From: Adhaeribacter arboris | GTDB lineage: Bacteria; Bacteroidota; Bacteroidia; Cytophagales; Hymenobacteraceae | Assembly (NCBI RefSeq): GCF_003023845.1 | Contig: NZ_PYFT01000001.1 | Span: forward strand, 3,410,001-3,474,000 | DNA length: 64,000 nt | Direction: 5' to 3' | Shown here: one piece after another, positions 1 to 64,000 of the stretch | How positions within the stretch are numbered: the first letter of the stretch is position 1 | How the letters are laid out: each line of letters starts with the position of its first letter | The notes under the pieces: generated by a model | Database searches by the model: none | What the model saw: only the letters and a program-made list of their open reading frames with translations | Told to the model about the DNA's origin: nothing | Program-made: the position numbers and the translations under genes

Positions 1-769
1 AAGGCGATGGACTTACCGAAGTCCAGCCGCCATCAATAATTAAGGTTTGGCCGGTAATATGGCGGGCCTTTTCCGATACCAGAAAAACGGTAGCGTGGGC
101 AATATCAGTCGGGGTAGCTGGTCGGCCTATAGGAGTAATAATCGACCAGGTCTTTTCGTATTCCGGGTCTTCGGCGGTTCTCTCGGTGAGGGTGGCGCCC
201 GGTGCCACGGCATTAACGGTAATACCATAAGCCGATAATTCCACCACCAGATTCTTGGCCAGCATTTCCAAAGCAGCCTTGGTCATGCCATACGCTGCCA
301 GATTCTTATGCGCCTGATGCCCGGTAACCGACGACATAAATAAAATACTACCGCCCGTTTGCTGTTTCATCATCTGCTGAGCGGCGGCTTGGGCTAAAAA
401 GAAAGATCCGCGTAAATTTAAATCCATCACCCGCTGCAAGGCTTCCGGAGTATAGGTCAAAAAATCACCAAAAAGCGTAATACCGGCATTGGCAATAGCA
501 ATAGTAACCCTACCAAAATGGTCTACGGCTTTTTGAATTAATTCTCTTATAAAAAAAACATCGGCTGCGTTACCAGGTACCCCTAAACAACAATCTTTAA
601 ACTCAGTATTTAATTGACGGGTAGCCTGTTCGGTTAAGGCCGCATCGGCATCATTCAGTACAACCGCCACCCCTTGTCGGGCCAACTCCCGGCAAATAGC
701 AAAACCAATGCCTTGGCCCGCCCCGGTTACAATTGCTACTTGCTGCTTTGCATTTTTGTTTTCGAGCAT
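1..769 (-). CDS. SDR family NAD(P)-dependent oxidoreductase (3' end cut by window)
   Basis: A reading frame of 256 codons runs from an ATG at 769 off the left edge without a stop. It has the whole signature of a classical short-chain dehydrogenase: the Rossmann loop TGAGQGIG (residues 15-22), the NAG motif (94-96), and the catalytic triad Ser147, Tyr160 and Lys164 in YGMTK, followed by the PG turn (190-191) and the C-terminal DGG segment (246-248). Family members are about 250-260 residues, so only a few codons are probably missing. The substrate cannot be read from the sequence; the closest general type is glucose/3-ketoacyl reductase-like. The fold and reaction class (NAD(P)H-linked carbonyl/alcohol interconversion in the cytoplasm) are firm. 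It is divergent from the next gene, with a 618-bp spacer. Confidence 0.93.
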   Translation of the reverse strand, partial: MLENKNAKQQVAIVTGAGQGIGFAICRELARQGVAVVLNDADAALTEQATRQLNTEFKDCCLGVPGNAADVFFIRELIQKAVDHFGRVTIAIANAGITLFGDFLTYTPEALQRVMDLNLRGSFFLAQAAAQQMMKQQTGGSILFMSSVTGHQAHKNLAAYGMTKAALEMLAKNLVVELSAYGITVNAVAPGATLTERTAEDPEYEKTWSIITPIGRPATPTDIAHATVFLVSEKARHITGQTLIIDGGWTSVSPSP

Positions 770-1387
770 ATTAGAAGGAATAATCCACTTGTTGATAAAG
801 GTATCCCGTTTTATAGAATTTCTTTTTCCGGCAACTTAGTCTCAGTTAGTTAAAATTGGGGCAGGGAATTCAATTTACAGAAATCATCTTCGGCTCTCGT
901 TTTGCCTTCTGCTAGTACTAAAGTTTTCCCGGCCGGAAATACGTATTTCTCCGGCATAAAACCAAATTACCGTAGTGCGCTACCAATGATTTTAAAGAAT
1001 ACTTCTTAGGTGCTTTAACCCAGATTAAAACTTGTATAATTCAGTGACCCTGCCCACAATATTCTTTCCTCGCAGATGTTATTCTAATAGGTGCTTGGCG
1101 AAAAAACAAAAGTGATTTTTATAAGATTAACCACATCCAAAATTTTAAACTTATTTACCTGAATAATAAAGTTCGTCTAATATTTTATTTTGAGAGTTGA
1201 TCTTAGCCTTAAATGTGACCTTAAACAAGAAAACTATGGTACTTTACATAGAGAAACATCAATATTCAATATTCGCGTGCTCTTAGAAATGTTAAAATCA
1301 TAAAATCACTATATATTTACTTCCGTAATGCAAGAGCAACACAAAACATTAATCAATCTTATTAACTGCTAAAAACCAACAACACCA
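770..1387. other. Intergenic spacer, divergent promoters expected
   Basis: AT-rich stretch between two divergent genes. I see no convincing reading frame, RNA gene or strong hairpin in it. It must carry the promoters of both neighbours, but no clear TTTG-N19-TAnnTTTG pair stands out. Confidence 0.5.
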
Positions 1388-2014
1388 ATGACCACCAACT
1401 ACAGCGCCGTTCAAGAAGTATCTAATCTTAATCATTCCTCGATTTCAGCTAATGCTATCCTGTTAGTTAAAGCCGAAGAATCGCTCATTCAACTAAGTTG
1501 GGTAAAATCACCGGCCCCTGCCGAATTAACTGAATGTGCCAATTTAGTTAGTGAGATAATAAAAGAAAATAACCTGCTTTACTTCTTGCACGACATCCGG
1601 AATGTAAATTATACCGATATAAATTTACAAAGATGTTTAACGAAAGAGTTTTGCCCGCAAATTCTGGAAGCTGGTATTACCCGGTTTGTGCATTTAGCTA
1701 AATACGCGCTTCCCGAAATGATGATAATTGACCAGATTACAGATTATTTAAAAAGCAAAGTGGTCACTAACAAAAACGTTAAATTAGAAATCTGTACTAC
1801 TCCCGAAGGTGCCTCGGATTGGTTAAGCAATTCCGCTTCTCAAACGGCTGATTCTTCGGTTAAAATACAAGTTAAAGAAGTAGTTGCCGAGCAAGTTAGT
1901 TACAACTGGGCAGCGGCGGCTCAAATTAGCGCTTCCATTAAGCAATATAAAGAAAAAGCATCCTTGGTCTTCGGGATTCTAACCAAACGCAAATCCTTTC
2001 TTTCTGATTTATAA
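1388..2014 (+). CDS. STAS/SEC14 (SpoIIAA-like) domain protein, function unknown
   Basis: 208-residue soluble protein without signal peptide or membrane segment. Residues about 25-155 follow the pattern of the SpoIIAA-like STAS/SEC14 family that is common in Cytophagales: a strand with a conserved Trp (LSWVK), an alpha helix, the DIRN motif around residue 69, a P-x-x-x-x-AG segment (CPQILEAGI) and a C-terminal alanine/tryptophan pair in ASDWL. The last 50 residues form an amphipathic helix rich in Ala, Lys and Ser. The family assignment comes from this spaced pattern and not from a search, so it is tentative; no biochemical role is known. The gene is monocistronic, with a strong terminator 26 bp downstream. 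Confidence 0.6.
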   Translation: MTTNYSAVQEVSNLNHSSISANAILLVKAEESLIQLSWVKSPAPAELTECANLVSEIIKENNLLYFLHDIRNVNYTDINLQRCLTKEFCPQILEAGITRFVHLAKYALPEMMIIDQITDYLKSKVVTNKNVKLEICTTPEGASDWLSNSASQTADSSVKIQVKEVVAEQVSYNWAAAAQISASIKQYKEKASLVFGILTKRKSFLSDL

Positions 2015-2039
2015 TAATTAAGTAATTCTATTCTGATAG

Positions 2040-2080
2040 AAACAAAAAGAGGAAACCTTAAAGGTTTCCTCTTTTTGTTT
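2040..2080. terminator. Bidirectional-looking rho-independent terminator
   Basis: Perfect 20-bp inverted repeat (arms 2040-2059 and 2061-2080) with A-rich 5' and T-rich 3' ends, 26 bp after the stop of the STAS-like gene. Confidence 0.85.
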
Positions 2081-2498
2081 CATAAATTTTATGGTTTTCG
2101 CTTCAGGAACTTGAAAGTAACAATACATAAATCCGATTTGTTTTTAACTTAACCTGTCCTCTTTAAGTTAGAATCTCATATTAAAGCGTACCTCTATAAT
2201 TCTTCTTTATTACAAGCAATAGTAACAGGCAGCAATTCCCCCTTAGTTAAAGTTAAAACCACTTATCTTGCTTCGCCGCTTTCAATAAGTGTTCTGGAAC
2301 TATTAAGGATACTTAAAATAAATACCTGAATGAAAATATTTAAGAAGATTTAAGAAAGTTTTTGTATCCGCTTCAACTTATCCTTTCGGTAATGAGTATA
2401 ATTTTACTTTTACGCCATCCTGCATAACTAGTATTTAGAGCAAATTAAGAATTACTTGTTTTGATGGGTTATGTATTTACCGGCACGTTTTACTTACC
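2081..2498. other. Intergenic spacer
   Basis: AT-rich leader between the terminator and the efflux gene. I recognise no gene, riboswitch or repeat in it. Confidence 0.5.
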
Positions 2499-3755
2499 AT
2501 GACCCGAAAACAGCGCATCAGCATTATTCTTATTTTAGGAACCCTCGCTACTATCAGTCCTTTTTCGATTGATATGTATTTACCGGGTTTTCCGGCCATT
2601 GCGCGGGATTTAAACACTACTATCGACCAGATTCAATTATCCTTAACCAGTTATTTGATTGGTATTGCCATTGGTCAGTTACTATATGGCCCTTTATTAG
2701 ATAGATTTGGTCGCAAAAAGCCACTTTATATAGGTTTAACCGTTTACGTGCTCGCGTCTATTGGTTGTGCCTTTACTCACTCGGCCAATAATTTAATAAT
2801 GATGCGGTTTATTCAGGCAATTGGAGGCTGCGCGGGCATGGTAGCGGCGTTGGCTTTGGTACGAGATTTATTTCCGGTAGGTGAAATTGCCAAAGTACTA
2901 TCGCTGCAAACGCTGGTAATCAGTGTATCTCCTATGATTGCTCCTACTGTGGGAGGCTATGTTACGGCTGCGTTTGGCTGGCAGTTTATTTTTTTGGTAT
3001 TAGCCATAATCGTGGGCTTGGTAGTTTTGGGTATTTACTTTTTTTTACCAGCTGGCCGGCCACCGGACATTTCCTTTTCCTTATTACCGGGGCCGGTATT
3101 AAGTAACTTTTATTCGGTTTTAAGAAATCCGCAGTTTCTTACTTATTTGCTGGCGGGAGGAGTTGGAGCAGCCGCTCCGTTTGCTTATATATCGGGTTCG
3201 CCGGATGTATTTATGAATATTTACAAAGTAAGTGAGCAAGAGTACGGATGGATCTTTGCCTTTTTAGCCGCGGCCATGATTGGTTCTACCCAACTGAATA
3301 CTCCTTTATTGAAACGGTTTTCCAGTGAACAACTCCTCTCTTTTGCTTTGTTTTGGCAAACCTGCATTGGTATCTTATTGGTAGTTGGAACCGTTTTGGG
3401 CTGGTACGACAAATTTAGCCTAATTATTTTAATTTTTTTGTTCCTGGCTGGTCAGGGTTTAAATGTACCTAATTCATCGGCTCTGTCGCTGGCTCCTTTT
3501 GCCCGACAGGCAGGTAGTGCCTCGGCCTTGTTAGGCTGTTTCCGAATGGGAATTGGAGCGGTGGCTTCGGCGGCGGTAAGTGTGCTGCATAACCAAACCG
3601 TTTTACCTATGGTAGGTGTAATGGCCTTGTGCGCCTTTATAGCAGCCATTATTTTATTTATCGGTAAAAAACAAATTATCCTGGAGCCACCCTTACCCGA
3701 TCCGGATGAATCAGAGTTACAAGAAACCACGCAACCTGTACCTCTTAAGAAATAG
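2499..3755 (+). CDS. Bcr/CflA family multidrug efflux MFS transporter
   Basis: 418-residue, twelve-helix major facilitator of the drug:H+ antiporter (DHA1) type. Diagnostic signs are the DMYLPGFPAIA segment at the end of helix 1 (residues about 25-35), which is the Bcr/CflA hallmark, the motif-A loop after helix 2 (GPLLDRFGRKK, about 64-74), an Arg in helix 4 (VRDLFP), and the motif-C-type proline/glycine run in helix 5 (SPMIAPTVGG). The C-terminal 25 residues are a charged cytoplasmic tail. Family members export chloramphenicol, bicyclomycin, sulfonamides or cysteine; the substrate here is unknown. The next gene starts 24 bp downstream on the same strand, so the two are probably cotranscribed. 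Confidence 0.93.
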   Translation: MTRKQRISIILILGTLATISPFSIDMYLPGFPAIARDLNTTIDQIQLSLTSYLIGIAIGQLLYGPLLDRFGRKKPLYIGLTVYVLASIGCAFTHSANNLIMMRFIQAIGGCAGMVAALALVRDLFPVGEIAKVLSLQTLVISVSPMIAPTVGGYVTAAFGWQFIFLVLAIIVGLVVLGIYFFLPAGRPPDISFSLLPGPVLSNFYSVLRNPQFLTYLLAGGVGAAAPFAYISGSPDVFMNIYKVSEQEYGWIFAFLAAAMIGSTQLNTPLLKRFSSEQLLSFALFWQTCIGILLVVGTVLGWYDKFSLIILIFLFLAGQGLNVPNSSALSLAPFARQAGSASALLGCFRMGIGAVASAAVSVLHNQTVLPMVGVMALCAFIAAIILFIGKKQIILEPPLPDPDESELQETTQPVPLKK

Positions 3756-3779
3756 TTTCAGCTATAATTCGTCAAGAAT

Positions 3780-4679
3780 ATGCACTATAAAGTATTAGGT
3801 AAATCAGATCTACAAGTAAGTACCGTAAGTTTCGGCTGCATGTCGTTACCGGCGGCTAACCCAGCAGAGAGCATTCAGCTTTTAAATCAGGCCTTTACCA
3901 ATGGAATTACTTATTTTGACACAGCTGACTTGTACGATAAAGGAGAAAATGAAAAATTAGTGGGACAAGCCTTTCGGGAGAACCGTCAACAAGTAATTAT
4001 TGCTACCAAAGTAGGGAACCAATGGCGCTCCGATGGCAGTGGTTGGGATTGGAATCCGCGTAAAGATTATATTTTAAAAGCCGTAGAAAGCAGCCTGCAA
4101 CGTCTGCAAACCGATTACATTGATTTATACCAGTTACACGGCGGCACCCTCGACGACCCCATTGACGAAACCATTGAAGCATTTGAAAGACTCCAACAGC
4201 AAGGTAAAATCCGGTATTACGGTATTTCTTCAATCCGGCCAAATGTTATCCGGGAATACGTTAAACGGTCGAATATAGTAAGTGTGATGATGCAGTATAG
4301 CTTGCTGGACCGTCGCCCGGAAGAAACGGTACTAGATTTATTAAAAGAAAGCCAAATTGGAGTTCTTGCCCGGGGCAGTCTGGCCCAGGGATTATTAACG
4401 GGTAAGCCGCCCAAAGTTTACCTTAACTATTCAGAAAAAGAAGTAGAAAAAGCAGCGCAAGCAATACAAAATCTGGTTAAGGAGAATCTTTCACCTGCTA
4501 CTATGGCGGTACAATATGTGTTGCATCCTCCTGCGGTAGTATCTGCTGTTTTAGGTATTCGAACACTACCTCAATTGCAGGAAGCCTTGCACATCCCGAA
4601 TGCCGAAGCATTATCAGAAAATAATATTCACTTTTTACAGGAATCTATCCGGCCGCTTCTTTACGAACAGCACCGCTAA
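3780..4679 (+). CDS. Aldo/keto reductase
   Basis: 299-residue (alpha/beta)8 NADPH-dependent oxidoreductase. The catalytic tetrad is intact: Asp47 and Tyr52 in FDTADLY, Lys77 in ATKVG and His120 in YQLHGG. The C-terminal cofactor region (VLGIRTLPQL, about 257-266) also fits. Length and motif spacing agree with the YajO/Tas-like branch of the superfamily. It follows the Bcr/CflA transporter by 24 bp, suggesting an operon; a reductase beside an efflux pump could detoxify reactive carbonyls, but that is inference. No terminator hairpin lies immediately after the stop. Confidence 0.93.
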   Translation: MHYKVLGKSDLQVSTVSFGCMSLPAANPAESIQLLNQAFTNGITYFDTADLYDKGENEKLVGQAFRENRQQVIIATKVGNQWRSDGSGWDWNPRKDYILKAVESSLQRLQTDYIDLYQLHGGTLDDPIDETIEAFERLQQQGKIRYYGISSIRPNVIREYVKRSNIVSVMMQYSLLDRRPEETVLDLLKESQIGVLARGSLAQGLLTGKPPKVYLNYSEKEVEKAAQAIQNLVKENLSPATMAVQYVLHPPAVVSAVLGIRTLPQLQEALHIPNAEALSENNIHFLQESIRPLLYEQHR

Positions 4680-5499
4680 ACCATGCGGCAAGAACTTATA
4701 TTTTGGAATGGAAGCAAAAGATAACCTGACCTTCATTACTCAATCCACTACTTTTTAATATTATAAAATTCCTCTTCTATAGTAGCTATAGCACCTAGCT
4801 AAATATATTGGTTTTGCTAAACTTTTGATAAAATTCTTGAGGTAATCTTTTAAAACCAGCACTTAAAAGCGAAAGGTTAATAGAAACCAGAATGAGAAAT
4901 TTAAATCAGAGAGGTTTATAACAATTTTAGTTTTAATCCTAATTTTTGCAACGGATCTAGAAAAAAAACGCTCTACAATATTTAAAAAAGCTTTTATTTG
5001 TCATAACTTAACTTAGCAATTCCGTTACAAGTTGCACTTTACCTTCATTCCCTTTCCGGTGGTTACTGAAGCTGTAAATTATTTTGCAAGTAAAAGGTAT
5101 AAATATTTGTATATTAAGTTTTATGAATTTATAATCGTATAATATTTTATTACTTACAGGATAGTCTTACTAGCAGAATTAGTAAAACTATTTAAATACT
5201 CATGCTACTTACTTATTTATCACAAACCCATTTATAATTTCAAACTAGCGAATGGAACCTGTACAAATTTTATTTATTCCTCCCTAAAGATTATCAAAAC
5301 CTTCTTACGACTTTAGCATAACCATGACCGGACCTTCGCTTCCGGTCATGGTCGTTTTAAAGGCTAACCAAAACAATTTACACCTTATTCTTACCTAACG
5401 TTTTGCTTAGGCGCGCAAACTCACTTTGCCTGTGTTAGCCAGTAATTCTTTTAATAAGCTTTTAGATCAACTACTAACATCAAAACCAGAATAAATAAA
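4680..5499. other. Long intergenic spacer with one orphan hairpin
   Basis: About 820 bp of very AT-rich DNA between convergent genes. No reading frame with coding character is visible. The only distinct structure is the hairpin at 5321-5352, listed separately. Confidence 0.5.
5321..5352. other. Orphan perfect hairpin
   Basis: A 12-bp perfect stem (arms 5321-5332 and 5341-5352) closed by an 8-base loop. It lies 640 bp beyond the nearest upstream stop codon and over 200 bp from the manganese catalase stop, so it is not obviously the terminator of either gene. It could end an unannotated small transcript. Confidence 0.5.
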
Positions 5500-5530
5500 A
5501 AAGTTACTACCCGTGACAGATGGTAACTTT
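5500..5530 (-). terminator. Probable terminator of the manganese catalase gene
   Basis: Eight-bp stem (5500-5507 with 5523-5530) flanked by A-runs and T-runs, about 38 bp past the catalase stop codon on the minus strand. Confidence 0.5.
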
Positions 5531-5567
5531 AAAAAGGTTAAACCAATAATATGGTTAAAATTAAATT

Positions 5568-6470
5568 TTAATATTTAATACCCATTTTCTTCGCAATATC
5601 TTTAAACATCTCCGGATCAAAATCATCGGCGCCCGGGGAATTCAATTGTGGTTCCTCATCTAAGTCAGGCGCTGGAGCGCCTTCCGGAGCACCAAAACGT
5701 ACCTCCAATGGTTGACCATCTTCCGGATGAGGACCGTTAAATACTAAACCGGCTTTCTGATAATCATCTGGACTGAAGGTGTAAAGAATACGATGCACTC
5801 CATTTGCTTCATATTTACGCGTTTCCGGGAAAGCTTTATTGCTCAATTCAGGCACCGGAATTAATTTTGTTACATCAGAACCAGTTAAGTGCTCTAACGC
5901 CCTCGCGTAGGCTACTACGTGTAATCCACCGCGAACCAGTAAATAACCTACCATTTCGCGAGCGGTTGGATCGGTTACCATTTCGTAAACCCGCATTTTA
6001 TTAGCCCGGGCACCGCACTCCAGGAAAAAGTTGTGCAGCAAATCTAATCTTAAATTACCACTGCTGAACACATTCTGGCCGGTCCAGAAATTACCCATAG
6101 AGTCTACGGGCAAAGCAGATTGGTTGCTGGCGATAAAATGGTAGGTATTACGGGCATCGGTTGCATTTTTAAGTGGGCCTGGCTCCGGATCAAAACCCCT
6201 TTTAGTAGTACCGGTTAATAATAAGTTAATGGCGTAACTAACCGCTTCTATATGACCATATTCTTCGCCGGCAATACTGCAAATCAGATCATAAAAAGGG
6301 CGTAGACGCTTCCGGCCCCGAAAATTAAACGACTGATAAGTGTAGTTCATCAGGGTAGACATTTCCCCGAATTTACCACCTAATAACTCTTGAACCGCCG
6401 CCGCATCGTTCGGCGACGGGTTATTAGGGGTAGGCAGCTCTATCGGCAGCCGATCCATTTTTAAAATCAT
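5568..6470 (-). CDS. Manganese catalase family protein
   Basis: 300-residue ferritin-like di-manganese catalase that would disproportionate hydrogen peroxide in the cytoplasm. All five metal ligands of the family can be placed: Glu36 (KFGEM), Glu70 and His73 in the EEYGH motif, Glu151 (LECGAR) and His184 (GGLHVVAY); the 33-residue interval between the last two matches the Lactiplantibacillus plantarum enzyme. The C-terminal arm (about 240-300) is acidic and proline-rich, with the usual short lysine-rich end. Members of this family occur in spores or in non-heme oxidative defence. It is monocistronic with a 400-bp AT-rich leader upstream and a weak hairpin downstream. Functional assignment rests on the complete ligand set. 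Confidence 0.95.
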   Translation of the reverse strand: MILKMDRLPIELPTPNNPSPNDAAAVQELLGGKFGEMSTLMNYTYQSFNFRGRKRLRPFYDLICSIAGEEYGHIEAVSYAINLLLTGTTKRGFDPEPGPLKNATDARNTYHFIASNQSALPVDSMGNFWTGQNVFSSGNLRLDLLHNFFLECGARANKMRVYEMVTDPTAREMVGYLLVRGGLHVVAYARALEHLTGSDVTKLIPVPELSNKAFPETRKYEANGVHRILYTFSPDDYQKAGLVFNGPHPEDGQPLEVRFGAPEGAPAPDLDEEPQLNSPGADDFDPEMFKDIAKKMGIKY

Positions 6471-6871
6471 AGTTTATTAGTTAATAGGTTAAAAATAAGA
6501 ACAGAATAATGCTTTGCTAAACGTTTGAACCGGAGCAAGGTTTGTAAATAAGTAGTTATTTCTAGAATAAATTATTCGGGAACAAAGGTTGGCAGAAGGT
6601 AAATCTGCTTAGTTAACCGCGGAGAAAGCATTTATTAAGAGCGGAGAAAACAGCATTTATTTTTATAAGTTAACACTCCCATTTGCAGTGCTAAACTGCG
6701 CTATAAACGCGCTGTTTCAACAATCACACTTACCTTATTAGCGTCGGAACGATACTTTCTTACAGCAGGCGGGTAAAAATTTGACAGAATTAATTTAGGT
6801 AAAGTATTTACGGAGTATGGCACTGGATTAACTTTTATCAGAATAGCTTATAACCTACTTAAAAGCGGCTA
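6471..6871. other. Intergenic spacer
   Basis: Four hundred bases between two minus-strand genes. It holds the leader of the manganese catalase gene and the 3' end of the glycosyltransferase transcript. I see no gene or clear terminator. Confidence 0.45.
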
Positions 6872-7858
6872 TTAGTGGTTTAGCACAAAATCGAAGTTTA
6901 TTTCGCGCATGCATTTAAAATGGCCTTGTGGACATTTGCTGTAGCCAATTTTAGAGCAAGGCCGACAATATAAATTTGGTCGCTCGAAAATTAAAAATTC
7001 GGTTTTGTACGGGTACATGCCGAACTCCGGCACGGTGTTGCCCCAAATCGAATAAATCTTTTTCTTAAAAGCGGCCGCAATGTGCATCAAGCCGGTGTCG
7101 TGGCTGAAAACGGCGATAGCTTGTTTTACCAGCGAAGCCGATTGATTTAAGTTATATTTCCCGCAGGCGTTGTAGATGGTTGTTGGTTGTTGGTTGCTGG
7201 TTGCTCGATTTTGAAAGAATTTAGTAATTTCTTCAGCCGTAGCGGTATCTTCTTTGCCGCCCAGTAAAACAGCCGGAGCATTTATTTTAGTACAAACCTC
7301 AATGATTCGTTCGGTAGGCAGTCGTTTAGTAGCGTGTTGCGCTCCAATGGCAAATGCATAATACCCATTTTGGTGCGTAAGAGGTAAGTCTGTAAGCTTT
7401 ACTTCGTCGACAGCCGGAATAAAATAATCCAAACCTTGGCCATCGTTTTTTATTCCTAACTCAGAAGCAGCCGCTAGGTAGCGGTCTACAATATGCACAT
7501 CCGGCAATTTGTTTACCTTCAACCGGACCAGTAACCATTTCCGGAAATTAAGTTTATCGAAGCTTTTACCGGGTACTCCTAATTTAAATTTAATGACGCT
7601 TGTCCGGAGACTATGGTGCAAATCAACCACGTAATTAAATTTTTCGGCTTGCAATTCAGTAATTAAATCACGTAGACTTTCGCGCAGATAATGGATCTGA
7701 TCGAGGTACGGATTATGCGCTACAATAGAGCGGAAACTCCATTTAGTCGCGTAATGAATACGAGCCTCCGGTAATTGCTGCTTCAATGCCCGCACTACGG
7801 GAGTAGTAAGCACAATATCGCCAATGGAAGAAAAGCGCAGTACTAATATTTTAGTCAT
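6872..7858 (-). CDS. Glycosyltransferase family 9 (heptosyltransferase-like)
   Basis: 328-residue GT-B fold enzyme of family GT9, which adds ADP-heptose or similar sugars to lipopolysaccharide core at the cytoplasmic face of the inner membrane. Evidence is the N-terminal LRFSSIGDIVLTTPV motif (residues 7-21), the central FAIGAQHATKRLP segment and the donor-binding motif SHDTGLMHIAAA (about 253-264). A cysteine-rich C-terminus (CRPCSKIGYSKCPQGHFKC, about 298-316) is typical of Bacteroidota members. The ATG overlaps the TGA of the upstream PolX-like gene by 4 bp, so translation is probably coupled. A low-complexity stretch around residue 218 (ATSNQQPTT) is encoded by a GTTGTTGG-type repeat that also occurs in spacers of this window. 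Confidence 0.9.
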   Translation of the reverse strand: MTKILVLRFSSIGDIVLTTPVVRALKQQLPEARIHYATKWSFRSIVAHNPYLDQIHYLRESLRDLITELQAEKFNYVVDLHHSLRTSVIKFKLGVPGKSFDKLNFRKWLLVRLKVNKLPDVHIVDRYLAAASELGIKNDGQGLDYFIPAVDEVKLTDLPLTHQNGYYAFAIGAQHATKRLPTERIIEVCTKINAPAVLLGGKEDTATAEEITKFFQNRATSNQQPTTIYNACGKYNLNQSASLVKQAIAVFSHDTGLMHIAAAFKKKIYSIWGNTVPEFGMYPYKTEFLIFERPNLYCRPCSKIGYSKCPQGHFKCMREINFDFVLNH

Positions 7859-9570
7859 TTAACCTCGGCAAGCGCTTTTATCCGGCGTTCTTCGAAATAG
7901 TTGGTTACCTTTTCCAACGGCCAGGCATTAAATGTCATTTCTTTGGTTAAGCCGCCTTTACGCGCTACCTGCACCCCGTAATGCATATCGTGGTAACCGC
8001 CAGTACTATGGGCATCCGGATTAATACTCAGCAACACGCCTTGCGACAAAGCATAATCAACCCAACGCCAATCTAAATCTAACCGCCAGGGATTAGCATT
8101 AATTTCAACAATAACCTTATAAAAGGCACAAGCATCAATAACGGTTTTATAATCAATGGGATACCCTTCGCGCTGCAGCAATAACCGGCCCGTTGGATGA
8201 CCTAAAATAGTGGTAAACGGATTTTGAATGGCTCCCAGTAAGCGCTCGGTAGCTTTTTTCTCTTCCATTTTTAAATTACTATGGATGGAAGCTACCACAA
8301 AATCAAAAGTACGCAGCACGTCATCGTTATAGTCCAGCGACCCATCTGCCAGAATATCCGCTTCTATGCCTTTGAATATTCTAAACGGGCTCATTTTTTG
8401 GTTTAACTCATCTATTTCGCGGTGTTGCTCCTTTACCCGGTGCTCCACCAAACCATTGGCATAAAACGCGGCTTTAGAATGATCGCAAATACCTAAATAA
8501 TGATACCCTTGGTCGCGGCAATAAGTAGCCATGGTGGCTAAAGTATGAGCCCCATCGGAGTAAGTAGTATGATTATGCAAAATACCCTGCAAGTCTTCGT
8601 CAGTAATTAAATCCGGCAATTGGTTCTCGCGGGCCCAGGCAATTTCCTGACGGCCTTCGCGTAATTCCGGTTGGATATATGGTAAACCTGCTTGCTGATA
8701 AATTTCTTCTTCGGAAGCAAATTTTTGTTGATTTACTAATTGCAATAAGCAATCGGTATCGTTGTACAAAGAATTTAAGTGCGCGGCAGCCCCCGTGTAC
8801 TGGAACAAAGCATTGTAAAAAGAATCTGCCGCTACAATTTTTACTTCCACCCGTACGCCGGTTTGTGTTTCCTGGCCGCGCCATACAAAAGGCCCGGATT
8901 TTACTTCGTCGAATTGCAACTCCGGCCGTTGCTGCAGTAAAACCGGCACTTGTAAAGGATCTGGTGGGGCGGCGATAAACAACATAGTTTCAATTATTTC
9001 CAGACGTCGACGTACTTCTCCCGCCACAGCCACTAAGTTAGTTTGCAGGTTGGTTTGCAAAAAAGAAACTAGCTCATTACTATATTTTTCAACAGTAGCG
9101 TAATGTACTTTGCCTTTACTGGACTCCGAATAAAGCAATCCGTTTTTGATTGTTTCCTGCGTTTTAGATCCGAAGCCTTTTAAAGCGGCTATTTGGTTAT
9201 TTTCGCAGGCCTGCAATAAATCCTCAGCGGTTTCTACGCCTAATTCTTTCCAGATAACCCGGATTTTCTTCGGCCCGATCCCTTTTATTCGCAGCATGTC
9301 TACTACGCCCGGCGGAGTGGCCGCTAATAAGGCATCCAATTCCGGAAAGCTACCGGTTTGATTCAGTTCAAAAATTTTACTTGCAATCGATTTTCCAATG
9401 CCTTCCAAATGTTCCAAATCGCTTATTTGTAAGCTTTCCAAGGGAACATCAACCCGCTCCAGGTTCGCGACGGCATTGCTATACGTACGTATCTTAAAAG
9501 GATTTTCGTCGTGCAGTTCCAATAACGATACCGCTAAACGGAAACTCCGGATAATTTCTTTATTTTTCAA
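7855..9570 (-). CDS. polX: PolX-family protein with degenerate polymerase site and PHP nuclease domain
   Basis: Bacterial PolX joins helix-hairpin-helix repeats, a family X polymerase core and a C-terminal PHP metallo-nuclease used in base excision repair. The HhH region (GIGKSIA, GIGPKKI, GFGSKTQ), the polymerase core (about 160-320) and the PHP domain (from residue 340) are all recognisable. PHP motifs are intact: HNHTTYSDG (341-349), CDHS (371-374), GIEADI (410-415), GHPTGR (466-471) and NPDAH (526-530). In contrast the polymerase DxD motif expected after GS-RR reads IETMLF (202-207) and the third Asp is a Glu (VRVEVK, 248-253). Residue numbers count from the GTG at 9597; I prefer the TTG at 9570 because a -7 promoter box covers codons 2-4 of the longer frame. 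It overlaps the next gene by 4 bp. Confidence 0.88.
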   Translation of the reverse strand: MKNKEIIRSFRLAVSLLELHDENPFKIRTYSNAVANLERVDVPLESLQISDLEHLEGIGKSIASKIFELNQTGSFPELDALLAATPPGVVDMLRIKGIGPKKIRVIWKELGVETAEDLLQACENNQIAALKGFGSKTQETIKNGLLYSESSKGKVHYATVEKYSNELVSFLQTNLQTNLVAVAGEVRRRLEIIETMLFIAAPPDPLQVPVLLQQRPELQFDEVKSGPFVWRGQETQTGVRVEVKIVAADSFYNALFQYTGAAAHLNSLYNDTDCLLQLVNQQKFASEEEIYQQAGLPYIQPELREGRQEIAWARENQLPDLITDEDLQGILHNHTTYSDGAHTLATMATYCRDQGYHYLGICDHSKAAFYANGLVEHRVKEQHREIDELNQKMSPFRIFKGIEADILADGSLDYNDDVLRTFDFVVASIHSNLKMEEKKATERLLGAIQNPFTTILGHPTGRLLLQREGYPIDYKTVIDACAFYKVIVEINANPWRLDLDWRWVDYALSQGVLLSINPDAHSTGGYHDMHYGVQVARKGGLTKEMTFNAWPLEKVTNYFEERRIKALAEVK

Positions 9571-9586
9571 GGCGCCTAAATTTTCA

Positions 9587-9594
9587 CAAAGATA
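9587..9594 (-). promoter_or_regulatory. -7 box of the polX-like operon
   Basis: TATCTTTG on the minus strand fits the Bacteroidota TAnnTTTG -7 element. Transcription would start near 9580, which rules out the GTG at 9597 and favours TTG at 9570. Confidence 0.5.
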
Positions 9595-9837
9595 CACATT
9601 TCTGTTAGCTGCAATTGCTGGTAAATCTATAAACTTCGCGCCTTATTGCCGGCTATAGTTCTGGAAAAATAAGGCTGATTCTACTATCTAAAAAGTTCTT
9701 CTATCTTTAGCGGCAATAGGCAGCATTTTTACAATCGTATTGAGTTACTATAATTTAATCGACAAACAACTATTATTATTTAACTTGCGCGCATTAAACA
9801 CATACCCATCATTCAAAACTTAATTCATAAAGAACGC

Positions 9838-10242
9838 ATGCAGTACTGGCTCGTAAAATCTGAACCGGAAGCATATTCCTGGGCCGATTTAGTAAAAGAC
9901 GGGAAAACTTCCTGGACCGGGGTCCGCAACTTTCAGGCGCGCAACAATTTAGTGCAAATGAAAACCGGCGACCCGGTTTTATTTTACCACAGTGTCTCTG
10001 AAAAAGCCATAGTAGGTTTAGCCAAAGTCGACCGGGAAGCTTACCAAGATCCTACTTCCGACGATATTCGTTGGCAAACCGTAGACTTAGTGCCCACCCG
10101 TGATTTCAAACAACCCGTAACCTTAGACCAGATTAAAAAAGACCAACGGCTCGAAAACTTGGCCTTGCTGCGCCAATCGCGGTTGTCGGTTTTACCGCTT
10201 AAACCCGAAGAGTACGATATTATTTTGGACCTGGGTAATTAA
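9838..10242 (+). CDS. EVE domain-containing protein
   Basis: 134-residue protein consisting of a single EVE domain, a PUA-like fold thought to bind modified bases in DNA or RNA. Hallmarks are the N-terminal YWLVKSEPE (residues 3-11), the W-x-G-VRNFQARN segment (about 26-36), the GDPVLFYHS strand (about 45-53) and IVGLAKV (58-64). It spans the full usual length of the family. No partner gene (McrBC, toxin or Cas) is fused or adjacent, so this looks like the widespread stand-alone housekeeping form. The biological role is not established. Confidence 0.93.
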   Translation: MQYWLVKSEPEAYSWADLVKDGKTSWTGVRNFQARNNLVQMKTGDPVLFYHSVSEKAIVGLAKVDREAYQDPTSDDIRWQTVDLVPTRDFKQPVTLDQIKKDQRLENLALLRQSRLSVLPLKPEEYDIILDLGN

Positions 10243-10306
10243 ACCGCAGATTTAGATTTGTTCAATAAAATTATTTTTAAAGCATTGTCAAACTTGCTTG
10301 CTATTA

Positions 10307-10343
10307 CTTGCGTTGCTTCTGGCTTAAGCCGGGGCAACGCAAG
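10307..10343 (+). terminator. Probable terminator after the EVE gene
   Basis: Ten-bp perfect stem (10307-10316 with 10334-10343) with a second, palindromic core in the loop and an A-rich run after it. It lies 65 bp past the EVE stop codon. Confidence 0.5.
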
Positions 10344-10522
10344 AATAAAAAAGAACTATTTCCATTATTAAGGTTTGACCATTTGCTTCTGCTGTTCTTT
10401 TTATTCTATTTCAATTTTCGATAAATATTTACCAAACTACTTTCCATCCTTTGCATAACTGCCGTATAAGTATTAAATTAATCATTATTCTCATCTAACT
10501 AAGCCAAGAAATAGGGTTCTTG

Positions 10523-12010
10523 ATGTCGAAAATCACCTGGTTTTTATTCTTTACTTTCTGGATTTTTCAATCGACAATTGCTTACAGCCAGGAACCTGTA
10601 CAGCCTAACCGCGTGGAGTTTGAAGCTACTACTTCTGATTCGCACTTTGAAGTATATCCTTTACAAGACAGCACCTTATTCGTGTACGCGCACGATTACT
10701 CAGATATAAACACGAAAGAAACCTTTACTTTCTCTAAATTCGACCAACAGCTGAATAAAGTCTGGTCGGGTCAAATCCCTATTCAGGACGATTACCGCCT
10801 GCAACATATTTATGCCGATCGCAATTACATTTATATTCTCTTTCTTACCTATAAGCCCTGGGAGTTTATCCTTTTGAGAATCAACAGCTATAACGCCGCT
10901 TACTCCGAGGTTACCTACGATTTACGCGAATACGATTTGCCCGCCGATTTAAAAATTGAGAGCTTTAAAGTACTGGATAACAATGCTTTTTTAATCGCCT
11001 ACGATTTACGCCACTTAATCGTATTAAATCTGGATTTACAGACCGACCAAATTAGAACGCTGCCGGCTTTGTACGACAAATCCGATGCTCTAGCCACTTT
11101 TAACGCCGATACCGCTACCCAACGGGCGGAGTTTGTTTTATCGGAATCGAACGGCCGGATAGGCCGCTTGCAGGTAAAACGATTTGATAAGATTGGTAAT
11201 TTACGCAGCATTAAGATTTTGCAGTCGAAGCTTAACCGTAGTTTAATTACCAGTCAGTTGAGCCCCGGCGACAGTAGTCAGAAAATAATGGTGGGTACTT
11301 ACTCGCTGCGCGACATGCGCTACGCCCAGGGAATTTTTACCAGCCAGTTATTTAACGAGCAAAGCGATATAATTTATTACGATTTCAAAACCTTCCGGCA
11401 TTTCTTCGATTACATGCGCAAAGGCCGCCGGGAAAGACTTTACCGGAAAGCGGCTCGTTTTAAAGCCAAAGACAAAGATTTCCGGCTTCGTTACCGGATT
11501 TTATTGCACGACATTATTTACTACGAAAAGGGCATGTTGTTAGTAGCCGAAGCGTATTACCCGCAATATAGCACTTCCAGCGCCTACAGTTACGGTTTGG
11601 CTCCGCTGGCCCGGGTATTCGACGGTTATCGGTACACCCATACCATTGCCTGTGCTTTCGATAAAACAGGCAAACTGATCTGGGACAATAGCTTTACTTT
11701 AAGAGATGCCTTGCAAGAAAATTTAATCGAAAACACGCAGCTAATTCGGAGCGGCGACAAAATTATTATGGCGTACAGCGACGAGAAAAACATTCGCTAC
11801 AAAATCATCCAGCAAGACAGCGTTACCAAAGATAACAGCAAAGTAGCGGTGCTAGCCAATGACTCATCCGAAAAAGTAACGGAGGCCGAAAGAACCGGCT
11901 TGTTGTCGTGGTATAATAATGTTTTTATTGCTTACGGCTACCAGCGGGTCCGGCCACCGGGCGGTCCGGCACGTAATGTTTTTTACCTGAATAAGGTTGT
12001 TTTTAAGTAG
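10523..12010 (+). CDS. Secreted protein of unknown function
   Basis: About 495 residues starting at the ATG at 10523 (a TTG three bases earlier is also in frame). A clear signal peptide covers residues 1-23, with a hydrophobic core followed by AYSQ. The rest is rich in beta-strand-like alternation, Tyr, Asp and Arg, and reads like a propeller or beta-sandwich protein of the periplasm or outer membrane; I recognise no catalytic motif and cannot name a family. A basic linker (KGRRERLYRKAARFKAKDKD, about 302-321) interrupts the strand pattern. It has no T9SS tail and no lipobox. It stands alone, with an AT-rich leader upstream and the first palindromic repeat downstream. Confidence 0.8.
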   Translation: MSKITWFLFFTFWIFQSTIAYSQEPVQPNRVEFEATTSDSHFEVYPLQDSTLFVYAHDYSDINTKETFTFSKFDQQLNKVWSGQIPIQDDYRLQHIYADRNYIYILFLTYKPWEFILLRINSYNAAYSEVTYDLREYDLPADLKIESFKVLDNNAFLIAYDLRHLIVLNLDLQTDQIRTLPALYDKSDALATFNADTATQRAEFVLSESNGRIGRLQVKRFDKIGNLRSIKILQSKLNRSLITSQLSPGDSSQKIMVGTYSLRDMRYAQGIFTSQLFNEQSDIIYYDFKTFRHFFDYMRKGRRERLYRKAARFKAKDKDFRLRYRILLHDIIYYEKGMLLVAEAYYPQYSTSSAYSYGLAPLARVFDGYRYTHTIACAFDKTGKLIWDNSFTLRDALQENLIENTQLIRSGDKIIMAYSDEKNIRYKIIQQDSVTKDNSKVAVLANDSSEKVTEAERTGLLSWYNNVFIAYGYQRVRPPGGPARNVFYLNKVVFK

Positions 12011-12014
12011 GTTT

Positions 12015-12037
12015 TAGTCGATAGTCCATGGTCCACA
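12015..12037. repeat. Dispersed 'gtccatggtccac' palindromic repeat, left copy
   Basis: Short element built around GTCCATGGTCCAC. Related copies lie at 13121-13150, 22929-22981 and 23148-23199. This copy and the one at 13121 are in opposite orientation and bracket the low-GC patch with two membrane-protein genes. Confidence 0.7.
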
Positions 12038-12090
12038 GAGTTTGTGATATCTACCAGTTAGGGGTAAGCTATAGAATTAAAAAAATATAA

Positions 12091-12540
12091 ATGTTCAATG
12101 CGATGGCGAATAAACCTCATTGGTTCATGTTTCTGCTAATCCCAATGATTTTGCTTCTAGCAATAACTAGAATAGGGAACACAATAGATATTCAGATACA
12201 TAACACATACATTGTAATTAACCCAATCCATTTTGGATTACTTTTGTCAGTTATTCTGGGAAGCTTCGGCGGACTTTATTGGTTAGTTAGAAAAAAGAAA
12301 CTTATCTATTGGATGACAATAGCGCATGTTCTAGTTACTGGTATAGGCCTACTTTCGATAACAGGTTTTTCGCTTAAACCTGATATATTAAATGGAACAT
12401 CTGGAAATAGCTTTTATAACTATGAACAATACCAAACAATTATTATGATTATCTCAATAGCAATGTTGGTCTGGTTATTATGCCAGATACTATTCTTCAT
12501 AAATGTTGCGGCAGGAGTAATGAGAAACAAAGAAAAATAA
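12091..12540 (+). CDS. Small membrane protein with COX1-like helix motif
   Basis: 149-residue protein with four predicted membrane helices (about 10-27, 48-66, 73-93 and 114-140). The stretch IQIHNTYIVINPIHF followed by GGLYW closely resembles helix X of cytochrome oxidase subunit I (HDTYYVVAHFHY...GGF-HW), with the second of the two His residues kept and the first replaced by Pro. The protein is far too short to be an oxidase subunit, lacks the CuB ligands and sits with no oxidase genes, so a respiratory function is not implied. Codon use is more AT-rich than in flanking genes. The family name is unknown to me. Confidence 0.65.
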   Translation: MFNAMANKPHWFMFLLIPMILLLAITRIGNTIDIQIHNTYIVINPIHFGLLLSVILGSFGGLYWLVRKKKLIYWMTIAHVLVTGIGLLSITGFSLKPDILNGTSGNSFYNYEQYQTIIMIISIAMLVWLLCQILFFINVAAGVMRNKEK

Positions 12541-12611
12541 AAGCTTATCCATAGCCAAACGTATCGTTTACACGCGGCTGTTTGAACATCATTCAGACAA
12601 CAATTTAAGTA

Positions 12612-13028
12612 ATGTTAAACTTTTTGACCTACTTCTATTTTTGGCAAAGAGAGTTACATAGAAGAGGCAATTCATTTAGTGATGCCAAGAGAAAAGCTCT
12701 TTTTTCGACTGCAACCCTAATTATGCTTAACTTCTTTTCCATTTTCTTCTTTCTAAATCACTTTGTGAAGCATAAGTTTATTAGTGCCCTGAGAGGAAAT
12801 GATAAACTTATAAATCGAATGCTATCCTTTGTAATTGGATTACCTATTTTACTTTTAATTTACTTTTAGTTTAAGTATCGAAAGCAGGCGATTGACTTAA
12901 AATTAGAAGAATATAAGAATGAAGGTTTAGAAAAAAAGAAGCAAAGAAGATTTTATTGTATCCTTTATACAGCATTTAGCTTAGTCTTTCTATTTCTCTC
13001 TATTTTCTTTCCTTCTTTGCTTAGATAA
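12612..13028 (+). pseudogene. Membrane-protein gene interrupted by an in-frame amber stop
   Basis: An ATG at 12612 opens 85 codons with two hydrophobic helices (about 34-50 and 68-85), then meets TAG at 12867-12869. The same frame continues without a stop for 52 more sense codons to TAA at 13026-13028: first a charged helix (DLKLEEYKNEGLEKKKQRR), then a third hydrophobic helix and a short basic tail. Read through, it is a 138-codon three-helix membrane protein. The most economical reading is a nonsense mutation in a small hypothetical gene; a sequencing error or suppression is possible. The gene is as AT-rich as the preceding one. I recognise no family. Confidence 0.7.
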
Positions 13029-13120
13029 TGCAGTACCTATTAAAAAAGCAGTATAGTATGGTTCTTGCGCTATGAACTATACTGGAAGTGACTCCTTGGT
13101 TTAGAAACCAAAATAATTTT

Positions 13121-13150
13121 CCATCGACTATGGACGGTGGACTATGGTCT
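13121..13150. repeat. Dispersed palindromic repeat, right copy
   Basis: Inverted relative of the element at 12015-12037: CCATCGACTATGGAC followed by GGTGGACTATGG. It lies just upstream of the pyrR promoter. Confidence 0.65.
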
Positions 13151-13161
13151 AAAAAAATACC

Positions 13162-13169
13162 TATCTTTG
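13162..13169 (+). promoter_or_regulatory. -7 box of pyrR-pyrB
   Basis: TATCTTTG matches TAnnTTTG, 19 bp before the pyrR ATG at 13189. The predicted start of transcription falls around the TTG at 13180, which supports the ATG as initiator. No clear -33 TTTG is visible. Confidence 0.5.
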
Positions 13170-13188
13170 CCCGATATCTTTGGTCGGT

Positions 13189-13740
13189 ATGCAGAAAAGA
13201 CTAATTGTAAGTAATCAGTTGCTTCAAATAATGCTGGAACGCCTGGCGCAGCAATTGATTGAAAATCACCACGATTTCTCCAATTCCGTTATCTTAGGGT
13301 TACAGCCTCGTGGAGTATTTGTAGCGGAGCGTTTGCAGAAAATATTAGAAAGAATAACAAACAAGCCTATCCGCACCGGTCGCTTGGACATTACCTTTCA
13401 CCGCGATGATTTCCGTCGCCGCGAAAGCCCGCTGACGGCCAATGCAACCCAGATTGATTTTATTATTGAAAACCAACAAGTAATTCTGGTAGATGATGTG
13501 CTATATACCGGTCGTTCCGTTCGGGCCGCCCTCGATGCCATGATTGCTTATGGCCGGCCGCGCAAAGTAGAATTATTAGTTCTGATTGATCGCCGGTACA
13601 GCCGCGACTTACCCATCGAAGCTACGTACGTAGGACAACACGTAAATTCCCTCTCGTCGCAGCGGGTACTGGTAGAGTGGCGCACTCCCGAAACCTCCGA
13701 AGATAATATTTGGCTTATTACCAAAACCGAAGAAAAGTAA
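13189..13740 (+). CDS. pyrR: Bifunctional pyr operon regulator / uracil phosphoribosyltransferase PyrR
   Basis: 183-residue type I phosphoribosyltransferase of the PyrR group. The PRPP-binding loop VILVDDVLYTGRSVRAAL lies at about residues 100-117, preceded by LGLQPRGV (the PyrR-typical substrate loop) and DITFHRDD, and followed by VLIDR, all in the order of PyrR. In Firmicutes PyrR attenuates pyr mRNA in response to UMP and has weak uracil phosphoribosyltransferase activity; whether the RNA-binding role exists here is unknown. pyrB begins three bases after its stop, so the two are one operon. No antiterminator hairpin is visible between promoter and start. Confidence 0.93.
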   Translation: MQKRLIVSNQLLQIMLERLAQQLIENHHDFSNSVILGLQPRGVFVAERLQKILERITNKPIRTGRLDITFHRDDFRRRESPLTANATQIDFIIENQQVILVDDVLYTGRSVRAALDAMIAYGRPRKVELLVLIDRRYSRDLPIEATYVGQHVNSLSSQRVLVEWRTPETSEDNIWLITKTEEK

Positions 13741-13743
13741 TCC

Positions 13744-14667
13744 ATGCAAGCACTTAGCGTAAGGCATCTTTTAGGAATTAAAGAAATTACCCCCGCCGAT
13801 ATTCAGTTAATTTTTGAAACGGCCGACAATTTTAAAGAAGTTCTGAACCGCCCGATTAAAAAAGTACCTTCGCTCCGCGACATTACCATTGCCAACGTTT
13901 TCTTCGAAAATTCTACCCGCACCCGGCTTTCGTTTGAGCTGGCGCAAAAACGTTTATCCGCCGATATTGTTAATTTTTCGGCCAGTGGCAGTTCCGTAAA
14001 AAAAGGCGAAACCCTGCTTGATACGGTTAATAATATTCTGGCCATGAAAGTAGACATGATTGTAATGCGCCACGCCAGCGCCGGGGCGCCGCATTTCTTG
14101 TCGAAACACATAAAAGCCAATATTGTAAATGCCGGCGACGGCACCCACGAGCATCCTACCCAAGCCTTGCTGGATGCCTTCTCTATCCGGGAAAAGCTAG
14201 GCGAAGTAGCCGGTAAAAAAATCGCTATTATCGGCGATATTCTGCACTCGCGGGTAGCCCTTTCTAATATTTTTGCCTTACAAAAATTAAAGGCGGAAGT
14301 TATGGTTTGCGGCCCGGTTACCTTGCTGCCCCGTTACATTAGTGCTTTAGGCGTGAAAGTAGAATTAAACGTGCGTAAAGCTCTGGAGTGGTGCGATGTA
14401 GCCAATGTGCTGCGAATTCAGTTGGAACGGCAGCAAATGAAGTATTTCCCGTCTTTGCGGGAATATACCTTATATTACGGCATTGATAAAAAATTACTGG
14501 ATAGCTTAAACAAAGAAATCGTGATTATGCACCCCGGTCCTATTAACCGCGGGGTTGAATTAAGCAGTGATGCCGCTGATTCTCAGCAAGCTATCATCCT
14601 TAATCAAGTAGAAAATGGCGTTGCTATCCGGATGGCAGTTTTGTATCTGCTCGCTTCCCGCGTGTAA
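13744..14667 (+). CDS. pyrB: Aspartate carbamoyltransferase catalytic subunit
   Basis: 307-residue ATCase catalytic chain that condenses carbamoyl phosphate with aspartate in pyrimidine synthesis. Key motifs are the carbamoyl-phosphate loop FFENSTRTR (53-61), the mobile-loop lysines in SVKKGE, the HPTQ motif (HEHPTQALLD), and the C-terminal HPGPINRGVE. Length agrees with the family. It follows pyrR by three bases; no pyrI regulatory subunit is present in the window, as is common outside gamma-proteobacteria. The operon seems to end here, since the umuDC promoter region begins directly after the stop. Confidence 0.97.
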   Translation: MQALSVRHLLGIKEITPADIQLIFETADNFKEVLNRPIKKVPSLRDITIANVFFENSTRTRLSFELAQKRLSADIVNFSASGSSVKKGETLLDTVNNILAMKVDMIVMRHASAGAPHFLSKHIKANIVNAGDGTHEHPTQALLDAFSIREKLGEVAGKKIAIIGDILHSRVALSNIFALQKLKAEVMVCGPVTLLPRYISALGVKVELNVRKALEWCDVANVLRIQLERQQMKYFPSLREYTLYYGIDKKLLDSLNKEIVIMHPGPINRGVELSSDAADSQQAIILNQVENGVAIRMAVLYLLASRV

Positions 14668-14690
14668 GTAATAAGAACAAACTATATTTT

Positions 14691-14731
14691 AAACTAAAAT
14701 ATTTAGTAACAAAAAGAACATATTTTAGTTT
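14691..14731 (+). promoter_or_regulatory. Inverted repeat upstream of umuDC (candidate operator)
   Basis: Perfect 11-bp arms AAACTAAAATA (14691-14701) and TATTTTAGTTT (14721-14731) separated by 19 bases, 46 bp before the umuD ATG. The placement suits an operator for a repressor. It does not resemble the E. coli LexA box. Confidence 0.45.
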
Positions 14732-14776
14732 TTGCCAGTATATTTAGCAATATATCCTCTATTCGCTAACTATACT

Positions 14777-15226
14777 ATGGAAATTCTTTCTGCCTCTTTC
14801 CCGATTAGTCAGCCCAGCCAGGTGCGGGTACGACTTTATGAACATAATGTACCCGCCGGATTCCCCTCACCGGCCGCTGATTTCACCGAACGAACGTTAG
14901 ATTTAAATGAGTTTATCGTAAAACACCCCGCTTCTACTTTTTTCGTGACAGTGAGCGGTGATTCCATGCAAAATGCCGGCATTTACGACCGCGATGTTAT
15001 TGTGGTAGATAAATCGTTGAAAGCGGTACACGGCAACATTGTACTGGCTTTGGTTCATGGAGAATTTACCGTAAAACGGCTGCATTACATAGGTAAAAGA
15101 GTTTTCTTAAGGCCGGAAAATGAACGTTACCAGCCACTGGAGATAGTACCGGATATGGGTTTTGAAGTATGGGGCGTAGTGGTTCACGTATTACATAAAC
15201 TATACGGTCATGATCGCGCTAATTGA
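14777..15226 (+). CDS. umuD: UmuD-like S24 family peptidase (translesion polymerase subunit)
   Basis: 149 residues from the ATG at 14777; a TTG 45 bases upstream is in frame but sits within the promoter region. The layout is that of UmuD: a short N-terminal arm with an Ala27-Gly28 self-cleavage site in VPAGFPSP, nucleophile Ser63 in GDSMQNAGI and general base Lys100 in TVKRLHY. In E. coli RecA-stimulated cleavage turns UmuD into the active subunit of polymerase V. The gene overlaps umuC by 17 bp, so the two are translationally coupled. An inverted repeat just upstream may be its operator. Confidence 0.93.
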   Translation: MEILSASFPISQPSQVRVRLYEHNVPAGFPSPAADFTERTLDLNEFIVKHPASTFFVTVSGDSMQNAGIYDRDVIVVDKSLKAVHGNIVLALVHGEFTVKRLHYIGKRVFLRPENERYQPLEIVPDMGFEVWGVVVHVLHKLYGHDRAN

Positions 15227-16490
15227 TTGCAATAACTTTTTTGTGTCCTGCGAGCGGGTATTTGAGCCGTGGCTCAATGGTAAGCCGGTAGTAGTATTGT
15301 CGAATAATGATGGTTGTATTATCTCCCGGTCGCAGGAAGCAAAAGATTTAGGGATTAAAATGGGCGAACCTTTATTTAAAGCGCGTCCGCTTATTGAACG
15401 CGAAAACGTACGGGTATTTTCGTCTAACTTTATGCTCTACGGCGATATGTCACGGCGGGTAATGCAGATCTTAAAAACCTTCGGCCCGGTTGAAGTTTAT
15501 TCTATTGATGAAGCCTTTGTTGATTTACAGCACCTCCCGGCAGCCAAACTGGAAGCTTACGCTACTACCATCCGGCAAACCATTGGGCAGCACTTAAACA
15601 TACCCGTATGCGTAGGTATAGCTCCTACTAAAACTTTAGCAAAAGTAGCCAACCATCTAGCCAAAAAGAACTCCACTTACAACGGTGTAGCCTTGCTCGA
15701 CACACCGGAAAAACAAGCAACCGCCCGGCAACATTTGCCAGTAGAAGCTATCTGGGGCATAGGCCGGCGTTATGCTATTAAATTGCACCAGCACCAGGTT
15801 TACACGGCCGCCGATCTGGTAGACCGTAGTCCTGGTTGGGTATACAAATACATGGGGGGCGTAGTAGGCGTGCGGCTGCGACAAGAATTACTCGGTATTC
15901 CGTGCCAGGAATTAGATGTAACCGAGGAACAAACGCGAAAAAATATTGCTTGTACCCGTTCTTTTTCCCAATACATTACCTGCCTCCCTGAACTGCAAGA
16001 GGCTGTAGCTACCTATACTTCCCGCGCTGCTGAAAAATTACGATTGCAACGTAGCGCAGCGAAAGCCGTTTCTGTTTTTATCCGGACCAATAAATTTTCG
16101 GCGCAGGCGCCGCAATACCATCGGGCCACTACTATCTCATTACCCAATGCCTCAGCCGATACCGGCGAGTTGATCCGATACGTCTTGCAAGGTCTAAGGC
16201 AAATCTTTCAAAGTGGATACGCGTATAAAAAAGCCGGCATTATTTTATCCGAGATTATTCCGGAGCATCAAGTGCAAACCGATTTGTTTGATACTACCGA
16301 CCGAGGTAAAAGCCAGAAACTAATGCAGGCTCTGGATAAATTAAATGCCAAAATGGGTAAAAATGAATGGGCCATGAATATGGTAGGCTATGCTACTACC
16401 GGTACTAAAAAAGACTGGCGAATGAATCTCAGCCGGATGAGCCCGCGCTATTCTACGCACTGGAAGGAACTATTAGTGGTAAAGATTTAA
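15210..16490 (+). CDS. umuC: Y-family DNA polymerase V catalytic subunit UmuC-like
   Basis: 426-residue error-prone translesion polymerase. The palm carries both catalytic motifs: DCNNFFVSCE (residues 6-15, first Asp) and SIDEAFVDL (about 98-106, with Asp-Glu). The finger segment VVVLSNNDGCIISRS, the tyrosine gate, the helix-hairpin-helix region (WGIGRRYAIKL, about 188-198) and the UmuC-specific C-terminal part (about 240-420) are present. Length equals E. coli UmuC. It overlaps umuD and forms a two-gene SOS-type mutagenesis cassette. The DNA after its stop is accessory island with repeats, so the operon ends here. Confidence 0.96.
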   Translation: MIALIDCNNFFVSCERVFEPWLNGKPVVVLSNNDGCIISRSQEAKDLGIKMGEPLFKARPLIERENVRVFSSNFMLYGDMSRRVMQILKTFGPVEVYSIDEAFVDLQHLPAAKLEAYATTIRQTIGQHLNIPVCVGIAPTKTLAKVANHLAKKNSTYNGVALLDTPEKQATARQHLPVEAIWGIGRRYAIKLHQHQVYTAADLVDRSPGWVYKYMGGVVGVRLRQELLGIPCQELDVTEEQTRKNIACTRSFSQYITCLPELQEAVATYTSRAAEKLRLQRSAAKAVSVFIRTNKFSAQAPQYHRATTISLPNASADTGELIRYVLQGLRQIFQSGYAYKKAGIILSEIIPEHQVQTDLFDTTDRGKSQKLMQALDKLNAKMGKNEWAMNMVGYATTGTKKDWRMNLSRMSPRYSTHWKELLVVKI

Positions 16491-16507
16491 AGATTTAATA
16501 AAATAAC

Positions 16508-16724
16508 CTCACGGTTGTGGGGAGAGTTAGCCAAGCGCTCTCCCCACTTTTAGGATAGCCAATCTCCTGATTGGCGTTACGGGAACTACATTTTCGAGAT
16601 ACTTCTTGGTTTAGAATATGCTTTGCTAAATACTTAACTAAATCAACTTGTTAGTTCAACACGCCAATCAGGAGATTGACTTTCCGGGAAATGCGTAGAG
16701 ACTGCTTACGCAAACTCTACGCAT
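16508..16724 (+). repeat. Structured ~220-bp repeat, copy A
   Basis: Near-colinear with copy B at 17645-17870. It has three nested foldbacks: a 10-bp stem (16517-16526 with 16538-16547), a long-range inverted pair around CCAATCTCCTGATTGGCG and CGCCAATCAGGAGATTG, and a 10-bp stem at the right end (16691-16700 with 16715-16724). It encodes no evident protein, and looks like a non-autonomous mobile element or a REP-type structured repeat. Confidence 0.75.
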
Positions 16725-16769
16725 GGCATAAGTCGTACTTTAAAATATATTTTGATTAAAATCTAGGCA

Positions 16770-16855
16770 AACCGGTTTACTAGTCCTACACGCTAATCAG
16801 AAATTGGCTGCTTGGAAATACGTAGGGCTTACTGACGCGAACTCTACCCGCAACA
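16770..16855 (+). repeat. Degenerate 3' part of the same repeat, copy C
   Basis: Resembles the right half of copies A and B: an ACACGCTAATCAG segment, then GCTTACTGACGCGAACTCTAC in place of the terminal hairpin, with many changes. It ends directly at the stop codon of the PIN toxin gene. Confidence 0.5.
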
Positions 16856-16860
16856 GGACT

Positions 16861-17247
16861 TTACTTCCATGTTATTTTTACCCGATATTTCTTAAAATTC
16901 TCATCTTTTGTTAGAATAACTAATTTATCCGCTATGCCTTGTGCGATGATTATTCGATCAAAAGGGTCACGATGGTGATATTTTAATCTTAATAACTTCT
17001 GTAAATGTTCAAAGGTAACTGGAAGAACTTCAATATCATTAGCTGTTAGAAACTCAGCGATATTATTGAAATCTGCTTTAAGTTCCAGCTTGTCAAGGCT
17101 CACTTTAACGGCAATTTCCCAAAGAATGGCAATACTGATGTAACATTTGTTATCAATATTTTTAATCTGATCTTTAACGTTTTCAGGAAGTAAATTATCG
17201 CCGTTAATAAACCAAATAAAAGTATGTGTATCTAGGAGGTACTCCAT
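16861..17247 (-). CDS. VapC-like PIN-domain toxin of a type II toxin-antitoxin pair
   Basis: 128-residue PIN-domain ribonuclease. The acidic metal-binding residues fall where expected: Asp6 in LLDTHTFIW, Glu44 in ILWEIAVK, Asp94/Asp97 in HRDPFDRIIIAQ and Asp115 in TKDENF. Toxins of this subgroup cut RNA when released from their antitoxin. Its ATG touches the antitoxin stop (TAATG), the usual arrangement for coupled expression. The pair lies between copies of a structured repeat in a low-GC stretch, suggesting horizontal acquisition. The RNA target is unknown. Confidence 0.93.
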   Translation of the reverse strand: MEYLLDTHTFIWFINGDNLLPENVKDQIKNIDNKCYISIAILWEIAVKVSLDKLELKADFNNIAEFLTANDIEVLPVTFEHLQKLLRLKYHHRDPFDRIIIAQGIADKLVILTKDENFKKYRVKITWK

Positions 17248-17450
17248 TACATATACTCTTTAAAATCATCCAGCGGTTCATCAAAGTCAGGTGACACTTT
17301 AAAAAAGTCTTTCGCATAGCCAAATTTACGTTCCTGAATCTTCTTTTTTGCTTTTGATTTTTGCTTTAGAAAATCAACAAAATCCGAAACTTCTTTCTTT
17401 AAGTCAGTAGGCAAAGAAGATATCTTGTTGTATAATTGAATATCACTCAT
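17247..17450 (-). CDS. DUF2281-type antitoxin
   Basis: 67-residue partner of the PIN toxin. The N-terminal half (LYNKISSLPTDLKKEVSDFV) matches the DUF2281/VapB-like pattern found upstream of PIN toxins in Bacteroidota and cyanobacteria; the C-terminal half (FKVSPDFDEPLDDFKEYM) is the acidic, probably disordered toxin-binding tail. A basic linker (KQKSKAKKKIQERKFG) separates the two. It would neutralise the toxin and, as the first gene, may autoregulate the operon. Assignment rests on size, pattern and position. Confidence 0.88.
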   Translation of the reverse strand: MSDIQLYNKISSLPTDLKKEVSDFVDFLKQKSKAKKKIQERKFGYAKDFFKVSPDFDEPLDDFKEYM

Positions 17451-17644
17451 AATAGATTTTTGTTGAATATACGAAATTTTGTTATTGCTGTTCTCTTTAT
17501 TAAACTATCCGTTTTTCGTATGGTTATCAGGCGGTCTATAGATAACAGTGAAAACCAACTAGCCTATTAGCATTAATACATTCTTTCAATTTGTCTTCTG
17601 ACTTTTTTGAGTAAACGACTCATGCTGTATATCAAGTTTAAATG

Positions 17645-17870
17645 CTCCATTGCTGTGAGGAGAGTTAGCCAAGCACTCTCCTCACTTTCGGACAACCAAT
17701 CTCCTTATTGGCGTTACTGGAAATACATTGCTAAGATACCTCCTTTGTTTAGAATATGCTTTGTTAAAGAGTTTAACTAAATCAAGTTGCTAATTCAACA
17801 CGCTAACCAGGAGATTTGCCTTCCTGCTTTGCGTACAGACTGCTTACGCAAACTCTACGCAAAGCAGGAA
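17645..17870 (+). repeat. Structured ~220-bp repeat, copy B
   Basis: Direct copy of 16508-16724. Left stem 17655-17664 with 17676-17685; right stem extended to 15 bp (17821-17835 with 17856-17870). Several stem differences from copy A are compensatory (GTGGGGAGAG/CTCTCCCCAC against GTGAGGAGAG/CTCTCCTCAC), so pairing is kept. The copy ends 20 bp from the stop codon of the HEPN-like gene. Confidence 0.75.
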
Positions 17871-17890
17871 TTAACTATAATTCCTCCTTG

Positions 17891-19141
17891 TTAACTCTTC
17901 ATATTTTTCTCTTTCAAGTTAATTGCTTTATCTATATTTTTTTTCCTAATCTTTAACTCTTTTAGGTTAAAGTTATAACTATCTAAAAACATAGTTGCTT
18001 CATCAATAGTATTGAAAAAACCTGCGAATTTAAAATTGAATCTAATTATCAAATTATATATAAATTCTTGAATAAAAAAACAAGCTACAAAAGGGTCTAA
18101 TCCATTATTTCCTTCATGAACAAACTCATTGCGGTAAATTCTTAATCCCTCTAAAATTTGCTTCTGGACTTGCTTATGTTCTTCACTGTACATAGCGGTA
18201 CAACGCTTTATCAGTAACTCATTTTGGTCAGCCTTCAAAATGGTTTCTAATGCTGTCCAAGCTCCGAGAAAACATATATACTTATTGGATTCATCAAATG
18301 CACTTACATAGATATTCAAAGCTTTGCTTAAGGTATTTTTATGTTTTTCTATACATAAGTTATACCTTTTAATTAGCCATTTAATATTAGTCTTAAGCTT
18401 TATTCTTTTTTCTGCATTAAGTTCTAACGTTTTAACAACTTTATAGTTAGATTCAAACCAATAATTGCTGCTATCTGCACAAAAACCATTTTCAAGATGT
18501 AAAGTAGAAAATTCTCCTTGTCTGACTTTATTAATCGGGTTTGCTGAGTGGGATCCAAAGCGCAACTCAAGATTAGAGTTGAGTATTAGGCAAAGCAAAG
18601 CTCTAAATACTTCCAAACTCCTATAAGCTTTTTCGTAAGCATCTTTAAAATCGCGGCCTTTTGTTGCAACTACAATTTTAATGTAATTATCATTATCATT
18701 GTGAGTTTTACGAATATTATTTCTATGACTTCTAAATTTTTTTGGGAAATTTTTCCCAGTAATTATTATTTGACTGTTATCAACAGTAAGTTTTCTTATT
18801 GGTAATTCTTTTACAGATAATGAAGTCAGTAAATAATAATGCTTTTCTGGTTGTTTATTATGCTTTTGAATTTGATTACTTAAAATTTCATAAAAGATTT
18901 CTTTATCAAACCTTTTTTTGAGCACTAATTGCCTAAATGTATTTTGCAGAATGTTTTTTTTTGCCTCAATGCTATATACACCTTGAAATTCTAGTAACGC
19001 TAAAAAGACCCATTCTAGTTTCTCATATTCGAAAGCATCAAAAGCTACAGTATTATTTTCATTTAATGTAGAAATCTCATTCAGTTTTTCTAGAAGAATA
19101 GCAATATTAATTTTATTTTCTAATTTAAGCTTAGCTTTCAT
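17891..19141 (-). CDS. HEPN-like (Apea-type) domain protein, possible RNase effector
   Basis: 416-residue soluble protein. The C-terminal third (about 280-375) looks like an Apea-type HEPN domain: a helix with AWTALETIL (294-302) and then the R-x4-H signature in YRNEFVHEG (Arg337 to His342), which in HEPN ribonucleases forms the active site. The N-terminal 270 residues are helical, Lys/Asn-rich and unrecognised. HEPN proteins act as RNases in abortive infection and toxin systems, but some are merely structural, so activity is inference. It has low GC and AT-ending codons unlike its neighbours, no partner gene of its own, and lies between repeat copy B and metG. It could be a stand-alone defence gene. 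Confidence 0.65.
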   Translation of the reverse strand: MKAKLKLENKINIAILLEKLNEISTLNENNTVAFDAFEYEKLEWVFLALLEFQGVYSIEAKKNILQNTFRQLVLKKRFDKEIFYEILSNQIQKHNKQPEKHYYLLTSLSVKELPIRKLTVDNSQIIITGKNFPKKFRSHRNNIRKTHNDNDNYIKIVVATKGRDFKDAYEKAYRSLEVFRALLCLILNSNLELRFGSHSANPINKVRQGEFSTLHLENGFCADSSNYWFESNYKVVKTLELNAEKRIKLKTNIKWLIKRYNLCIEKHKNTLSKALNIYVSAFDESNKYICFLGAWTALETILKADQNELLIKRCTAMYSEEHKQVQKQILEGLRIYRNEFVHEGNNGLDPFVACFFIQEFIYNLIIRFNFKFAGFFNTIDEATMFLDSYNFNLKELKIRKKNIDKAINLKEKNMKS

Positions 19142-19218
19142 AAATATCTATTTATTAGAAATCTAACTATTTATATCCATAATTATTAAAAAGTAATTCA
19201 AAATAATATTGAAACAAA

Positions 19219-19252
19219 AAAGCTGCGCCAGCTCTTACACCAACGCAGCTTT
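19219..19252 (-). terminator. metG terminator
   Basis: Nine-bp stem AAAGCTGCG (19219-19227) with CGCAGCTTT (19244-19252), flanked by A and T runs, just past the metG stop on the minus strand. Confidence 0.7.
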
Positions 19253-19274
19253 CAAAAAATTTACTAAATCTAAA

Positions 19275-21314
19275 TTAAGACACCGTGCCGCCGTTCTTTA
19301 CCACCGTGGAAGGTTGCACAAAGGCCAACGAGCCATCGGCGTTTTCGGCCATCAGAATCATGCCTTGGCTCTGGATACCTTTGATTTCGCGGGGGGCTAG
19401 ATTTACGAGTACCGCTACTTGCTGGCCAATTATCGCCTCCGGAATAAAATATTCGGCAATGCCGCTCACAATGGTGCGCTGGTCAATGCCGGTATCAATT
19501 TTTAATTTCAGCAATTTTTTGGTTTTAGCTACTTTTTCCGCTTCTAAAATGGTACCGACTCGAATATCTATTTTCGAGAAATCGTCGAAAGAAATGTTCT
19601 CCTTAGCGGGTTCCGCCACCGAATTGGCGAGCAAATTGGCTTGTTTGGTGTCGAGTAGTTTTTGTACCTGGGCTTCTACGGTAGCATCTTCAATTTTCTC
19701 GAATAACAATTTTGCTTCGCCCAGCGAGTGAGCCGGAATAATAAATTCCGACATGCCGGCTTCGTACCATTTACCCAGGTGAATATTGAGCATATCGGCT
19801 AATTTTTGCGCCGAAGTAGGTAAAAACGGTTCTATTAGAATACTTAAAGACCCGGCAATTTGCAGCGCAATATTTAAAATTGTTTTTACGCGAGCTTCGT
19901 CGGTTTTAATTAATTTCCAGGGTTCGGTATCGGCCAGGTATTTATTACCTAACCGGGCTAGATTCATTACTTCCTGCAGGGCTTCTTTAAACCGGTACTG
20001 CTCCAGGGCGGCCGCAACTTTATCCGGATACGTTTCAAACTGGCTTAAAACCTCGCGGTCCAAATTGGTTAAATCACCTTTATCAGGTACCAGGCCGTTA
20101 AAATATTTATGGGTAAGCACCAATGCCCGGTTCACAAAATTCCCGAATATGGCCAGCAGTTCGTTGTTGTTGCGGGCTTGAAAATCTTTCCAGGTAAAAT
20201 CGTTGTCCTTGGTTTCGGGAGCGTTGGCGCACAGCACGTAGCGCAGCACGTCGCCTTTGCCCGGAAAATCCTGCAGGTACTCGTGCAGCCAAACCGCCCA
20301 GTTCCGCGAAGTGGAAATTTTATCACCTTCCAGGTTCAGAAACTCATTGGCGGGTACGTTATCGGGTAAAATATAGTCGCCGTGCGCTTTTAACATTACC
20401 GGAAAAATAATGCAGTGGAACACAATGTTATCTTTCCCGATAAAATGTACCAGTTTGGTTTCGGGGTCCTGCCAGTAAGTTTTCCAATCAGGCGTTAAAT
20501 CTTTAGTGGCCGAAATATAACCGATGGGGGCATCGAACCACACGTACAATACTTTGCCTTTAGCTTCTTCCAGGGGCACGGGTACACCCCAATCTAAATC
20601 GCGGGTTACGGCGCGAGGCTGCAAACCACCATCAATCCAGGATTTACATTGGCCGTATACGTTGGTTTTCCAATCGTTTTTATGCCCTTCTACAATCCAT
20701 TCGCGCAGCCAATCTTCGTATTTATCCAGCGGCAAATACCAATGTTTGGTTTCTTTTAACACCGGTTTTTCGCCGCTCAGCATACTTTTGGGATTAATTA
20801 ACTCCGTCGGACTAAGAGAGGAACCGCATTTTTCGCACTGGTCGCCGTAAGCATTTTCGTTGCCGCAGCGCGGGCAGGTACCCACAATGTACCGGTCGGC
20901 GAGAAATTGTTGACTTTTTTCGTCGAAGTATTGCTGGGAAGTTTTTTCTTCAAATACTCCTTTTTCGTAGAGGTTGGTAAAAAATTCGGAGGCAGTTTGA
21001 TGGTGCGTGTCGTTAGAAGTGCGCGAATAAATATCGAAAGAAATATTAAACTCGGCGAAAGCATCTTTAATTTGCTTGTGGTATTTATCAACGATTTCCT
21101 GCGGCGTAATACCTTCTTTCTGCGCCCGGATAGTAATAGGTACCCCGTGCTCGTCGGAGCCGCAAACAAATTTTACGTCGGCACCTTTCGAGCGCAAATA
21201 GCGCACGTAAATATCGGCGGGTATATATACTCCGGCTAAGTGACCAATGTGTACCGGACCGTTGGCGTAAGGCAAAGCCGCCGTAACGGTATAACGTTTA
21301 TATTTTGAGTCCAT
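19275..21314 (-). CDS. metG: Methionine--tRNA ligase
   Basis: 679-residue class I aminoacyl-tRNA synthetase that charges tRNA-Met in the cytoplasm. The HIGH signature is at 22-25 and the KMSKS loop appears as KISTS (332-336). The connective-peptide zinc knuckle is complete (Cys147, Cys150, Cys160, Cys163). The anticodon-binding helical domain follows (WP-type W475 region about 400-550), and the C-terminal 105 residues are a Trbp111-like tRNA-binding domain ([16 protein letters not shown] onward), so this is the dimeric long form. A promoter-like box and a terminator flank it, so it is transcribed alone. Confidence 0.98.
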
Positions 21315-21332
21315 TTTTTACAAGTTGGGGTG

Positions 21333-21340
21333 CAAAGATA
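21333..21340 (-). promoter_or_regulatory. -7 box of metG
   Basis: TATCTTTG on the minus strand, 18 bp before the metG ATG, matching TAnnTTTG. The -33 element is not obvious. Confidence 0.5.
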
Positions 21341-21544
21341 GAAAATTGCTTCGTGATTTTGTCGAAGCGCTTACTAGTAGCTAAACAATCCGGAGTTCCC
21401 GTAGTATTTCGGTAAGAACCAAATATCAACTAAAAAAATAACAGAAATTTAATATTAAATAAGGTAAAATAATACGATATTTCGTATCCTGACTTATACT
21501 AAACCAACCCGTATAGCAAGCGCATAAAAGCGCTTTTACTCATT

Positions 21545-22087
21545 ATGAAAAAACCGGAAAAGAAAAAAACAGGCAAAAAGAAAAGTTCTGCTAGCGCCAC
21601 TAATAAACTAGGTTCGAAGGAACTACAACGAGAATTTAATAAAAGAATGAAAACGCTGGTGCGCGACATAAAAAACGAAACGCAAACCACCATTAAAAAC
21701 GTGCTGAAAGAAGCCAAACAGAAATTACACGAAGGTTCGGAATTTGTGATGAATGATGTCCTGAACTCCATTGTATCCACCGTGGAAAGTGCCGAAGAAG
21801 CAATTACTGGTAAGAAAGAACCCAAAAGCGGTAAAAAAGAAAAAGGAAAGAAAAAAGCGAAAACAGATAGCCACGCCAGCGACAACACCGAACCAAATGA
21901 AACGCCTGAATCATCGCCGACATCTGCTTCTGAACCTACAAATAACGGCAGCCCTGACGCCGGTAGTCAAGAGAAAACCGAGGCTCCTACGGTGGCAAAA
22001 AAACCAGCTTCTACCCGGCCGCGTAAAGTAACTTTAACCCCTGCTGAACCTGCCCAGCAGGAATCTTCGGTGGAGGCTTCTCAATAA
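21545..22087 (+). CDS. Lysine-rich low-complexity protein of unknown function
   Basis: 180-residue protein with no signal peptide. The first 25 residues and a central block (KEPKSGKKEKGKKKAK, about 91-106) are strongly basic; between them residues 26-85 form a predicted coiled coil with the phasin-like or apolipophorin-like heptads typical of helix bundles. The rest is an acidic Ser/Thr/Pro/Glu-rich disordered tail ending in a short basic motif. Such histone-H1-like composition suggests nucleic-acid or granule association, but nothing proves it. It is followed by a very strong terminator, so it is a genuine transcription unit. Confidence 0.75.
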   Translation: MKKPEKKKTGKKKSSASATNKLGSKELQREFNKRMKTLVRDIKNETQTTIKNVLKEAKQKLHEGSEFVMNDVLNSIVSTVESAEEAITGKKEPKSGKKEKGKKKAKTDSHASDNTEPNETPESSPTSASEPTNNGSPDAGSQEKTEAPTVAKKPASTRPRKVTLTPAEPAQQESSVEASQ

Positions 22088-22108
22088 AAATTATTTTTAA
22101 ATTATTAT

Positions 22109-22174
22109 ACAATTAAAAGTCTTACCAGAGGAACATACCAAGTAGGCTTTTCTTCTGGTAAGACTTTTAATTGT
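22109..22174 (+). terminator. Strong terminator
   Basis: Perfect 21-bp stem (22109-22129 with 22154-22174), 24-base loop, 21 bp after the stop of the lysine-rich gene; it can also serve the opposing lipoprotein gene. Confidence 0.8.
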
Positions 22175-22204
22175 AACCGTTCGGGTTACCTACTATATCA
22201 TCAG

Positions 22205-22570
22205 TTACCCACCCGGTACGGTATCCGTACGGGTTCTTATTTCCTGCGGCCGTACTTCGTTGGGCGTTAAACCGGGCCTATCCGTACTATTATCTTCAAT
22301 ATTTCTTTTGCGGTTAACTTCGCTGGCCCGATCACTTAAGTTGGGCTTAGGCAACTGCTCCGGATTACTGCCCACCCCGTTATTATAGATTTGTTGCCGC
22401 TGTTCATCGGTTTCTATGGTGGCCGGGGTGGTTACCTCAATAGGTTCGTCCGTTGTTTCGTTGGTTTCGCGGGCCGAACTGCAACCTGCCAAGCAGCAAC
22501 CCAACCCTCCTACCATTATCAGATAGAACGCAGTACTTTTACCGCTACGCATTAGATTTGGGCGGTTCAT
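22205..22570 (-). CDS. Small lipoprotein of unknown function
   Basis: 121 residues with a signal peptide II: a hydrophobic run (FYLIMVGGLGCC) ends in the lipobox LAGC with the lipidated Cys at residue 30. The mature part is polar, rich in Asn, Glu, Pro and Thr, with no recognisable domain and probably disordered. An alternative ATG seven codons in is possible. It lies 16 bp after the next upstream gene on the same strand (22587-22865), so the two are probably cotranscribed. Confidence 0.75.
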   Translation of the reverse strand: MNRPNLMRSGKSTAFYLIMVGGLGCCLAGCSSARETNETTDEPIEVTTPATIETDEQRQQIYNNGVGSNPEQLPKPNLSDRASEVNRKRNIEDNSTDRPGLTPNEVRPQEIRTRTDTVPGG

Positions 22571-22586
22571 GCTTGACTTATCACCA

Positions 22587-22865
22587 CTATTTTACTTCTT
22601 TATTCTCTTGCAAGGTATTATATCCTACCGGCGTTAAGCGTAATCCGGCAGCATCCGGGGTAGCATAAGCCTCTTTGGTCAAGTGAAACTCAGCCTCTCT
22701 TTGTACATCTTTAAAATGATTGTGCTCGTCGTGTTCTTCCAAATAAGGAATTAACTGCTCGTAAGTTAACACCTCATTTGCCTGAACCTTAAAATGCCGG
22801 AATGCCTGCATAATTAAGTTAGTGGTATTTTCGATGTTATTCGTAGGGGAGGTTAAATTTTCCAT
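22587..22865 (-). CDS. Hypothetical 92-residue protein
   Basis: Short soluble protein, helical and acidic in the middle (YLEEHDEHNHFKDVQREAEF). The pattern of a helix (LIMQAFRHF), a helix-turn (VLTYEQLIPYL) and a C-terminal beta hairpin (GLRLTPVGYNTL) recalls a winged-helix fold, but I cannot assign a family. Start codon ATG, no signal peptide. It precedes the lipoprotein gene by 16 bp and follows the inverted repeats downstream of msrB. Confidence 0.65.
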   Translation of the reverse strand: MENLTSPTNNIENTTNLIMQAFRHFKVQANEVLTYEQLIPYLEEHDEHNHFKDVQREAEFHLTKEAYATPDAAGLRLTPVGYNTLQENKEVK

Positions 22866-22928
22866 TATTTTAAAAAGTATAGTTTGTTCTGATTTGGATG
22901 TACGCGCCTCGTGGGGTATTAGTTATTT

Positions 22929-23199
22929 ATTAGTCCATGGTCGATGGTCCATAGTCCACGGAAGTTTATAGTTGAATGGTTGAATGATTAAAGTAAGATG
23001 GGTATGAAAAATAGGCTTTTGTGGGAGGTGATATCCATAAAAAAGCACCCGCTTCTAACAGGTGCTTTTCCGTCAAATTTGATAATCTTCTCTCGAATTT
23101 CTAAAATCCAACGTTTCCAAAAAGCTAGTTAACCATTCAATCAACTAACCATTTAACTATAAACTTCCGTGGACTATGGACCATCGACCATGGACTAAT
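22929..23199. repeat. Long inverted repeat pair enclosing a terminator hairpin
   Basis: Arms of about 52 bp (22929-22981 and 23148-23199), the outer 39 bp identical, built on the same GTCCATGG/GTCCACGG core as the copies at 12015 and 13121. Between them lies a 9-bp stem (23041-23049 with 23061-23069) with A/T runs that resembles a terminator. No reading frame is present inside. The right arm abuts the msrB stop codon. It resembles a small palindromic mobile element that now supplies the 3' end of msrB. Confidence 0.75.
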
Positions 23200-23748
23200 T
23201 CACTTCTTCTCAAAGGCCAAAGCAACGCTATTAAGGCAGTAACGCAGTCCGGTAGGTTTAGGTCCGTCATCGAATACATGCCCTAAGTGGCCACCGCAAC
23301 GGCTACATAACACCTCCGTACGAGCCATGCCTAAACTCATATCCCGTTCTTCTTTTACATTTTTATTATTTAACGGTTTATAAAAGCTGGGCCAACCCGT
23401 GCCGGAGTCAAATTTAGTTTCGGACGAAAATAGCTCCAGGCCGCAGGCCGCACATTTGTAGATGCCTTTATCTACATTATGATTGTACTTACCGGTAAAA
23501 GCCCTCTCCGTGCCTTTTTCGCGCAACACGTAATATTGTTCAGGAGTTAAAATAGCTTTCCATTCGGCATTGGTCTTGACCACTTTATCGGGCTGACCGG
23601 CCTTATTTAATTTATTTACTTTACTGGTTGGTACCGGTTCACGACCGGCCTCGGCGGTTGTTTCGCCGGCCGGAGCTTTTTTACCGGATTGCGCACAAGC
23701 GGTTACCGATAGTAAAACGGCCGCCATGACATATACAATTGCTTTCAT
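23200..23748 (-). CDS. msrB: Peptide-methionine (R)-S-oxide reductase, exported lipoprotein form
   Basis: 182-residue MsrB that reduces methionine-R-sulfoxide in oxidised proteins. Structural zinc cysteines are Cys99/Cys102 (CAAC) and Cys148/Cys151 (CSRC); the catalytic Cys171 lies in [13 protein letters not shown] (116-122) and [11 protein letters not shown] (152-162) are diagnostic. An N-terminal signal with lipobox VTAC (Cys18) shows export and lipid anchoring, so it repairs envelope proteins. The linker at 20-60 is low in complexity. The stop codon abuts an inverted-repeat arm. Confidence 0.96.
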
Positions 23749-24002
23749 CTGATTTTAAATAGTCTATTTTGAACCTTGTTAGCACTACCCGGGCAAGCAG
23801 CTAAAAAGCCGGTTTTTACTAAGATGCGCGGATTTTACTTCTGAGGTTACTTAATTTGTTTGTTCTATTTTATTAGTAATATACGCAAATAATGAACCTG
23901 TTGGATTGGTTTTCGGGTAGCTAAAACGGAACCCCGCAGATTATCCTTTTGTTAATTAGAAACTTAAAATAAAGGGACTTACTAAAATTATATAAAAATC
24001 CG

Positions 24003-24010
24003 TACCTTTG
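24003..24010 (+). promoter_or_regulatory. -7 box of typA
   Basis: TACCTTTG, 20 bp before the typA ATG, fits TAnnTTTG. No clear -33 partner is visible. Confidence 0.5.
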
Positions 24011-24030
24011 CGGCTTCAATAAAATTACCG

Positions 24031-25836
24031 ATGCAAAGTATTCGAAATATTGCGATTATCGCCCACGTTGACCACGGCAAAACCACGCTGGTCGATAAAA
24101 TTATTCACGCTTCTAAAATATTTGACGCCCACCAGCACTTCGACGACCTGATTCTGGATAATAACGATCTGGAACGCGAACGTGGTATTACCATTGTTTC
24201 AAAAAACGTTTCTGTTCGTTATAAAGATGTAAAAATCAATATTATCGATACTCCTGGTCACGCCGACTTTGGGGGAGAAGTAGAACGCGTTTTAAAAATG
24301 GCGGATGGCGTGCTGCTGCTGGTAGATGCCTTTGAAGGAGCTATGCCGCAAACCCGCTTTGTATTGAGCAAAGCTATTCAGTTGGGCCTGAAACCCATTG
24401 TAGTAGTAAACAAGGTAGATAAAGAAAACTGCCGTCCCGACGAAGTGCACGAACAGGTATTCGACCTGATGTTTAACCTGGATGCCACCGAAGACCAATT
24501 AGACTTTGTTACTTTATACGGTTCTTCTAAACAAGGCTGGATGAGCCGCGATTGGCGAGAAAAGACCGACAATATTATACCCCTCTTTGAAGCCATTATC
24601 GAGGTAATTCCGCCGGCTCCTACCCGCGAAGGTACGCCGCAAATGCAGATTACCTCCTTGGATTATTCCTCATTCGTGGGCCGGATTGCCATTGGCCGGG
24701 TTCACCGCGGCACTTTGCAAGAAGGGACTAACATGAGCTTATGCAAGCGCGACGGCAGTATTAAAAAAGTAAAAATTAAAGAACTGAACGTTTTTGAAGG
24801 TTTAGGCCGGGTAAAAGTAGAATCTGTTTCTTCCGGCGAAATTTGCGCTATTACCGGTATCGAAGGTTTTGATATTGGCGATACTTTAGCGGATTTCGAA
24901 AATCCGGAACCGTTGGAGCGGATTTCCATTGATGAACCGACGATGAACATGTTGTTTACCATCAACAACTCCCCGTTTTTTGGTAAAGAAGGTAAATTTG
25001 TAACCAGCCGCCACTTACGGGATCGTTTATTTAAAGAAACCGAGAAGAACCTGGCTCTGCGCGTAGAAGAAACCGATAAAGAAGATACATTCCTGGTATA
25101 TGGCCGGGGTATTCTGCACTTATCCGTATTGATTGAAACCATGCGCCGCGAAGGTTATGAATTGCAGGTAGGTCAGCCACAAGTGTTGTTTAAAGATATT
25201 GATGGTCAGCGCCACGAACCTATCGAGCATTTAGTAGTAGACGTGCCCGAAGAAACCGCCGGAAAGGTTATTGAATTGGTAACGCAGCGGAAAGGCGAGT
25301 TAACCATTATGGAGCCGAAAGGTGATTTGCAGCATTTAGAGTTTAATATTCCGGCCCGCGGTTTAATTGGTCTACGCAATAACGTATTAACGGCTACTGC
25401 CGGCGAAGCCATCATGAACCACCGGTTCCAAAGCTACGAACCATACAAAGGCACCATTCCAGGCCGTATTAACGGTTCCCTGATTGCGATGGAAACGGGT
25501 CCGGGTACCGCTTATTCGATTGATAAATTACAGGATAGAGGCGTATTCTTTGTGGAACCCGGCGAAGAAGTTTACATGGGACAGGTAATTGGCGAGCATA
25601 GCCGCGGCAACGACTTAACCGTAAATATTCAGAAAGGCAAGCAGCTTACCAACATGCGCGCTTCCGGCTCCGATAATAACGTTCGGATTGTACCTAAGCT
25701 ACAGTTCTCGCTGGAAGAAGCCATGGAATACATCCAGAAAGACGAGTACCTGGAAGTAACGCCGAAGAGCATCCGGATGCGAAAAATTTACCTCGACGAA
25801 AATGACCGGAAACGCTACGAAAGAAAAGATGATTAA
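24031..25836 (+). CDS. typA: Translational GTPase TypA/BipA
   Basis: 601-residue ribosome-associated GTPase of the EF-G/LepA superfamily, involved in 50S assembly and stress adaptation. The G domain shows P-loop AHVDHGKTT (residues 11-19), the G2 region ERGIT, G3 [11 protein letters not shown] (about 74-84) and G4 NKVDK (about 128-132). Domains II, III and V follow, and the BipA-specific C-terminal domain carries the conserved run [12 protein letters not shown] and the SLEEAMEYI segment. Length equals E. coli BipA. A -7 box lies 20 bp upstream, and a strong terminator follows, so it is monocistronic. Confidence 0.97.
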
Positions 25837-25874
25837 CTGCTTAGTTGTTAGTTAATCGTTGTTCGTTGCTAGCT

Positions 25875-25917
25875 AAACAAAAAAGGTGAATCCGGGTTGG
25901 ATTCACCTTTTTTGTTT
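25875..25917 (+). terminator. typA terminator
   Basis: Perfect 19-bp stem (25875-25893 with 25899-25917), T-rich 3' arm, 38 bp past the typA stop. Confidence 0.85.
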
Positions 25918-25944
25918 AAACTTTCTGTTGGCTTTCGCTTGATA

Positions 25945-26011
25945 CTTAAGGCAAGAATTTAAAATTCAGATTTTATTTATCTGAAGCAATTTTACATTCT
26001 TGCCTTTTAAG
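25945..26011 (-). terminator. Imperfect long hairpin, probable terminator of the MBL-fold gene
   Basis: Outer stem of 11 bp (25948-25958 with 25996-26006) and an inner stem around TTCAGAT/ATCTGAA; it lies 42 bp past the stop of the minus-strand hydrolase. Confidence 0.45.
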
Positions 26012-26052
26012 CATTAAAATAAAAGGTAAAATCCAAATGGTATCCCTTAGTT

Positions 26053-27045
26053 TTATTTATACGCTGCCCACCAATTAGTATTTAAGTTTTGTTCGGGCAA
26101 TATAGTTGGTTCTCCGGGAACGGGTAAAAATAACGATACACCTTGTTCTTGAGCTAATGTTACTAATTCTTCTACGGGTGCGGTCCAGGCGTGGAAAGCG
26201 AGGTTAAACAAACCCCAATGAATAGGCAGCAATAGTTTGCCTTTCAAATCCAGATGCGCTTGTAAGGCATTAGCTGGTCCCATGTGAATTTCGCCCCAGT
26301 TTTCGTGATAAGCCCCAATTTCCAGTAGGGTTAAATCAAAAGGACCGTAGGTGTTACCTATTTCTTTAAATCCCGGAAAATAACCCGAGTCGCCACCGTA
26401 ATATACCCGGTACTGCGGACTAGTAATTACCCACGAAGCCCACAAAGTATTATTCCGTTTTAATCCCCGCCCGGAGAAATGACGCGCCGGAGTGCAATAC
26501 AAGTTAAAACCATTAGGCAACGATACCGTGTCGCCCCAATCACAAGAAACAACTTTACCGGCAGGTAATTGCCAATTACGGAAATGCTGTTCTACCCCTA
26601 AAGGCACGTAAAAAGTAATACCAGTTTGGCTTAAAATTTTTAAAGCCACCGGATCAAAATGATCGTAATGATCATGCGAAATAATAACGCCGTCCAGAGG
26701 TGGTAAATCTTGGAGCGGAATAGTAGGGGCGAAGAATCGGGCAGGTCCGGCAAAATTTACGGGTGAACTACGCGAACCCCAAACCGGATCGGTTAAAAAG
26801 CGTTTACCCTCTATTTCCAACAAAACTGAAGAATGCCCAAACCAGGTAACGCGAATTTTATCCGATGCCGTTCTTTTTAACTCCTGTGTATCTGTAGTAA
26901 ACGGGCCTATTTTCCGAGCCGGGACTCTTTGCTCGCGACCCACCATAAATTCCCATATGGTATTCCAGAAAGTACCGGGCTTGGAAACCGTTGTGGGCAC
27001 CGGGTTCACGAATTGCTTACCGTTGAAGTTCTTAGAGTTATACAT
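26053..27045 (-). CDS. MBL-fold metallo-hydrolase (UlaG/NAPE-PLD-like)
   Basis: 330-residue metallo-beta-lactamase-fold protein. The HDHYDHFD metal motif lies at about residues 124-131, preceded by FLTDPVWGSRSSP, then GGDSGYFPGF (about 217-226) and the C-terminal His in LLPIHWG (about 276-282). This order fits the NAPE-PLD-like branch (beta-lactamase superfamily domain). Members hydrolyse phosphodiester or lactone bonds; the substrate here is unknown. The N-terminus has no clear signal peptide. The GH16 gene starts upstream on the same strand, with a 103-bp gap between its stop and this gene... the two read convergent with nothing else, so an operon is uncertain. Confidence 0.9.
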   Translation of the reverse strand: MYNSKNFNGKQFVNPVPTTVSKPGTFWNTIWEFMVGREQRVPARKIGPFTTDTQELKRTASDKIRVTWFGHSSVLLEIEGKRFLTDPVWGSRSSPVNFAGPARFFAPTIPLQDLPPLDGVIISHDHYDHFDPVALKILSQTGITFYVPLGVEQHFRNWQLPAGKVVSCDWGDTVSLPNGFNLYCTPARHFSGRGLKRNNTLWASWVITSPQYRVYYGGDSGYFPGFKEIGNTYGPFDLTLLEIGAYHENWGEIHMGPANALQAHLDLKGKLLLPIHWGLFNLAFHAWTAPVEELVTLAQEQGVSLFLPVPGEPTILPEQNLNTNWWAAYK

Positions 27046-27148
27046 ACCAGGAAGTAGGAGTTAAAATAGCGTAACAAGAATAAGCAAAAGATGTTATTAC
27101 CTGTTTAATAAACAGAAAACTCTAAACTAAGAACACCTAAATTTATTT

Positions 27149-28021
27149 CTATTTAGATTTCTGGTAAACCCGCACGTAATCTACTTCAAACCGGACCGGA
27201 AAAGTAGTTTTAGAAGGATTGCCACCATTGGCACCACCAATCGCCAGGTTTAAAAGCATGTATTGCGGTTGGTGGAAAGGATTTATACCGGTTCCATCTT
27301 GATTAACGGTTTTAGTTAAATTTACTTCATTTAATAATAAACCATCTACGTACAGCCGGATGTATTTTTCATCCCAGTCCATTCGCCAGACATGAAATTT
27401 TTGCGCCCAATTTGGGTCGTTGAAAGAAGTAATAGCTTTTTTGGTGGTACTCCACTTGGCCTGGTATTGTTTAGCTGTGCCCCATGCTACATTGGCTAGT
27501 AAGGAGTCGCGGTAGTATTCCATAATATCTATTTCCCCGTTGCGGGGCCATTCGCCGGAAACTCCTAAAGTCCAGAAAGCCGGCCACATGCCCGGTCGGA
27601 TGTCTATTTTGCCGCGCATTTCCCAACGGCCATACTGCCATTGGTGTTTTCCCTGGGTAGTCAGGCTAGCTGAAGTATAAGCCGCAAACTCGCGGTTGGT
27701 TCGCCAATCCGTACTATTGGCTTGGTAAGCAGGATTCTGCTTTTGTTCCCGGCGAGCTTCAATAATCAGATAGCCATTTTCGCACCAGGCATTTTCCGGT
27801 TGATATATTTGGGCTTCCAGGTTCCGGACAAATCCTTTTTCAAAATTCCAGTTATTTGGGTTTGGCCGGCCAGGAGTGTTAAATTCATCGGCCCATATTA
27901 ACTGCCAGCCAGCATCTTTTTTAATTTTGGCAGGTTGCTTAGCTGAATTAGGTTGAGCAATTAAGTTGAAAGAAATGAAGGAAGTAAATACTATTGTAAG
28001 AAGTGCCGCAAGTAGTTTCAT
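27149..28021 (-). CDS. Secreted glycoside hydrolase family 16 (laminarinase-like)
   Basis: 290-residue GH16 endo-beta-glucanase. A signal peptide covers residues 1-22. The catalytic signature GEIDIMEY lies at 162-169, with nucleophile Glu163, Asp165 and acid/base Glu168 (the form with an extra Met, typical of laminarinases and agarases and not of lichenases). WADEFN (43-48), the GRWEMRGKID strand (131-140) and MWPAFW (145-150) line the cleft. It would cut beta-1,3- or beta-1,3/1,4-glucan or a related galactan outside the cell. There is no lipobox and no T9SS tail, so it is probably periplasmic or released by the general route. Confidence 0.95.
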   Translation of the reverse strand: MKLLAALLTIVFTSFISFNLIAQPNSAKQPAKIKKDAGWQLIWADEFNTPGRPNPNNWNFEKGFVRNLEAQIYQPENAWCENGYLIIEARREQKQNPAYQANSTDWRTNREFAAYTSASLTTQGKHQWQYGRWEMRGKIDIRPGMWPAFWTLGVSGEWPRNGEIDIMEYYRDSLLANVAWGTAKQYQAKWSTTKKAITSFNDPNWAQKFHVWRMDWDEKYIRLYVDGLLLNEVNLTKTVNQDGTGINPFHQPQYMLLNLAIGGANGGNPSKTTFPVRFEVDYVRVYQKSK

Positions 28022-28085
28022 AGTTTAAAAGTAAATTTTAAAAGTAAGAACTTCTCCTGAATTTTTTGCTTTAGCAGGCAGTACT

Positions 28086-28093
28086 TACCTTTG
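28086..28093 (+). promoter_or_regulatory. -7 box of the DUF3817 gene
   Basis: TACCTTTG with a TTTG 17 bases upstream (28065-28068), 28 bp before the ATG. Confidence 0.45.
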
Positions 28094-28121
28094 CCAGAGA
28101 AAATAATTAAAGATAGCATAC

Positions 28122-28424
28122 ATGCAAACACCAATCCGACGGTTTAGAGTAGTAGGGATTATAGAGGGTATCTCGTATTTAATTTTACTGGGCATAGCCA
28201 TGCCTTTAAAGCATTGGGCAGGAATTCCGGAAGTAGTAAAAGTAGTAGGTTGGGCGCACGGCGTATTATTTATTTTATTTGGGCTGGCCTTACTGCACGT
28301 ATGGGTAGCGCGGCGGTGGTCCTTCGGGCGGGCGTTGCTGGCTTTTTTAGCTTCGCTGGTGCCTTTCGGAACCTTTATTTTTGATAAAAGCTTACGGCAC
28401 GAAGAGCAATTAGCGCAAGGATAA
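28122..28424 (+). CDS. DUF3817 domain membrane protein
   Basis: 100-residue integral membrane protein with three helices (about 10-26, 43-60 and 70-88) matching DUF3817. The conserved features are the short N-terminal RFRVVGIIEGISYL, the WAHGVLFILFG segment (44-54) and the C-terminal VPFGTFIFDKSL. The family is widespread, and its function is unknown. It is convergent with the molybdopterin-type nucleotidyltransferase gene, separated by 20 bp. Confidence 0.92.
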   Translation: MQTPIRRFRVVGIIEGISYLILLGIAMPLKHWAGIPEVVKVVGWAHGVLFILFGLALLHVWVARRWSFGRALLAFLASLVPFGTFIFDKSLRHEEQLAQG

Positions 28425-28444
28425 AGAATATTTTTTATTCCGGC

Positions 28445-29083
28445 TTAATCTTCTAACAATGTTTCCGGATTTTTACTATCCCCGGACAGATAATGCTGCA
28501 AGGCCGTGTAATCCGCTACGGTATCGATATCAAATGAACCTAACTTAAATGGAATAGTAGTTACCGCCTTCGAATGCTGATAAAGCAGTTTTTTGGCGCC
28601 TTGGTTACCGTATAAAGCCAGCAGTTCCGGGAAAAATTGTTTATTGAATAATACCGGCGTACCCACTGTATCCTGGTAAGTACAGGCAATTATTTGTTGG
28701 GAGCTATTTTCTTTGTGAGTGATTAATTCTTGGAGCAGTTGGCTGGATACAAATGGCTGATCGCAGAGCATTAAAATTACATTTTCTACGAGAGGTGCCA
28801 CTTTTAGTAAAGCTGCTAAACCATGCCGGATAGAAGCACTCATGCCTTCCTCCCACTCGTTATTCTCCACAATATGAATATGAATATCCAGAAAATTTAA
28901 TTGAGCTCGTAAGGAATCGGCTTGAGCGCCCAGCACTACCATTATAGGGTTGCTCCCCGATTGTTGGGCTACCTGCACGGCATGCTGCAATAAGGTTTGG
29001 CCTTGAAAATTTAAATTTTGTTTCGGGCGGCCTAAGCGAACGGAAGCTCCTGCTGCTAATAAAACTAATCCCGTTGTTGCCAT
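28445..29083 (-). CDS. MocA-like NTP transferase (molybdenum cofactor cytidylyltransferase type)
   Basis: 212-residue nucleotidyltransferase of the MobA/MocA group. The loop LLAAGASVRLGRPKQ (residues 8-22) binds the nucleotide, MLCDQPF (about 104-110) carries the metal Asp, and the FDIDTVADY segment near the end is the second metal site. MocA joins CTP to molybdopterin to make the cytosine dinucleotide cofactor used by xanthine dehydrogenase and relatives. It follows the xdhC-like gene by 8 bp, so the two are an operon. No molybdo-hydroxylase structural gene is in this window, so the client enzyme must be elsewhere. Confidence 0.88.
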   Translation of the reverse strand: MATTGLVLLAAGASVRLGRPKQNLNFQGQTLLQHAVQVAQQSGSNPIMVVLGAQADSLRAQLNFLDIHIHIVENNEWEEGMSASIRHGLAALLKVAPLVENVILMLCDQPFVSSQLLQELITHKENSSQQIIACTYQDTVGTPVLFNKQFFPELLALYGNQGAKKLLYQHSKAVTTIPFKLGSFDIDTVADYTALQHYLSGDSKNPETLLED

Positions 29084-29091
29084 AGTAATAC

Positions 29092-30276
29092 TTAAATTAC
29101 TTCATCCGAAACCGGTTGCGAACTCCCTACAGGAATGGGTGTATTGACCACCGACCTCTCATGGATAGCTTGCGGTTTCTGGCGCAGGAAAGTACCTTCT
29201 TTACCGGCAAGTACTGCTTTTATTTCTGAGATAGCCGATAAGGCAATTTCTTCGGGTGTTTCAGCCCCAATATTCAAACCAAGCGGACCGTAAATCTTCT
29301 GCATTTGGTCCGGAGTAATTTCCATTCCATCGGATTCCAGTTCCTCTAGCATCTGATTTAATTTCTTTTTGGGTCCTAAAACCCCCACGTATACTACCGG
29401 CAAAGGTAGTAATTGCCGGAGCATGGCCAGGTCATAATTATAGTTATGGGTCATGAGCAGGAAAACGGTTTGCGCATCTACCGTTATATTTTCCAGCACT
29501 TGCTGGGGTTTGGCTACCAATACTTTGTCGGCAGTAGGAAACCGGGTTTTGACCGCGTAATTAGTACGCCCATCGATTACCGTTACCGACCAGCCCAGAA
29601 TACTCGCCATTTGTACCAGCGGCTGTACATCGTTACCGCCCCCCAAAACAATAACTGAAACCGGCGGATGTAGATATTCTACAAAAGCGCTTAACACCTT
29701 ATCTTGTAATTGATAATTCCGGATAAGAGATTTTTTACTTTGCAATACCTGGTTTCCTTCTTTTTCCAGCAGTTCACTTAATTCAAGGGGATATTTATCG
29801 CCGCGTTTATCACCTTTTTCGGGTAGCAACAAACAGGTGCCGGGCTGAAAACCCAAGCGATTTTGTAGCGAAAACAAAGTAATAATTACGGCTTGCTGCC
29901 GCTGACTGATAACCGCCGAAAGTAAAGCAATCGGGTTATTTAAATCTTCGGCTACAATGGGTTCGATTAAAATTTGAATAATACCGTTGCAACCTAAACC
30001 CACCCCTAAACGGGAATCGTCATCGTCGGTGGTATCGTAGGTTACCAATAAAGCTTTTTGCTGGGTCATTACCAAGCGGGCTTTGCGTAGAGCATCTCCT
30101 TCCAGGCAACCGCCACTAATGGCACCCGTTAATTCTCCGTCTTCGGTTACCAACATCCGGGCGCCGGGCCGCCGGTACGCCGACCCTTCTACCTGTACTA
30201 CCGTTGCCAGAGCAGTTTTCTTATTTAACTGGCGGGCTACTCCATAAGCCCGAACAATATCCTGTATCTCTTTCAT
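29092..30276 (-). CDS. XdhC/CoxI family protein (molybdenum cofactor insertion)
   Basis: 394-residue protein of the XdhC/CoxI group, chaperones that bind molybdenum cofactor, protect it and insert it into xanthine dehydrogenase-type enzymes. The N-terminal domain contains the ATVVQVEGSAYRRPGARM segment (24-41) and the SGGCLEGD motif (54-61); the C-terminal Rossmann domain has VLGGGNDVQPL (about 216-226) and HNYNYDLAMLRQLL. The last 40 residues are a divergent tail. It is the first gene of a pair with the MocA-like transferase. Confidence 0.92.
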   Translation of the reverse strand: MKEIQDIVRAYGVARQLNKKTALATVVQVEGSAYRRPGARMLVTEDGELTGAISGGCLEGDALRKARLVMTQQKALLVTYDTTDDDDSRLGVGLGCNGIIQILIEPIVAEDLNNPIALLSAVISQRQQAVIITLFSLQNRLGFQPGTCLLLPEKGDKRGDKYPLELSELLEKEGNQVLQSKKSLIRNYQLQDKVLSAFVEYLHPPVSVIVLGGGNDVQPLVQMASILGWSVTVIDGRTNYAVKTRFPTADKVLVAKPQQVLENITVDAQTVFLLMTHNYNYDLAMLRQLLPLPVVYVGVLGPKKKLNQMLEELESDGMEITPDQMQKIYGPLGLNIGAETPEEIALSAISEIKAVLAGKEGTFLRQKPQAIHERSVVNTPIPVGSSQPVSDEVI

Positions 30277-30520
30277 GGGACTAATGGCGAATATAAGCCA
30301 TTACCGAAAAATATACGTGCAAATGCAAAATAATTTACCTGGAGCAAGCTGTTAGTTTTACTTTAAAGCCTGATTTAGGGAATTGAAATTTATGGAAATA
30401 CATAAAATTTCGCGGTATTCTACAAAGCATGCTTGTTTTTTTAAGAAGATTGAATTCTGTATTATCCTGCAACAGAACTTAATTCAGATAAAAAATTTCC
30501 TTTGCTACCGCTTTCGTCTT

Positions 30521-31342
30521 TTATCGAATCTTACCGGCCGTATTCTCTAAAACCACATTAGAAAGTATTCCCGTGTCCGCTTTGTCCGGCAGATGCGAAC
30601 AAAAACCGATACCAACATAAAATGGCCCCTTGAATGGTACCTGGATAGGTTCGCCGAACTGTTTCATGGGTTCGCCATTCATACTAGTAAAAACGGCAAA
30701 GGCATTTCCCCGCTTTTCTATGCCCAGGCGAAGCGCCCCTTTTTGGTCAACCCGCATTTCCTTCATGTTTGCTCCTTTTTCTGGCCGGTAAGCCAGGTGT
30801 ATCAGGCCCGCACCATGCAGGGCCACCATGGCTTCTTTAGAATCATCTTCCAAGCTCTGGCGAATAATAAGAATAGCTTTACGGTCAGCGTAGCCCTCTT
30901 TATCCGGGAAGGCAATATCAGCGGCCAACGATACATCACCGGACATTTTTTTCCATAAATATCGGAATTCATCCCGCGTATACCATACATTATAGCCGGC
31001 CGAGGTGATGGTGTACTGCTTGGTAGCAGGATTGTAACTGGAAGAACCCGGTACCAATGCCGCTCCAACGTCGCTCTGGCCTTCAAATATGCCAATGCGT
31101 TTATTCTCTGTACGAGTAGGCCGGTGAAAATCCAAAGGGGGTGGTACTTGTTTATGCGTGGCAGATCCGGGGAGGGCCCAATCGGGTACTTCCACTTTTG
31201 TGGTTGTTTGGGCAAAGCTTATTTGCGATGTTGCCCATAATAGTACGGCAGGAAGTAAAACAATGCAGGTCTTGTTTATGGCACCAATATACTTATAAAT
31301 ACTACTACTCATCGCGCTTATTAATTTTGAAATCATTTCCAT
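30521..31342 (-). CDS. Secreted DUF1349/concanavalin-like protein
   Basis: 273-residue exported protein; a long N-region precedes a signal segment (VLLPAVLLWATSQISFAQ, ending about residue 45). The mature part reads as a beta-sandwich of the DUF1349/LamG-like type: ITSAGYNVWY, FRYLWKKMSGDVSLAADI, the KAILIIRQSL strand, VALHGAGLIHLAYR, LRLGIEKRGNAF, and GPFYVGIGFCSH. Such domains occur at the start of TolB-like or glycan-related secreted proteins. No catalytic residue can be pointed out. Members are probably carbohydrate-binding. A short alternative ATG ten codons in also leaves a usable signal. Confidence 0.72.
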   Translation of the reverse strand: MEMISKLISAMSSSIYKYIGAINKTCIVLLPAVLLWATSQISFAQTTTKVEVPDWALPGSATHKQVPPPLDFHRPTRTENKRIGIFEGQSDVGAALVPGSSSYNPATKQYTITSAGYNVWYTRDEFRYLWKKMSGDVSLAADIAFPDKEGYADRKAILIIRQSLEDDSKEAMVALHGAGLIHLAYRPEKGANMKEMRVDQKGALRLGIEKRGNAFAVFTSMNGEPMKQFGEPIQVPFKGPFYVGIGFCSHLPDKADTGILSNVVLENTAGKIR

Positions 31343-31553
31343 TTTACACTTTAATTTTATGAAAAGCTATATTAAGAATGAACCCGAAAAAACCGCATGG
31401 CATTCTTGGAAACTTACCAAAAATGACATGGAAGGAATTAATTATTTAAATTCAGCAGCAGATCAAATTAGCTGATATTGCTATACGTTTTAAACTTATT
31501 TTCGCTTACATCTTAATTAGATAAAAGAGTTTAGAAACAACAAAATATAATAT
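31343..31553. other. Intergenic spacer
   Basis: Low-complexity spacer between the DUF1349-like gene and the LytTR remnant. I see no gene in it. Confidence 0.4.
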
Positions 31554-31828
31554 TTAACGCAGCACTTGCTTGGTAACATGTTTATAATGACGACCAATGA
31601 GTAATTCTTTTCCTGCTACTGCTATGTGAGTGGGCATGCGATGTATCAATTTTGTTCAAGGCTACCATAAAAGAACAATGAATGCGCAAAATCTGGCCCT
31701 CGAGGCAGCATTTTTTCTAAAGAAGTAGTGGTTTGCTTCGCGATAAGTTGGCGGTAACAATGCGTACGTAGTCTTTCAGGCTCTCGATGTACTACAACCT
31801 GAATTATTCGCAAAAATAGTAGTTCTGC
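31554..31828 (-). pseudogene. Frameshifted remnant of a LytTR-type DNA-binding domain
   Basis: No single frame is intact, but successive pieces in different frames spell a LytTR domain in the right order: AELLFLRIIQVV (from 31828), then YIESLKDYVRIVTANLSR (from 31791), KQTTTSLEKMLP (about 31735-31700), RIHCSFMVALNKID (31686-31645) and MPTHIAVAGKELLIGRHYK to a TAA at 31554. This matches the end of LytTR response regulators, including the -YIE-LKDYV-I-, T-T-SLE--LP, -RIH-SF-V--NKI and --G-E--IGR-Y motifs. At least three frameshifts are needed. The N-terminal receiver domain is absent; only the C-terminal 90 residues survive. It is a decayed gene, and the 72-codon minus-strand frame here is not a protein. 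Confidence 0.82.
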
Positions 31829-31844
31829 TTCCGGGAAATATATT

Positions 31845-31884
31845 AAACAACAAAGGCAAGTCATTACACTTGCCTTTGTTGTTT
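31845..31884 (-). terminator. Terminator of the metallophosphoesterase operon
   Basis: Perfect 17-bp stem (31845-31861 with 31868-31884) and a 6-base loop, directly after the minus-strand stop at 31887; its arms are A/T rich at both ends. Confidence 0.8.
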
Positions 31885-31886
31885 TT

Positions 31887-32681
31887 TCATCCTTGCTGGC
31901 TGACTACTTCCTGGGTAGCTGGTTCTGGTTTAAGTTCTACCTCGTACAGGTAAAAAGGCACTTCGTATCCTTCGCGTTGCAAAATTGGCTTGGCCACGTT
32001 AAATACTTTTACTCCCGCCGAAGTAGCGCCTTCTAAAGTACCTACGTGCGCGTGGCCGTGGAAAGCAACTAACACCTGGCGCCGGTTAATGGGCTCCACT
32101 AAACGCGAGCAGCCCAGGTACGGAAAAATTTCGGGTGGCTCTCCTACTACCGTTTCTTTAATAGGCGCATAATGCAACACTACAATTTTAGGTATATCTA
32201 TATAATCTACGTCGAGGTGCGCTAAGGCCCGGTCGAGTTTCAAAGCATCGTCTACGGCTTCCTGCACGAAACTTTTAATCATGGGTTCGCCGAACATCGA
32301 CAGCATGTGCTTATCAAAACCACCGCCAAAACCTTTTACGCCAGCAAAACCAATTCCGTGCAGCACCACCGTCTGGCCATCCAGAATGTGAACCTTATCG
32401 TTTTCCAGCATTTTTTTAATGGTTTTCTGCTGGTCCCGCTCGTAATCGTGATTACCCAATACGGCAATGATCGGGATGGTACAGGCTTTTAACTCCTGCG
32501 CTAATACTTCGGCTTCGGCCAGGTGCCCCGTGTCGGTGAGGTCGCCGCAAAGCAATAAAATATCCGCTTGCGCCGAGATCGTCCGGAAATATTCTACCCA
32601 TTTGCCCTGATCGGTTTCTTTTACATGAATATCGCCCACGGCGGCAATCCGGATGGGGTTTTGCTGCTTGTTATTTTCCAT
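31887..32681 (-). CDS. Metallophosphoesterase (calcineurin-like)
   Basis: 264-residue calcineurin-like phosphoesterase. The metal motifs are in order: GDIHVK (Asp17, His19), CGDLTDTG (about 46-53), GNHDYE (about 76-81), VLHYAPIKE and GHAHVGTLEG (about 213-222). It is cytoplasmic. The family acts on phosphoesters of nucleotides, proteins or nucleic acids, and the substrate cannot be predicted. It follows a nucleotidyltransferase-like gene by only 5 bp, so the two products probably act on related substrates. A strong terminator ends the unit. Confidence 0.92.
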   Translation of the reverse strand: MENNKQQNPIRIAAVGDIHVKETDQGKWVEYFRTISAQADILLLCGDLTDTGHLAEAEVLAQELKACTIPIIAVLGNHDYERDQQKTIKKMLENDKVHILDGQTVVLHGIGFAGVKGFGGGFDKHMLSMFGEPMIKSFVQEAVDDALKLDRALAHLDVDYIDIPKIVVLHYAPIKETVVGEPPEIFPYLGCSRLVEPINRRQVLVAFHGHAHVGTLEGATSAGVKVFNVAKPILQREGYEVPFYLYEVELKPEPATQEVVSQQG

Positions 32682-32686
32682 GTTGG

Positions 32687-33427
32687 TTAAACAGTTTTAA
32701 TGGTAATTACTTTATACTCCGCATCTACAATATCGGTTCGGTACTGAGTCTGATCGATAATGGGTCCGAGGCAAACTTTTTCTACGGGTAAAGGCAAATC
32801 AAACTGACCTTTGGCTTTTTCTATTAACGTGTCGAACAACCAGCGGGGAACAAGATCGCGCTCCGTTGGGTACACAAACTGAAAAAGTAAAACCTGGGCC
32901 AGCAGTAAATGCCAATGTTGTTCGAGCCGGGTCCAGATGCGGTTCCAATCGAGTAAGTGCCCGTGTTTTACAATAATGTGGTTGACATCGGCGCCATCGT
33001 AGCGTTCGCGGTTTTGTACGTAAACTTTACACCACAATAGTTCTTCGGCCGGAATAAACTTTATGGTTACCCCGTACGCTTCGCCGGCTACCGCATGGTC
33101 AAACCACGTATCATCCACAGTGCAGATGTTGTTTACCGTATTAAAAATAATATCGATGTAATAATTATTTTTATAAACTTTCGCTAGCCAGCGTACGTCC
33201 GTTAGTTCGGTAGCAAAGCCATGCTCAGCAAAAAATTTTAAAATTCGGGCGTAATCGCCCGCTTTACAAAACAAATCCAAATCTTTTAAATCGCGAATTA
33301 TACCGGTATATTGGCGCAAGGCCAACCCACCTCCTACCAAAAAAGGGATTTCGCTTTCGGAGAGTAAACGTAATGCCTCCGCAAAAAAGTTATGTGCAGC
33401 CGTTTGTAATTCGTCTTCTTGTATCAT
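32687..33427 (-). CDS. Nucleotidyltransferase-fold protein, partner of the phosphoesterase
   Basis: 246-residue protein whose N-terminal domain looks like a minimal nucleotidyltransferase: GGG at residues 32-34 in FLVGGGLALRQY, then the DxD pair Asp49 and Asp51 in RDLKDLDLF, and a third acidic strand in YYIDIIFN. The region from about 120 on is helical with many Trp and His and is not assigned. This architecture is seen in the AbiEii/MNT-like group, but there is no antitoxin partner and length differs. It lies 5 bp before the metallophosphoesterase gene in one operon. A conserved transferase-hydrolase pair is the best description; the substrate is unknown. Confidence 0.72.
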   Translation of the reverse strand: MIQEDELQTAAHNFFAEALRLLSESEIPFLVGGGLALRQYTGIIRDLKDLDLFCKAGDYARILKFFAEHGFATELTDVRWLAKVYKNNYYIDIIFNTVNNICTVDDTWFDHAVAGEAYGVTIKFIPAEELLWCKVYVQNRERYDGADVNHIIVKHGHLLDWNRIWTRLEQHWHLLLAQVLLFQFVYPTERDLVPRWLFDTLIEKAKGQFDLPLPVEKVCLGPIIDQTQYRTDIVDAEYKVITIKTV

Positions 33428-33715
33428 ATAATTTTATTGATTGCTCGGCTTTATTAAACAGCAAAAACACTTATAAAGCCATTCAGTACCCAATACCTCA
33501 CTCCAAATAAAGTAAAGTAGTACATTTACTTATTTCCAACAGATTTGTTGTAAGCCATTCCCGAAGAAGTTAAAATAAATACCAGTAAAGCTTGGCTCGA
33601 GTAGATAATGGGGTAAATTGACAGAATCCTGCTTTTTGATTTCAGAGATTTCGTTCCTTTATGTACTTTTAAAAGCCAAAACGGGTTATCAGAATTTTAC
33701 TCCTAACTAAAAACG

Positions 33716-34249
33716 ATGAACAAAAAACGTATTGCCATTGATATGGATGATGTTATGACCGATGCAATTGGTCGTTTTATAGAACTTTATCAACAAGAAT
33801 TTCAGGAAGACCTTTCGGATTTGCGCTTACCTGGTCGTAACTTAACTAATACCGTACCGCCCGAGCGCTTAGAGGCGATAAAGCAGTACCCGCACCAACC
33901 CAATTTCTTTAAAGATTTAGAACCTATTGCCGGTAGTCTGGAGGTAGTGGAACAACTGCATCAACGTTACGAAATTTTTATTACCACCGCCGCTTTGGAG
34001 TTCGAGCATTCGTTTACGCCTAAGTACAATTGGTTAAAAAAGCACCTGCCTTTTATCACCTGGAAGAATATTGTTTTTTGCGGCGATAAAAGTATTATCC
34101 GCGCCGATTACTTACTCGATGACTTGGACCGCAACTTAAAAACTTTTACCGGTACGGGTTTACTTTTTACGGCTCCGCATAACGCGCACGTTACCGGCTA
34201 TACGCGCCTGAACAACTGGCAAGAAGTAGCTGCCTATTTTTTGCACTAA
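33716..34249 (+). CDS. 5'(3')-deoxyribonucleotidase-like HAD hydrolase (NT5C family)
   Basis: 177-residue HAD-superfamily phosphatase of the 5'-nucleotidase C type. Motif I is DMDDV with nucleophile Asp9 and Asp11; motif II lies in IFITTAA (about 82-88), and motif III/IV in FCGDKS (about 119-124) and DYLLDDLDRN (about 128-137). The length is that of the bacterial NT5C family, which dephosphorylates deoxynucleoside monophosphates. It sits alone, 79 bp before the ChbG-type gene on the same strand, and a shared transcript is possible. Confidence 0.9.
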   Translation: MNKKRIAIDMDDVMTDAIGRFIELYQQEFQEDLSDLRLPGRNLTNTVPPERLEAIKQYPHQPNFFKDLEPIAGSLEVVEQLHQRYEIFITTAALEFEHSFTPKYNWLKKHLPFITWKNIVFCGDKSIIRADYLLDDLDRNLKTFTGTGLLFTAPHNAHVTGYTRLNNWQEVAAYFLH

Positions 34250-34328
34250 CCTGCTAGCTACCCTTAACCTGTATTTTATCGGCTTATTTCTTTATCCTAC
34301 TTACTATTTAACCTTAGCTTAAAAGTTT

Positions 34329-35417
34329 ATGGTAGCGTTACTCAGAAAGATATTGCTCTTTTTACTTATTACAGGTAACATTACTACTACCGGTTTTAGC
34401 CAAACTACTTACGCGGAAAAATTAGGTTATAAGAAAGGGGAACGAGTCCTGATTTTACACGTGGATGATGCCGGCATGTCGTACGACTCCAACGAGGGTG
34501 CTATTCAGGCGCTGGAAAAAGGGGTAGCCAACTCGGTAAGTGTGATGATGCCTTGCCCTTGGGTACCTGGATTTATAAAATACCTGAAGCAACACCCGCA
34601 GGTAGATGCCGGTTTGCATTTAACTTTAACCTCAGAATGGATAAACTACCGCTGGGCACCCCTCGCTGGTACGGCCGGCACTCCAACTTTAATTGATACC
34701 GAAGGAGCTTTGTGGCCGAGCGTCGCCGACGTGGTACAACACGCCAAAGCCGATGAAGTAGAAACAGAAATCCGGGCGCAACTTGCCCGAGCCCAGACCA
34801 TGGGCTTTCAACCTACTCACCTGGATTCGCACATGGGTACCTTATTTGCTTCGCCGGCTTTTTTAGAACGATATATTAAAGTTGGGGTCGAAAACCAGAT
34901 TCCGGTTATGCTGCCCGGCGGCCATAATACTTTACTTTTACAGCAACTTCAAAACGAAACCATTGCCGAGTTAAAAAGCCAGGGTAAATACCAGGCAGGA
35001 ATGGCCGTTCCTACCCCCGCTATTGCCACGCAGGCGAAAGCCATAGGCGAAAAAGTTTGGCAAGCGGGCTTACCCGTACTCGACGATTTACACAATACAA
35101 GTTATGGCTGGCATTTACCCGCTACAACTCCGGTCACTCCCGAGAACCTGCGGCAATTTAAAGTACAACAATATATAGCCGGTATAAAGGGTCTAAAACC
35201 GGGCGTTACCATGATGATTATGCATTGCACGGCTCCCACCGAAGTATTTCAGCATATTTCTAATTCTGGGCCAACCCGCCACGGCGATCTGCTGGCTATG
35301 CTGGACCCAGGTTTACGCAAGACCTTGCAGGACGAAAAAATTGTGCTTACTACCTGGCGGGAATTGATGCAGCGCCGCTCCCAAGTTACCAATCAACAAC
35401 TGGAACAGAAACGATAA
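34329..35417 (+). CDS. Secreted ChbG/YdjC family polysaccharide deacetylase-like protein
   Basis: 362-residue YdjC/ChbG protein with a signal peptide (cleavage about residue 25, after GFSQ). Metal-binding pieces of the family are visible: HVDDAGM (about 40-46), GLHLTLTSEW (about 96-105) and THLDSHMGTL (about 160-169). YdjC proteins deacetylate chito-oligosaccharides or related N-acetylated sugars. The export signal puts it in the periplasm or outside, unlike cytoplasmic ChbG, and fits the many secreted glycan enzymes nearby. A perfect 13-bp terminator follows the stop. Confidence 0.93.
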   Translation: MVALLRKILLFLLITGNITTTGFSQTTYAEKLGYKKGERVLILHVDDAGMSYDSNEGAIQALEKGVANSVSVMMPCPWVPGFIKYLKQHPQVDAGLHLTLTSEWINYRWAPLAGTAGTPTLIDTEGALWPSVADVVQHAKADEVETEIRAQLARAQTMGFQPTHLDSHMGTLFASPAFLERYIKVGVENQIPVMLPGGHNTLLLQQLQNETIAELKSQGKYQAGMAVPTPAIATQAKAIGEKVWQAGLPVLDDLHNTSYGWHLPATTPVTPENLRQFKVQQYIAGIKGLKPGVTMMIMHCTAPTEVFQHISNSGPTRHGDLLAMLDPGLRKTLQDEKIVLTTWRELMQRRSQVTNQQLEQKR

Positions 35418-35433
35418 ATTTACCCGAGAATAG

Positions 35434-35469
35434 ACAAAAAGGAACGACTATTAAGCCGTTCCTTTTTGT
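35434..35469. terminator. Bidirectional terminator between convergent genes
   Basis: Perfect 13-bp stem (35434-35446 with 35457-35469), loop of 10 bases, T-rich 3' arm. Confidence 0.8.
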
Positions 35470-35492
35470 AATGGGTTGGTACAATATTATAT

Positions 35493-38400
35493 TTATTCCA
35501 GCACAATCCTGGTTTGTTTCTGGCCCGATGAACCTTGAGCTTTTAGGATGTAAATACCCGGTTTTATGGTTTTAGTAACTAGTAACTCTGCAGATGTACT
35601 TCCTTGATCATCCGTAGTAACAGTTTTGGCCTGGTACAACTGCCCAAAAGTATCGTACAAACTCAAAGTAACCGGCTCCTGCTGCTTAAAACCTGTTAGA
35701 TCTGCGTAAATCTTAGACCCAATTGGGTTAGGGTTTGGATAAACTTTAAGAACTGGTTCAACATCTGTAACTTTTGTGACAATAGAAGTTAAGGAATCAA
35801 CCAAGGAATCAATAGTGGTGGTATCACTACCTTCGTACACAATACCTAAACCGTACAATTCCACCGAAACGGTCTGGTCTTTCTTCTTTTTACCGCTAAC
35901 CGCTTCCAGCTTTGCTTTCTTAAAGCCTTTTGAAGTCGGATAAAATGCCACATTAAAGGTAATAGAACTATTCTTCCGAATTTTTATTGGTTTATTCGGT
36001 TTGGCATCTGGCTGACCCAACATCCGGAATTCACCGGCATTCTCTCCAATAATGGCTAAACCTTTCAACTTTAAATTACCCCGGCCAGTATTGGAAATGG
36101 TTACGGCGTGCGGCGTTACTTGAGAAAGATCCGGTAAATCCGAATCATCATCGTCTTTATCTTTGTCTTTATCTTTGTCCTTATCTTTGTCCTTGTCTTT
36201 ATCCTTGTCCTTGTCTTTATCTTTCTTGGCCATTGTGGCTTTAGTTAAGGAATTTACTGTTTGAGATAAAGCCGTTTGAGTTACTCCCACTACTTCGGTA
36301 GCAGAAATCTTTTCCGGGAAAGCGGCAGCAAAACCTTCGTCATCGGAGATGCTGCTCACGCGCAACAAAGTAATTTGGGAGGTTCTATCCGGAATGTTGT
36401 TCCAGTTAAACTCGATTACGTACAGGTTACCCGTTTTTACATCTTCTACAATATCCAAAGGGTTAATAAAACCCGACATACCTACTAAGCCACTCGTACC
36501 GGCCCCAGTGTAATCGGCTTCAATGTCGTATTCACTATCGGCGCTCCCTTTTACTACTGAACCTGGTTTTAAAACAATAATATCCCCACCGCCACTAAAG
36601 CGACACACCAGCAATTTGCCTTTTAAAGCACCGTTAAAAGTATTGCTCTTGTACTCGATAGCTCCGTTAGGCGAGCGGTTCAGTTCAAAGTTAAAGGCGG
36701 CTCCCCGGTAGTTTTTATCGGCACCTAAAGTACTCGGGTATTTAGAATTATCTTTGTATCCCCGGTTAGCTACGTACTCCCCACGTAAAGGATTCGGATG
36801 GCCGTAATATCCTTTTGGCTTAATGCGGAATAGCCAATCATTTTGCACCTGTACGCCCGAAGTAGCCGGTATGGTTGGGCCGCTGTAAAAGGTACCATCT
36901 GGCCGCCGGGTTCCGGCTACCGATGGCGGTGTACTACCACCTGCTGCCGAGCCATTAGCGGGTGCGTAAAGTTGTCCGTTGCTGTGCCACACCAGATCGT
37001 AAGCATTTCGAACCCCAGAGGCATAAATAGTAAGTGGTGCATTTGCAGCGTAAGGGTTATACGTACCATCGGAAAACCGTAATTGACTCGAGGAGGCATT
37101 ATTAATTAAGCTTTGGTTAGAAGTAGTTTTAGCGTCTAAAGTTGAGTTGCCCAGTTTTACTAAATCCAGGCGTAACACCGTTCCTGACAATAAACTTTCG
37201 TCCCGTTGCCAGGCTCCGTCAAAAGCTCCCATCGAACTATTACTACCCTGCGCTATATACAAGGCCTTATCCGGACCAAACACCAAGCTATTTACCAAGT
37301 GGTCTTTAGCCGAGCGAGGCAAATTTGTTACTAATAAGCGTTCGGTAGAAAGACTAGAACCCGATAACTTAGAAATCTTACCATCAAAAATCGGGGCTCC
37401 TTCCAAGCCGGAAGAACAATGCGAAACGTAGGCAATTAAGTTACTAGCTGTTGCTGCCGGATCGAACACCAAACCCACGGCGGTACGATTACCATACTTG
37501 CCCACTAAAGTATTTATAGTAGTTAAATTACTTAAAGTGCCATTGGTGTGGTTAATTGTAAACCGTTCGATGACGCCATCTAGCCGCAAAGCATAAAATT
37601 TATCATCGGGCCCAATTACCAAGGAAGAATACTTTTTGTTCTGCGTACCCGATACAGGCACTTTAGTAAACTCTACCGATAAAGGATCCGTGGGTTCAAT
37701 GGCAGCTCCGGTAGTAAAAGTAGCTGTGTACGGAATAAAGGAAGCCCCAGGATAAGATTTTACGCCCTCGGTTACCATAAATTTATAGGTAGTATTGGCT
37801 TCTAAAGCAAAGGTAGGCGAAAAGCTGATGGCATCGCCGCCACCCGTACCCTGCACCACTCCGGCCACCTGGGTAGTGGTACTGCCCACTACTTTCAAGA
37901 GTTTAACGGTACTGCTGGTAATAGTACTGTTATCTACCCCGCCCGGGTAACCGGCTACAGTAGGTACAAACAGGTTGTTAGCCGCAATACTAGACGTATT
38001 TACGTTTACATTAGTAGCACCATTCGTCGGCGTAGATGAAACAACGTAAGGACGGGGCGCACTTACCGTTACCTGAACGGTAACACTACCCGCCGTAAAA
38101 CCAGAAGCCGCTGCTTTAACAGTAGCCTTATAGGTACCCACTGGTAGATTTTGGGCCGCCGAATAATTAAAAGTTACGTTAGGCTCGGTACCCGAATGGG
38201 TTTTATTAAAAGTTAACCAACCACTACCTCCTGTGCCGTAAACAGCAGAGAGCGTATACTGAACACTTTTATTACCCGTGTTGCTTAAGTCTAAAGAAAA
38301 AGTTTTGTTTGTAGTAGAGCCACCTTTTTCAATGGTTACTAACTGTTCATTCGCCGACCAATAGGTAATAGGACTAGTAGTAACCGGTACAATACGGGCC

Positions 38401-39032
38401 GAGTTAATTTTTGTATTCGTTCCGCCATCGGCATCAATGGTTAGATTGCCATCAGTAACGCTTACCCGTACCGTAGCAGATTTAAAGCGGGTACTGGCCC
38501 CGGCTGCTCCGGTAGGCACAAATTTATCAATGGCTGTAGCTCCTTCCACATTTAAACTATGTCTTTCCGGAAAGGAATAAACGCCGGCATCACCCGCTGA
38601 AACGGTTACATCATAAATTCCCTTCGGTACTTTTACCTCCCAGTAACCTTCGGCTTTGGTACCGTCAAAAGCCCCCACGATATCATCCGACTGCATGTGT
38701 ATTAAAGTAGCTTGCAGTACATTAGAAGGCTTGTCCCGATCCCGTCCATTGCCGGGAGTTGTACCTCCTACCGAAATATTTAACAAGCTATTGTCCGAAC
38801 GTTTTTTCCAGCCATACGTCAAGTTGCTGCCCTGATTGGCACCAGTACGTAGTCCGTAAGGCTGACCATAATCCCGCACCCAGTTAGTAGGCGGTATTGT
38901 TTTTGGATCCTGAAAGTTAACTTGAATGGTTTGAGCAAAACTGGGCAAACCTATAATTACAACAATTAAGAGAACTATTAATGGTTTAAAAAAGCGGACA
39001 ACCAGCAGTGAAGGAGTATAAATTTTCTTCAT
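35493..39032 (-). CDS. Giant T9SS protein: malectin-like, Ig-like, sugar-dehydrogenase propeller
   Basis: 1,179 residues from the ATG at 39032; the longer frame to 39185 lacks a signal peptide at its start. Order: signal peptide (about 1-34), malectin-like domain (about 35-218), Ig-like domain (about 225-325), Big_5-type Ig-like domain (about 328-445), a glucose/sorbosone dehydrogenase-type beta-propeller (about 455-935, with FGPDKALYIAQG and SGVRNAYDLVW), a Lys-Asp repeat, an SPD-2/HYDIN-like domain, and a T9SS type A sorting tail (KVYPNPNPIGSKIY to the C-terminus). It is secreted by T9SS and probably surface bound. The propeller may oxidise or bind sugar, though PQQ dependence is not shown. 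A paralogue of 1,315 residues lies downstream in coordinates (39985-43932). Confidence 0.88.
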   Translation of the reverse strand: MKKIYTPSLLVVRFFKPLIVLLIVVIIGLPSFAQTIQVNFQDPKTIPPTNWVRDYGQPYGLRTGANQGSNLTYGWKKRSDNSLLNISVGGTTPGNGRDRDKPSNVLQATLIHMQSDDIVGAFDGTKAEGYWEVKVPKGIYDVTVSAGDAGVYSFPERHSLNVEGATAIDKFVPTGAAGASTRFKSATVRVSVTDGNLTIDADGGTNTKINSARIVPVTTSPITYWSANEQLVTIEKGGSTTNKTFSLDLSNTGNKSVQYTLSAVYGTGGSGWLTFNKTHSGTEPNVTFNYSAAQNLPVGTYKATVKAAASGFTAGSVTVQVTVSAPRPYVVSSTPTNGATNVNVNTSSIAANNLFVPTVAGYPGGVDNSTITSSTVKLLKVVGSTTTQVAGVVQGTGGGDAISFSPTFALEANTTYKFMVTEGVKSYPGASFIPYTATFTTGAAIEPTDPLSVEFTKVPVSGTQNKKYSSLVIGPDDKFYALRLDGVIERFTINHTNGTLSNLTTINTLVGKYGNRTAVGLVFDPAATASNLIAYVSHCSSGLEGAPIFDGKISKLSGSSLSTERLLVTNLPRSAKDHLVNSLVFGPDKALYIAQGSNSSMGAFDGAWQRDESLLSGTVLRLDLVKLGNSTLDAKTTSNQSLINNASSSQLRFSDGTYNPYAANAPLTIYASGVRNAYDLVWHSNGQLYAPANGSAAGGSTPPSVAGTRRPDGTFYSGPTIPATSGVQVQNDWLFRIKPKGYYGHPNPLRGEYVANRGYKDNSKYPSTLGADKNYRGAAFNFELNRSPNGAIEYKSNTFNGALKGKLLVCRFSGGGDIIVLKPGSVVKGSADSEYDIEADYTGAGTSGLVGMSGFINPLDIVEDVKTGNLYVIEFNWNNIPDRTSQITLLRVSSISDDEGFAAAFPEKISATEVVGVTQTALSQTVNSLTKATMAKKDKDKDKDKDKDKDKDKDKDKDKDDDDSDLPDLSQVTPHAVTISNTGRGNLKLKGLAIIGENAGEFRMLGQPDAKPNKPIKIRKNSSITFNVAFYPTSKGFKKAKLEAVSGKKKKDQTVSVELYGLGIVYEGSDTTTIDSLVDSLTSIVTKVTDVEPVLKVYPNPNPIGSKIYADLTGFKQQEPVTLSLYDTFGQLYQAKTVTTDDQGSTSAELLVTKTIKPGIYILKAQGSSGQKQTRIVLE
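36153..36224 (-). repeat. Hexanucleotide microsatellite encoding 12 Lys-Asp units
   Basis: Twelve tandem 6-bp units (variants of GTCTTT, ATCTTT, GTCCTT on the plus strand) encode (Lys-Asp)12 followed by four Asp in the giant protein. The paralogue has only a short KDKKKKKDDE stretch at the same place. Slippage in steps of 6 bp would keep the frame. Confidence 0.95.
37629..37961 (-). repeat. 333-bp near-identical tract shared with 42091-42423
   Basis: Only three mismatches to the paralogue over 333 bp by my alignment, while the flanking DNA is clearly more diverged. It covers most of the Big_5-like domain and the start of the propeller. Confidence 0.85.
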
Positions 39033-39185
39033 TTTAGAATTAAATAAACATTTAGAATTATCACAAAATACAGAGATGCCTTCCTGATTACCAGCCAGAG
39101 TTACTGAAAAAAATATTAAGCTTATAAAGGAAAAACATTTGCAGAAAGGAGTGGCTTGGAAGGAGCTTGATTTAAATAAATCCAA

Positions 39186-39778
39186 TGCGGGATTTACAAA
39201 TTAATCCTTGATTTACTGTAAAGAAGCTATATAAATTATTCATGTATTCTTTAAACACTATTTTTTAATACTAGATAAAATAAAAAAAATACAGTTAATT
39301 AGCTATTTTTAACGGGAAATGCACCTAATTAGTTCTATAATCTTAGTTTAATTATAAGCACTTTTAATTTAAGTTATATGCGTTAATTTCCCCTATACGC
39401 GAGTTTATTTTTCAGATTTGATTGCAACTAACAACTATATTAATCTTTAGTAACCATTCATTTTCTTCTACAGAGTATGAGCAATCCACGCAGCGAGAGC
39501 CTTATTTACTCCAGAAGACTGATTAACAAACTTGAAGCAAGAAAAAGAACAAGAAGTTAAAATAACTTTCCTGTCTTATTTTCTATGTTCTAATGCTATT
39601 ATTTAAATGCTTCGCCAGCATTTTTTACAACCGAAAGCTAAATATTTTGCCCAACCAAGTAGTTTTCTTTAAAAGATCACCATAAAACATCTTTTTTAAA
39701 TACAAAATCACATTCTAATTAGTACGCTGAATGAGATTGTAGGGTAGAGGTGAAATAGGGCAAGTTGTTAATGCTTTT
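39186..39778. other. Intergenic spacer
   Basis: AT-rich DNA upstream of the first giant gene. No gene or RNA is visible in it; the promoter of the giant gene must lie near its right end on the minus strand. Confidence 0.4.
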
Positions 39779-39913
39779 TAGTTATAATACCAAATAGTGT
39801 TAGCTATTTTCCATAGGGTTGCCTTAAAAGCACTAAACACGGCGGGTTTTGGAAACCCGCCGTGTTTAATCTTCTTCACTATGGCAGTTAGTTTAGGCGA
39901 TTTGGTATAACTA
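39779..39913. repeat. MITE-like element with terminal inverted repeats and central hairpin
   Basis: Imperfect terminal repeats (39779-39795 and 39900-39913, TAGTTATA-(AT)-ACCAAAT) enclose a 16-bp perfect stem (39834-39849 with 39853-39868) with a 3-base loop. The element contains no coding frame. Confidence 0.55.
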
Positions 39914-39919
39914 AACAAG

Positions 39920-39966
39920 GTTACAATAAAAAGGGAACGATGCTCTCGTTCCCTTTTTATTGTAAC
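39920..39966 (-). terminator. Terminator of the second giant gene
   Basis: Perfect 21-bp stem (39920-39940 with 39946-39966) with a 5-base loop, 19 bp past the stop of the giant paralogue. Confidence 0.85.
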
Positions 39967-39984
39967 CCGATATCTTAAAACGGA

Positions 39985-42900
39985 TTATTCCAGAACAATT
40001 TTTGTCTGTTTTTGACCCGAAGAAGTATTGGCTTTAATTATGTAAATGCCCGGTTTCATAGCTTTAGTTAAAAAAAGTTCGGCCGAAGTGCGGCCTTGAG
40101 CATCTACTTTTACGGTTTTTGCCTGGTACAATTGGCCAAAAGAATCGTACAAGCTGAGAGTAACCGGCTCCTGCGGCGCAAAATCAGCCAGGTCCAGGTA
40201 TATCTTCGATCCGATAGGATTTGGATTGGGATATACGGTAAGAACCGATGCTTTATCAGTTAGTTTTTTACTAACCTTAGCCGCCGATTTTTTCATTGCC
40301 TTATTGGCCACTGAATCGATGCCAGTAGTATCACTGCCTTCGTATTGAATACCTAAGCCAAACAATTCCACCGAAACTACTTGGTCTTTCTTTTTCTTAC
40401 TACCCACTCCTTCCAGCTTCGCCGTTTTAAAGCCTTCCGTAGCTGGGAAGAATGCTACGTTAAACGTAACTGAACTATTTTTCCGAATTTTTACTGGTTT
40501 GTTCGGTTTAGCATCCGGCTGGTTTAGCATCCGGAACTCGCTCGCATTCTCTCCAATAATGGCTAAGTTTTTCAGTTTCAGGTTACCCCGGCCGGTATTG
40601 GAGATCGTTACCGCGTGCGGTGTTACTTTCGAATAATCCGGCAAGTTTTCATCATCTTTCTTCTTTTTCTTATCTTTATTAGCTGTCGGTTTTTTTGCCC
40701 AGGAAGCGGCTACCGGGGGCGTAGCGGTTTGAGTTACTCCTACTACTTCGGTGGCGGTAATCTGCTCGGGGAAAGCGGTGGCAAAACCTTCGTCGTCGGA
40801 AATACTGCTTACCCGTAGCAAGGTAATCTGCGCCGTTCTATCCGGAATGTTGTTCCAATTGAATTCAATTACGTACAAATTACCGGTCTGCACGTCTTCC
40901 ACAATATCCAAGGGGTTAATAAAGCCCGACATCCCGACTAAACCTGCCGTGCCTGCGCCAGGATAGTTGTCTGTAATGTCGTAATCCGTTTCAGGACTAT
41001 TTATCACCACCGAACCGGGTTTTAGAACGATAATATCGCCGCCCCCACTAAAGCGGCACACGAGCAGCTTGCCTTTTAAAGCTCCGTTAAAGGTATTGCT
41101 CTTGTACTCGATGGTGCCATTAGGCGAACGGTTCAGCCCAAAGTTAAAGGCCGCTCCCCGGTAATTAGGATCTGCCTCCAAACCATTCGGGTATTTGGCA
41201 TTATCAGCAAAACCTCGGTTGGCCACGTATTCGCCCCGGAGCGGATTGGGGTGACCAAAGTAACCAACTCCTTTTAAAGGATTGATGCGGAACAACCAAT
41301 CGTTTTGTACCTGTACGCCCGAAGTAGCAATTACTGCCGGACCGTTGTAGAAAGTGCCATTAGGTCGGCGGGTACCCGTTACCGAAGCCGGCGTGTTACC
41401 GCCCGCTGCCGAGCCATTGGCTGCCGCATAGAGTTGGCCGTTGCTGTGCCAAACCAGATCGTAGGCATTCCGAATACCGGAAGCATAAATGGTTAATGGT
41501 GCATTACTGGCGTAAGGGTTATAAGTATCATCCGAAAACCGTAACTGGCTCGCAGTTGCATTATTAATTAAGCTCTGGTTTGAAGTAGTTCTAGCGTCTA
41601 AAGTAGAGCTGCCTAATTTTACTAAATCTAAGCGCAGCACGGCTCCGGCTAATAAACTTTCGGGGCGCTGCCAGGTACCGTCATAAGCGCCCATCGAGCT
41701 ATTACTACCTTGGCAGAAATACAAAGCGCCATCTGGGCCGAAGGCTAAACTATTCACCAAGTGATCTTTAGTGGAGCGAGGCAAGTTGGTAACCAGCAAT
41801 TGTTCTGTGCCCAGGTTAGCTCCCGTTAATTTAGAGATCTTACCATCAAACTCAGCGGCCCCCGACAAGCCGGAAGAACAATGCGACACGTAAGCAATTA
41901 GATTGGTCGCGGTTGAAGCGGGGTTAAAAACCAACCCAACTGCCGACCGTCCACCGTACTTACCCGGTAAGGTGGTAATAGTAGTTTGGAAGGTAAGACT
42001 ACCATTCAGATGATTAATGGCAAAGCGTTCAATATTACCATCCAATCGTAAGGCATACAACTTATCATCGGGCCCGATTACTAAAGAAGTATACTTTTTG
42101 TTCTGCGTACCCGATATAGGCACTTTAGTAAACTCTACCGATAAAGGATCCGTGGGTTCAATGGCAGCTCCGGTAGTAAAAGTAGCCGTGTACGGAATAA
42201 AGGAAGCCCCAGGATAAGATTTTACGCCCTCGGTTACCATAAATTTATAGGTAGTATTAGCTTCTAAAGCAAAGGTAGGCGAAAAGCTGATGGCATCGCC
42301 GCCACCCGTACCCTGCACCACTCCGGCCACCTGGGTAGTGGTACTGCCCACTACTTTCAAGAGTTTAACGGTACTGCTGGTAATAGTACTGTTATCTACC
42401 CCGCCCGGGTAACCGGCTACAGTGGGAACAAACAGGTTATTGGCCGCAATGCTGGAGGTATTAACACTAACGTTGGTAGCCCCATTGGCGGGGGTAGACG
42501 AGATAACGTACGGCTGCGGAGCGCTTACGGTAACTTGAATACTAACACTACCCGCCGTAAAACCAGTAGCAGTTGCTTTAACGGTAGCTTGATAGGTACC
42601 GATAGGCAGGTTCTGAGCAGCAGCATAGTTAAAAGATACATTTGGTTCCGCGCCGGTATGGGTAGGCGTAAAACTTAACCAGCCGCTCGCTCCCGCCCCG
42701 TATAAGGCGGATACGGTATACTGCACATCGGTTCGGTTACTGGAATTGCTTAAGTCTAAAGAAAAAGTTTTGTTGACCGTAGAACCACCTTTTTCAATCG
42801 TTAATAATTGCTCATTCACCGACCAGAACGTGTAAGGACTAGTAGAAACGGGTACAATCCGGGCCGAGTTGATTTTGGTGTTCGTCCCGCCATCGGCATC

Positions 42901-43932
42901 AATGGTTAAATTGCCGTCGGTAACGGTTACCTGTACGGTGGCCGATTTAAAGCGGGTGCTGGCGCCGGCCGCGCCGGTGGGGGCAAATCTATCAATCGCC
43001 GTAGCTCCTTCCACGTTTAAAGAGTGTCTTTCCGGAATAGAGTAAACACCGGCGTCGCCCGCCGAAACCGTTACGTCGTAAATACCATTGGGCACTTTTA
43101 CTTCCCAGTAAGCTTCGGCTTTGGTACCGTCAAAAGTTCCCGGAATATCATCCGACTGCATGTGCATCAAAGTAGCTTGCAGCACATTAATGTCCGGGTT
43201 AAGAATAGAATTCCGATTCCGGCCGTTGCCGGGAGTAGTACCGCCCACGGAAATATCCAGTAAGCTATTATTCAAACGATTTTTCCAACCGTAGGTCAGG
43301 TTATTACCCTGATTAGCGCCGGTTCGTAACCCATAAGGCTGGCCGTAATCGCGGGCCCAGCCCGCAGGGGGTACGGTAGCCGGATCCTGGAAATTAACCT
43401 GAATAGTGGGTTGGGAACTTGAATTCACAACGGAAAAGGTAATTGTTTTAGCGGTACCAGCTGTACCCCCTCCGTTGGCTCCCGAGTAAGGTATAGCTTG
43501 TAAGGTATAATTTCCCACTGCGGGTACCCAAGCGTTATAATTGCTGTTTACATCGCCAAATAAAGCATAAGGGGCACCTGTTTCGGTTGTAGTTTTTGAT
43601 TGTGCCCCGCTTAAAATCATTTTCACACTACCCACTGTAGCTGGACTGGTATTAACCCGGATGTTTAAATTTTTAGTTGATAAGGCCGCCAGATTTATAG
43701 TGTTGCCGCTCGCTATGGTTTGAATACCTTGCTCGGTGTCGGCATTTATAAGGGTAAAGCTAGCGATTGTCTCGCCCGCCACTATTGTACCTGGGTAAGC
43801 TTTTACCGGTTTGCTATTATTAGGAGCAGAAAAGCCGGAGGAGCTCATTAGTAAGCTCAAGAACAGAAATACTAATTGTTTAATGTTTAACGCGGGAACA
43901 ACAGGAAGCGGAAGGGTAAATTCTTTCTTCAT
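39985..43932 (-). CDS. Giant T9SS protein, paralogue with extra N-terminal Ig-like module
   Basis: 1,315 residues, 80-odd percent similar to its neighbour by eye and with the same order: signal peptide (about 1-36), then an extra Ig-like module (about 58-170), malectin-like domain (about 176-365), two Ig-like domains, sugar-dehydrogenase-type propeller, SPD-2/HYDIN-like domain and T9SS type A tail (VYPNPNPIGSKIY). The extra module (LINADTEQGIQTI...LSTKNLNI...) also forms the C-terminal part of the two polysaccharide lyases at 45.5 and 47.4 kb. It lacks the long Lys-Asp repeat. It is very likely surface-exposed and linked to carbohydrate handling. Each gene has its own terminator, so they are separate units. 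Confidence 0.88.
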   Translation of the reverse strand: MKKEFTLPLPVVPALNIKQLVFLFLSLLMSSSGFSAPNNSKPVKAYPGTIVAGETIASFTLINADTEQGIQTIASGNTINLAALSTKNLNIRVNTSPATVGSVKMILSGAQSKTTTETGAPYALFGDVNSNYNAWVPAVGNYTLQAIPYSGANGGGTAGTAKTITFSVVNSSSQPTIQVNFQDPATVPPAGWARDYGQPYGLRTGANQGNNLTYGWKNRLNNSLLDISVGGTTPGNGRNRNSILNPDINVLQATLMHMQSDDIPGTFDGTKAEAYWEVKVPNGIYDVTVSAGDAGVYSIPERHSLNVEGATAIDRFAPTGAAGASTRFKSATVQVTVTDGNLTIDADGGTNTKINSARIVPVSTSPYTFWSVNEQLLTIEKGGSTVNKTFSLDLSNSSNRTDVQYTVSALYGAGASGWLSFTPTHTGAEPNVSFNYAAAQNLPIGTYQATVKATATGFTAGSVSIQVTVSAPQPYVISSTPANGATNVSVNTSSIAANNLFVPTVAGYPGGVDNSTITSSTVKLLKVVGSTTTQVAGVVQGTGGGDAISFSPTFALEANTTYKFMVTEGVKSYPGASFIPYTATFTTGAAIEPTDPLSVEFTKVPISGTQNKKYTSLVIGPDDKLYALRLDGNIERFAINHLNGSLTFQTTITTLPGKYGGRSAVGLVFNPASTATNLIAYVSHCSSGLSGAAEFDGKISKLTGANLGTEQLLVTNLPRSTKDHLVNSLAFGPDGALYFCQGSNSSMGAYDGTWQRPESLLAGAVLRLDLVKLGSSTLDARTTSNQSLINNATASQLRFSDDTYNPYASNAPLTIYASGIRNAYDLVWHSNGQLYAAANGSAAGGNTPASVTGTRRPNGTFYNGPAVIATSGVQVQNDWLFRINPLKGVGYFGHPNPLRGEYVANRGFADNAKYPNGLEADPNYRGAAFNFGLNRSPNGTIEYKSNTFNGALKGKLLVCRFSGGGDIIVLKPGSVVINSPETDYDITDNYPGAGTAGLVGMSGFINPLDIVEDVQTGNLYVIEFNWNNIPDRTAQITLLRVSSISDDEGFATAFPEQITATEVVGVTQTATPPVAASWAKKPTANKDKKKKKDDENLPDYSKVTPHAVTISNTGRGNLKLKNLAIIGENASEFRMLNQPDAKPNKPVKIRKNSSVTFNVAFFPATEGFKTAKLEGVGSKKKKDQVVSVELFGLGIQYEGSDTTGIDSVANKAMKKSAAKVSKKLTDKASVLTVYPNPNPIGSKIYLDLADFAPQEPVTLSLYDSFGQLYQAKTVKVDAQGRTSAELFLTKAMKPGIYIIKANTSSGQKQTKIVLE
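42091..42423 (-). repeat. 333-bp near-identical tract shared with 37629-37961
   Basis: Second member of the pair described at 37629; the offset is a constant 4,462 bp with no gaps. Confidence 0.85.
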
Positions 43933-44594
43933 TTTACCAATTCAGTTAGTTTTTAATAATTTCTAATCACCAGAAGAAGTCAATCTTAAATAATTAAGAT
44001 ATGGAAACATAAAGCATACTTATTTTCAGTATACTTTTCGGGAAGAGAGGTAAGTACAAAAGAGGACTAAACCATTTAGTTCAGGCTCTTAATTAAACCT
44101 TTCCTGATAGTCGGCAGGGTTTAATGATAGCTATGGCTTCCCTGAAATTTTTAGAACACTACTATTTCAAATAAAATAATTTCCTAAAAACCAGATAAAC
44201 CAATGGTTAGAGGGTTTAAAAATCTAAAGCTTTTAAATAATCGAATTTCGTTTGATTCAGGTTTAGCAGTTAACCAATAATTTATAATACCCATAAAGGT
44301 TATTAGGTGCGAATAAACGCATTTAATTAAATACTTTCAATTATTTAATTAAATGTTAATATACTGAATAATTCTATAATATAAGCTACCTTCGGGATAA
44401 ATATTGACTTTACCCCTTATAAAATATAGCTATTCCGCTATAATACTTCTAGAAAATATTTAAAACCTTATCTAAACTTACAAAACATAGATAGGTGTTT
44501 CAGGTATTATTAGTGCGCTGGGCGAATAGCCGCTAATTTTTAAAATTCCTTCGTAATCGGCTTCTATATGATGGGGAGGTACTTAGGCAACCCG
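43933..44594. other. Intergenic spacer
   Basis: About 660 bp of AT-rich DNA upstream of the second giant gene. I see no gene, tRNA or convincing hairpin. Confidence 0.45.
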
Positions 44595-45098
44595 CTAGAG
44601 AAATGGATAATCTTTTATCTTTTGCCAGGGGCCACCTTGGTACTCCCACAAACTCAGACCAATAGCTTGCAGGTAAAAAGGTTGAAAAGAAAGAACTAAC
44701 TGGTTAAATAAGTTTTGAGCTGTTTCTACGGTTACTTTATTCTGCACGGTAATATGCGGCCGAAAGCCCTGCTGGTCCTGAGGGGTTAGCCATTCCCGCC
44801 ATTGTTTTTGCAGATAAACGTGTAATTGAGATAATTCCTCGCTTTGCAACTTAAATGCGACTCCTTTACCCAATTTAATTACTTCGGCTACTTTTACCGG
44901 AAATACTACCTGGCGGGCTGCCCTTGTTGCCAGTTGTTCCGTTACGGCGGCGCTTGCGGGTAAATGGTGGAAAAGAGTTATATGCGCATCCAGGTAGTTA
45001 AGGCGGGGAGGGAAATGCTGCTTTCTTAAATCATTGAAATACGCAAAAGCAACTTCATCCATTTGCAAGGTCAGAATCAAAGGATTTTGGTGCATCAT
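44595..45098 (-). CDS. 2'-5' RNA ligase family protein (2H phosphoesterase)
   Basis: 167-residue 2H-superfamily protein. Both hallmark H-x-T tetrapeptides are present: HITLF (about residue 42) and HITVQ (about 119), about 77 residues apart, as in ThpR/LigT-like proteins. Members ligate or cleave 2',5'-linked RNA or cyclic phosphates; physiological substrates in Bacteroidota are unknown. It is monocistronic and cytoplasmic. The two leading Met codons make the start uncertain by one residue. Confidence 0.9.
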   Translation of the reverse strand: MMHQNPLILTLQMDEVAFAYFNDLRKQHFPPRLNYLDAHITLFHHLPASAAVTEQLATRAARQVVFPVKVAEVIKLGKGVAFKLQSEELSQLHVYLQKQWREWLTPQDQQGFRPHITVQNKVTVETAQNLFNQLVLSFQPFYLQAIGLSLWEYQGGPWQKIKDYPFL

Positions 45099-45491
45099 AA
45101 TCTACCCGCCGGATTAAAATATCTATTTTAGCTAAGAGTATAAATAATAGTTATCTAATCAATTTAAAAATCTATACCGGAAAATGAATTAGGATGCTTT
45201 GGTATATTAAATAAGGACTCTAGAATTTATTCACTTTTTACAATATAATGTTTGGCTTGTTTGTGGCGCTAAATTTTAAAAACTCTCCGTCTTTTTTCAT
45301 GAATAACTTTCATTTTTAAAGCAATGTTAATATCTTCCTCTTAAAGAAAGCAATACTGAACTTGTTTTGTTTAAATTCTTTTGATAACCCTATCTACGCA
45401 TTAATTATAAATAGGTGATGCTACCGATTCTACTTTCGGCATTTCTTATTTCTTAAAAAAATGTTTTTTCTTATTGGATCCATTATTTAAA
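45099..45491. other. Intergenic spacer with leader of lyase 1
   Basis: Divergent spacer between the 2H phosphoesterase and the first polysaccharide lyase. AT-rich, with no recognisable element. Confidence 0.4.
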
Positions 45492-47048
45492 ATGACAGTA
45501 TTTAAGCCATTTAGCTACTCTTATCGCCTGGAATCCAAGGGTTTCTTTTTCTTCATTACTCTTGCCTTTTTATTTTCCTGCGAACAAGAACAATTAATTC
45601 AACCAAAAGAAATTATTCAGGTAGAGGAGGCATTAGCCGATGCTCAAATTATTACCTCTAAAGATGGTGATCGTTCTAATTTATTAGTAGAAGGCCGCTT
45701 CGACCCTACCATAGAACCGGTGTTTCACGTTCAGACAGGTACTTCGTATGGCTTTGAGGTAAGCAGCAAACGAGCCCGCAGAGGCTCGAATGCGGTACGC
45801 TTAGAGCTAAGACGCAATACCGATCAGATTCGTTCTGAAATTTCTTTGGCCGGTGAAACCAAAAGGGAAAGATGGTACGGAACAAGCCTTTATTTACCCG
45901 GTAATGATTGGGATTCGGATTTAAACGCGGATGGCTGGGACATTATTACCCAATGGCACGCCCGAGAAGATAAAGGAGAACCTAGCCGCCTACCCCCAAT
46001 ATCTTTAGTGGTAAGTAAAGGGCGTTTAGGCCTGGTAGTGTATTGGGCCACCAGAGAAAAGAATACGAATGCTACCATTAGTGGCAAGAAAATATTTGAT
46101 CTAGGACAAGTAGAAAAAGATAAGTGGTTAGATTTAGTTTATCACATTAACTTTTCGCATAAATCAGACGGCGAATTAGTGGTTTGGAAAAATGGCGTAA
46201 AAGTAATTGATTATACTGGCCCTAATAGTTACAACGATAAATACCTTCCTTACTTTAAAGCGGGCATTTACAAAAGAAAATGGTATAAAATTTCGAAACG
46301 GGTACTATATATAGATGAAGTAAGAGTTGGCAACGGCAATGCGACTTATAAAGATGTAGCTCCTTATGGCTCCGTTATCGTTAACCCCGCGGCTGATACA
46401 CCGGCTAAAAATAAAAAATTAAGCTTAAAGCTGATTAATGCTAATTCCGACCTGCTCATTAAAACTATTACGAACGGGGCTACTCTGGACTTAGCTACCT
46501 TACCTACCAATAATTTAAATATTAAAGCTACCCCTGCGGGTGCCGTTGGTAGTATTCTTTTTAAATTAACAGGTCCTCAAAATAAGAAAGTAATTGAATC
46601 GGAAGCGCCTTATTCTTTATTCCGCGATAAGAATGGCGATTTTCCATCCTGGACGCCTAAAGCAGGTAACTATACTTTAACGGCCACTCCTTACTCCAAG
46701 GCTAACGGCAGTGGTAAAGCCGGCTCCCCGGTAACGGTTAATTTTAAAGTAGTGAATCTGGCAAAAGATGGCTCCGGCACGCCAACTGTAAGTATGGTTA
46801 TTAATAAAAACAAAGGTGTAACCAGTTCCCGGAATGCCCTATTAACCATTCGAGCCGTTAATGCCACCAAAATGCGCTTCTACGACAATAGCAACAGCAG
46901 ATGGACCAATTGGGAACCCGTTTCTTCCATCAAAGCCTGGACTTTATCGCGCGGAGATGGTTCTAAGTGGGTAAAAGTACAAGTGCGAAATGCGGCCGGC
47001 GTTATGTCGGCTTCTTATGCCGACGGCATTATATTACGAACAAAATAA
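45492..47048 (+). CDS. Lipoprotein polysaccharide lyase (heparin lyase I/PF14099-like), copy 1
   Basis: 518 residues from the ATG at 45492 (an in-frame TTG lies 18 bases earlier). The signal ends in a lipobox LFSC with lipidated Cys30. Residues about 60-290 are a jelly-roll lyase domain of the heparin lyase I / glucuronan lyase type, with SNLLVEGRFDP, WYGTSLYLPG, WDIITQWHARED (catalytic-cleft Gln and His), LDLVYHINFS and YFKAGIYKR. An Ig-like module shared with the giant protein follows (about 310-420), then a second Ig-like domain. The target is a uronic-acid polysaccharide; which one is unknown. A paralogue follows 383 bp downstream. Confidence 0.85.
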   Translation: MTVFKPFSYSYRLESKGFFFFITLAFLFSCEQEQLIQPKEIIQVEEALADAQIITSKDGDRSNLLVEGRFDPTIEPVFHVQTGTSYGFEVSSKRARRGSNAVRLELRRNTDQIRSEISLAGETKRERWYGTSLYLPGNDWDSDLNADGWDIITQWHAREDKGEPSRLPPISLVVSKGRLGLVVYWATREKNTNATISGKKIFDLGQVEKDKWLDLVYHINFSHKSDGELVVWKNGVKVIDYTGPNSYNDKYLPYFKAGIYKRKWYKISKRVLYIDEVRVGNGNATYKDVAPYGSVIVNPAADTPAKNKKLSLKLINANSDLLIKTITNGATLDLATLPTNNLNIKATPAGAVGSILFKLTGPQNKKVIESEAPYSLFRDKNGDFPSWTPKAGNYTLTATPYSKANGSGKAGSPVTVNFKVVNLAKDGSGTPTVSMVINKNKGVTSSRNALLTIRAVNATKMRFYDNSNSRWTNWEPVSSIKAWTLSRGDGSKWVKVQVRNAAGVMSASYADGIILRTK

Positions 47049-47448
47049 AAATCATTTCTAATTTATAATTTGGCGAAACATTAGTATACCGCTTTACCTT
47101 CCTGAGCTTCGTCATTCAGCCCATAAAGCAGGAAATAAATTTTGGGTTTAAAACAGCCGAATTTTGCAATATAGCTATAATATAACGGCTAGAGCTGTAC
47201 TCCTGAAGCCTTTCCTATTTTCTACCTAATTACCTTAACTTGGTAAATAATATCAGAATTATGCTATAAACTAACTTATTACTGAACTTTACCAAGTTAT
47301 ATTTGTTATAAGAATCAATCCCGCTCACTTATTATTTTAGTTTGATTAGAATTCTTCTGTTTGTATTTTTTATTCCGGAGAGAATCACTCTTCTTAGTGG
47401 AATTTAAATTAAAAAGCATTATTTAAACTATTGCTAGCATCTTATTGC
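47049..47448. other. Intergenic spacer between lyase paralogues
   Basis: AT-rich leader of the second lyase. No terminator hairpin or gene is visible, so read-through from copy 1 cannot be excluded. Confidence 0.4.
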
Positions 47449-48972
47449 ATGAAATTTAAACTTCTCTTTCTTTTATCTTCCTTATCATTATTTTTATTTT
47501 CCTGTGAACAAGAAGAATTAATTCCACCCAAACAAATTAACGAATCGGCAATAGGTATTGCCAACGCCCAAATTATTCAATCAGTAGATAATTATCGTTC
47601 TAATTTATTAGTTGAAGGTAGATTCGAACCCACTGCCGACCCTTTTCTTGTGCAGACAGGCACTTCTTACGGTTTTGAGATAAGTAGTAACCGCTCCCGG
47701 AACGGTTCTAATTCCGCCCGGTTGGAGATAAGAAACGAAGCAAATCAAGTTCGTTCTGAAATCACCCTGGAAGGTGAAACCCAGAGCGAAAGATGGTATG
47801 GAAACAGTCTGTATTTACCCGGCAACGATTGGGATTCGGATTTAAATCCGGACGGATGGGACATTATTACGCAATGGCACGCCCGAGAAGATGCCGGCGA
47901 GGATGCGCGGTATCCGCCCATTGCTTTAGTAGTAAGTAAAGGTCGTTTAAGTATGGTGGTGTACTGGGCCACCCGCGCCGAAAATACCAACGCTACAGTA
48001 AGCGGCAAGAAAGTATTTGATTTAGGTACTCTGGAAAAAGATAAGTGGTTGGATATGGTGTACCACATTAACTTCTCGCACGAATCGGATGGGGTATTGG
48101 AGGTATGGAAAAACGGTGAGAAAGTAATTAACTACAACGGGCCTAACTGTTACAACGATAAAAGCTTACCTTATTTTAAAGCGGGTATTTACAAAAGAAG
48201 ATGGTACGATATTACTAAACGGGTAGTGTACGTGGATGAAGTTAGAGTAGGTAATAAAAAAGCGGATTATTACGACGTAGCTCCTAGTGGCTCTACCTTA
48301 GTGGAACCGGAAGAATTAGATCTTAACGATAATTCTAAAAAATTAAGCTTAAACCTAATTAACGCTAACTCTGACCTGTTCATCCAGAAATTAACTAACA
48401 ATGCGGTCTTGGATTTAGCCAGTTTACCCACCAAGAATTTAAATATTTCGGCTACTACTGGGTCAGATATTGGCAGCGTTGTTTTTAAATTAACCGGCCG
48501 GGAAAATAAAACTGTAATCCAATCGCAGGCACCTTATACTTTATTCGGCGATGAGAACGGCGATTACCAATCCTGGATTCCTACGGAAGGCGAGTATACG
48601 CTTACGGCTACTCCTTACTCCGGCGCCAACGGTGAAGGAACGGCGGGCGCTCCCGTAACTGTTTCCTTTGAAGTAGTAAACCTCTCCACCGATGGCTCCG
48701 GTACGCCAAAAGTAACCATGGTAATTAATAAAGATGAACCCATTACCAATTCGCGGCGAGCTATCTTAAGAATAAAAGCCGTCAATGCCACCGAAATGCG
48801 CTTCTACGACGACAGTGACAGCGAGTGGACCGACTGGGAACCGGTCGCTGCTGTTAAATCCTGGACCTTATCGAAGGGGGATGGCTCTAAGTGGGTGAAA
48901 ATACAAGTGCGAAACGCCGCCAATGTACCATCTGAATCTTATTTTGATGGCATTATACTAAGAACTAAATAA
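47449..48972 (+). CDS. Lipoprotein polysaccharide lyase (PF14099-like), copy 2
   Basis: 507 residues from the ATG at 47449 (an in-frame TTG occurs 18 bases upstream). Lipobox LFSC with Cys19. It has the same domain order as copy 1: jelly-roll lyase domain with WDIITQWHARED, Ig-like module shared with the giant protein, and a C-terminal Ig-like domain ending DGIILRTK. Roughly three quarters of residues match copy 1 by eye. The most variable parts are the N-terminal arm and the linker between domains (about 280-295), so the two may differ in substrate range. Both are expected on the outer membrane or cell surface. Confidence 0.85.
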   Translation: MKFKLLFLLSSLSLFLFSCEQEELIPPKQINESAIGIANAQIIQSVDNYRSNLLVEGRFEPTADPFLVQTGTSYGFEISSNRSRNGSNSARLEIRNEANQVRSEITLEGETQSERWYGNSLYLPGNDWDSDLNPDGWDIITQWHAREDAGEDARYPPIALVVSKGRLSMVVYWATRAENTNATVSGKKVFDLGTLEKDKWLDMVYHINFSHESDGVLEVWKNGEKVINYNGPNCYNDKSLPYFKAGIYKRRWYDITKRVVYVDEVRVGNKKADYYDVAPSGSTLVEPEELDLNDNSKKLSLNLINANSDLFIQKLTNNAVLDLASLPTKNLNISATTGSDIGSVVFKLTGRENKTVIQSQAPYTLFGDENGDYQSWIPTEGEYTLTATPYSGANGEGTAGAPVTVSFEVVNLSTDGSGTPKVTMVINKDEPITNSRRAILRIKAVNATEMRFYDDSDSEWTDWEPVAAVKSWTLSKGDGSKWVKIQVRNAANVPSESYFDGIILRTK

Positions 48973-49042
48973 ACTGCCTAACAGGCTACGCACGGCTGCT
49001 GTCGAGTTTACAACCTGTTAAGTGGCAACAAAAAAGCAAGTA

Positions 49043-49432
49043 TTACACCTTTATTTCATGTTCCTCGTTTAATCCGGCAGTATTTAAAGCCTCTTCCAAG
49101 CTGGCGTACCGGGAAATACCAGAAATTAAAAAATCCGTTAAGGTAAAAACGCTGGTTACAGTTTGCATTCCGGTAATTGCTCCCGTTTGCGGATCATGCC
49201 ATTCCCCTAATTCTTCTACTACTACAACACTATCTTTCTTAAAATACCTTTTAGGAGTAAGCGTTACTTGGGCGCGATCCACCCATTCTAATAATAGATG
49301 CACCCCTTTTTCCCTCCCGCGTGGTCCCCTTATTTGCACATCTTTTTTAACCAAGGCCGCTAATTGTTCTTTATCAATAGTATTTAAGGCATTATGCCAC
49401 TCCTGTACTATTGCTATTTCCCGAGAGACCAT
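49043..49432 (-). CDS. SnoaL/NTF2-like protein
   Basis: About 129 residues from the ATG at 49432. The pattern of helix (IVQEWHNALNTIDKEQLAALV), VQIRGPRG strand, and later beta strands (VVVVEELGEWHDP, MQTVTSVFTL) fits the NTF2-like SnoaL fold, small enzymes or binding proteins with a conical pocket. A longer frame to 49537 begins with a NNQQ-rich segment encoded by a dispersed simple repeat, so I prefer the internal start. Function is unknown. It lies alone between the lyases and a transporter gene. Confidence 0.75.
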   Translation of the reverse strand: MVSREIAIVQEWHNALNTIDKEQLAALVKKDVQIRGPRGREKGVHLLLEWVDRAQVTLTPKRYFKKDSVVVVEELGEWHDPQTGAITGMQTVTSVFTLTDFLISGISRYASLEEALNTAGLNEEHEIKV

Positions 49433-49732
49433 AAGTAGTTGTTGGTTATTAGTTGTTCGTTGTTCGACGGATAAATAGACAGTAAGCAGCAGATTATCAT
49501 CATTGGTAGTCTCAACTAATTTCGTCGAAGTACTCAAATATTATCCGCTCAGAAGCAGTCTATTTATTCCTAACCTAATCCTTAAGCCTGTTTTCTACTA
49601 AGTAAATAGACTAAATTAATTTAATCGATTTAATTGAAAATATTCAAATTAATTCACTGATAATGAAAGGACTACACACATAAAAGTCTTGTATCTAATA
49701 TCTTGATACTTGTGTCTCTTTACTTAGCTAAA

Positions 49733-50683
49733 TTATAGCTTCTTTTCTTTCTTAATGGTGATAAGTAAAATACCCGCCAGCACAATGGCCGTTCCCAGTA
49801 GCTGAATACCCGAAACTGTTTCATCGAGAAAAATATAAGCCAGTAAAATAGTAGAAATAGGACCAATACTGCCAATAATGGCCGCATTACCTGCGCCTAC
49901 TAACCGGATACCTTCGGCAATGAGGTAAGAAGGAAGCACTGTAGCCACAATCGCCATTAATAAGCTATACCCATAAACCGCGGGCACGTAATGGAAAAGC
50001 TGCCCGCCGCCCTGATTGATTAAATAATGAACAAACACCCCTAAAGCGGCCACCGACATGGCATAAGAATTAAACCGAACCGAACCAAATTTGGGTATGA
50101 GCACGCCGCTGCCCATCAGGTAAAGCGCATAGGTAACCGCACTGGCAAAAATAAATAAACCTCCTTTAATTAAATGCTTACTGGTCTGTACCTCTACGTC
50201 GCCTAATAATACCAGCAGCACGCCCGAGTACGTTAAACCCAGCGCGATGTATTGATTCCGGGTAATTTTTTTACCTAAAAATAACCAGGAAAATACGACC
50301 ACCAACGTAGGGTAAATAAACAAAATCAGGCGTTCCAAACCGGCCGTTATGTATTGCAGCCCCAAAAAATCAAACAAACTGGCTAAGTAGTACCCCATTA
50401 AACCGTAAAAAACAAGTAAGGCATAGTCCCGCCGTTTTACCGGAACGGCCGGCACTTCTTTTTTGCGCGACAAAACGCCAATCAGAACAAAAAACGGCAG
50501 CGAGAAAGCCATACGCAAAGCCAATAAAGAAACTGAATCAATGTGGTACCGGTAAGCCAACTTTACCATAACGGCCTTCGAAGAAAAACACACCGCCGCC
50601 AACAACACAATCAGCGCGCCGGCGAATTGCTTACTGTCAAACTTTATTTTGGGCGATGGTTTCGGGATGACGGTTGTTTTCAT
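49733..50683 (-). CDS. EamA/DMT family transporter
   Basis: 316-residue, ten-helix drug/metabolite transporter made of two EamA halves. Each half ends with the usual last-helix pattern, here FLDETVSGIQLLGTAIVLAGILLI, and the first half carries the corresponding FLGKKITRNQYIALGLTYSGVLLV. A glycine-rich fold in helix 4 (YITAGLERLILFIYPTLVVVF) is typical. Exported solute unknown (amino acids, nucleosides or metabolites are known for the family). It has a short cytoplasmic N-terminus with a possible extra helix. Divergent from the sugar dehydrogenase gene. Confidence 0.92.
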   Translation of the reverse strand: MKTTVIPKPSPKIKFDSKQFAGALIVLLAAVCFSSKAVMVKLAYRYHIDSVSLLALRMAFSLPFFVLIGVLSRKKEVPAVPVKRRDYALLVFYGLMGYYLASLFDFLGLQYITAGLERLILFIYPTLVVVFSWLFLGKKITRNQYIALGLTYSGVLLVLLGDVEVQTSKHLIKGGLFIFASAVTYALYLMGSGVLIPKFGSVRFNSYAMSVAALGVFVHYLINQGGGQLFHYVPAVYGYSLLMAIVATVLPSYLIAEGIRLVGAGNAAIIGSIGPISTILLAYIFLDETVSGIQLLGTAIVLAGILLITIKKEKKL

Positions 50684-50965
50684 GACAGGTAAAAAGCCGG
50701 TAACATATTTATTTAAAAGCTTGCGGTATAAATGTACGCAGCCCGTTTGGCAACTCCAATTCTGCCAGGCGGGCGATTTTAGGTATAATTACGAGATGGT
50801 ATTCCTCAAATTAATTCCGGTAGAAGTAAAAAGTACTTTCTGCCACTTTGTTTTACTATCAGGATTCTATAAAATCAAGCTTAAAAATAAAACCTTGCGT
50901 AAAGGGAGTAGTTAAAGGAAAAGATTCTTACTTAAAAACGTAACTCCTTAACCTATATAGAATAT

Positions 50966-52216
50966 ATGAAGAAAATAAATAAGCTTTTACTGGTGAGTTT
51001 ACTTCTTACTTTTGGTTTACTCGCCATTTTACAAGCCCGGCAAAACCAGAAGAGTTCTAACTTAGCCTTAGAAAATTTAAAGCGGTCCACCTCTCCTGCC
51101 AAAGATAAAGCAGCCGCCAACGTACAATTAAAAGTAGCTTTCCCGAATCTTACTTTTGAAATGCCCGTGGAGTTCGTCAGCCCTAATGATGGCACGAATC
51201 GTAATTTTGTGATTGCCCAGGAAGGTGTTATTCACGTGTTTCCCAATAATCCGGGAGTAAAAACCACCCAAAAGTTTTTAGATATTACCAGCAAAGTAGT
51301 AAGCGGCGGCGAACGAGGCTTATTAGGCTTGGCTTTTCATCCGGACTTTAAAACCAACGGTTATTTTTACGTAAATTATACGCGGGGCAAAAATCTGGAA
51401 ACGGCTATTTCGCGGTTCCAGGTAAGTAAAAGTAATCCCAACGTAGCCGATCCAAAATCGGAAGTAGTATTACTTACCTACGACCAACCTTACAGCAACC
51501 ACAACGGCGGCAAAGTAGCTTTTGGCAAAGATGGTTACCTGTACATTGCCGCCGGTGATGGCGGCAGCGGCGGCGACCCGCAAAATAATGGTCAAAACAA
51601 AGCTAGTCTCTTAGGTAAAATTTTGCGCATCGACGTTAATAAACCATCGGGTAATTTAAAATATTCTATCCCCGCCGATAATCCGTTTAAAGGCAATAAA
51701 GAAGGTTACCGCGAAGAAATTTACGCTTATGGTATGCGTAATCCCTGGCGCTTTAGCTTTGATAAAACCACCGGTGATTTATGGGTAGGCGATGTAGGAC
51801 AAAATAAAATTGAAGAAGTAGACATTGTGAAAAATGGCCAAAACTACGGTTGGCGGGTAATGGAAGCCGAGGCATGCTTTAATCCGGAAGATTGCGATAA
51901 AAAGGGTTATTCTTTACCGGTTCACTCGTACCAGCAAGGCATGGACACGGGTAAATCTATTACGGGCGGGCACGTGTACCGCGGTAAAAAAGTGGCGGCG
52001 CTAAAGGGCAAATACGTGTACGGCGATTATGTAACTGGCAACATCTGGACGTTAACGCCCCAGGGAGACGGCAAATATGCCAATGCCTCCTTAATGAAAT
52101 TAGATGGTAACATTTCGTCGTTCGGCGAAGATGCTAATAACGAACTATACCTTTGCTCGTACAACGACGGCAAAATTTATACGTTTGCATCAGCCAACGC
52201 CGAAACAGCCAAATAA
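50966..52216 (+). CDS. Secreted PQQ-dependent sugar dehydrogenase (YliI/aldose type)
   Basis: 416 residues with a signal peptide (about 1-24). The six-bladed propeller of soluble aldose sugar dehydrogenases is recognisable by ERGLLGLAFHPDF (about 111-123), YSNHNGGKVAFGKDG (the PQQ site His), AAGDGGSGGDPQNNGQ, GMRNPWRFSFD (about 258-268) and NYGWRVMEAE. The active-site His/Arg pairs belong to the PQQ-binding set, so a quinoprotein that oxidises aldoses in the periplasm is likely. PQQ synthesis genes are not in the window, so cofactor may be scavenged. It relates distantly to the propellers of the giant proteins. Confidence 0.92.
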   Translation: MKKINKLLLVSLLLTFGLLAILQARQNQKSSNLALENLKRSTSPAKDKAAANVQLKVAFPNLTFEMPVEFVSPNDGTNRNFVIAQEGVIHVFPNNPGVKTTQKFLDITSKVVSGGERGLLGLAFHPDFKTNGYFYVNYTRGKNLETAISRFQVSKSNPNVADPKSEVVLLTYDQPYSNHNGGKVAFGKDGYLYIAAGDGGSGGDPQNNGQNKASLLGKILRIDVNKPSGNLKYSIPADNPFKGNKEGYREEIYAYGMRNPWRFSFDKTTGDLWVGDVGQNKIEEVDIVKNGQNYGWRVMEAEACFNPEDCDKKGYSLPVHSYQQGMDTGKSITGGHVYRGKKVAALKGKYVYGDYVTGNIWTLTPQGDGKYANASLMKLDGNISSFGEDANNELYLCSYNDGKIYTFASANAETAK

Positions 52217-52243
52217 AATCATTTTACTAAACCAAATTATTTT

Positions 52244-52274
52244 AAAAGGAATTGCCGGCAAAGCAGTTCCTTTT
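52244..52274 (+). terminator. Terminator of the sugar dehydrogenase gene
   Basis: Twelve-bp stem with one G:U pair (52244-52255 with 52263-52274) ending in a T run, 28 bp past the stop. Confidence 0.7.
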
Positions 52275-52302
52275 TTATGTATTACATCCTAATAATTTAA
52301 AA

Positions 52303-53370
52303 TTACTTTAACTTTACCCGCATCAGATACATGTGCGCCGTGAGATACAATACACTTTCGTCGGGGCTAAACGCACAATTAGCCGTAGACTGCCCGGTTT
52401 TAATGGTTCCTAAATGTTTCCCCTCCGGCGAAAAGATCAATACTCCCCCCGGGCCAGTCGCAAATAAGATTCCTTCTTTGGTTACTTTTAAACCGTCGGG
52501 GTTGCCGGGTTCTTTTTTCAACATTTCGGTAGCATCAAAAAATACTTTCCCGTTGGCAATACTTCCGTCGGGCTGCACGTCATAGGCCATCCAAATGGCT
52601 CGTTCCGGGTCGGAATTGGCTACGTAAAGCGTTTTCTCGTCCGGAGAAAAGGCAATGCCGTTGGGTCGGCTTAAATCTTTGGTTAATAAGTGTACCGTAC
52701 CCTTTGAACTTACCCGGTAAACCCCCTGGTAAGGCAGTTCTTTAGCCGGATCGTCCATGTTCTTTTCTAAACCGTAAGGTGGGTCGGTAAAATACAGGTC
52801 GCCGTTCCTTTTATACACGGCATCGTTCGGGCTATTTAATTTTTTCCCTTCATAACTATCCGCTAAAGTAACAAAAGTGGGTTTAGGGGCCCGCAAGGAA
52901 GCATCCATCCGGGCCATTCTGCGGTCGCCGTGCTGGCAAAGTACCAAACGGCCTTCTTTATCCAGAATTAATCCGTTAGAACCTACTTCGCCTCCCCGCG
53001 GCTGCTTGCCGGTATAACCCGAAGGGCTTAAATACAACTCCAAACCCGACTCTTCGGTCCATTGGTAAATTTTATTCGGTGGTATATCACTGAACAGCAA
53101 CTTATCATCCTGCGGCAGCCAAACCGGTCCCTCCGACCAGGTAAATCCTTTTGCCAGAACTTCAATTTTTGCTCCAGGTTTTATAATCTGGTCTAGGCGA
53201 TCATCCAGTTTTTCAATGGCTCCGGTGGTAGTAATGGGCGTTTGCGTCATAACAGTGTCGGCAGATGCAGTATTGGTGGAAGAATCAGCAGTATCTTTTT
53301 GGCCTTGCTGGCACGATCCGGCCAACCAAAGCCCTAGCAGCAAGATAGATATATAATAGGAGTAGCGCAC
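52303..53370 (-). CDS. SMP-30/gluconolactonase family lipoprotein
   Basis: 355-residue propeller of the SMP-30/gluconolaconase/LRE family with a type II signal (lipobox AGSC, Cys about 20). Conserved segments are FTWSEGPVWLP (about 78-88), the LSDIPPN-type metal site, SPNDAVYKRNGDLYFTDPPYGL (metal ligands), and RPNGIAFSPDEKTLYVANS. These enzymes hydrolyse aldonolactones, the product of sugar dehydrogenases, so it is a natural partner of the convergent gene next to it: dehydrogenase makes lactone, this enzyme would open it. Start is GTG at 53370. Confidence 0.92.
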   Translation of the reverse strand: MRYSYYISILLLGLWLAGSCQQGQKDTADSSTNTASADTVMTQTPITTTGAIEKLDDRLDQIIKPGAKIEVLAKGFTWSEGPVWLPQDDKLLFSDIPPNKIYQWTEESGLELYLSPSGYTGKQPRGGEVGSNGLILDKEGRLVLCQHGDRRMARMDASLRAPKPTFVTLADSYEGKKLNSPNDAVYKRNGDLYFTDPPYGLEKNMDDPAKELPYQGVYRVSSKGTVHLLTKDLSRPNGIAFSPDEKTLYVANSDPERAIWMAYDVQPDGSIANGKVFFDATEMLKKEPGNPDGLKVTKEGILFATGPGGVLIFSPEGKHLGTIKTGQSTANCAFSPDESVLYLTAHMYLMRVKLK

Positions 53371-54395
53371 GGTTTAACTATTTTAGTAAAATCTATTTTC
53401 GCTCCCGAAACACATTAGGTAGAGGTAAGCCCACGCGTTACGTTACTGTTGCAAGGAACTATGAGTATTCCATTACTTAATTTAATAAAAATCTAAAATC
53501 CGAATACTTATGGTCTTTAATCAAGATTGAATTGCTAGCTCCCAGTTCGGAATTTATCATACTAAAATAATTTGCCAGCCGCAACCTTAAACTAAGTTTT
53601 ACCAACTCAGTCGAATAATTTTACTTAATAGCTTAAGCATTTAGGGTAATAATAGTTTAAACCCCATTATTTTCCAAAAAAGATTTCGGGCAGATTTAAG
53701 AGTTAAAGGCAACTTTTTATTGTACAATTTACAAGAACAAAAAATTTTTAGTGCTCTTCTAAGAAGATTACATAAAGCTTAAAATTTGTACAAAAAAACA
53801 AATAAATTCTTATATATTTCTTAATCTTCCTTTATTTAAGCCAATAAACACCTCATTTAATATAACTAAATACAGGAAAAATATTTATATATCAACATAC
53901 ATAATTAAAGAATATTAATATCTTTGTTCAAGCTTACAAGAATAAACAACTGACTTACGGGTATATCTAATAAATCCATTCTGGTATTTAGTACCTAATA
54001 ATTGTTTTTGCTGCATGATTAAAAAAAACTACTTAGATGCTTGGGTAAGTAGTATTACTCTGTACAACCGACCAGGTTAACAACCTGTGTATGAATAAAC
54101 TTCAGAAAAGTGAAATTCTTTTCGGCAACCTCTAATTATTCATTGCTACTCTTGAACGAACAATTATTTACCCCTAAGAGTAAATTGTCTTATTTATACA
54201 ATTTTTACTCTTCTCGGCTAAGTACTTTTGAGAGATTTTAAACACGTAAAAGACAAATAGACTTACAAATAATATCTTCTCCCATAATGCTTGGTAAAAT
54301 ACGGCTAATTAATAATCCATATTCTCATTATAATCTTAATGAATAATCACTAACACTTTTAAACATTACTCTAACCAACTACTATCTATTTATCT
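53371..54395. other. Long AT-rich intergenic spacer
   Basis: About 1,025 bp with no coding-like frame, tRNA or repeat that I can support. It is divergent and likely holds the promoter regions of the SMP-30 and GloVer genes. Confidence 0.5.
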
Positions 54396-57300
54396 ATGAA
54401 TCTACCTTTAATCAAATCCATTCTCGCACTTTATTACCGGGGATATAGTTTCCGGGGGCCAGCTTTATTCTACAAACCGAACTCCTGGCATATTTTATTT
54501 TTATTACTAACCTCGACGTTTTTTTCTATTTCCTCTAATGTTCGTGCCCAGGAAGAACTAATAGGTTTAATGTCTAACGGCGGTCCGCAGGGAAAAGGAA
54601 CGTTATTTTCCGTTAAACCTACCGGAGCCGGCTATTCCGTTTTAAAAGGTTTTGCCGACTGGGGGAAAAGTCCGGAAGGCAGTTTAGTTAAAGGAGACGA
54701 CGGAAATTTTTACGGTCTTACTTCTTTGGGAGGCACCTATAATTACGGTACCATTTTTAAAGTAAGCCCGGCCGGGGCGGTAACTGTTTTGCATCAATTC
54801 GATTATAATACCACCGGCGGTTATCCGAAGGGCAGTTTGGTAAAAGGCGCCGATGGCAACTTGTACGGCATGACTGGTTCGGGTGGACCGGGCAGTTACG
54901 GCAATATTTTTAAAATTACGCCTAATGGTACTCTTACCGTAATCAAGAATTTTTCTTACAGTACCGATGGCGCTAAACCAAACGGCCATCTAATAGTAGC
55001 GAAAGACGGTAACTTCTACGGCCTAACTTACAGTGGCGGAACGTACGGCTATGGTACCATTTTTAAAATGACTCCTGGCGGAACGTATACGGTTTTAAGA
55101 TCCTTGGATTACACCACCGACGGCGGCAATGCTTACGGCAGTTTAGTACAAGGAAAAGACGGCAATTTTTACGGCATGACGTACTGGGGAGGCACCTACA
55201 AGTACGGTACAATTTTTAAAATTACTTCTACGGGTTCGTTTACCGTGCTGCGTCATTTGCAGCCCGCCGACGGAATTTACCCCCAAGGAAATAACTTAGT
55301 AGCTGCCACCGATGGTAATCTTTACGGAATGCTGCCCAGAGGAGGAGATAACTACTCAGGTACTATTTTTAAAATAACTACAAAAGGAGCTTTTACCGTT
55401 ATCCAGCATTTAGACGTTAAAAAAGGCACTAACCCGCTTGGCAGTCTGGCACAAAGTACCGATGGCGCTTTATACGGCATGACCTATTACGGCGGCACGA
55501 ATGGTAACGGCACCATCTTTAAAATTACTACCAGCGGAACCCTTACGGTCTTATATAATTTTGCTAAATCTCCTGACGGAATTCTGCCCGCCCCGGATGG
55601 CGCGCATCCTGCCGGAGATTTGTTCCGCAACAGCGACGGCAATTTTTATGGCCTTACCTTCGAAGGGGGAAAAAACAGGTTTGGCACTATCTTTAAAATA
55701 ACGCCTTCGGGCACTTTTACGGTATTAAACAGCCTTAATGGTGGTTCGCAGGGCAATGCCCCTTACGAGAGCGTGGTTCTAGCCAAAGATGGCGCGTATT
55801 ACGGCACCACCAGCACCGGTGGTACGTATAACCAAGGCACCATTTTTAAATATTGCGGCAACACGTACACGGTACTCCGGTCGTTGAATAAAAACACGGA
55901 TGGCAGTGCGCCTCTGGGCAGTTTAATACAAGGTACCGACGGTAATTTCTACGGGATGGCTTCCGAAGGTGGCACTAACGGGGCCGGTACTATTTTTAGA
56001 ATAACTCCCGGCGGCAGCTATTCCGTATTGCATCATCTGAAAACCGCAGATGGTATTAATCCGTACGGCAGCCTAACCCAAGGTAAAGACGGTAATTTTT
56101 ATGGCCTAGCCAACGGGGGTGGTACGACTGGAGCCGGCACCATTTTCAAAATAACACCTAGCGGCACCTTTACGGTTTTATGGAACTTAACCGCCACTAC
56201 AGATGGCCGTTACCCGGAAGGAAATCTGGTACAAGGCCCGGATGGTAATTTTTACGGCACCAATAGTATCGGCGGTACGAATAACTACGGTACTATCTTT
56301 GAAATTTCGCCCACTGGTACGTTTACCGTTTTAAAACAATTAAACAGTCTGCCTGACGGCAATGCGCCTTTAGGAAGTTTGGTATTAGGGAAAGATGGTA
56401 ATTTTTACGGTACTACCAGCTCGGGGGGCAGCAGTTCGTACGACGGTGCTATTTTTAAAATATCCCCATCCGGTACCTACACGGTATTAAAGCGTCTATC
56501 CGGAGCTACCGACGGTGAAACTCCTAAAGGCAATCTGGTGCAAGCCAGCGACGGGAACTTTTACGGTCTGACTAGCAAAGGTGGTAAGAACAACGCCGGT
56601 ACCTTATTCCGCATTACTCCTTCGGGTACTTACACGGTTTTAAAGCATTTTAATTTAATTACCGATGGCGGCGCGCCCATGGGCAGTTTAATTGTAAAGA
56701 AAGTTAACCCGCTGGTAGCGAATGCACAAAGCATTACTACCTCCGAAGACACGCCAAAAGCAATTACGCTCACCGGATCGGGCGGCTCGCCGCTTACCTA
56801 TGCCATTCGCTCTAATCCCCAGAACGGTACAATTAGCGGTACCGGCGCGAATCGTACGTATACCCCCAAAGCTAATTTTACCGGCAAGGATTCTTTTACC
56901 TTCACGGTAAGCGTGGGCTGTGAAGTATCGGCTCCGGCTACGGTAACCATTAACGTAACGGCGGTTAACGATGCCCCGGTACTTGCGGCTATTGGTAACA
57001 AAACCGTAGAGAAAGGTTCTACCTTAACGTTTACCGCTAAAGCCACCGACCCAGACGCGGGCCAAAGCAAAACCTTCTCCTTAGTCGGCGCGCCTGGGGG
57101 GGCAACCATCCACGCGGTTTCCGGTGTCTTCAACTGGAAACCTTCGGTAGCAGGTAACTACAGTTTCAGCGTGAAAGTAACGGATAACGGCTCCCCGGCT
57201 CTTTCCGACCAGGAAACCATTACGGTGAAGGTAATCAACTCAACGGGCAGTTTGGTTCGGGTAAATGCCGGCGGAGAAGCCGCCGCTACTTCCCTGGGTA

Positions 57301-57971
57301 GCTTTAGTGCCGATACTTATTTTAGCGGGGCTACCAGTATATCGGCTACTACTTCACCGATTGCCAGTACTACCGATGATATTCTTTACCAGAACAACCG
57401 CCGGGCAACAGATGTGGGGGGCAGCTTTAGCTACAATATTCCGGTGAGCAATGGTACTTATACCGTGAAGTTGCACTTTGCCGAAACCTTCTATACTACT
57501 ACCGGACAGCGGAAATTTAACGTGAAAGCCGAAGGCGTTAGTTGGTTAAGTAATTACGACATTGTAGCCGCGGCGGGAGGTGCGAAAGTAGCCGTAGTAG
57601 CAACCAAGAACATTACCGTGGCCGATGGAAATGTTACGCTGCTCTTTTCTTCGGTGGTAGATAAAGCTTGTGTAGCCGCCATTGAAGTGCTGCCGGCAAG
57701 TGGTGCCGAATCTGATAAAGCTACTACCAACCTGATTGCTAATTTGTACCCGAACCCGGCCGAAAATTCTCTTACTATTGCTTTAAATACAGCAGTGGAG
57801 AAAGTAGAAGCTAAGATTACCAATAACACGGGCGATGTGGTAAAAACAATAGATCAATCCGTAGAAAACAACAAGTTGCAGATAGAAATATCAAATTTAG
57901 AAGCGGGTCTGTATCAGCTACACGTTCAAACTCCGACCGGCGTGCAAGTTTACCGGTTCGTTAAAAAATAA
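54396..57971 (+). CDS. T9SS-secreted GloVer tandem-repeat protein with malectin domain
   Basis: 1,191 residues. A signal-like segment spans about 25-50 (the first 24 residues are an unusual extension). Fourteen GloVer (TIGR03803-type) repeats of about 55 residues follow to about residue 770, each with DGNFYG-T--GG---YGTIFKITP-G--TVL; the first is partial. Then an Ig-like domain (about 775-860), a second He_PIG-type Ig domain (about 865-945), a malectin domain (VRVNAGGEAA onward, about 950-1,105) and a T9SS type A tail (NLYPNPAENSL to end). The repeats likely form a propeller. It is probably an exported adhesin or glycan-binding surface protein. Confidence 0.9.
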   Translation: MNLPLIKSILALYYRGYSFRGPALFYKPNSWHILFLLLTSTFFSISSNVRAQEELIGLMSNGGPQGKGTLFSVKPTGAGYSVLKGFADWGKSPEGSLVKGDDGNFYGLTSLGGTYNYGTIFKVSPAGAVTVLHQFDYNTTGGYPKGSLVKGADGNLYGMTGSGGPGSYGNIFKITPNGTLTVIKNFSYSTDGAKPNGHLIVAKDGNFYGLTYSGGTYGYGTIFKMTPGGTYTVLRSLDYTTDGGNAYGSLVQGKDGNFYGMTYWGGTYKYGTIFKITSTGSFTVLRHLQPADGIYPQGNNLVAATDGNLYGMLPRGGDNYSGTIFKITTKGAFTVIQHLDVKKGTNPLGSLAQSTDGALYGMTYYGGTNGNGTIFKITTSGTLTVLYNFAKSPDGILPAPDGAHPAGDLFRNSDGNFYGLTFEGGKNRFGTIFKITPSGTFTVLNSLNGGSQGNAPYESVVLAKDGAYYGTTSTGGTYNQGTIFKYCGNTYTVLRSLNKNTDGSAPLGSLIQGTDGNFYGMASEGGTNGAGTIFRITPGGSYSVLHHLKTADGINPYGSLTQGKDGNFYGLANGGGTTGAGTIFKITPSGTFTVLWNLTATTDGRYPEGNLVQGPDGNFYGTNSIGGTNNYGTIFEISPTGTFTVLKQLNSLPDGNAPLGSLVLGKDGNFYGTTSSGGSSSYDGAIFKISPSGTYTVLKRLSGATDGETPKGNLVQASDGNFYGLTSKGGKNNAGTLFRITPSGTYTVLKHFNLITDGGAPMGSLIVKKVNPLVANAQSITTSEDTPKAITLTGSGGSPLTYAIRSNPQNGTISGTGANRTYTPKANFTGKDSFTFTVSVGCEVSAPATVTINVTAVNDAPVLAAIGNKTVEKGSTLTFTAKATDPDAGQSKTFSLVGAPGGATIHAVSGVFNWKPSVAGNYSFSVKVTDNGSPALSDQETITVKVINSTGSLVRVNAGGEAAATSLGSFSADTYFSGATSISATTSPIASTTDDILYQNNRRATDVGGSFSYNIPVSNGTYTVKLHFAETFYTTTGQRKFNVKAEGVSWLSNYDIVAAAGGAKVAVVATKNITVADGNVTLLFSSVVDKACVAAIEVLPASGAESDKATTNLIANLYPNPAENSLTIALNTAVEKVEAKITNNTGDVVKTIDQSVENNKLQIEISNLEAGLYQLHVQTPTGVQVYRFVKK

Positions 57972-58001
57972 TTTCTAGAAAAGCTTATATTCACACCATG
58001 T

Positions 58002-58038
58002 AAAAAGCAGAACATCCTAAAAAGATGTTCTGCTTTTT
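58002..58038. terminator. Bidirectional terminator
   Basis: Perfect 15-bp stem (58002-58016 with 58024-58038), A/T-flanked, between the GloVer gene and the convergent response-regulator gene. Confidence 0.8.
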
Positions 58039-58155
58039 TATTAATACATCTAAACTAAAGAGCTATTCCGTTTAAATCCGCCGGCTTTAATTTTGACTGT
58101 TTTCTGCTGAAGCAACTCATTAACTTAGATTAGGAGTTTAGTATTTTTAGATACA

Positions 58156-58590
58156 TCAACTTTCTAAATCGTTAAATCTTTCAGCTATTAAGTCTCTTAC
58201 TTTCTCTACGGTTAAGGGTTTTAAGATGTACGGCGCGGCATACTCACTAGCCCGGACGGTATCTTGCGGGTGCGAGGAAGTAGACAGCAGGGCAATAACG
58301 GTATCTTGCTTTACCTTATCCGCCAAATCGTTATGGTACATTTCTAAAAATTCGAAACCATCTAACATAGGCATATTTACGTCCAGAAAGATTAATTCCG
58401 GTTTAAAATAATTAGGATCGGCCGAATTGAAATTGCCTTTTTCTATTTTTTGCAGATACTCCAAGGCATTCAGGCCGTTGCTAAATACCCGAATGTTTTC
58501 GGTTACTTCCATCCGGTTTAACAAACGATGATTCAAAAAATTACTGGTTTCATTATCATCAATTAACAAAACACCTTTCAGCTTTCGCAT
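58156..58590 (-). CDS. Single-domain response regulator
   Basis: 144-residue CheY-like receiver without an output domain. Acidic pocket Asp11/Asp12, phospho-acceptor Asp70 in LIFLDVNMP, Ser103 in ALLSTSS and Lys124 in YILKPL are all in place. It follows the ethylene-receptor-like kinase gene by 16 bp and is surely its partner in an operon. With no DNA-binding domain it must pass the signal by protein contact, perhaps to a phosphotransfer protein or motility or exopolysaccharide machinery. Large spacer between helix 2 and strand 3 is usual for Bacteroidota members of this class. Confidence 0.95.
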   Translation of the reverse strand: MRKLKGVLLIDDNETSNFLNHRLLNRMEVTENIRVFSNGLNALEYLQKIEKGNFNSADPNYFKPELIFLDVNMPMLDGFEFLEMYHNDLADKVKQDTVIALLSTSSHPQDTVRASEYAAPYILKPLTVEKVRDLIAERFNDLES

Positions 58591-58606
58591 AATTAAAAAA
58601 TTGCCG

Positions 58607-59878
58607 TTACTTTTTAGGAATAAAAACCCGGAAGGTAGAACCCTCGCCTGGCTTACTAGTTACCTCTACTTTACCATGATTATATTCCAGAATACGTTTC
58701 ACAATAAATAATCCTACTCCATTCCCTTCCACATCGTCACGTAAGCGTTTAAACAAAGAAAATATTTTTTTCTCGTGCTTAATTAAATCAATGCCCATGC
58801 CATTATCGGTTACCGCTATAATGTTAAAATTTTCATTGGCCGTGCTTGTAATTTCCACAACCGGGGTTCGTTCCGGGGAACGGTATTTAATCGCATTACT
58901 TACCAGGTTGTACAAAATACTTTTTAAGTTCTTACGCGAAAACCAAACAATTGGGTTTTCTTCGAAGTGAGTCTGTATGCTGGCACCGGATTGCGTTATC
59001 ACTTCGGCTAAACTGTCCTGGACTTCCCGGAACACTTCCGTTATGGGTATTTGAGTGAGTTCTTCTTCGGTATTTTTCTGAATTTTACTTACTTCTGTTA
59101 AATCGCTGATAGTACGGTGCATCTGTTGAATGGCGTTCTCTAACTTCTCTACCACTTCCTTAACTTCAGATTCTATGGGCGGCAACTCTTCTTTTAAAAC
59201 GCTTAAAAGGCCTTCGGCATTAATTACCGGCGATTTAAGATCGTGCGACGCACAATAAACAAAATTATCCAGGTCAGCGTTAATCCGGATGAGCTCGCCA
59301 TTTTTAAGCACTAAGGTTTTCTCCGCTTTTTTTCTTATTTCTACTTCTTTTTCCAATTCGCGGTTAGCCCGGATAAGTTGAGCCGTTCGTTGGTTTACCC
59401 GCGTTTCCAGTTCATCATTTACCCGACGTAAGGCAGCTTCCGCTTTGTGTCGTTCCGCGATCTGCCATCTTAATTCGTCGTTGGCAAAAGCTAAGGTATC
59501 GGAACTAGGAATCAGCAAAATTTTAGGTAAAGAACGTAATAGAATAAAGGCGGTACCTAAGGATAAAAGCCCCGTTATAATCTTTACTAAACTGGCTACA
59601 TCGTAAATCGGGTCCCAAACGGTCCAGATATCGAGTAAATGGGTAGCGCCGCAGGATAAAATGAACATCCCAAACAACACAAAAACGTGTTTCTGCACCA
59701 AATCTTTCCGTTTACGAGCCAGGTAAAAGAGCATAAACGGAATAGAAAAGTAAGCCAATCCGGTTAAGGCATCGCCGGTTACGGTCGGCCATAGAATAAC
59801 GTCTTGCCACTGATAGCAATGCCCATGCGGCATAAACGTGGAAGTATCTATAAAAGCCAGCATTATTTTAGTCGTCAT
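58607..59878 (-). CDS. Sensor histidine kinase with plant-type ethylene-binding domain
   Basis: 423 residues from the ATG at 59878 (an in-frame TTG lies 27 bases earlier). Three membrane helices (about 34-117) match the ethylene-binding domain of plant ETR1: Asp36, Tyr43, Ile46, Pro47, Cys76 and His80 fall in GDALTGLAYFSIP and LSCGATHLLDIW with exactly ETR1 spacing (Asp25, Tyr32, Ile35, Pro36, Cys65, His69). Cys and His bind the Cu(I) needed for ethylene. Then a coiled coil (about 130-200), HisKA with His212 (CASHDLKSP), and an HATPase with N328 (NLVSNAIKYR), DNGMGI and GNGVGLF. The partner receiver gene follows by 16 bp. There is no GAF domain, unlike ETR1. Confidence 0.93.
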   Translation of the reverse strand: MTTKIMLAFIDTSTFMPHGHCYQWQDVILWPTVTGDALTGLAYFSIPFMLFYLARKRKDLVQKHVFVLFGMFILSCGATHLLDIWTVWDPIYDVASLVKIITGLLSLGTAFILLRSLPKILLIPSSDTLAFANDELRWQIAERHKAEAALRRVNDELETRVNQRTAQLIRANRELEKEVEIRKKAEKTLVLKNGELIRINADLDNFVYCASHDLKSPVINAEGLLSVLKEELPPIESEVKEVVEKLENAIQQMHRTISDLTEVSKIQKNTEEELTQIPITEVFREVQDSLAEVITQSGASIQTHFEENPIVWFSRKNLKSILYNLVSNAIKYRSPERTPVVEITSTANENFNIIAVTDNGMGIDLIKHEKKIFSLFKRLRDDVEGNGVGLFIVKRILEYNHGKVEVTSKPGEGSTFRVFIPKK

Positions 59879-59905
59879 CTTACAAACAATATACTGTTCA
59901 AACAA

Positions 59906-60197
59906 ACCAACATGGTATGCTACTTATTCAAAAGCTACAAATCTGGGTACAGGCATCGATTATTCCTGTAATACTTACCGTTTGTCTAACACTACTCTTA
60001 AATGTTGAAATTAACGATTTAAAACGCCGTTAAAATAATTTTACTTGTATACTTTCTATACGCCCTATCTTATATAATTTGGAGATCAACTGCTCCTTCT
60101 AACAACTTAAAAATACTCTATTAATAATTGACAGTAGTTTAAATACTTGCAATTTTAACTTCTTTACTCCTAAAAAATAGCACCTTTTTAAGGAAAT
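59906..60197. other. Intergenic spacer
   Basis: AT-rich region upstream of the kinase gene. No additional gene is visible; the kinase promoter must lie here. Confidence 0.4.
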
Positions 60198-60236
60198 AAA
60201 AAAGCACTTCTTAGCATAGCCAAAAAGTGCTTTTTT
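60198..60236 (-). terminator. Terminator of the cysteine synthase family gene
   Basis: Perfect 12-bp stem (60198-60209 with 60225-60236) with a T run, 19 bp past the minus-strand stop. Confidence 0.8.
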
Positions 60237-60255
60237 GCTGAAAAATAAAGAGCAA

Positions 60256-61236
60256 TTACTCTATGTAACCTTGTTCCCGCATCCAATCGTCGTTGTAAAT
60301 TTTAGCCAGATAGCGCGTACCGTGGTCGGGTAAAATTATTACCATTACATCTTGTTCGGTTAAGTGCTGCCGGGCATACTCCAGCGCCCCGAACACCGCC
60401 GAACCACAAGACCAGCCCACAAACAAACCTTCTTCTTTGGCTAATCGCCGGGTCATTACCGCGCCGTCTTTGTCGGTTACTTTAGTAAAATGATCAATTA
60501 AAGTAAAATCTACATTTTTAGGCAGAATGTCTTCGCCGATGCCTTCGGTTTTATACGGATAAATTTCGTTTTCATCGAAAACGCCGGTTTCCTTGTATTT
60601 TTTAAATACCGAACCGTAAGTATCAATTCCAATAGCTTTAATGGCGCTGTTTTGTTCTTTTAAGTACTTGGAAATGCCGCAAATGGTACCGCCGGTACCT
60701 ACCCCCGTGGCTAAATACGTAATTTTGCCTTCGGTTTGCTGCCAAATTTCGGGGCCGGTGGTTTCGTAATGCGCCGCCGTGTTCGACAAGTTATCGTACT
60801 GATTCGGGTAAAAAGAATTCGGAATTTCGCGGTTTAGCCGTTTGGCAACCGAGTAATAAGAACGCTCATCTTCAGGGGCTACGTTGGTAGGGCAAACTAT
60901 TACTTCGGCGCCCACTGCCCGCAGAATATCCATTTTCTCTTTACTCTGTTTATCGGTAAGGGTAAAAATACATTTGTAGCCGCGGGCAGTGGCCGCAATG
61001 GCTAAACCCATGCCCGTATTACCCGAAGTACCTTCAATGATAGTACCGCCGGGTTGTAGAATACCGGCTTTTTCCGCGTCCTCAATCATTTTAAGGGCCA
61101 TGCGGTCCTTTACCGAATTACCCGGATTAAAATATTCGACTTTAGCCAGAATGGTAGCCTTAAGCCCATCGGTTACTTTGTTTAACTTTACCAGCGGCGT
61201 TTTGCCAATAGCTTCGGAAATATGATTTAAATACAT
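60256..61236 (-). CDS. PLP-dependent cysteine synthase family protein (CysK/CBS catalytic core type)
   Basis: 326 residues from the ATG at 61236; an in-frame TTG at 61245 overlaps the promoter box. The PLP lysine is Lys43 in NPGNSVKDR, the substrate loop is EGTSGNTGMG (about 64-73), and the phosphate loop is TGVGTGGTI (about 177-185). The length and the sequence KEKMDILRAVGAEV fit the cystathionine beta-synthase catalytic core, lacking the regulatory CBS pair, so it could make cysteine from O-acetylserine or cystathionine from serine and homocysteine. It is cytoplasmic and monocistronic, with a terminator on its 3' side. Confidence 0.93.
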   Translation of the reverse strand: MYLNHISEAIGKTPLVKLNKVTDGLKATILAKVEYFNPGNSVKDRMALKMIEDAEKAGILQPGGTIIEGTSGNTGMGLAIAATARGYKCIFTLTDKQSKEKMDILRAVGAEVIVCPTNVAPEDERSYYSVAKRLNREIPNSFYPNQYDNLSNTAAHYETTGPEIWQQTEGKITYLATGVGTGGTICGISKYLKEQNSAIKAIGIDTYGSVFKKYKETGVFDENEIYPYKTEGIGEDILPKNVDFTLIDHFTKVTDKDGAVMTRRLAKEEGLFVGWSCGSAVFGALEYARQHLTEQDVMVIILPDHGTRYLAKIYNDDWMREQGYIE

Positions 61237-61242
61237 GAAAAG

Positions 61243-61250
61243 CAAATTTA
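61243..61250 (-). promoter_or_regulatory. -7 box of the cysteine synthase family gene
   Basis: TAAATTTG on the minus strand fits TAnnTTTG and ends 6 bp before the ATG at 61236, implying a very short leader. No good -33 partner is visible at the usual spacing. Confidence 0.4.
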
Positions 61251-61667
61251 TAGATGGCCGAAAAACAAAATAGTACCGCCTTCTTTATTTATCCTTCCAC
61301 AAAAATAAGCGAATTATTTGGGATAATTAAACCAAAGCCCGGATAGTTCTGCTATTGAGTGGTATTAAAATGCTGTTAGTAAGGCGGCTCCTCATCCGCT
61401 TTAATCGCTTAGTACGAAAAATTCTTGTTTCATTTAATTCATTGTTAAGCAGATAAGATACTGGAAAATAGTTTTTGAGTAAAAATATTCATCTCCACCC
61501 GTTAACTTTTCTTTTCATTCGCCGAGCAGTAGATAGACTCTTGGCTGCTTTCCTGGCAAAAGACAACTCTCTTCTAAATATTTCTGTATTATAGTCGGCT
61601 ACTTTACTTATTTGGGGATTATAAGCAAAACCCGGCGGGTAAATTTATCCGGTAAATCCTTAATTCT
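61251..61667. other. Intergenic spacer
   Basis: Divergent spacer between the cysteine synthase family gene and sucD; no coding frame, hairpin or RNA seen, apart from the promoters noted. Confidence 0.45.
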
Positions 61668-61668
61668 G

Positions 61669-61699
61669 TTTGGAGCGGATTTAAAAAAAACTATTTTTG
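61669..61699 (+). promoter_or_regulatory. Promoter of sucD (TTTG-N19-TATTTTTG)
   Basis: TTTG at 61669-61672 and TATTTTTG at 61692-61699 with a 19-base spacer fit the Bacteroidota sigma-70-type consensus exactly. The ATG follows 43 bp after the -7 box. Confidence 0.7.
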
Positions 61700-61742
61700 C
61701 AACACCTATTACATACGTACCCACTTTTTTAACCTGACTGAC

Positions 61743-62633
61743 ATGAGTGTTCTAGTAAATAAAGATTCAAGAGTAATTGTACAGGGCTTTACCGGCTCCG
61801 AAGGTTCGTTTCATGCCCAGCAAATGATTGAATATGGCACGAACGTAGTAGGCGGGGTTACTCCGGGCAAAGGTGGCAGTACCCACCTGGAGCGGCCGGT
61901 GTTTAACACGGTTGCCGATGCCGTGCGCGAAACTGGGGCAAATGTTACCATTATTTTTGTGCCGCCGGCTTTTGCCGCCGATGCTATTATGGAAGCGGCC
62001 GATGCCGGAATTAGCGTAATTGTCACGATTACGGAAGGTATTCCTACCAAGGATATGATCTACGTGAAAGAATATATCAAGGAAAAATCTCTCACTTTAA
62101 TTGGGCCCAACTGTCCGGGTGTAATTACTCCGGGCGAAGCGAAAGTAGGTATTATGCCGGGTTTTGTGTTTGAGCCGGGCCGGATTGGGATTGTATCGAA
62201 ATCCGGAACCTTAACGTACGAAGCCGCCGACCAAATTGTAAAAGCGGGTTTAGGAATTTCTACGGCTATCGGTATCGGCGGTGACCCTATTATTGGTACG
62301 CCTACCAAAGATGCCGTGGAACTGCTCATGAATGACCCGGACACCGACGCTATTGTAATGATTGGCGAAATTGGCGGTAACTACGAAGCAGTTGCTTCGC
62401 ACTACATTAAAGAAACCGGCAACAAAAAGCCAGTGGTTGGTTTTATTGCGGGTCAAACGGCTCCGAAAGGTCGCCGGATGGGTCACGCCGGAGCTATAAT
62501 TGGTGGTGCTGACGATACTGCCGAAGCGAAAATGCGTATTATGCAGGAGTGCGGCATTCACGTAGTAAAATCGCCGGCTAATATTGGCGAAACCATGGCT
62601 AAAGTATTAAAAGGCGAAGCCATTGAAGCGTAA
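61743..62633 (+). CDS. sucD: Succinate--CoA ligase subunit alpha
   Basis: 296-residue alpha subunit of succinyl-CoA synthetase, a TCA-cycle enzyme that makes ATP or GTP with succinyl-CoA. The CoA loop [13 protein letters not shown] (residues 15-27), [12 protein letters not shown] (121-132) and the phosphohistidine His248 in [12 protein letters not shown] are diagnostic. The beta subunit gene is not in the window, an arrangement common in Bacteroidota where sucC is encoded elsewhere. A consensus promoter precedes it and a terminator follows. Confidence 0.98.
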
Positions 62634-62693
62634 AAATTAGCTAGTGTTTAGCTAGTAGTAACTAGATTTTAGATACCAGACTTTTATAAAATT

Positions 62694-62729
62694 AAAAAAA
62701 GAGATGCTTTAAAAGGCATCTCTTTTTTT
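62694..62729 (+). terminator. sucD terminator
   Basis: GAGATGC stem (62701-62707 with 62716-62722), extended by A and T runs on the two sides, 67 bp past the stop. Confidence 0.75.
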
Positions 62730-62836
62730 ATGCTCGTCTTGATAAATAAGCTATTCAAAAAAGTTTTCTTAAACTTTAAGGAGTATTTACAAGTTTAAAC
62801 CGTACATAATAGAGAACGACGAAAACCTATAATACT

Positions 62837-63313
62837 ATGCAAGACTTAACCGCAACCGGCCTCGAAAAAAAAAGCAATCAGGAGTTAGCTACTAAGCTGA
62901 ACGAACTTCTGGCTAATTACCACATTTACTACCAGAACGTGCGCGGATTTCACTGGAACATCAAAGGGGGTAATTTTTTTCAGTTGCACGCTAAATTTGA
63001 AGAATTATACACTACTGCCTTAACCCGCATCGACGAAATAGCGGAACGCATCTTAACTTTGGGCTACACGCCTTTACACAGCTTTTCCGAATATATTGTT
63101 AATTCTACCATAAAAGAAACCCATAATCTTACTTCGGATCGCGATACCGTAGGAACGACCATCGAGAACTTAACTTTTTTACTTCATTTGGAACGTGAAA
63201 TTTTAAAGTTAGCCGACGAAAGTAACGACGAAGGTACCTTAAGCTTAATTAGTGATGATCTAAACGAAATCGAAAAAACCTTTTGGATGCTTAATGCTTT
63301 CCTGAACGGGTAA
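62837..63313 (+). CDS. dps: Dps family DNA-binding/ferroxidase protein
   Basis: 158-residue ferritin-like protein of the Dps group that oxidises iron with hydrogen peroxide, stores it and can protect DNA. The intersubunit ferroxidase ligands are visible: His in GFHWNIKG (about 40-47), and Asp/Glu in the following helix (FFQLHAKFEELYTTALTRIDEIAERI). Length is right for Dps. The N-terminal tail lacks a run of Lys, so DNA binding is uncertain. It forms its own unit with a long perfect terminator. Confidence 0.95.
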   Translation: MQDLTATGLEKKSNQELATKLNELLANYHIYYQNVRGFHWNIKGGNFFQLHAKFEELYTTALTRIDEIAERILTLGYTPLHSFSEYIVNSTIKETHNLTSDRDTVGTTIENLTFLLHLEREILKLADESNDEGTLSLISDDLNEIEKTFWMLNAFLNG

Positions 63314-63328
63314 CCTAATCGTAACTAG

Positions 63329-63380
63329 GCGCTAAAAACAAAAAGCGGGAGAAAATTCTCCCGCTTTTTGTTTTTAGCGC
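63329..63380. terminator. Bidirectional terminator, 25-bp perfect stem
   Basis: Arms 63329-63353 and 63356-63380 are perfectly complementary with a 2-base gap. It serves dps and the convergent T9SS gene. Confidence 0.9.
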
Positions 63381-63405
63381 TAAAGCCCGCAGGTTTTTAT
63401 TTAAA

Positions 63406-64000
63406 TTATCGCACCATAATCTTCTTGCTGTAAGAATGACCATTACCTGACACCGTTAACAGGTATACACCCGCTGCTAAATACTGATTCTGATTGATTT
63501 GAAAAGTATCTTCTCTGCTTAGGGTTTTTACTTTACTCACGTAATATCGCTGTCCTACCAAGTCCGTTAGCAATAGAGAATACTCTTTATCATCGGCTCC
63601 GCCAATAACTATATTTATTTCTCCTTCCGTTGGATTAGGAAAAACGTTCACGGTAAAAACCGAGTTTTCAATTAAATTAACTGCCACTATTTCTGAGTAA
63701 GTACTATTCTTGTTATTGTCAGTTTGTTTCAGGCGGTAATACGACAAACCATTAAACGGTTGCATATCCTGCGCCTGATAGGTTATACTAGTACCTGCTG
63801 CTTTAACTATAGCTACTCTATAGTAATCTTTTAAATTGCGGGTTTTCTCAACGGTAAAAAAATCACTTTCCGTTTCCGAAGTTGTTTTCCAATGCAGGTC
63901 TACGCGTGAATTATTTAAAGTAGCCGTAAAATTTAACAGCTGCACAGGTAAAGGCGAATTGTTACCCGATAAAGTCCAGGGCGAAAAAGCAGTTACATCC
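63406..64000 (-). CDS. C-terminal part of a T9SS-secreted protein (5' end outside window)
   Basis: The open frame continues to the right edge without a start, at least 197 codons. The visible part has an Ig-like/FN3-like domain (PVQLLNFTATLNNSRVDLHW, then TETESDFFTVEKTRN-type strands and YYRLKQTDNNKNSTYSEIV) that is typical of Bacteroidota surface proteins just before the sorting tail, followed by a T9SS type A tail (NVFPNPTEGEINIVIG to KKIMVR). A GTG at 63945 is internal and not the true start, since the frame reads sensibly beyond it (SPWTLSGNNSPLP). The rest of the protein, presumably its functional domains, lies beyond the window. Confidence 0.9.
   Translation of the reverse strand, partial: DVTAFSPWTLSGNNSPLPVQLLNFTATLNNSRVDLHWKTTSETESDFFTVEKTRNLKDYYRVAIVKAAGTSITYQAQDMQPFNGLSYYRLKQTDNNKNSTYSEIVAVNLIENSVFTVNVFPNPTEGEINIVIGGADDKEYSLLLTDLVGQRYYVSKVKTLSREDTFQINQNQYLAAGVYLLTVSGNGHSYSKKIMVR

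Follow-up and report, generated by a model that had tools for sequence, protein, structure and literature searches.

Ethylene receptors proven in bacteria have been met in the literature in cyanobacteria and Azospirillum, and a case in Adhaeribacter would extend ethylene sensing to the Bacteroidota. In PMC11819568, residues 1 to 130 of AzoEtr1 are reported to bind 14C-ethylene, the D35A and C75A variants did not rescue the mutant, and ethylene is predicted, as a prediction only, to lower AzoEtr1 autophosphorylation. For sequence comparison, AzoEtr1 was taken to be the 525-aa product of L218:2483-4060 on plasmid ABSP7_p1 of A. brasilense Sp7, whose gene overlaps that of a 135-aa receiver coming next, because these are the sizes stated for AzoEtr1 and AzoRR-Etr1 and the plasmid is the one named in that paper. 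In plants, Asp25, Cys65 and His69 are named as the ETR1 copper site in PMC12643061, and the RAN1 ATPase is described in PMC12586476 as essential for plant ethylene receptor biogenesis and as interacting with ETR1.

The window analysed here is a 64,000-nucleotide stretch of the Adhaeribacter arboris genome (NZ_PYFT01000001.1, positions 3,410,001 to 3,474,000), in which the following features were mapped.

58156..58590, minus strand: stand-alone receiver, 144 aa (PF00072, E 4.2e-12)
58607..59878, minus strand: ethylene-binding-domain histidine kinase, 423 aa (ATG start; open reading frame and Pfam)
58607..59269, minus strand: HisKA and HATPase_c of the kinase
59489..59878, minus strand: N-terminal 130 residues of the kinase, with a PHGHCY motif and three predicted membrane helices
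60198..60236, minus strand: hairpin resembling a terminator, in the gap that separates the kinase from the gene upstream (the stretch contains 3 such patterns, and shuffling predicts 2.4)
60256..61245, minus strand: CBS-like upstream neighbour, a conserved PLP enzyme of the cysteine synthase/cystathionine beta-synthase group

The kinase (59878 to 58607) and the receiver (58590 to 58156), separated by 16 bases, lie in the coordinates and frames given by the first-pass annotation. A TTG 27 bases upstream of the kinase ATG is a possible start; relatives start near the ATG. Pfam searches agreed with the earlier description of a histidine kinase with an ETR1-type domain beside a CheY-like receiver, and the profile comparison that had been proposed for the kinase N-terminus matched residues 28-121 to ETR1_N (PF25487, E 1.9e-32, 111.8 bits against a cut-off of 27), with HisKA at residues 204-267 (E 3.1e-8) and HATPase_c at residues 316-422 (E 2.1e-21). 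The claimed absence of GAF was also confirmed, neither GAF nor PAS being found in the kinase at E <= 0.001. The kinase contains His212 in SHDLKSP, 324 NLVSNAIKY, 358 DNGMG and 385 GNGVGLF, the phosphoacceptor histidine and the three ATP-binding motifs. The receiver phosphorylation residues D11, D12, D70, T104 and K124 are intact, and no output domain was found in the receiver by Pfam. The upstream PLP enzyme does not reach the curated cut-off of any NCBIfam model shown. Given the hairpin upstream of the kinase, the kinase and receiver may perhaps form a transcription unit of their own. On the plus strand, 54396-57971 encodes a 1191-aa protein in which a repeat of the type GNFYGxTxxGGxxxxGTIFKITPxG occurs many times, together with a malectin domain and a type IX secretion tail. 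Loci L051, L195 and L196 carry a relative of this protein next to the receiver.

Residues D36, Y43, I46, P47, I73, C76 and H80 of the window kinase match ETR1 D25, Y32, I35, P36, I62, C65 and H69 at a constant offset of 11, accounting for all seven ETR1 binding residues, and K99 corresponds to the conserved lysine Lys91. The first-pass annotation had listed six of the seven at a constant offset, and I73, equivalent to Ile62, adds the last. AlphaFold2 was run on residues 1-140 with an alignment of 61 of 80 named loci, and it predicted three long helices (residues 26-56, 63-88 and 92-121; mean pLDDT 88.3, pTM 0.71) with a pLDDT of 84-96 per block of ten across residues 21-130. The residues of the ethylene site are carried by the three predicted membrane helices. 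Comparison of the helix model with the PDB found only common helical arrangements. The first-pass annotation had named a model that places Cys76 and His80 apart as evidence against a receptor; this is a weak test, since His80 lies four positions after Cys76 on a single predicted helix (63-88) and any model with that helix sets them side by side.

A PF25487 profile search found a single place in the window's own 7.25-Mb genome and no match in any of 14 control genomes, and the ethylene-domain match is therefore far beyond chance. The one copper P-type ATPase above cut-off in the same genome carries no weight, that family matching 14/14 control genomes. The kinase is 44% identical to AzoEtr1 over residues 8-147 (E 2e-36), and AzoEtr1 D35 and C75 correspond to D36 and C76. 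Judged by sequence, the window kinase is thus a homologue of a proven ethylene receptor with its site residues intact, which upholds the earlier proposal of a candidate ethylene receptor, and it likely binds ethylene. For the earlier suggestion of control over surface or plant-associated behaviour, the analysis turned up nothing in favour and nothing against.

We consider it probable that the window kinase and receiver form an ethylene-receptor two-component pair. Cu(I) would be held by Cys76 and His80 of the three-helix domain, with help from Asp36, and ethylene would bind to this copper. The signal would then travel down the coiled coil and lower His212 autophosphorylation, following the prediction made for AzoEtr1 in PMC11819568, and less phosphate would reach Asp70 of the receiver. 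Adjacency, gene order and synteny suggest phosphotransfer from kinase to receiver. The receiver, because it has no output domain, would presumably act through protein contact.

The ethylene domain as such is not rare, as judged from its wide occurrence. PF25487 was found in 32/150 Hymenobacteraceae genomes and in 21/395 genomes drawn from the phylum, and a domain-alignment scan of species genomes returned at least 574 confirmed relatives in many phyla, of which the best 80 were kept; the scan patterns select the FMPHGHC and cysteine-histidine motifs, which are thus invariant by construction. Among 150 fetched domain loci (131 unique), 93 have the exact letters of the window at eight sites. The first-pass annotation identified the candidate pair correctly and implied a greater novelty than it has, since such domains occur in many bacterial phyla and the layout of a kinase with a stand-alone receiver has been published (PMC11819568). 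The AzoEtr1/AzoRR pair is a published parallel; of more interest are two results that go beyond the first-pass annotation, namely what became of the receptor in relatives and the ATPase fusions described below.

Several variant forms were seen. FHGWLY in place of PHGHCY marks a second bacterial subtype (L002, L003, L006, L010, L011, L033, L037 and L043), which occurs in further genera of the family and also in the class beyond it. L050 and L153 have a very divergent ETR1_N with Asn at the Cys65 place, in L050 on a HisKA_2 kinase (Pfam) and in L153 with a similar H-box motif. The ethylene-domain frame of L035 (G518) is broken by an in-frame TGA, and L061:5708-6337 (minus strand) encodes a 209-aa protein consisting of the ethylene domain only, with PHGHSF instead of PHGHCY and without a kinase domain or adjoining receiver.

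A Cu(I) P-type ATPase is fused to the ethylene domain in four Bacteroidota genomes from two families, and the fusion includes the kinase where the contig is long enough.

L068, 5440-10038, plus strand: fusion of 1532 aa with HMA, copper P-type ATPase, ETR1_N, PAS, HisKA and HATPase_c
L069, 7389-11987, minus strand: fusion of 1532 aa
L186 (G628, another family), 3436-7578, minus strand: fusion of 1380 aa in the same arrangement as L068, 512.2 bits
L152 (G605), contig edge: junction of ATPase and ethylene domain visible

The L068 ATPase scores 559.7 bits with TIGR01511 against a cut-off of 397. L068 and L069 each have a receiver gene after the fusion; in L186 the fusion is followed by a receiver-PAS protein. 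The fusions turned up in overlapping draws of 395 genomes from the phylum, 80 from the family and 149 from the class, and in 3/4 genomes of genus g124. They tie copper transport to an ethylene-binding domain, and a limited literature search found no publication on a fusion of this kind. In each of the four, Asn replaces Asp25 and Asp replaces Lys91, and the Asp to Asn change lowers ETR1 ethylene affinity about 100-fold (PMC13012798). These fusions support an alternative in which the domain of the window kinase reports the availability of membrane Cu(I) and ethylene is not the natural ligand. We think this unlikely for the window protein, which retains both Asp and Lys, is unfused and has no copper gene among its annotated neighbours, and whose two-gene layout is shared with AzoEtr1, an ethylene-binding protein (PMC11819568).

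The order CBS-like gene, kinase, receiver is found in the window and in 13/20 fetched loci; the trio is absent in the other seven (L054, L055, L057, L061 and L068 to L070). A kinase-only tree was built without five FHGWLY-type family domains, the second domain of G029 and the truncated L017; in it, the 26 family rows of window type (11 canonical, 15 from genus g6) form one clade (support 99/97) apart from other g6 kinases. Receiver orthologues (E <= 1e-34) were found in 72/150 family genomes, with one match each: 49 in g3, 15 in g6, seven in g1 (the window's genus) and one in g2. Only 10 of the 72 genomes (four g1, six g3) have an ethylene-domain kinase with the Cys, His, Asp and Pro residues and the phosphoacceptor His. 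Four of these 10 kinases have Leu for Ile35 (L009, L012, L014 and L015), and the Adhaeribacter-genus orthologues L014 and L015 also have Thr for Lys91. The g2 genome (G007) has a canonical domain and Asn replacing the phosphoacceptor His, and 15 genomes, all of g6, have a degenerate form of the kinase. The remaining 46 (three g1, 43 g3) have no ethylene-domain kinase. In L013 / L060:4877-6148 (minus strand), a canonical ethylene site occurs with SNDLKAP, with Asn instead of the phosphoacceptor His.

We inspected 20 of the 49 g3 genomes, picked among those without a kinase beside the receiver (L198-L217), and in 20/20 the CBS-like gene and receiver are still adjacent, with the kinase gone from between them. 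By profile search, 17 of the 20 have no ethylene domain at all; in G013, G051 and G114 a window-clade kinase is located elsewhere. Within the window's genus, the receiver is retained and the kinase lacking in G009, G014 and G024. Kinase fragments are retained at two loci: a C-terminal fragment in G028 (L210), and in G024 a 340-base stretch at the kinase spot that is 73% identical to the window kinase gene and broken across frames. At L195, L196 and L197 the kinase is missing or a remnant and the receiver is kept, with the CBS-like gene alongside except in L195. Neither receiver nor kinase was found in the eighth g1 genome, G034, which is 78% complete. A tree of the CBS-like protein from 37 loci requires at least seven changes in kinase presence. 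The DD, D, T and K residues of the receiver are kept in all 24 aligned sequences, namely those of the window and of kinase-less loci in g1 (three) and g3 (twenty). The receiver beside the CBS-like gene is therefore the stable part in this family, and the kinase came and went. Since the receiver is present in many relatives that lack the kinase, the two genes do not form an obligatory pair, and gene content of this kind suggests that the receptor serves a conserved receiver as an optional input.

In genus g6, a full-length orthologue of the window kinase is present in 15/16 genomes, and the copper cysteine is replaced in 15/15 unique sequences (Gly in 14, Ala in one; L018-L030, L156-L170). All 15 have also lost Ile35, Pro36 and Ile62 and have Arg for the phosphoacceptor His; His69 is kept, and Asp25 is Glu in 13 and Asp in two. 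The adjacent receivers in six aligned g6 loci, read by eye, keep their phosphorylation residues. The cysteine change is a single event on a domain tree of 128 rows that leaves out L035, L050 and L153, the last two of which have Asn at that place. In 5/5 canonical pairs the domain showed less nonsynonymous divergence than the kinase, although one pair was nearly equal (0.185 vs 0.186). The domain showed more than the kinase in 7/7 g6 pairs, where domain dN/dS was 0.085 to 0.372 in the six pairs for which it was computable; the pairs have members in common, and in several the synonymous sites approach saturation. Between the window and its nearest relative, L016, nonsynonymous divergence was 0.104 in the domain and 0.181 in the kinase, with dN/dS of 0.053 and 0.106. 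This pattern indicates that an intact site goes with a conserved domain, and a lost site with a domain whose constraint is relaxed but not absent.

It is very unlikely that the window kinase has little function left in a lineage that is losing the system, or acts independently of ethylene, as might be proposed from the repeated changes in kinase presence and the three receiver-only genomes of its own genus, one with a kinase remnant, since the window gene is intact, has every catalytic and ligand residue and shows purifying selection in both domain and kinase.

Together with a probable ethylene-receptor pair in the window, the relatives suggest a broader reading in three parts, which we advance jointly and tentatively, at somewhat short of even chances. 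The receiver would be the pathway core in Hymenobacteraceae, and the ethylene receptor kinase a removable input that has been switched off in at least three ways: by deletion, by loss of the phosphoacceptor His (Asn in G007, Arg in g6) and by loss of the copper cysteine (g6, 15/15). Purifying selection would maintain the former receptor of g6 as a metal-free pseudokinase, which may regulate the receiver through binding rather than phosphorylation. Elsewhere in Bacteroidota, the Cu(I)-ATPase fusions with changed Asp25 and Lys91 would be copper-loading sensors. The same receiver occurs in sets of related species whose receptor is intact, disabled or absent, so what the receptor contributes can be tested directly, and the fusions, with copper transport and an ethylene-binding domain in a single polypeptide, are relevant to how plant ETR1 gets copper from RAN1.

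Plant ETR1 has a GAF domain, a receiver within the same protein and a Cys-x-Cys start. The window kinase has no GAF that could be found, its receiver is on a separate protein and it has PHGHCY instead of Cys-x-Cys, although the seven binding residues and the lysine of Arabidopsis ETR1 are at corresponding places and the aligned domain is 35% identical. SynEtr1 of Synechocystis (slr1212), compared by its description in PMC11819568 and PMC7700396, is likewise a bacterial ethylene-binding kinase signalling to a response regulator (slr1213), but it has a chromophore-binding GAF and its regulator activates small-RNA transcription, neither of which is seen in the window. Like the window pair, AzoEtr1 and AzoRR-Etr1 are described in PMC11819568 as an N-terminal ethylene domain with the seven required residues, a histidine kinase and a stand-alone receiver encoded directly downstream. 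The window receiver is barely similar to AzoRR, so a shared output cannot be assumed. AzoEtr1 is described in PMC11819568 as also having a PAS domain, whereas Pfam found none in the window kinase, and the H boxes differ (AHEMSQPLN vs SHDLKSP).
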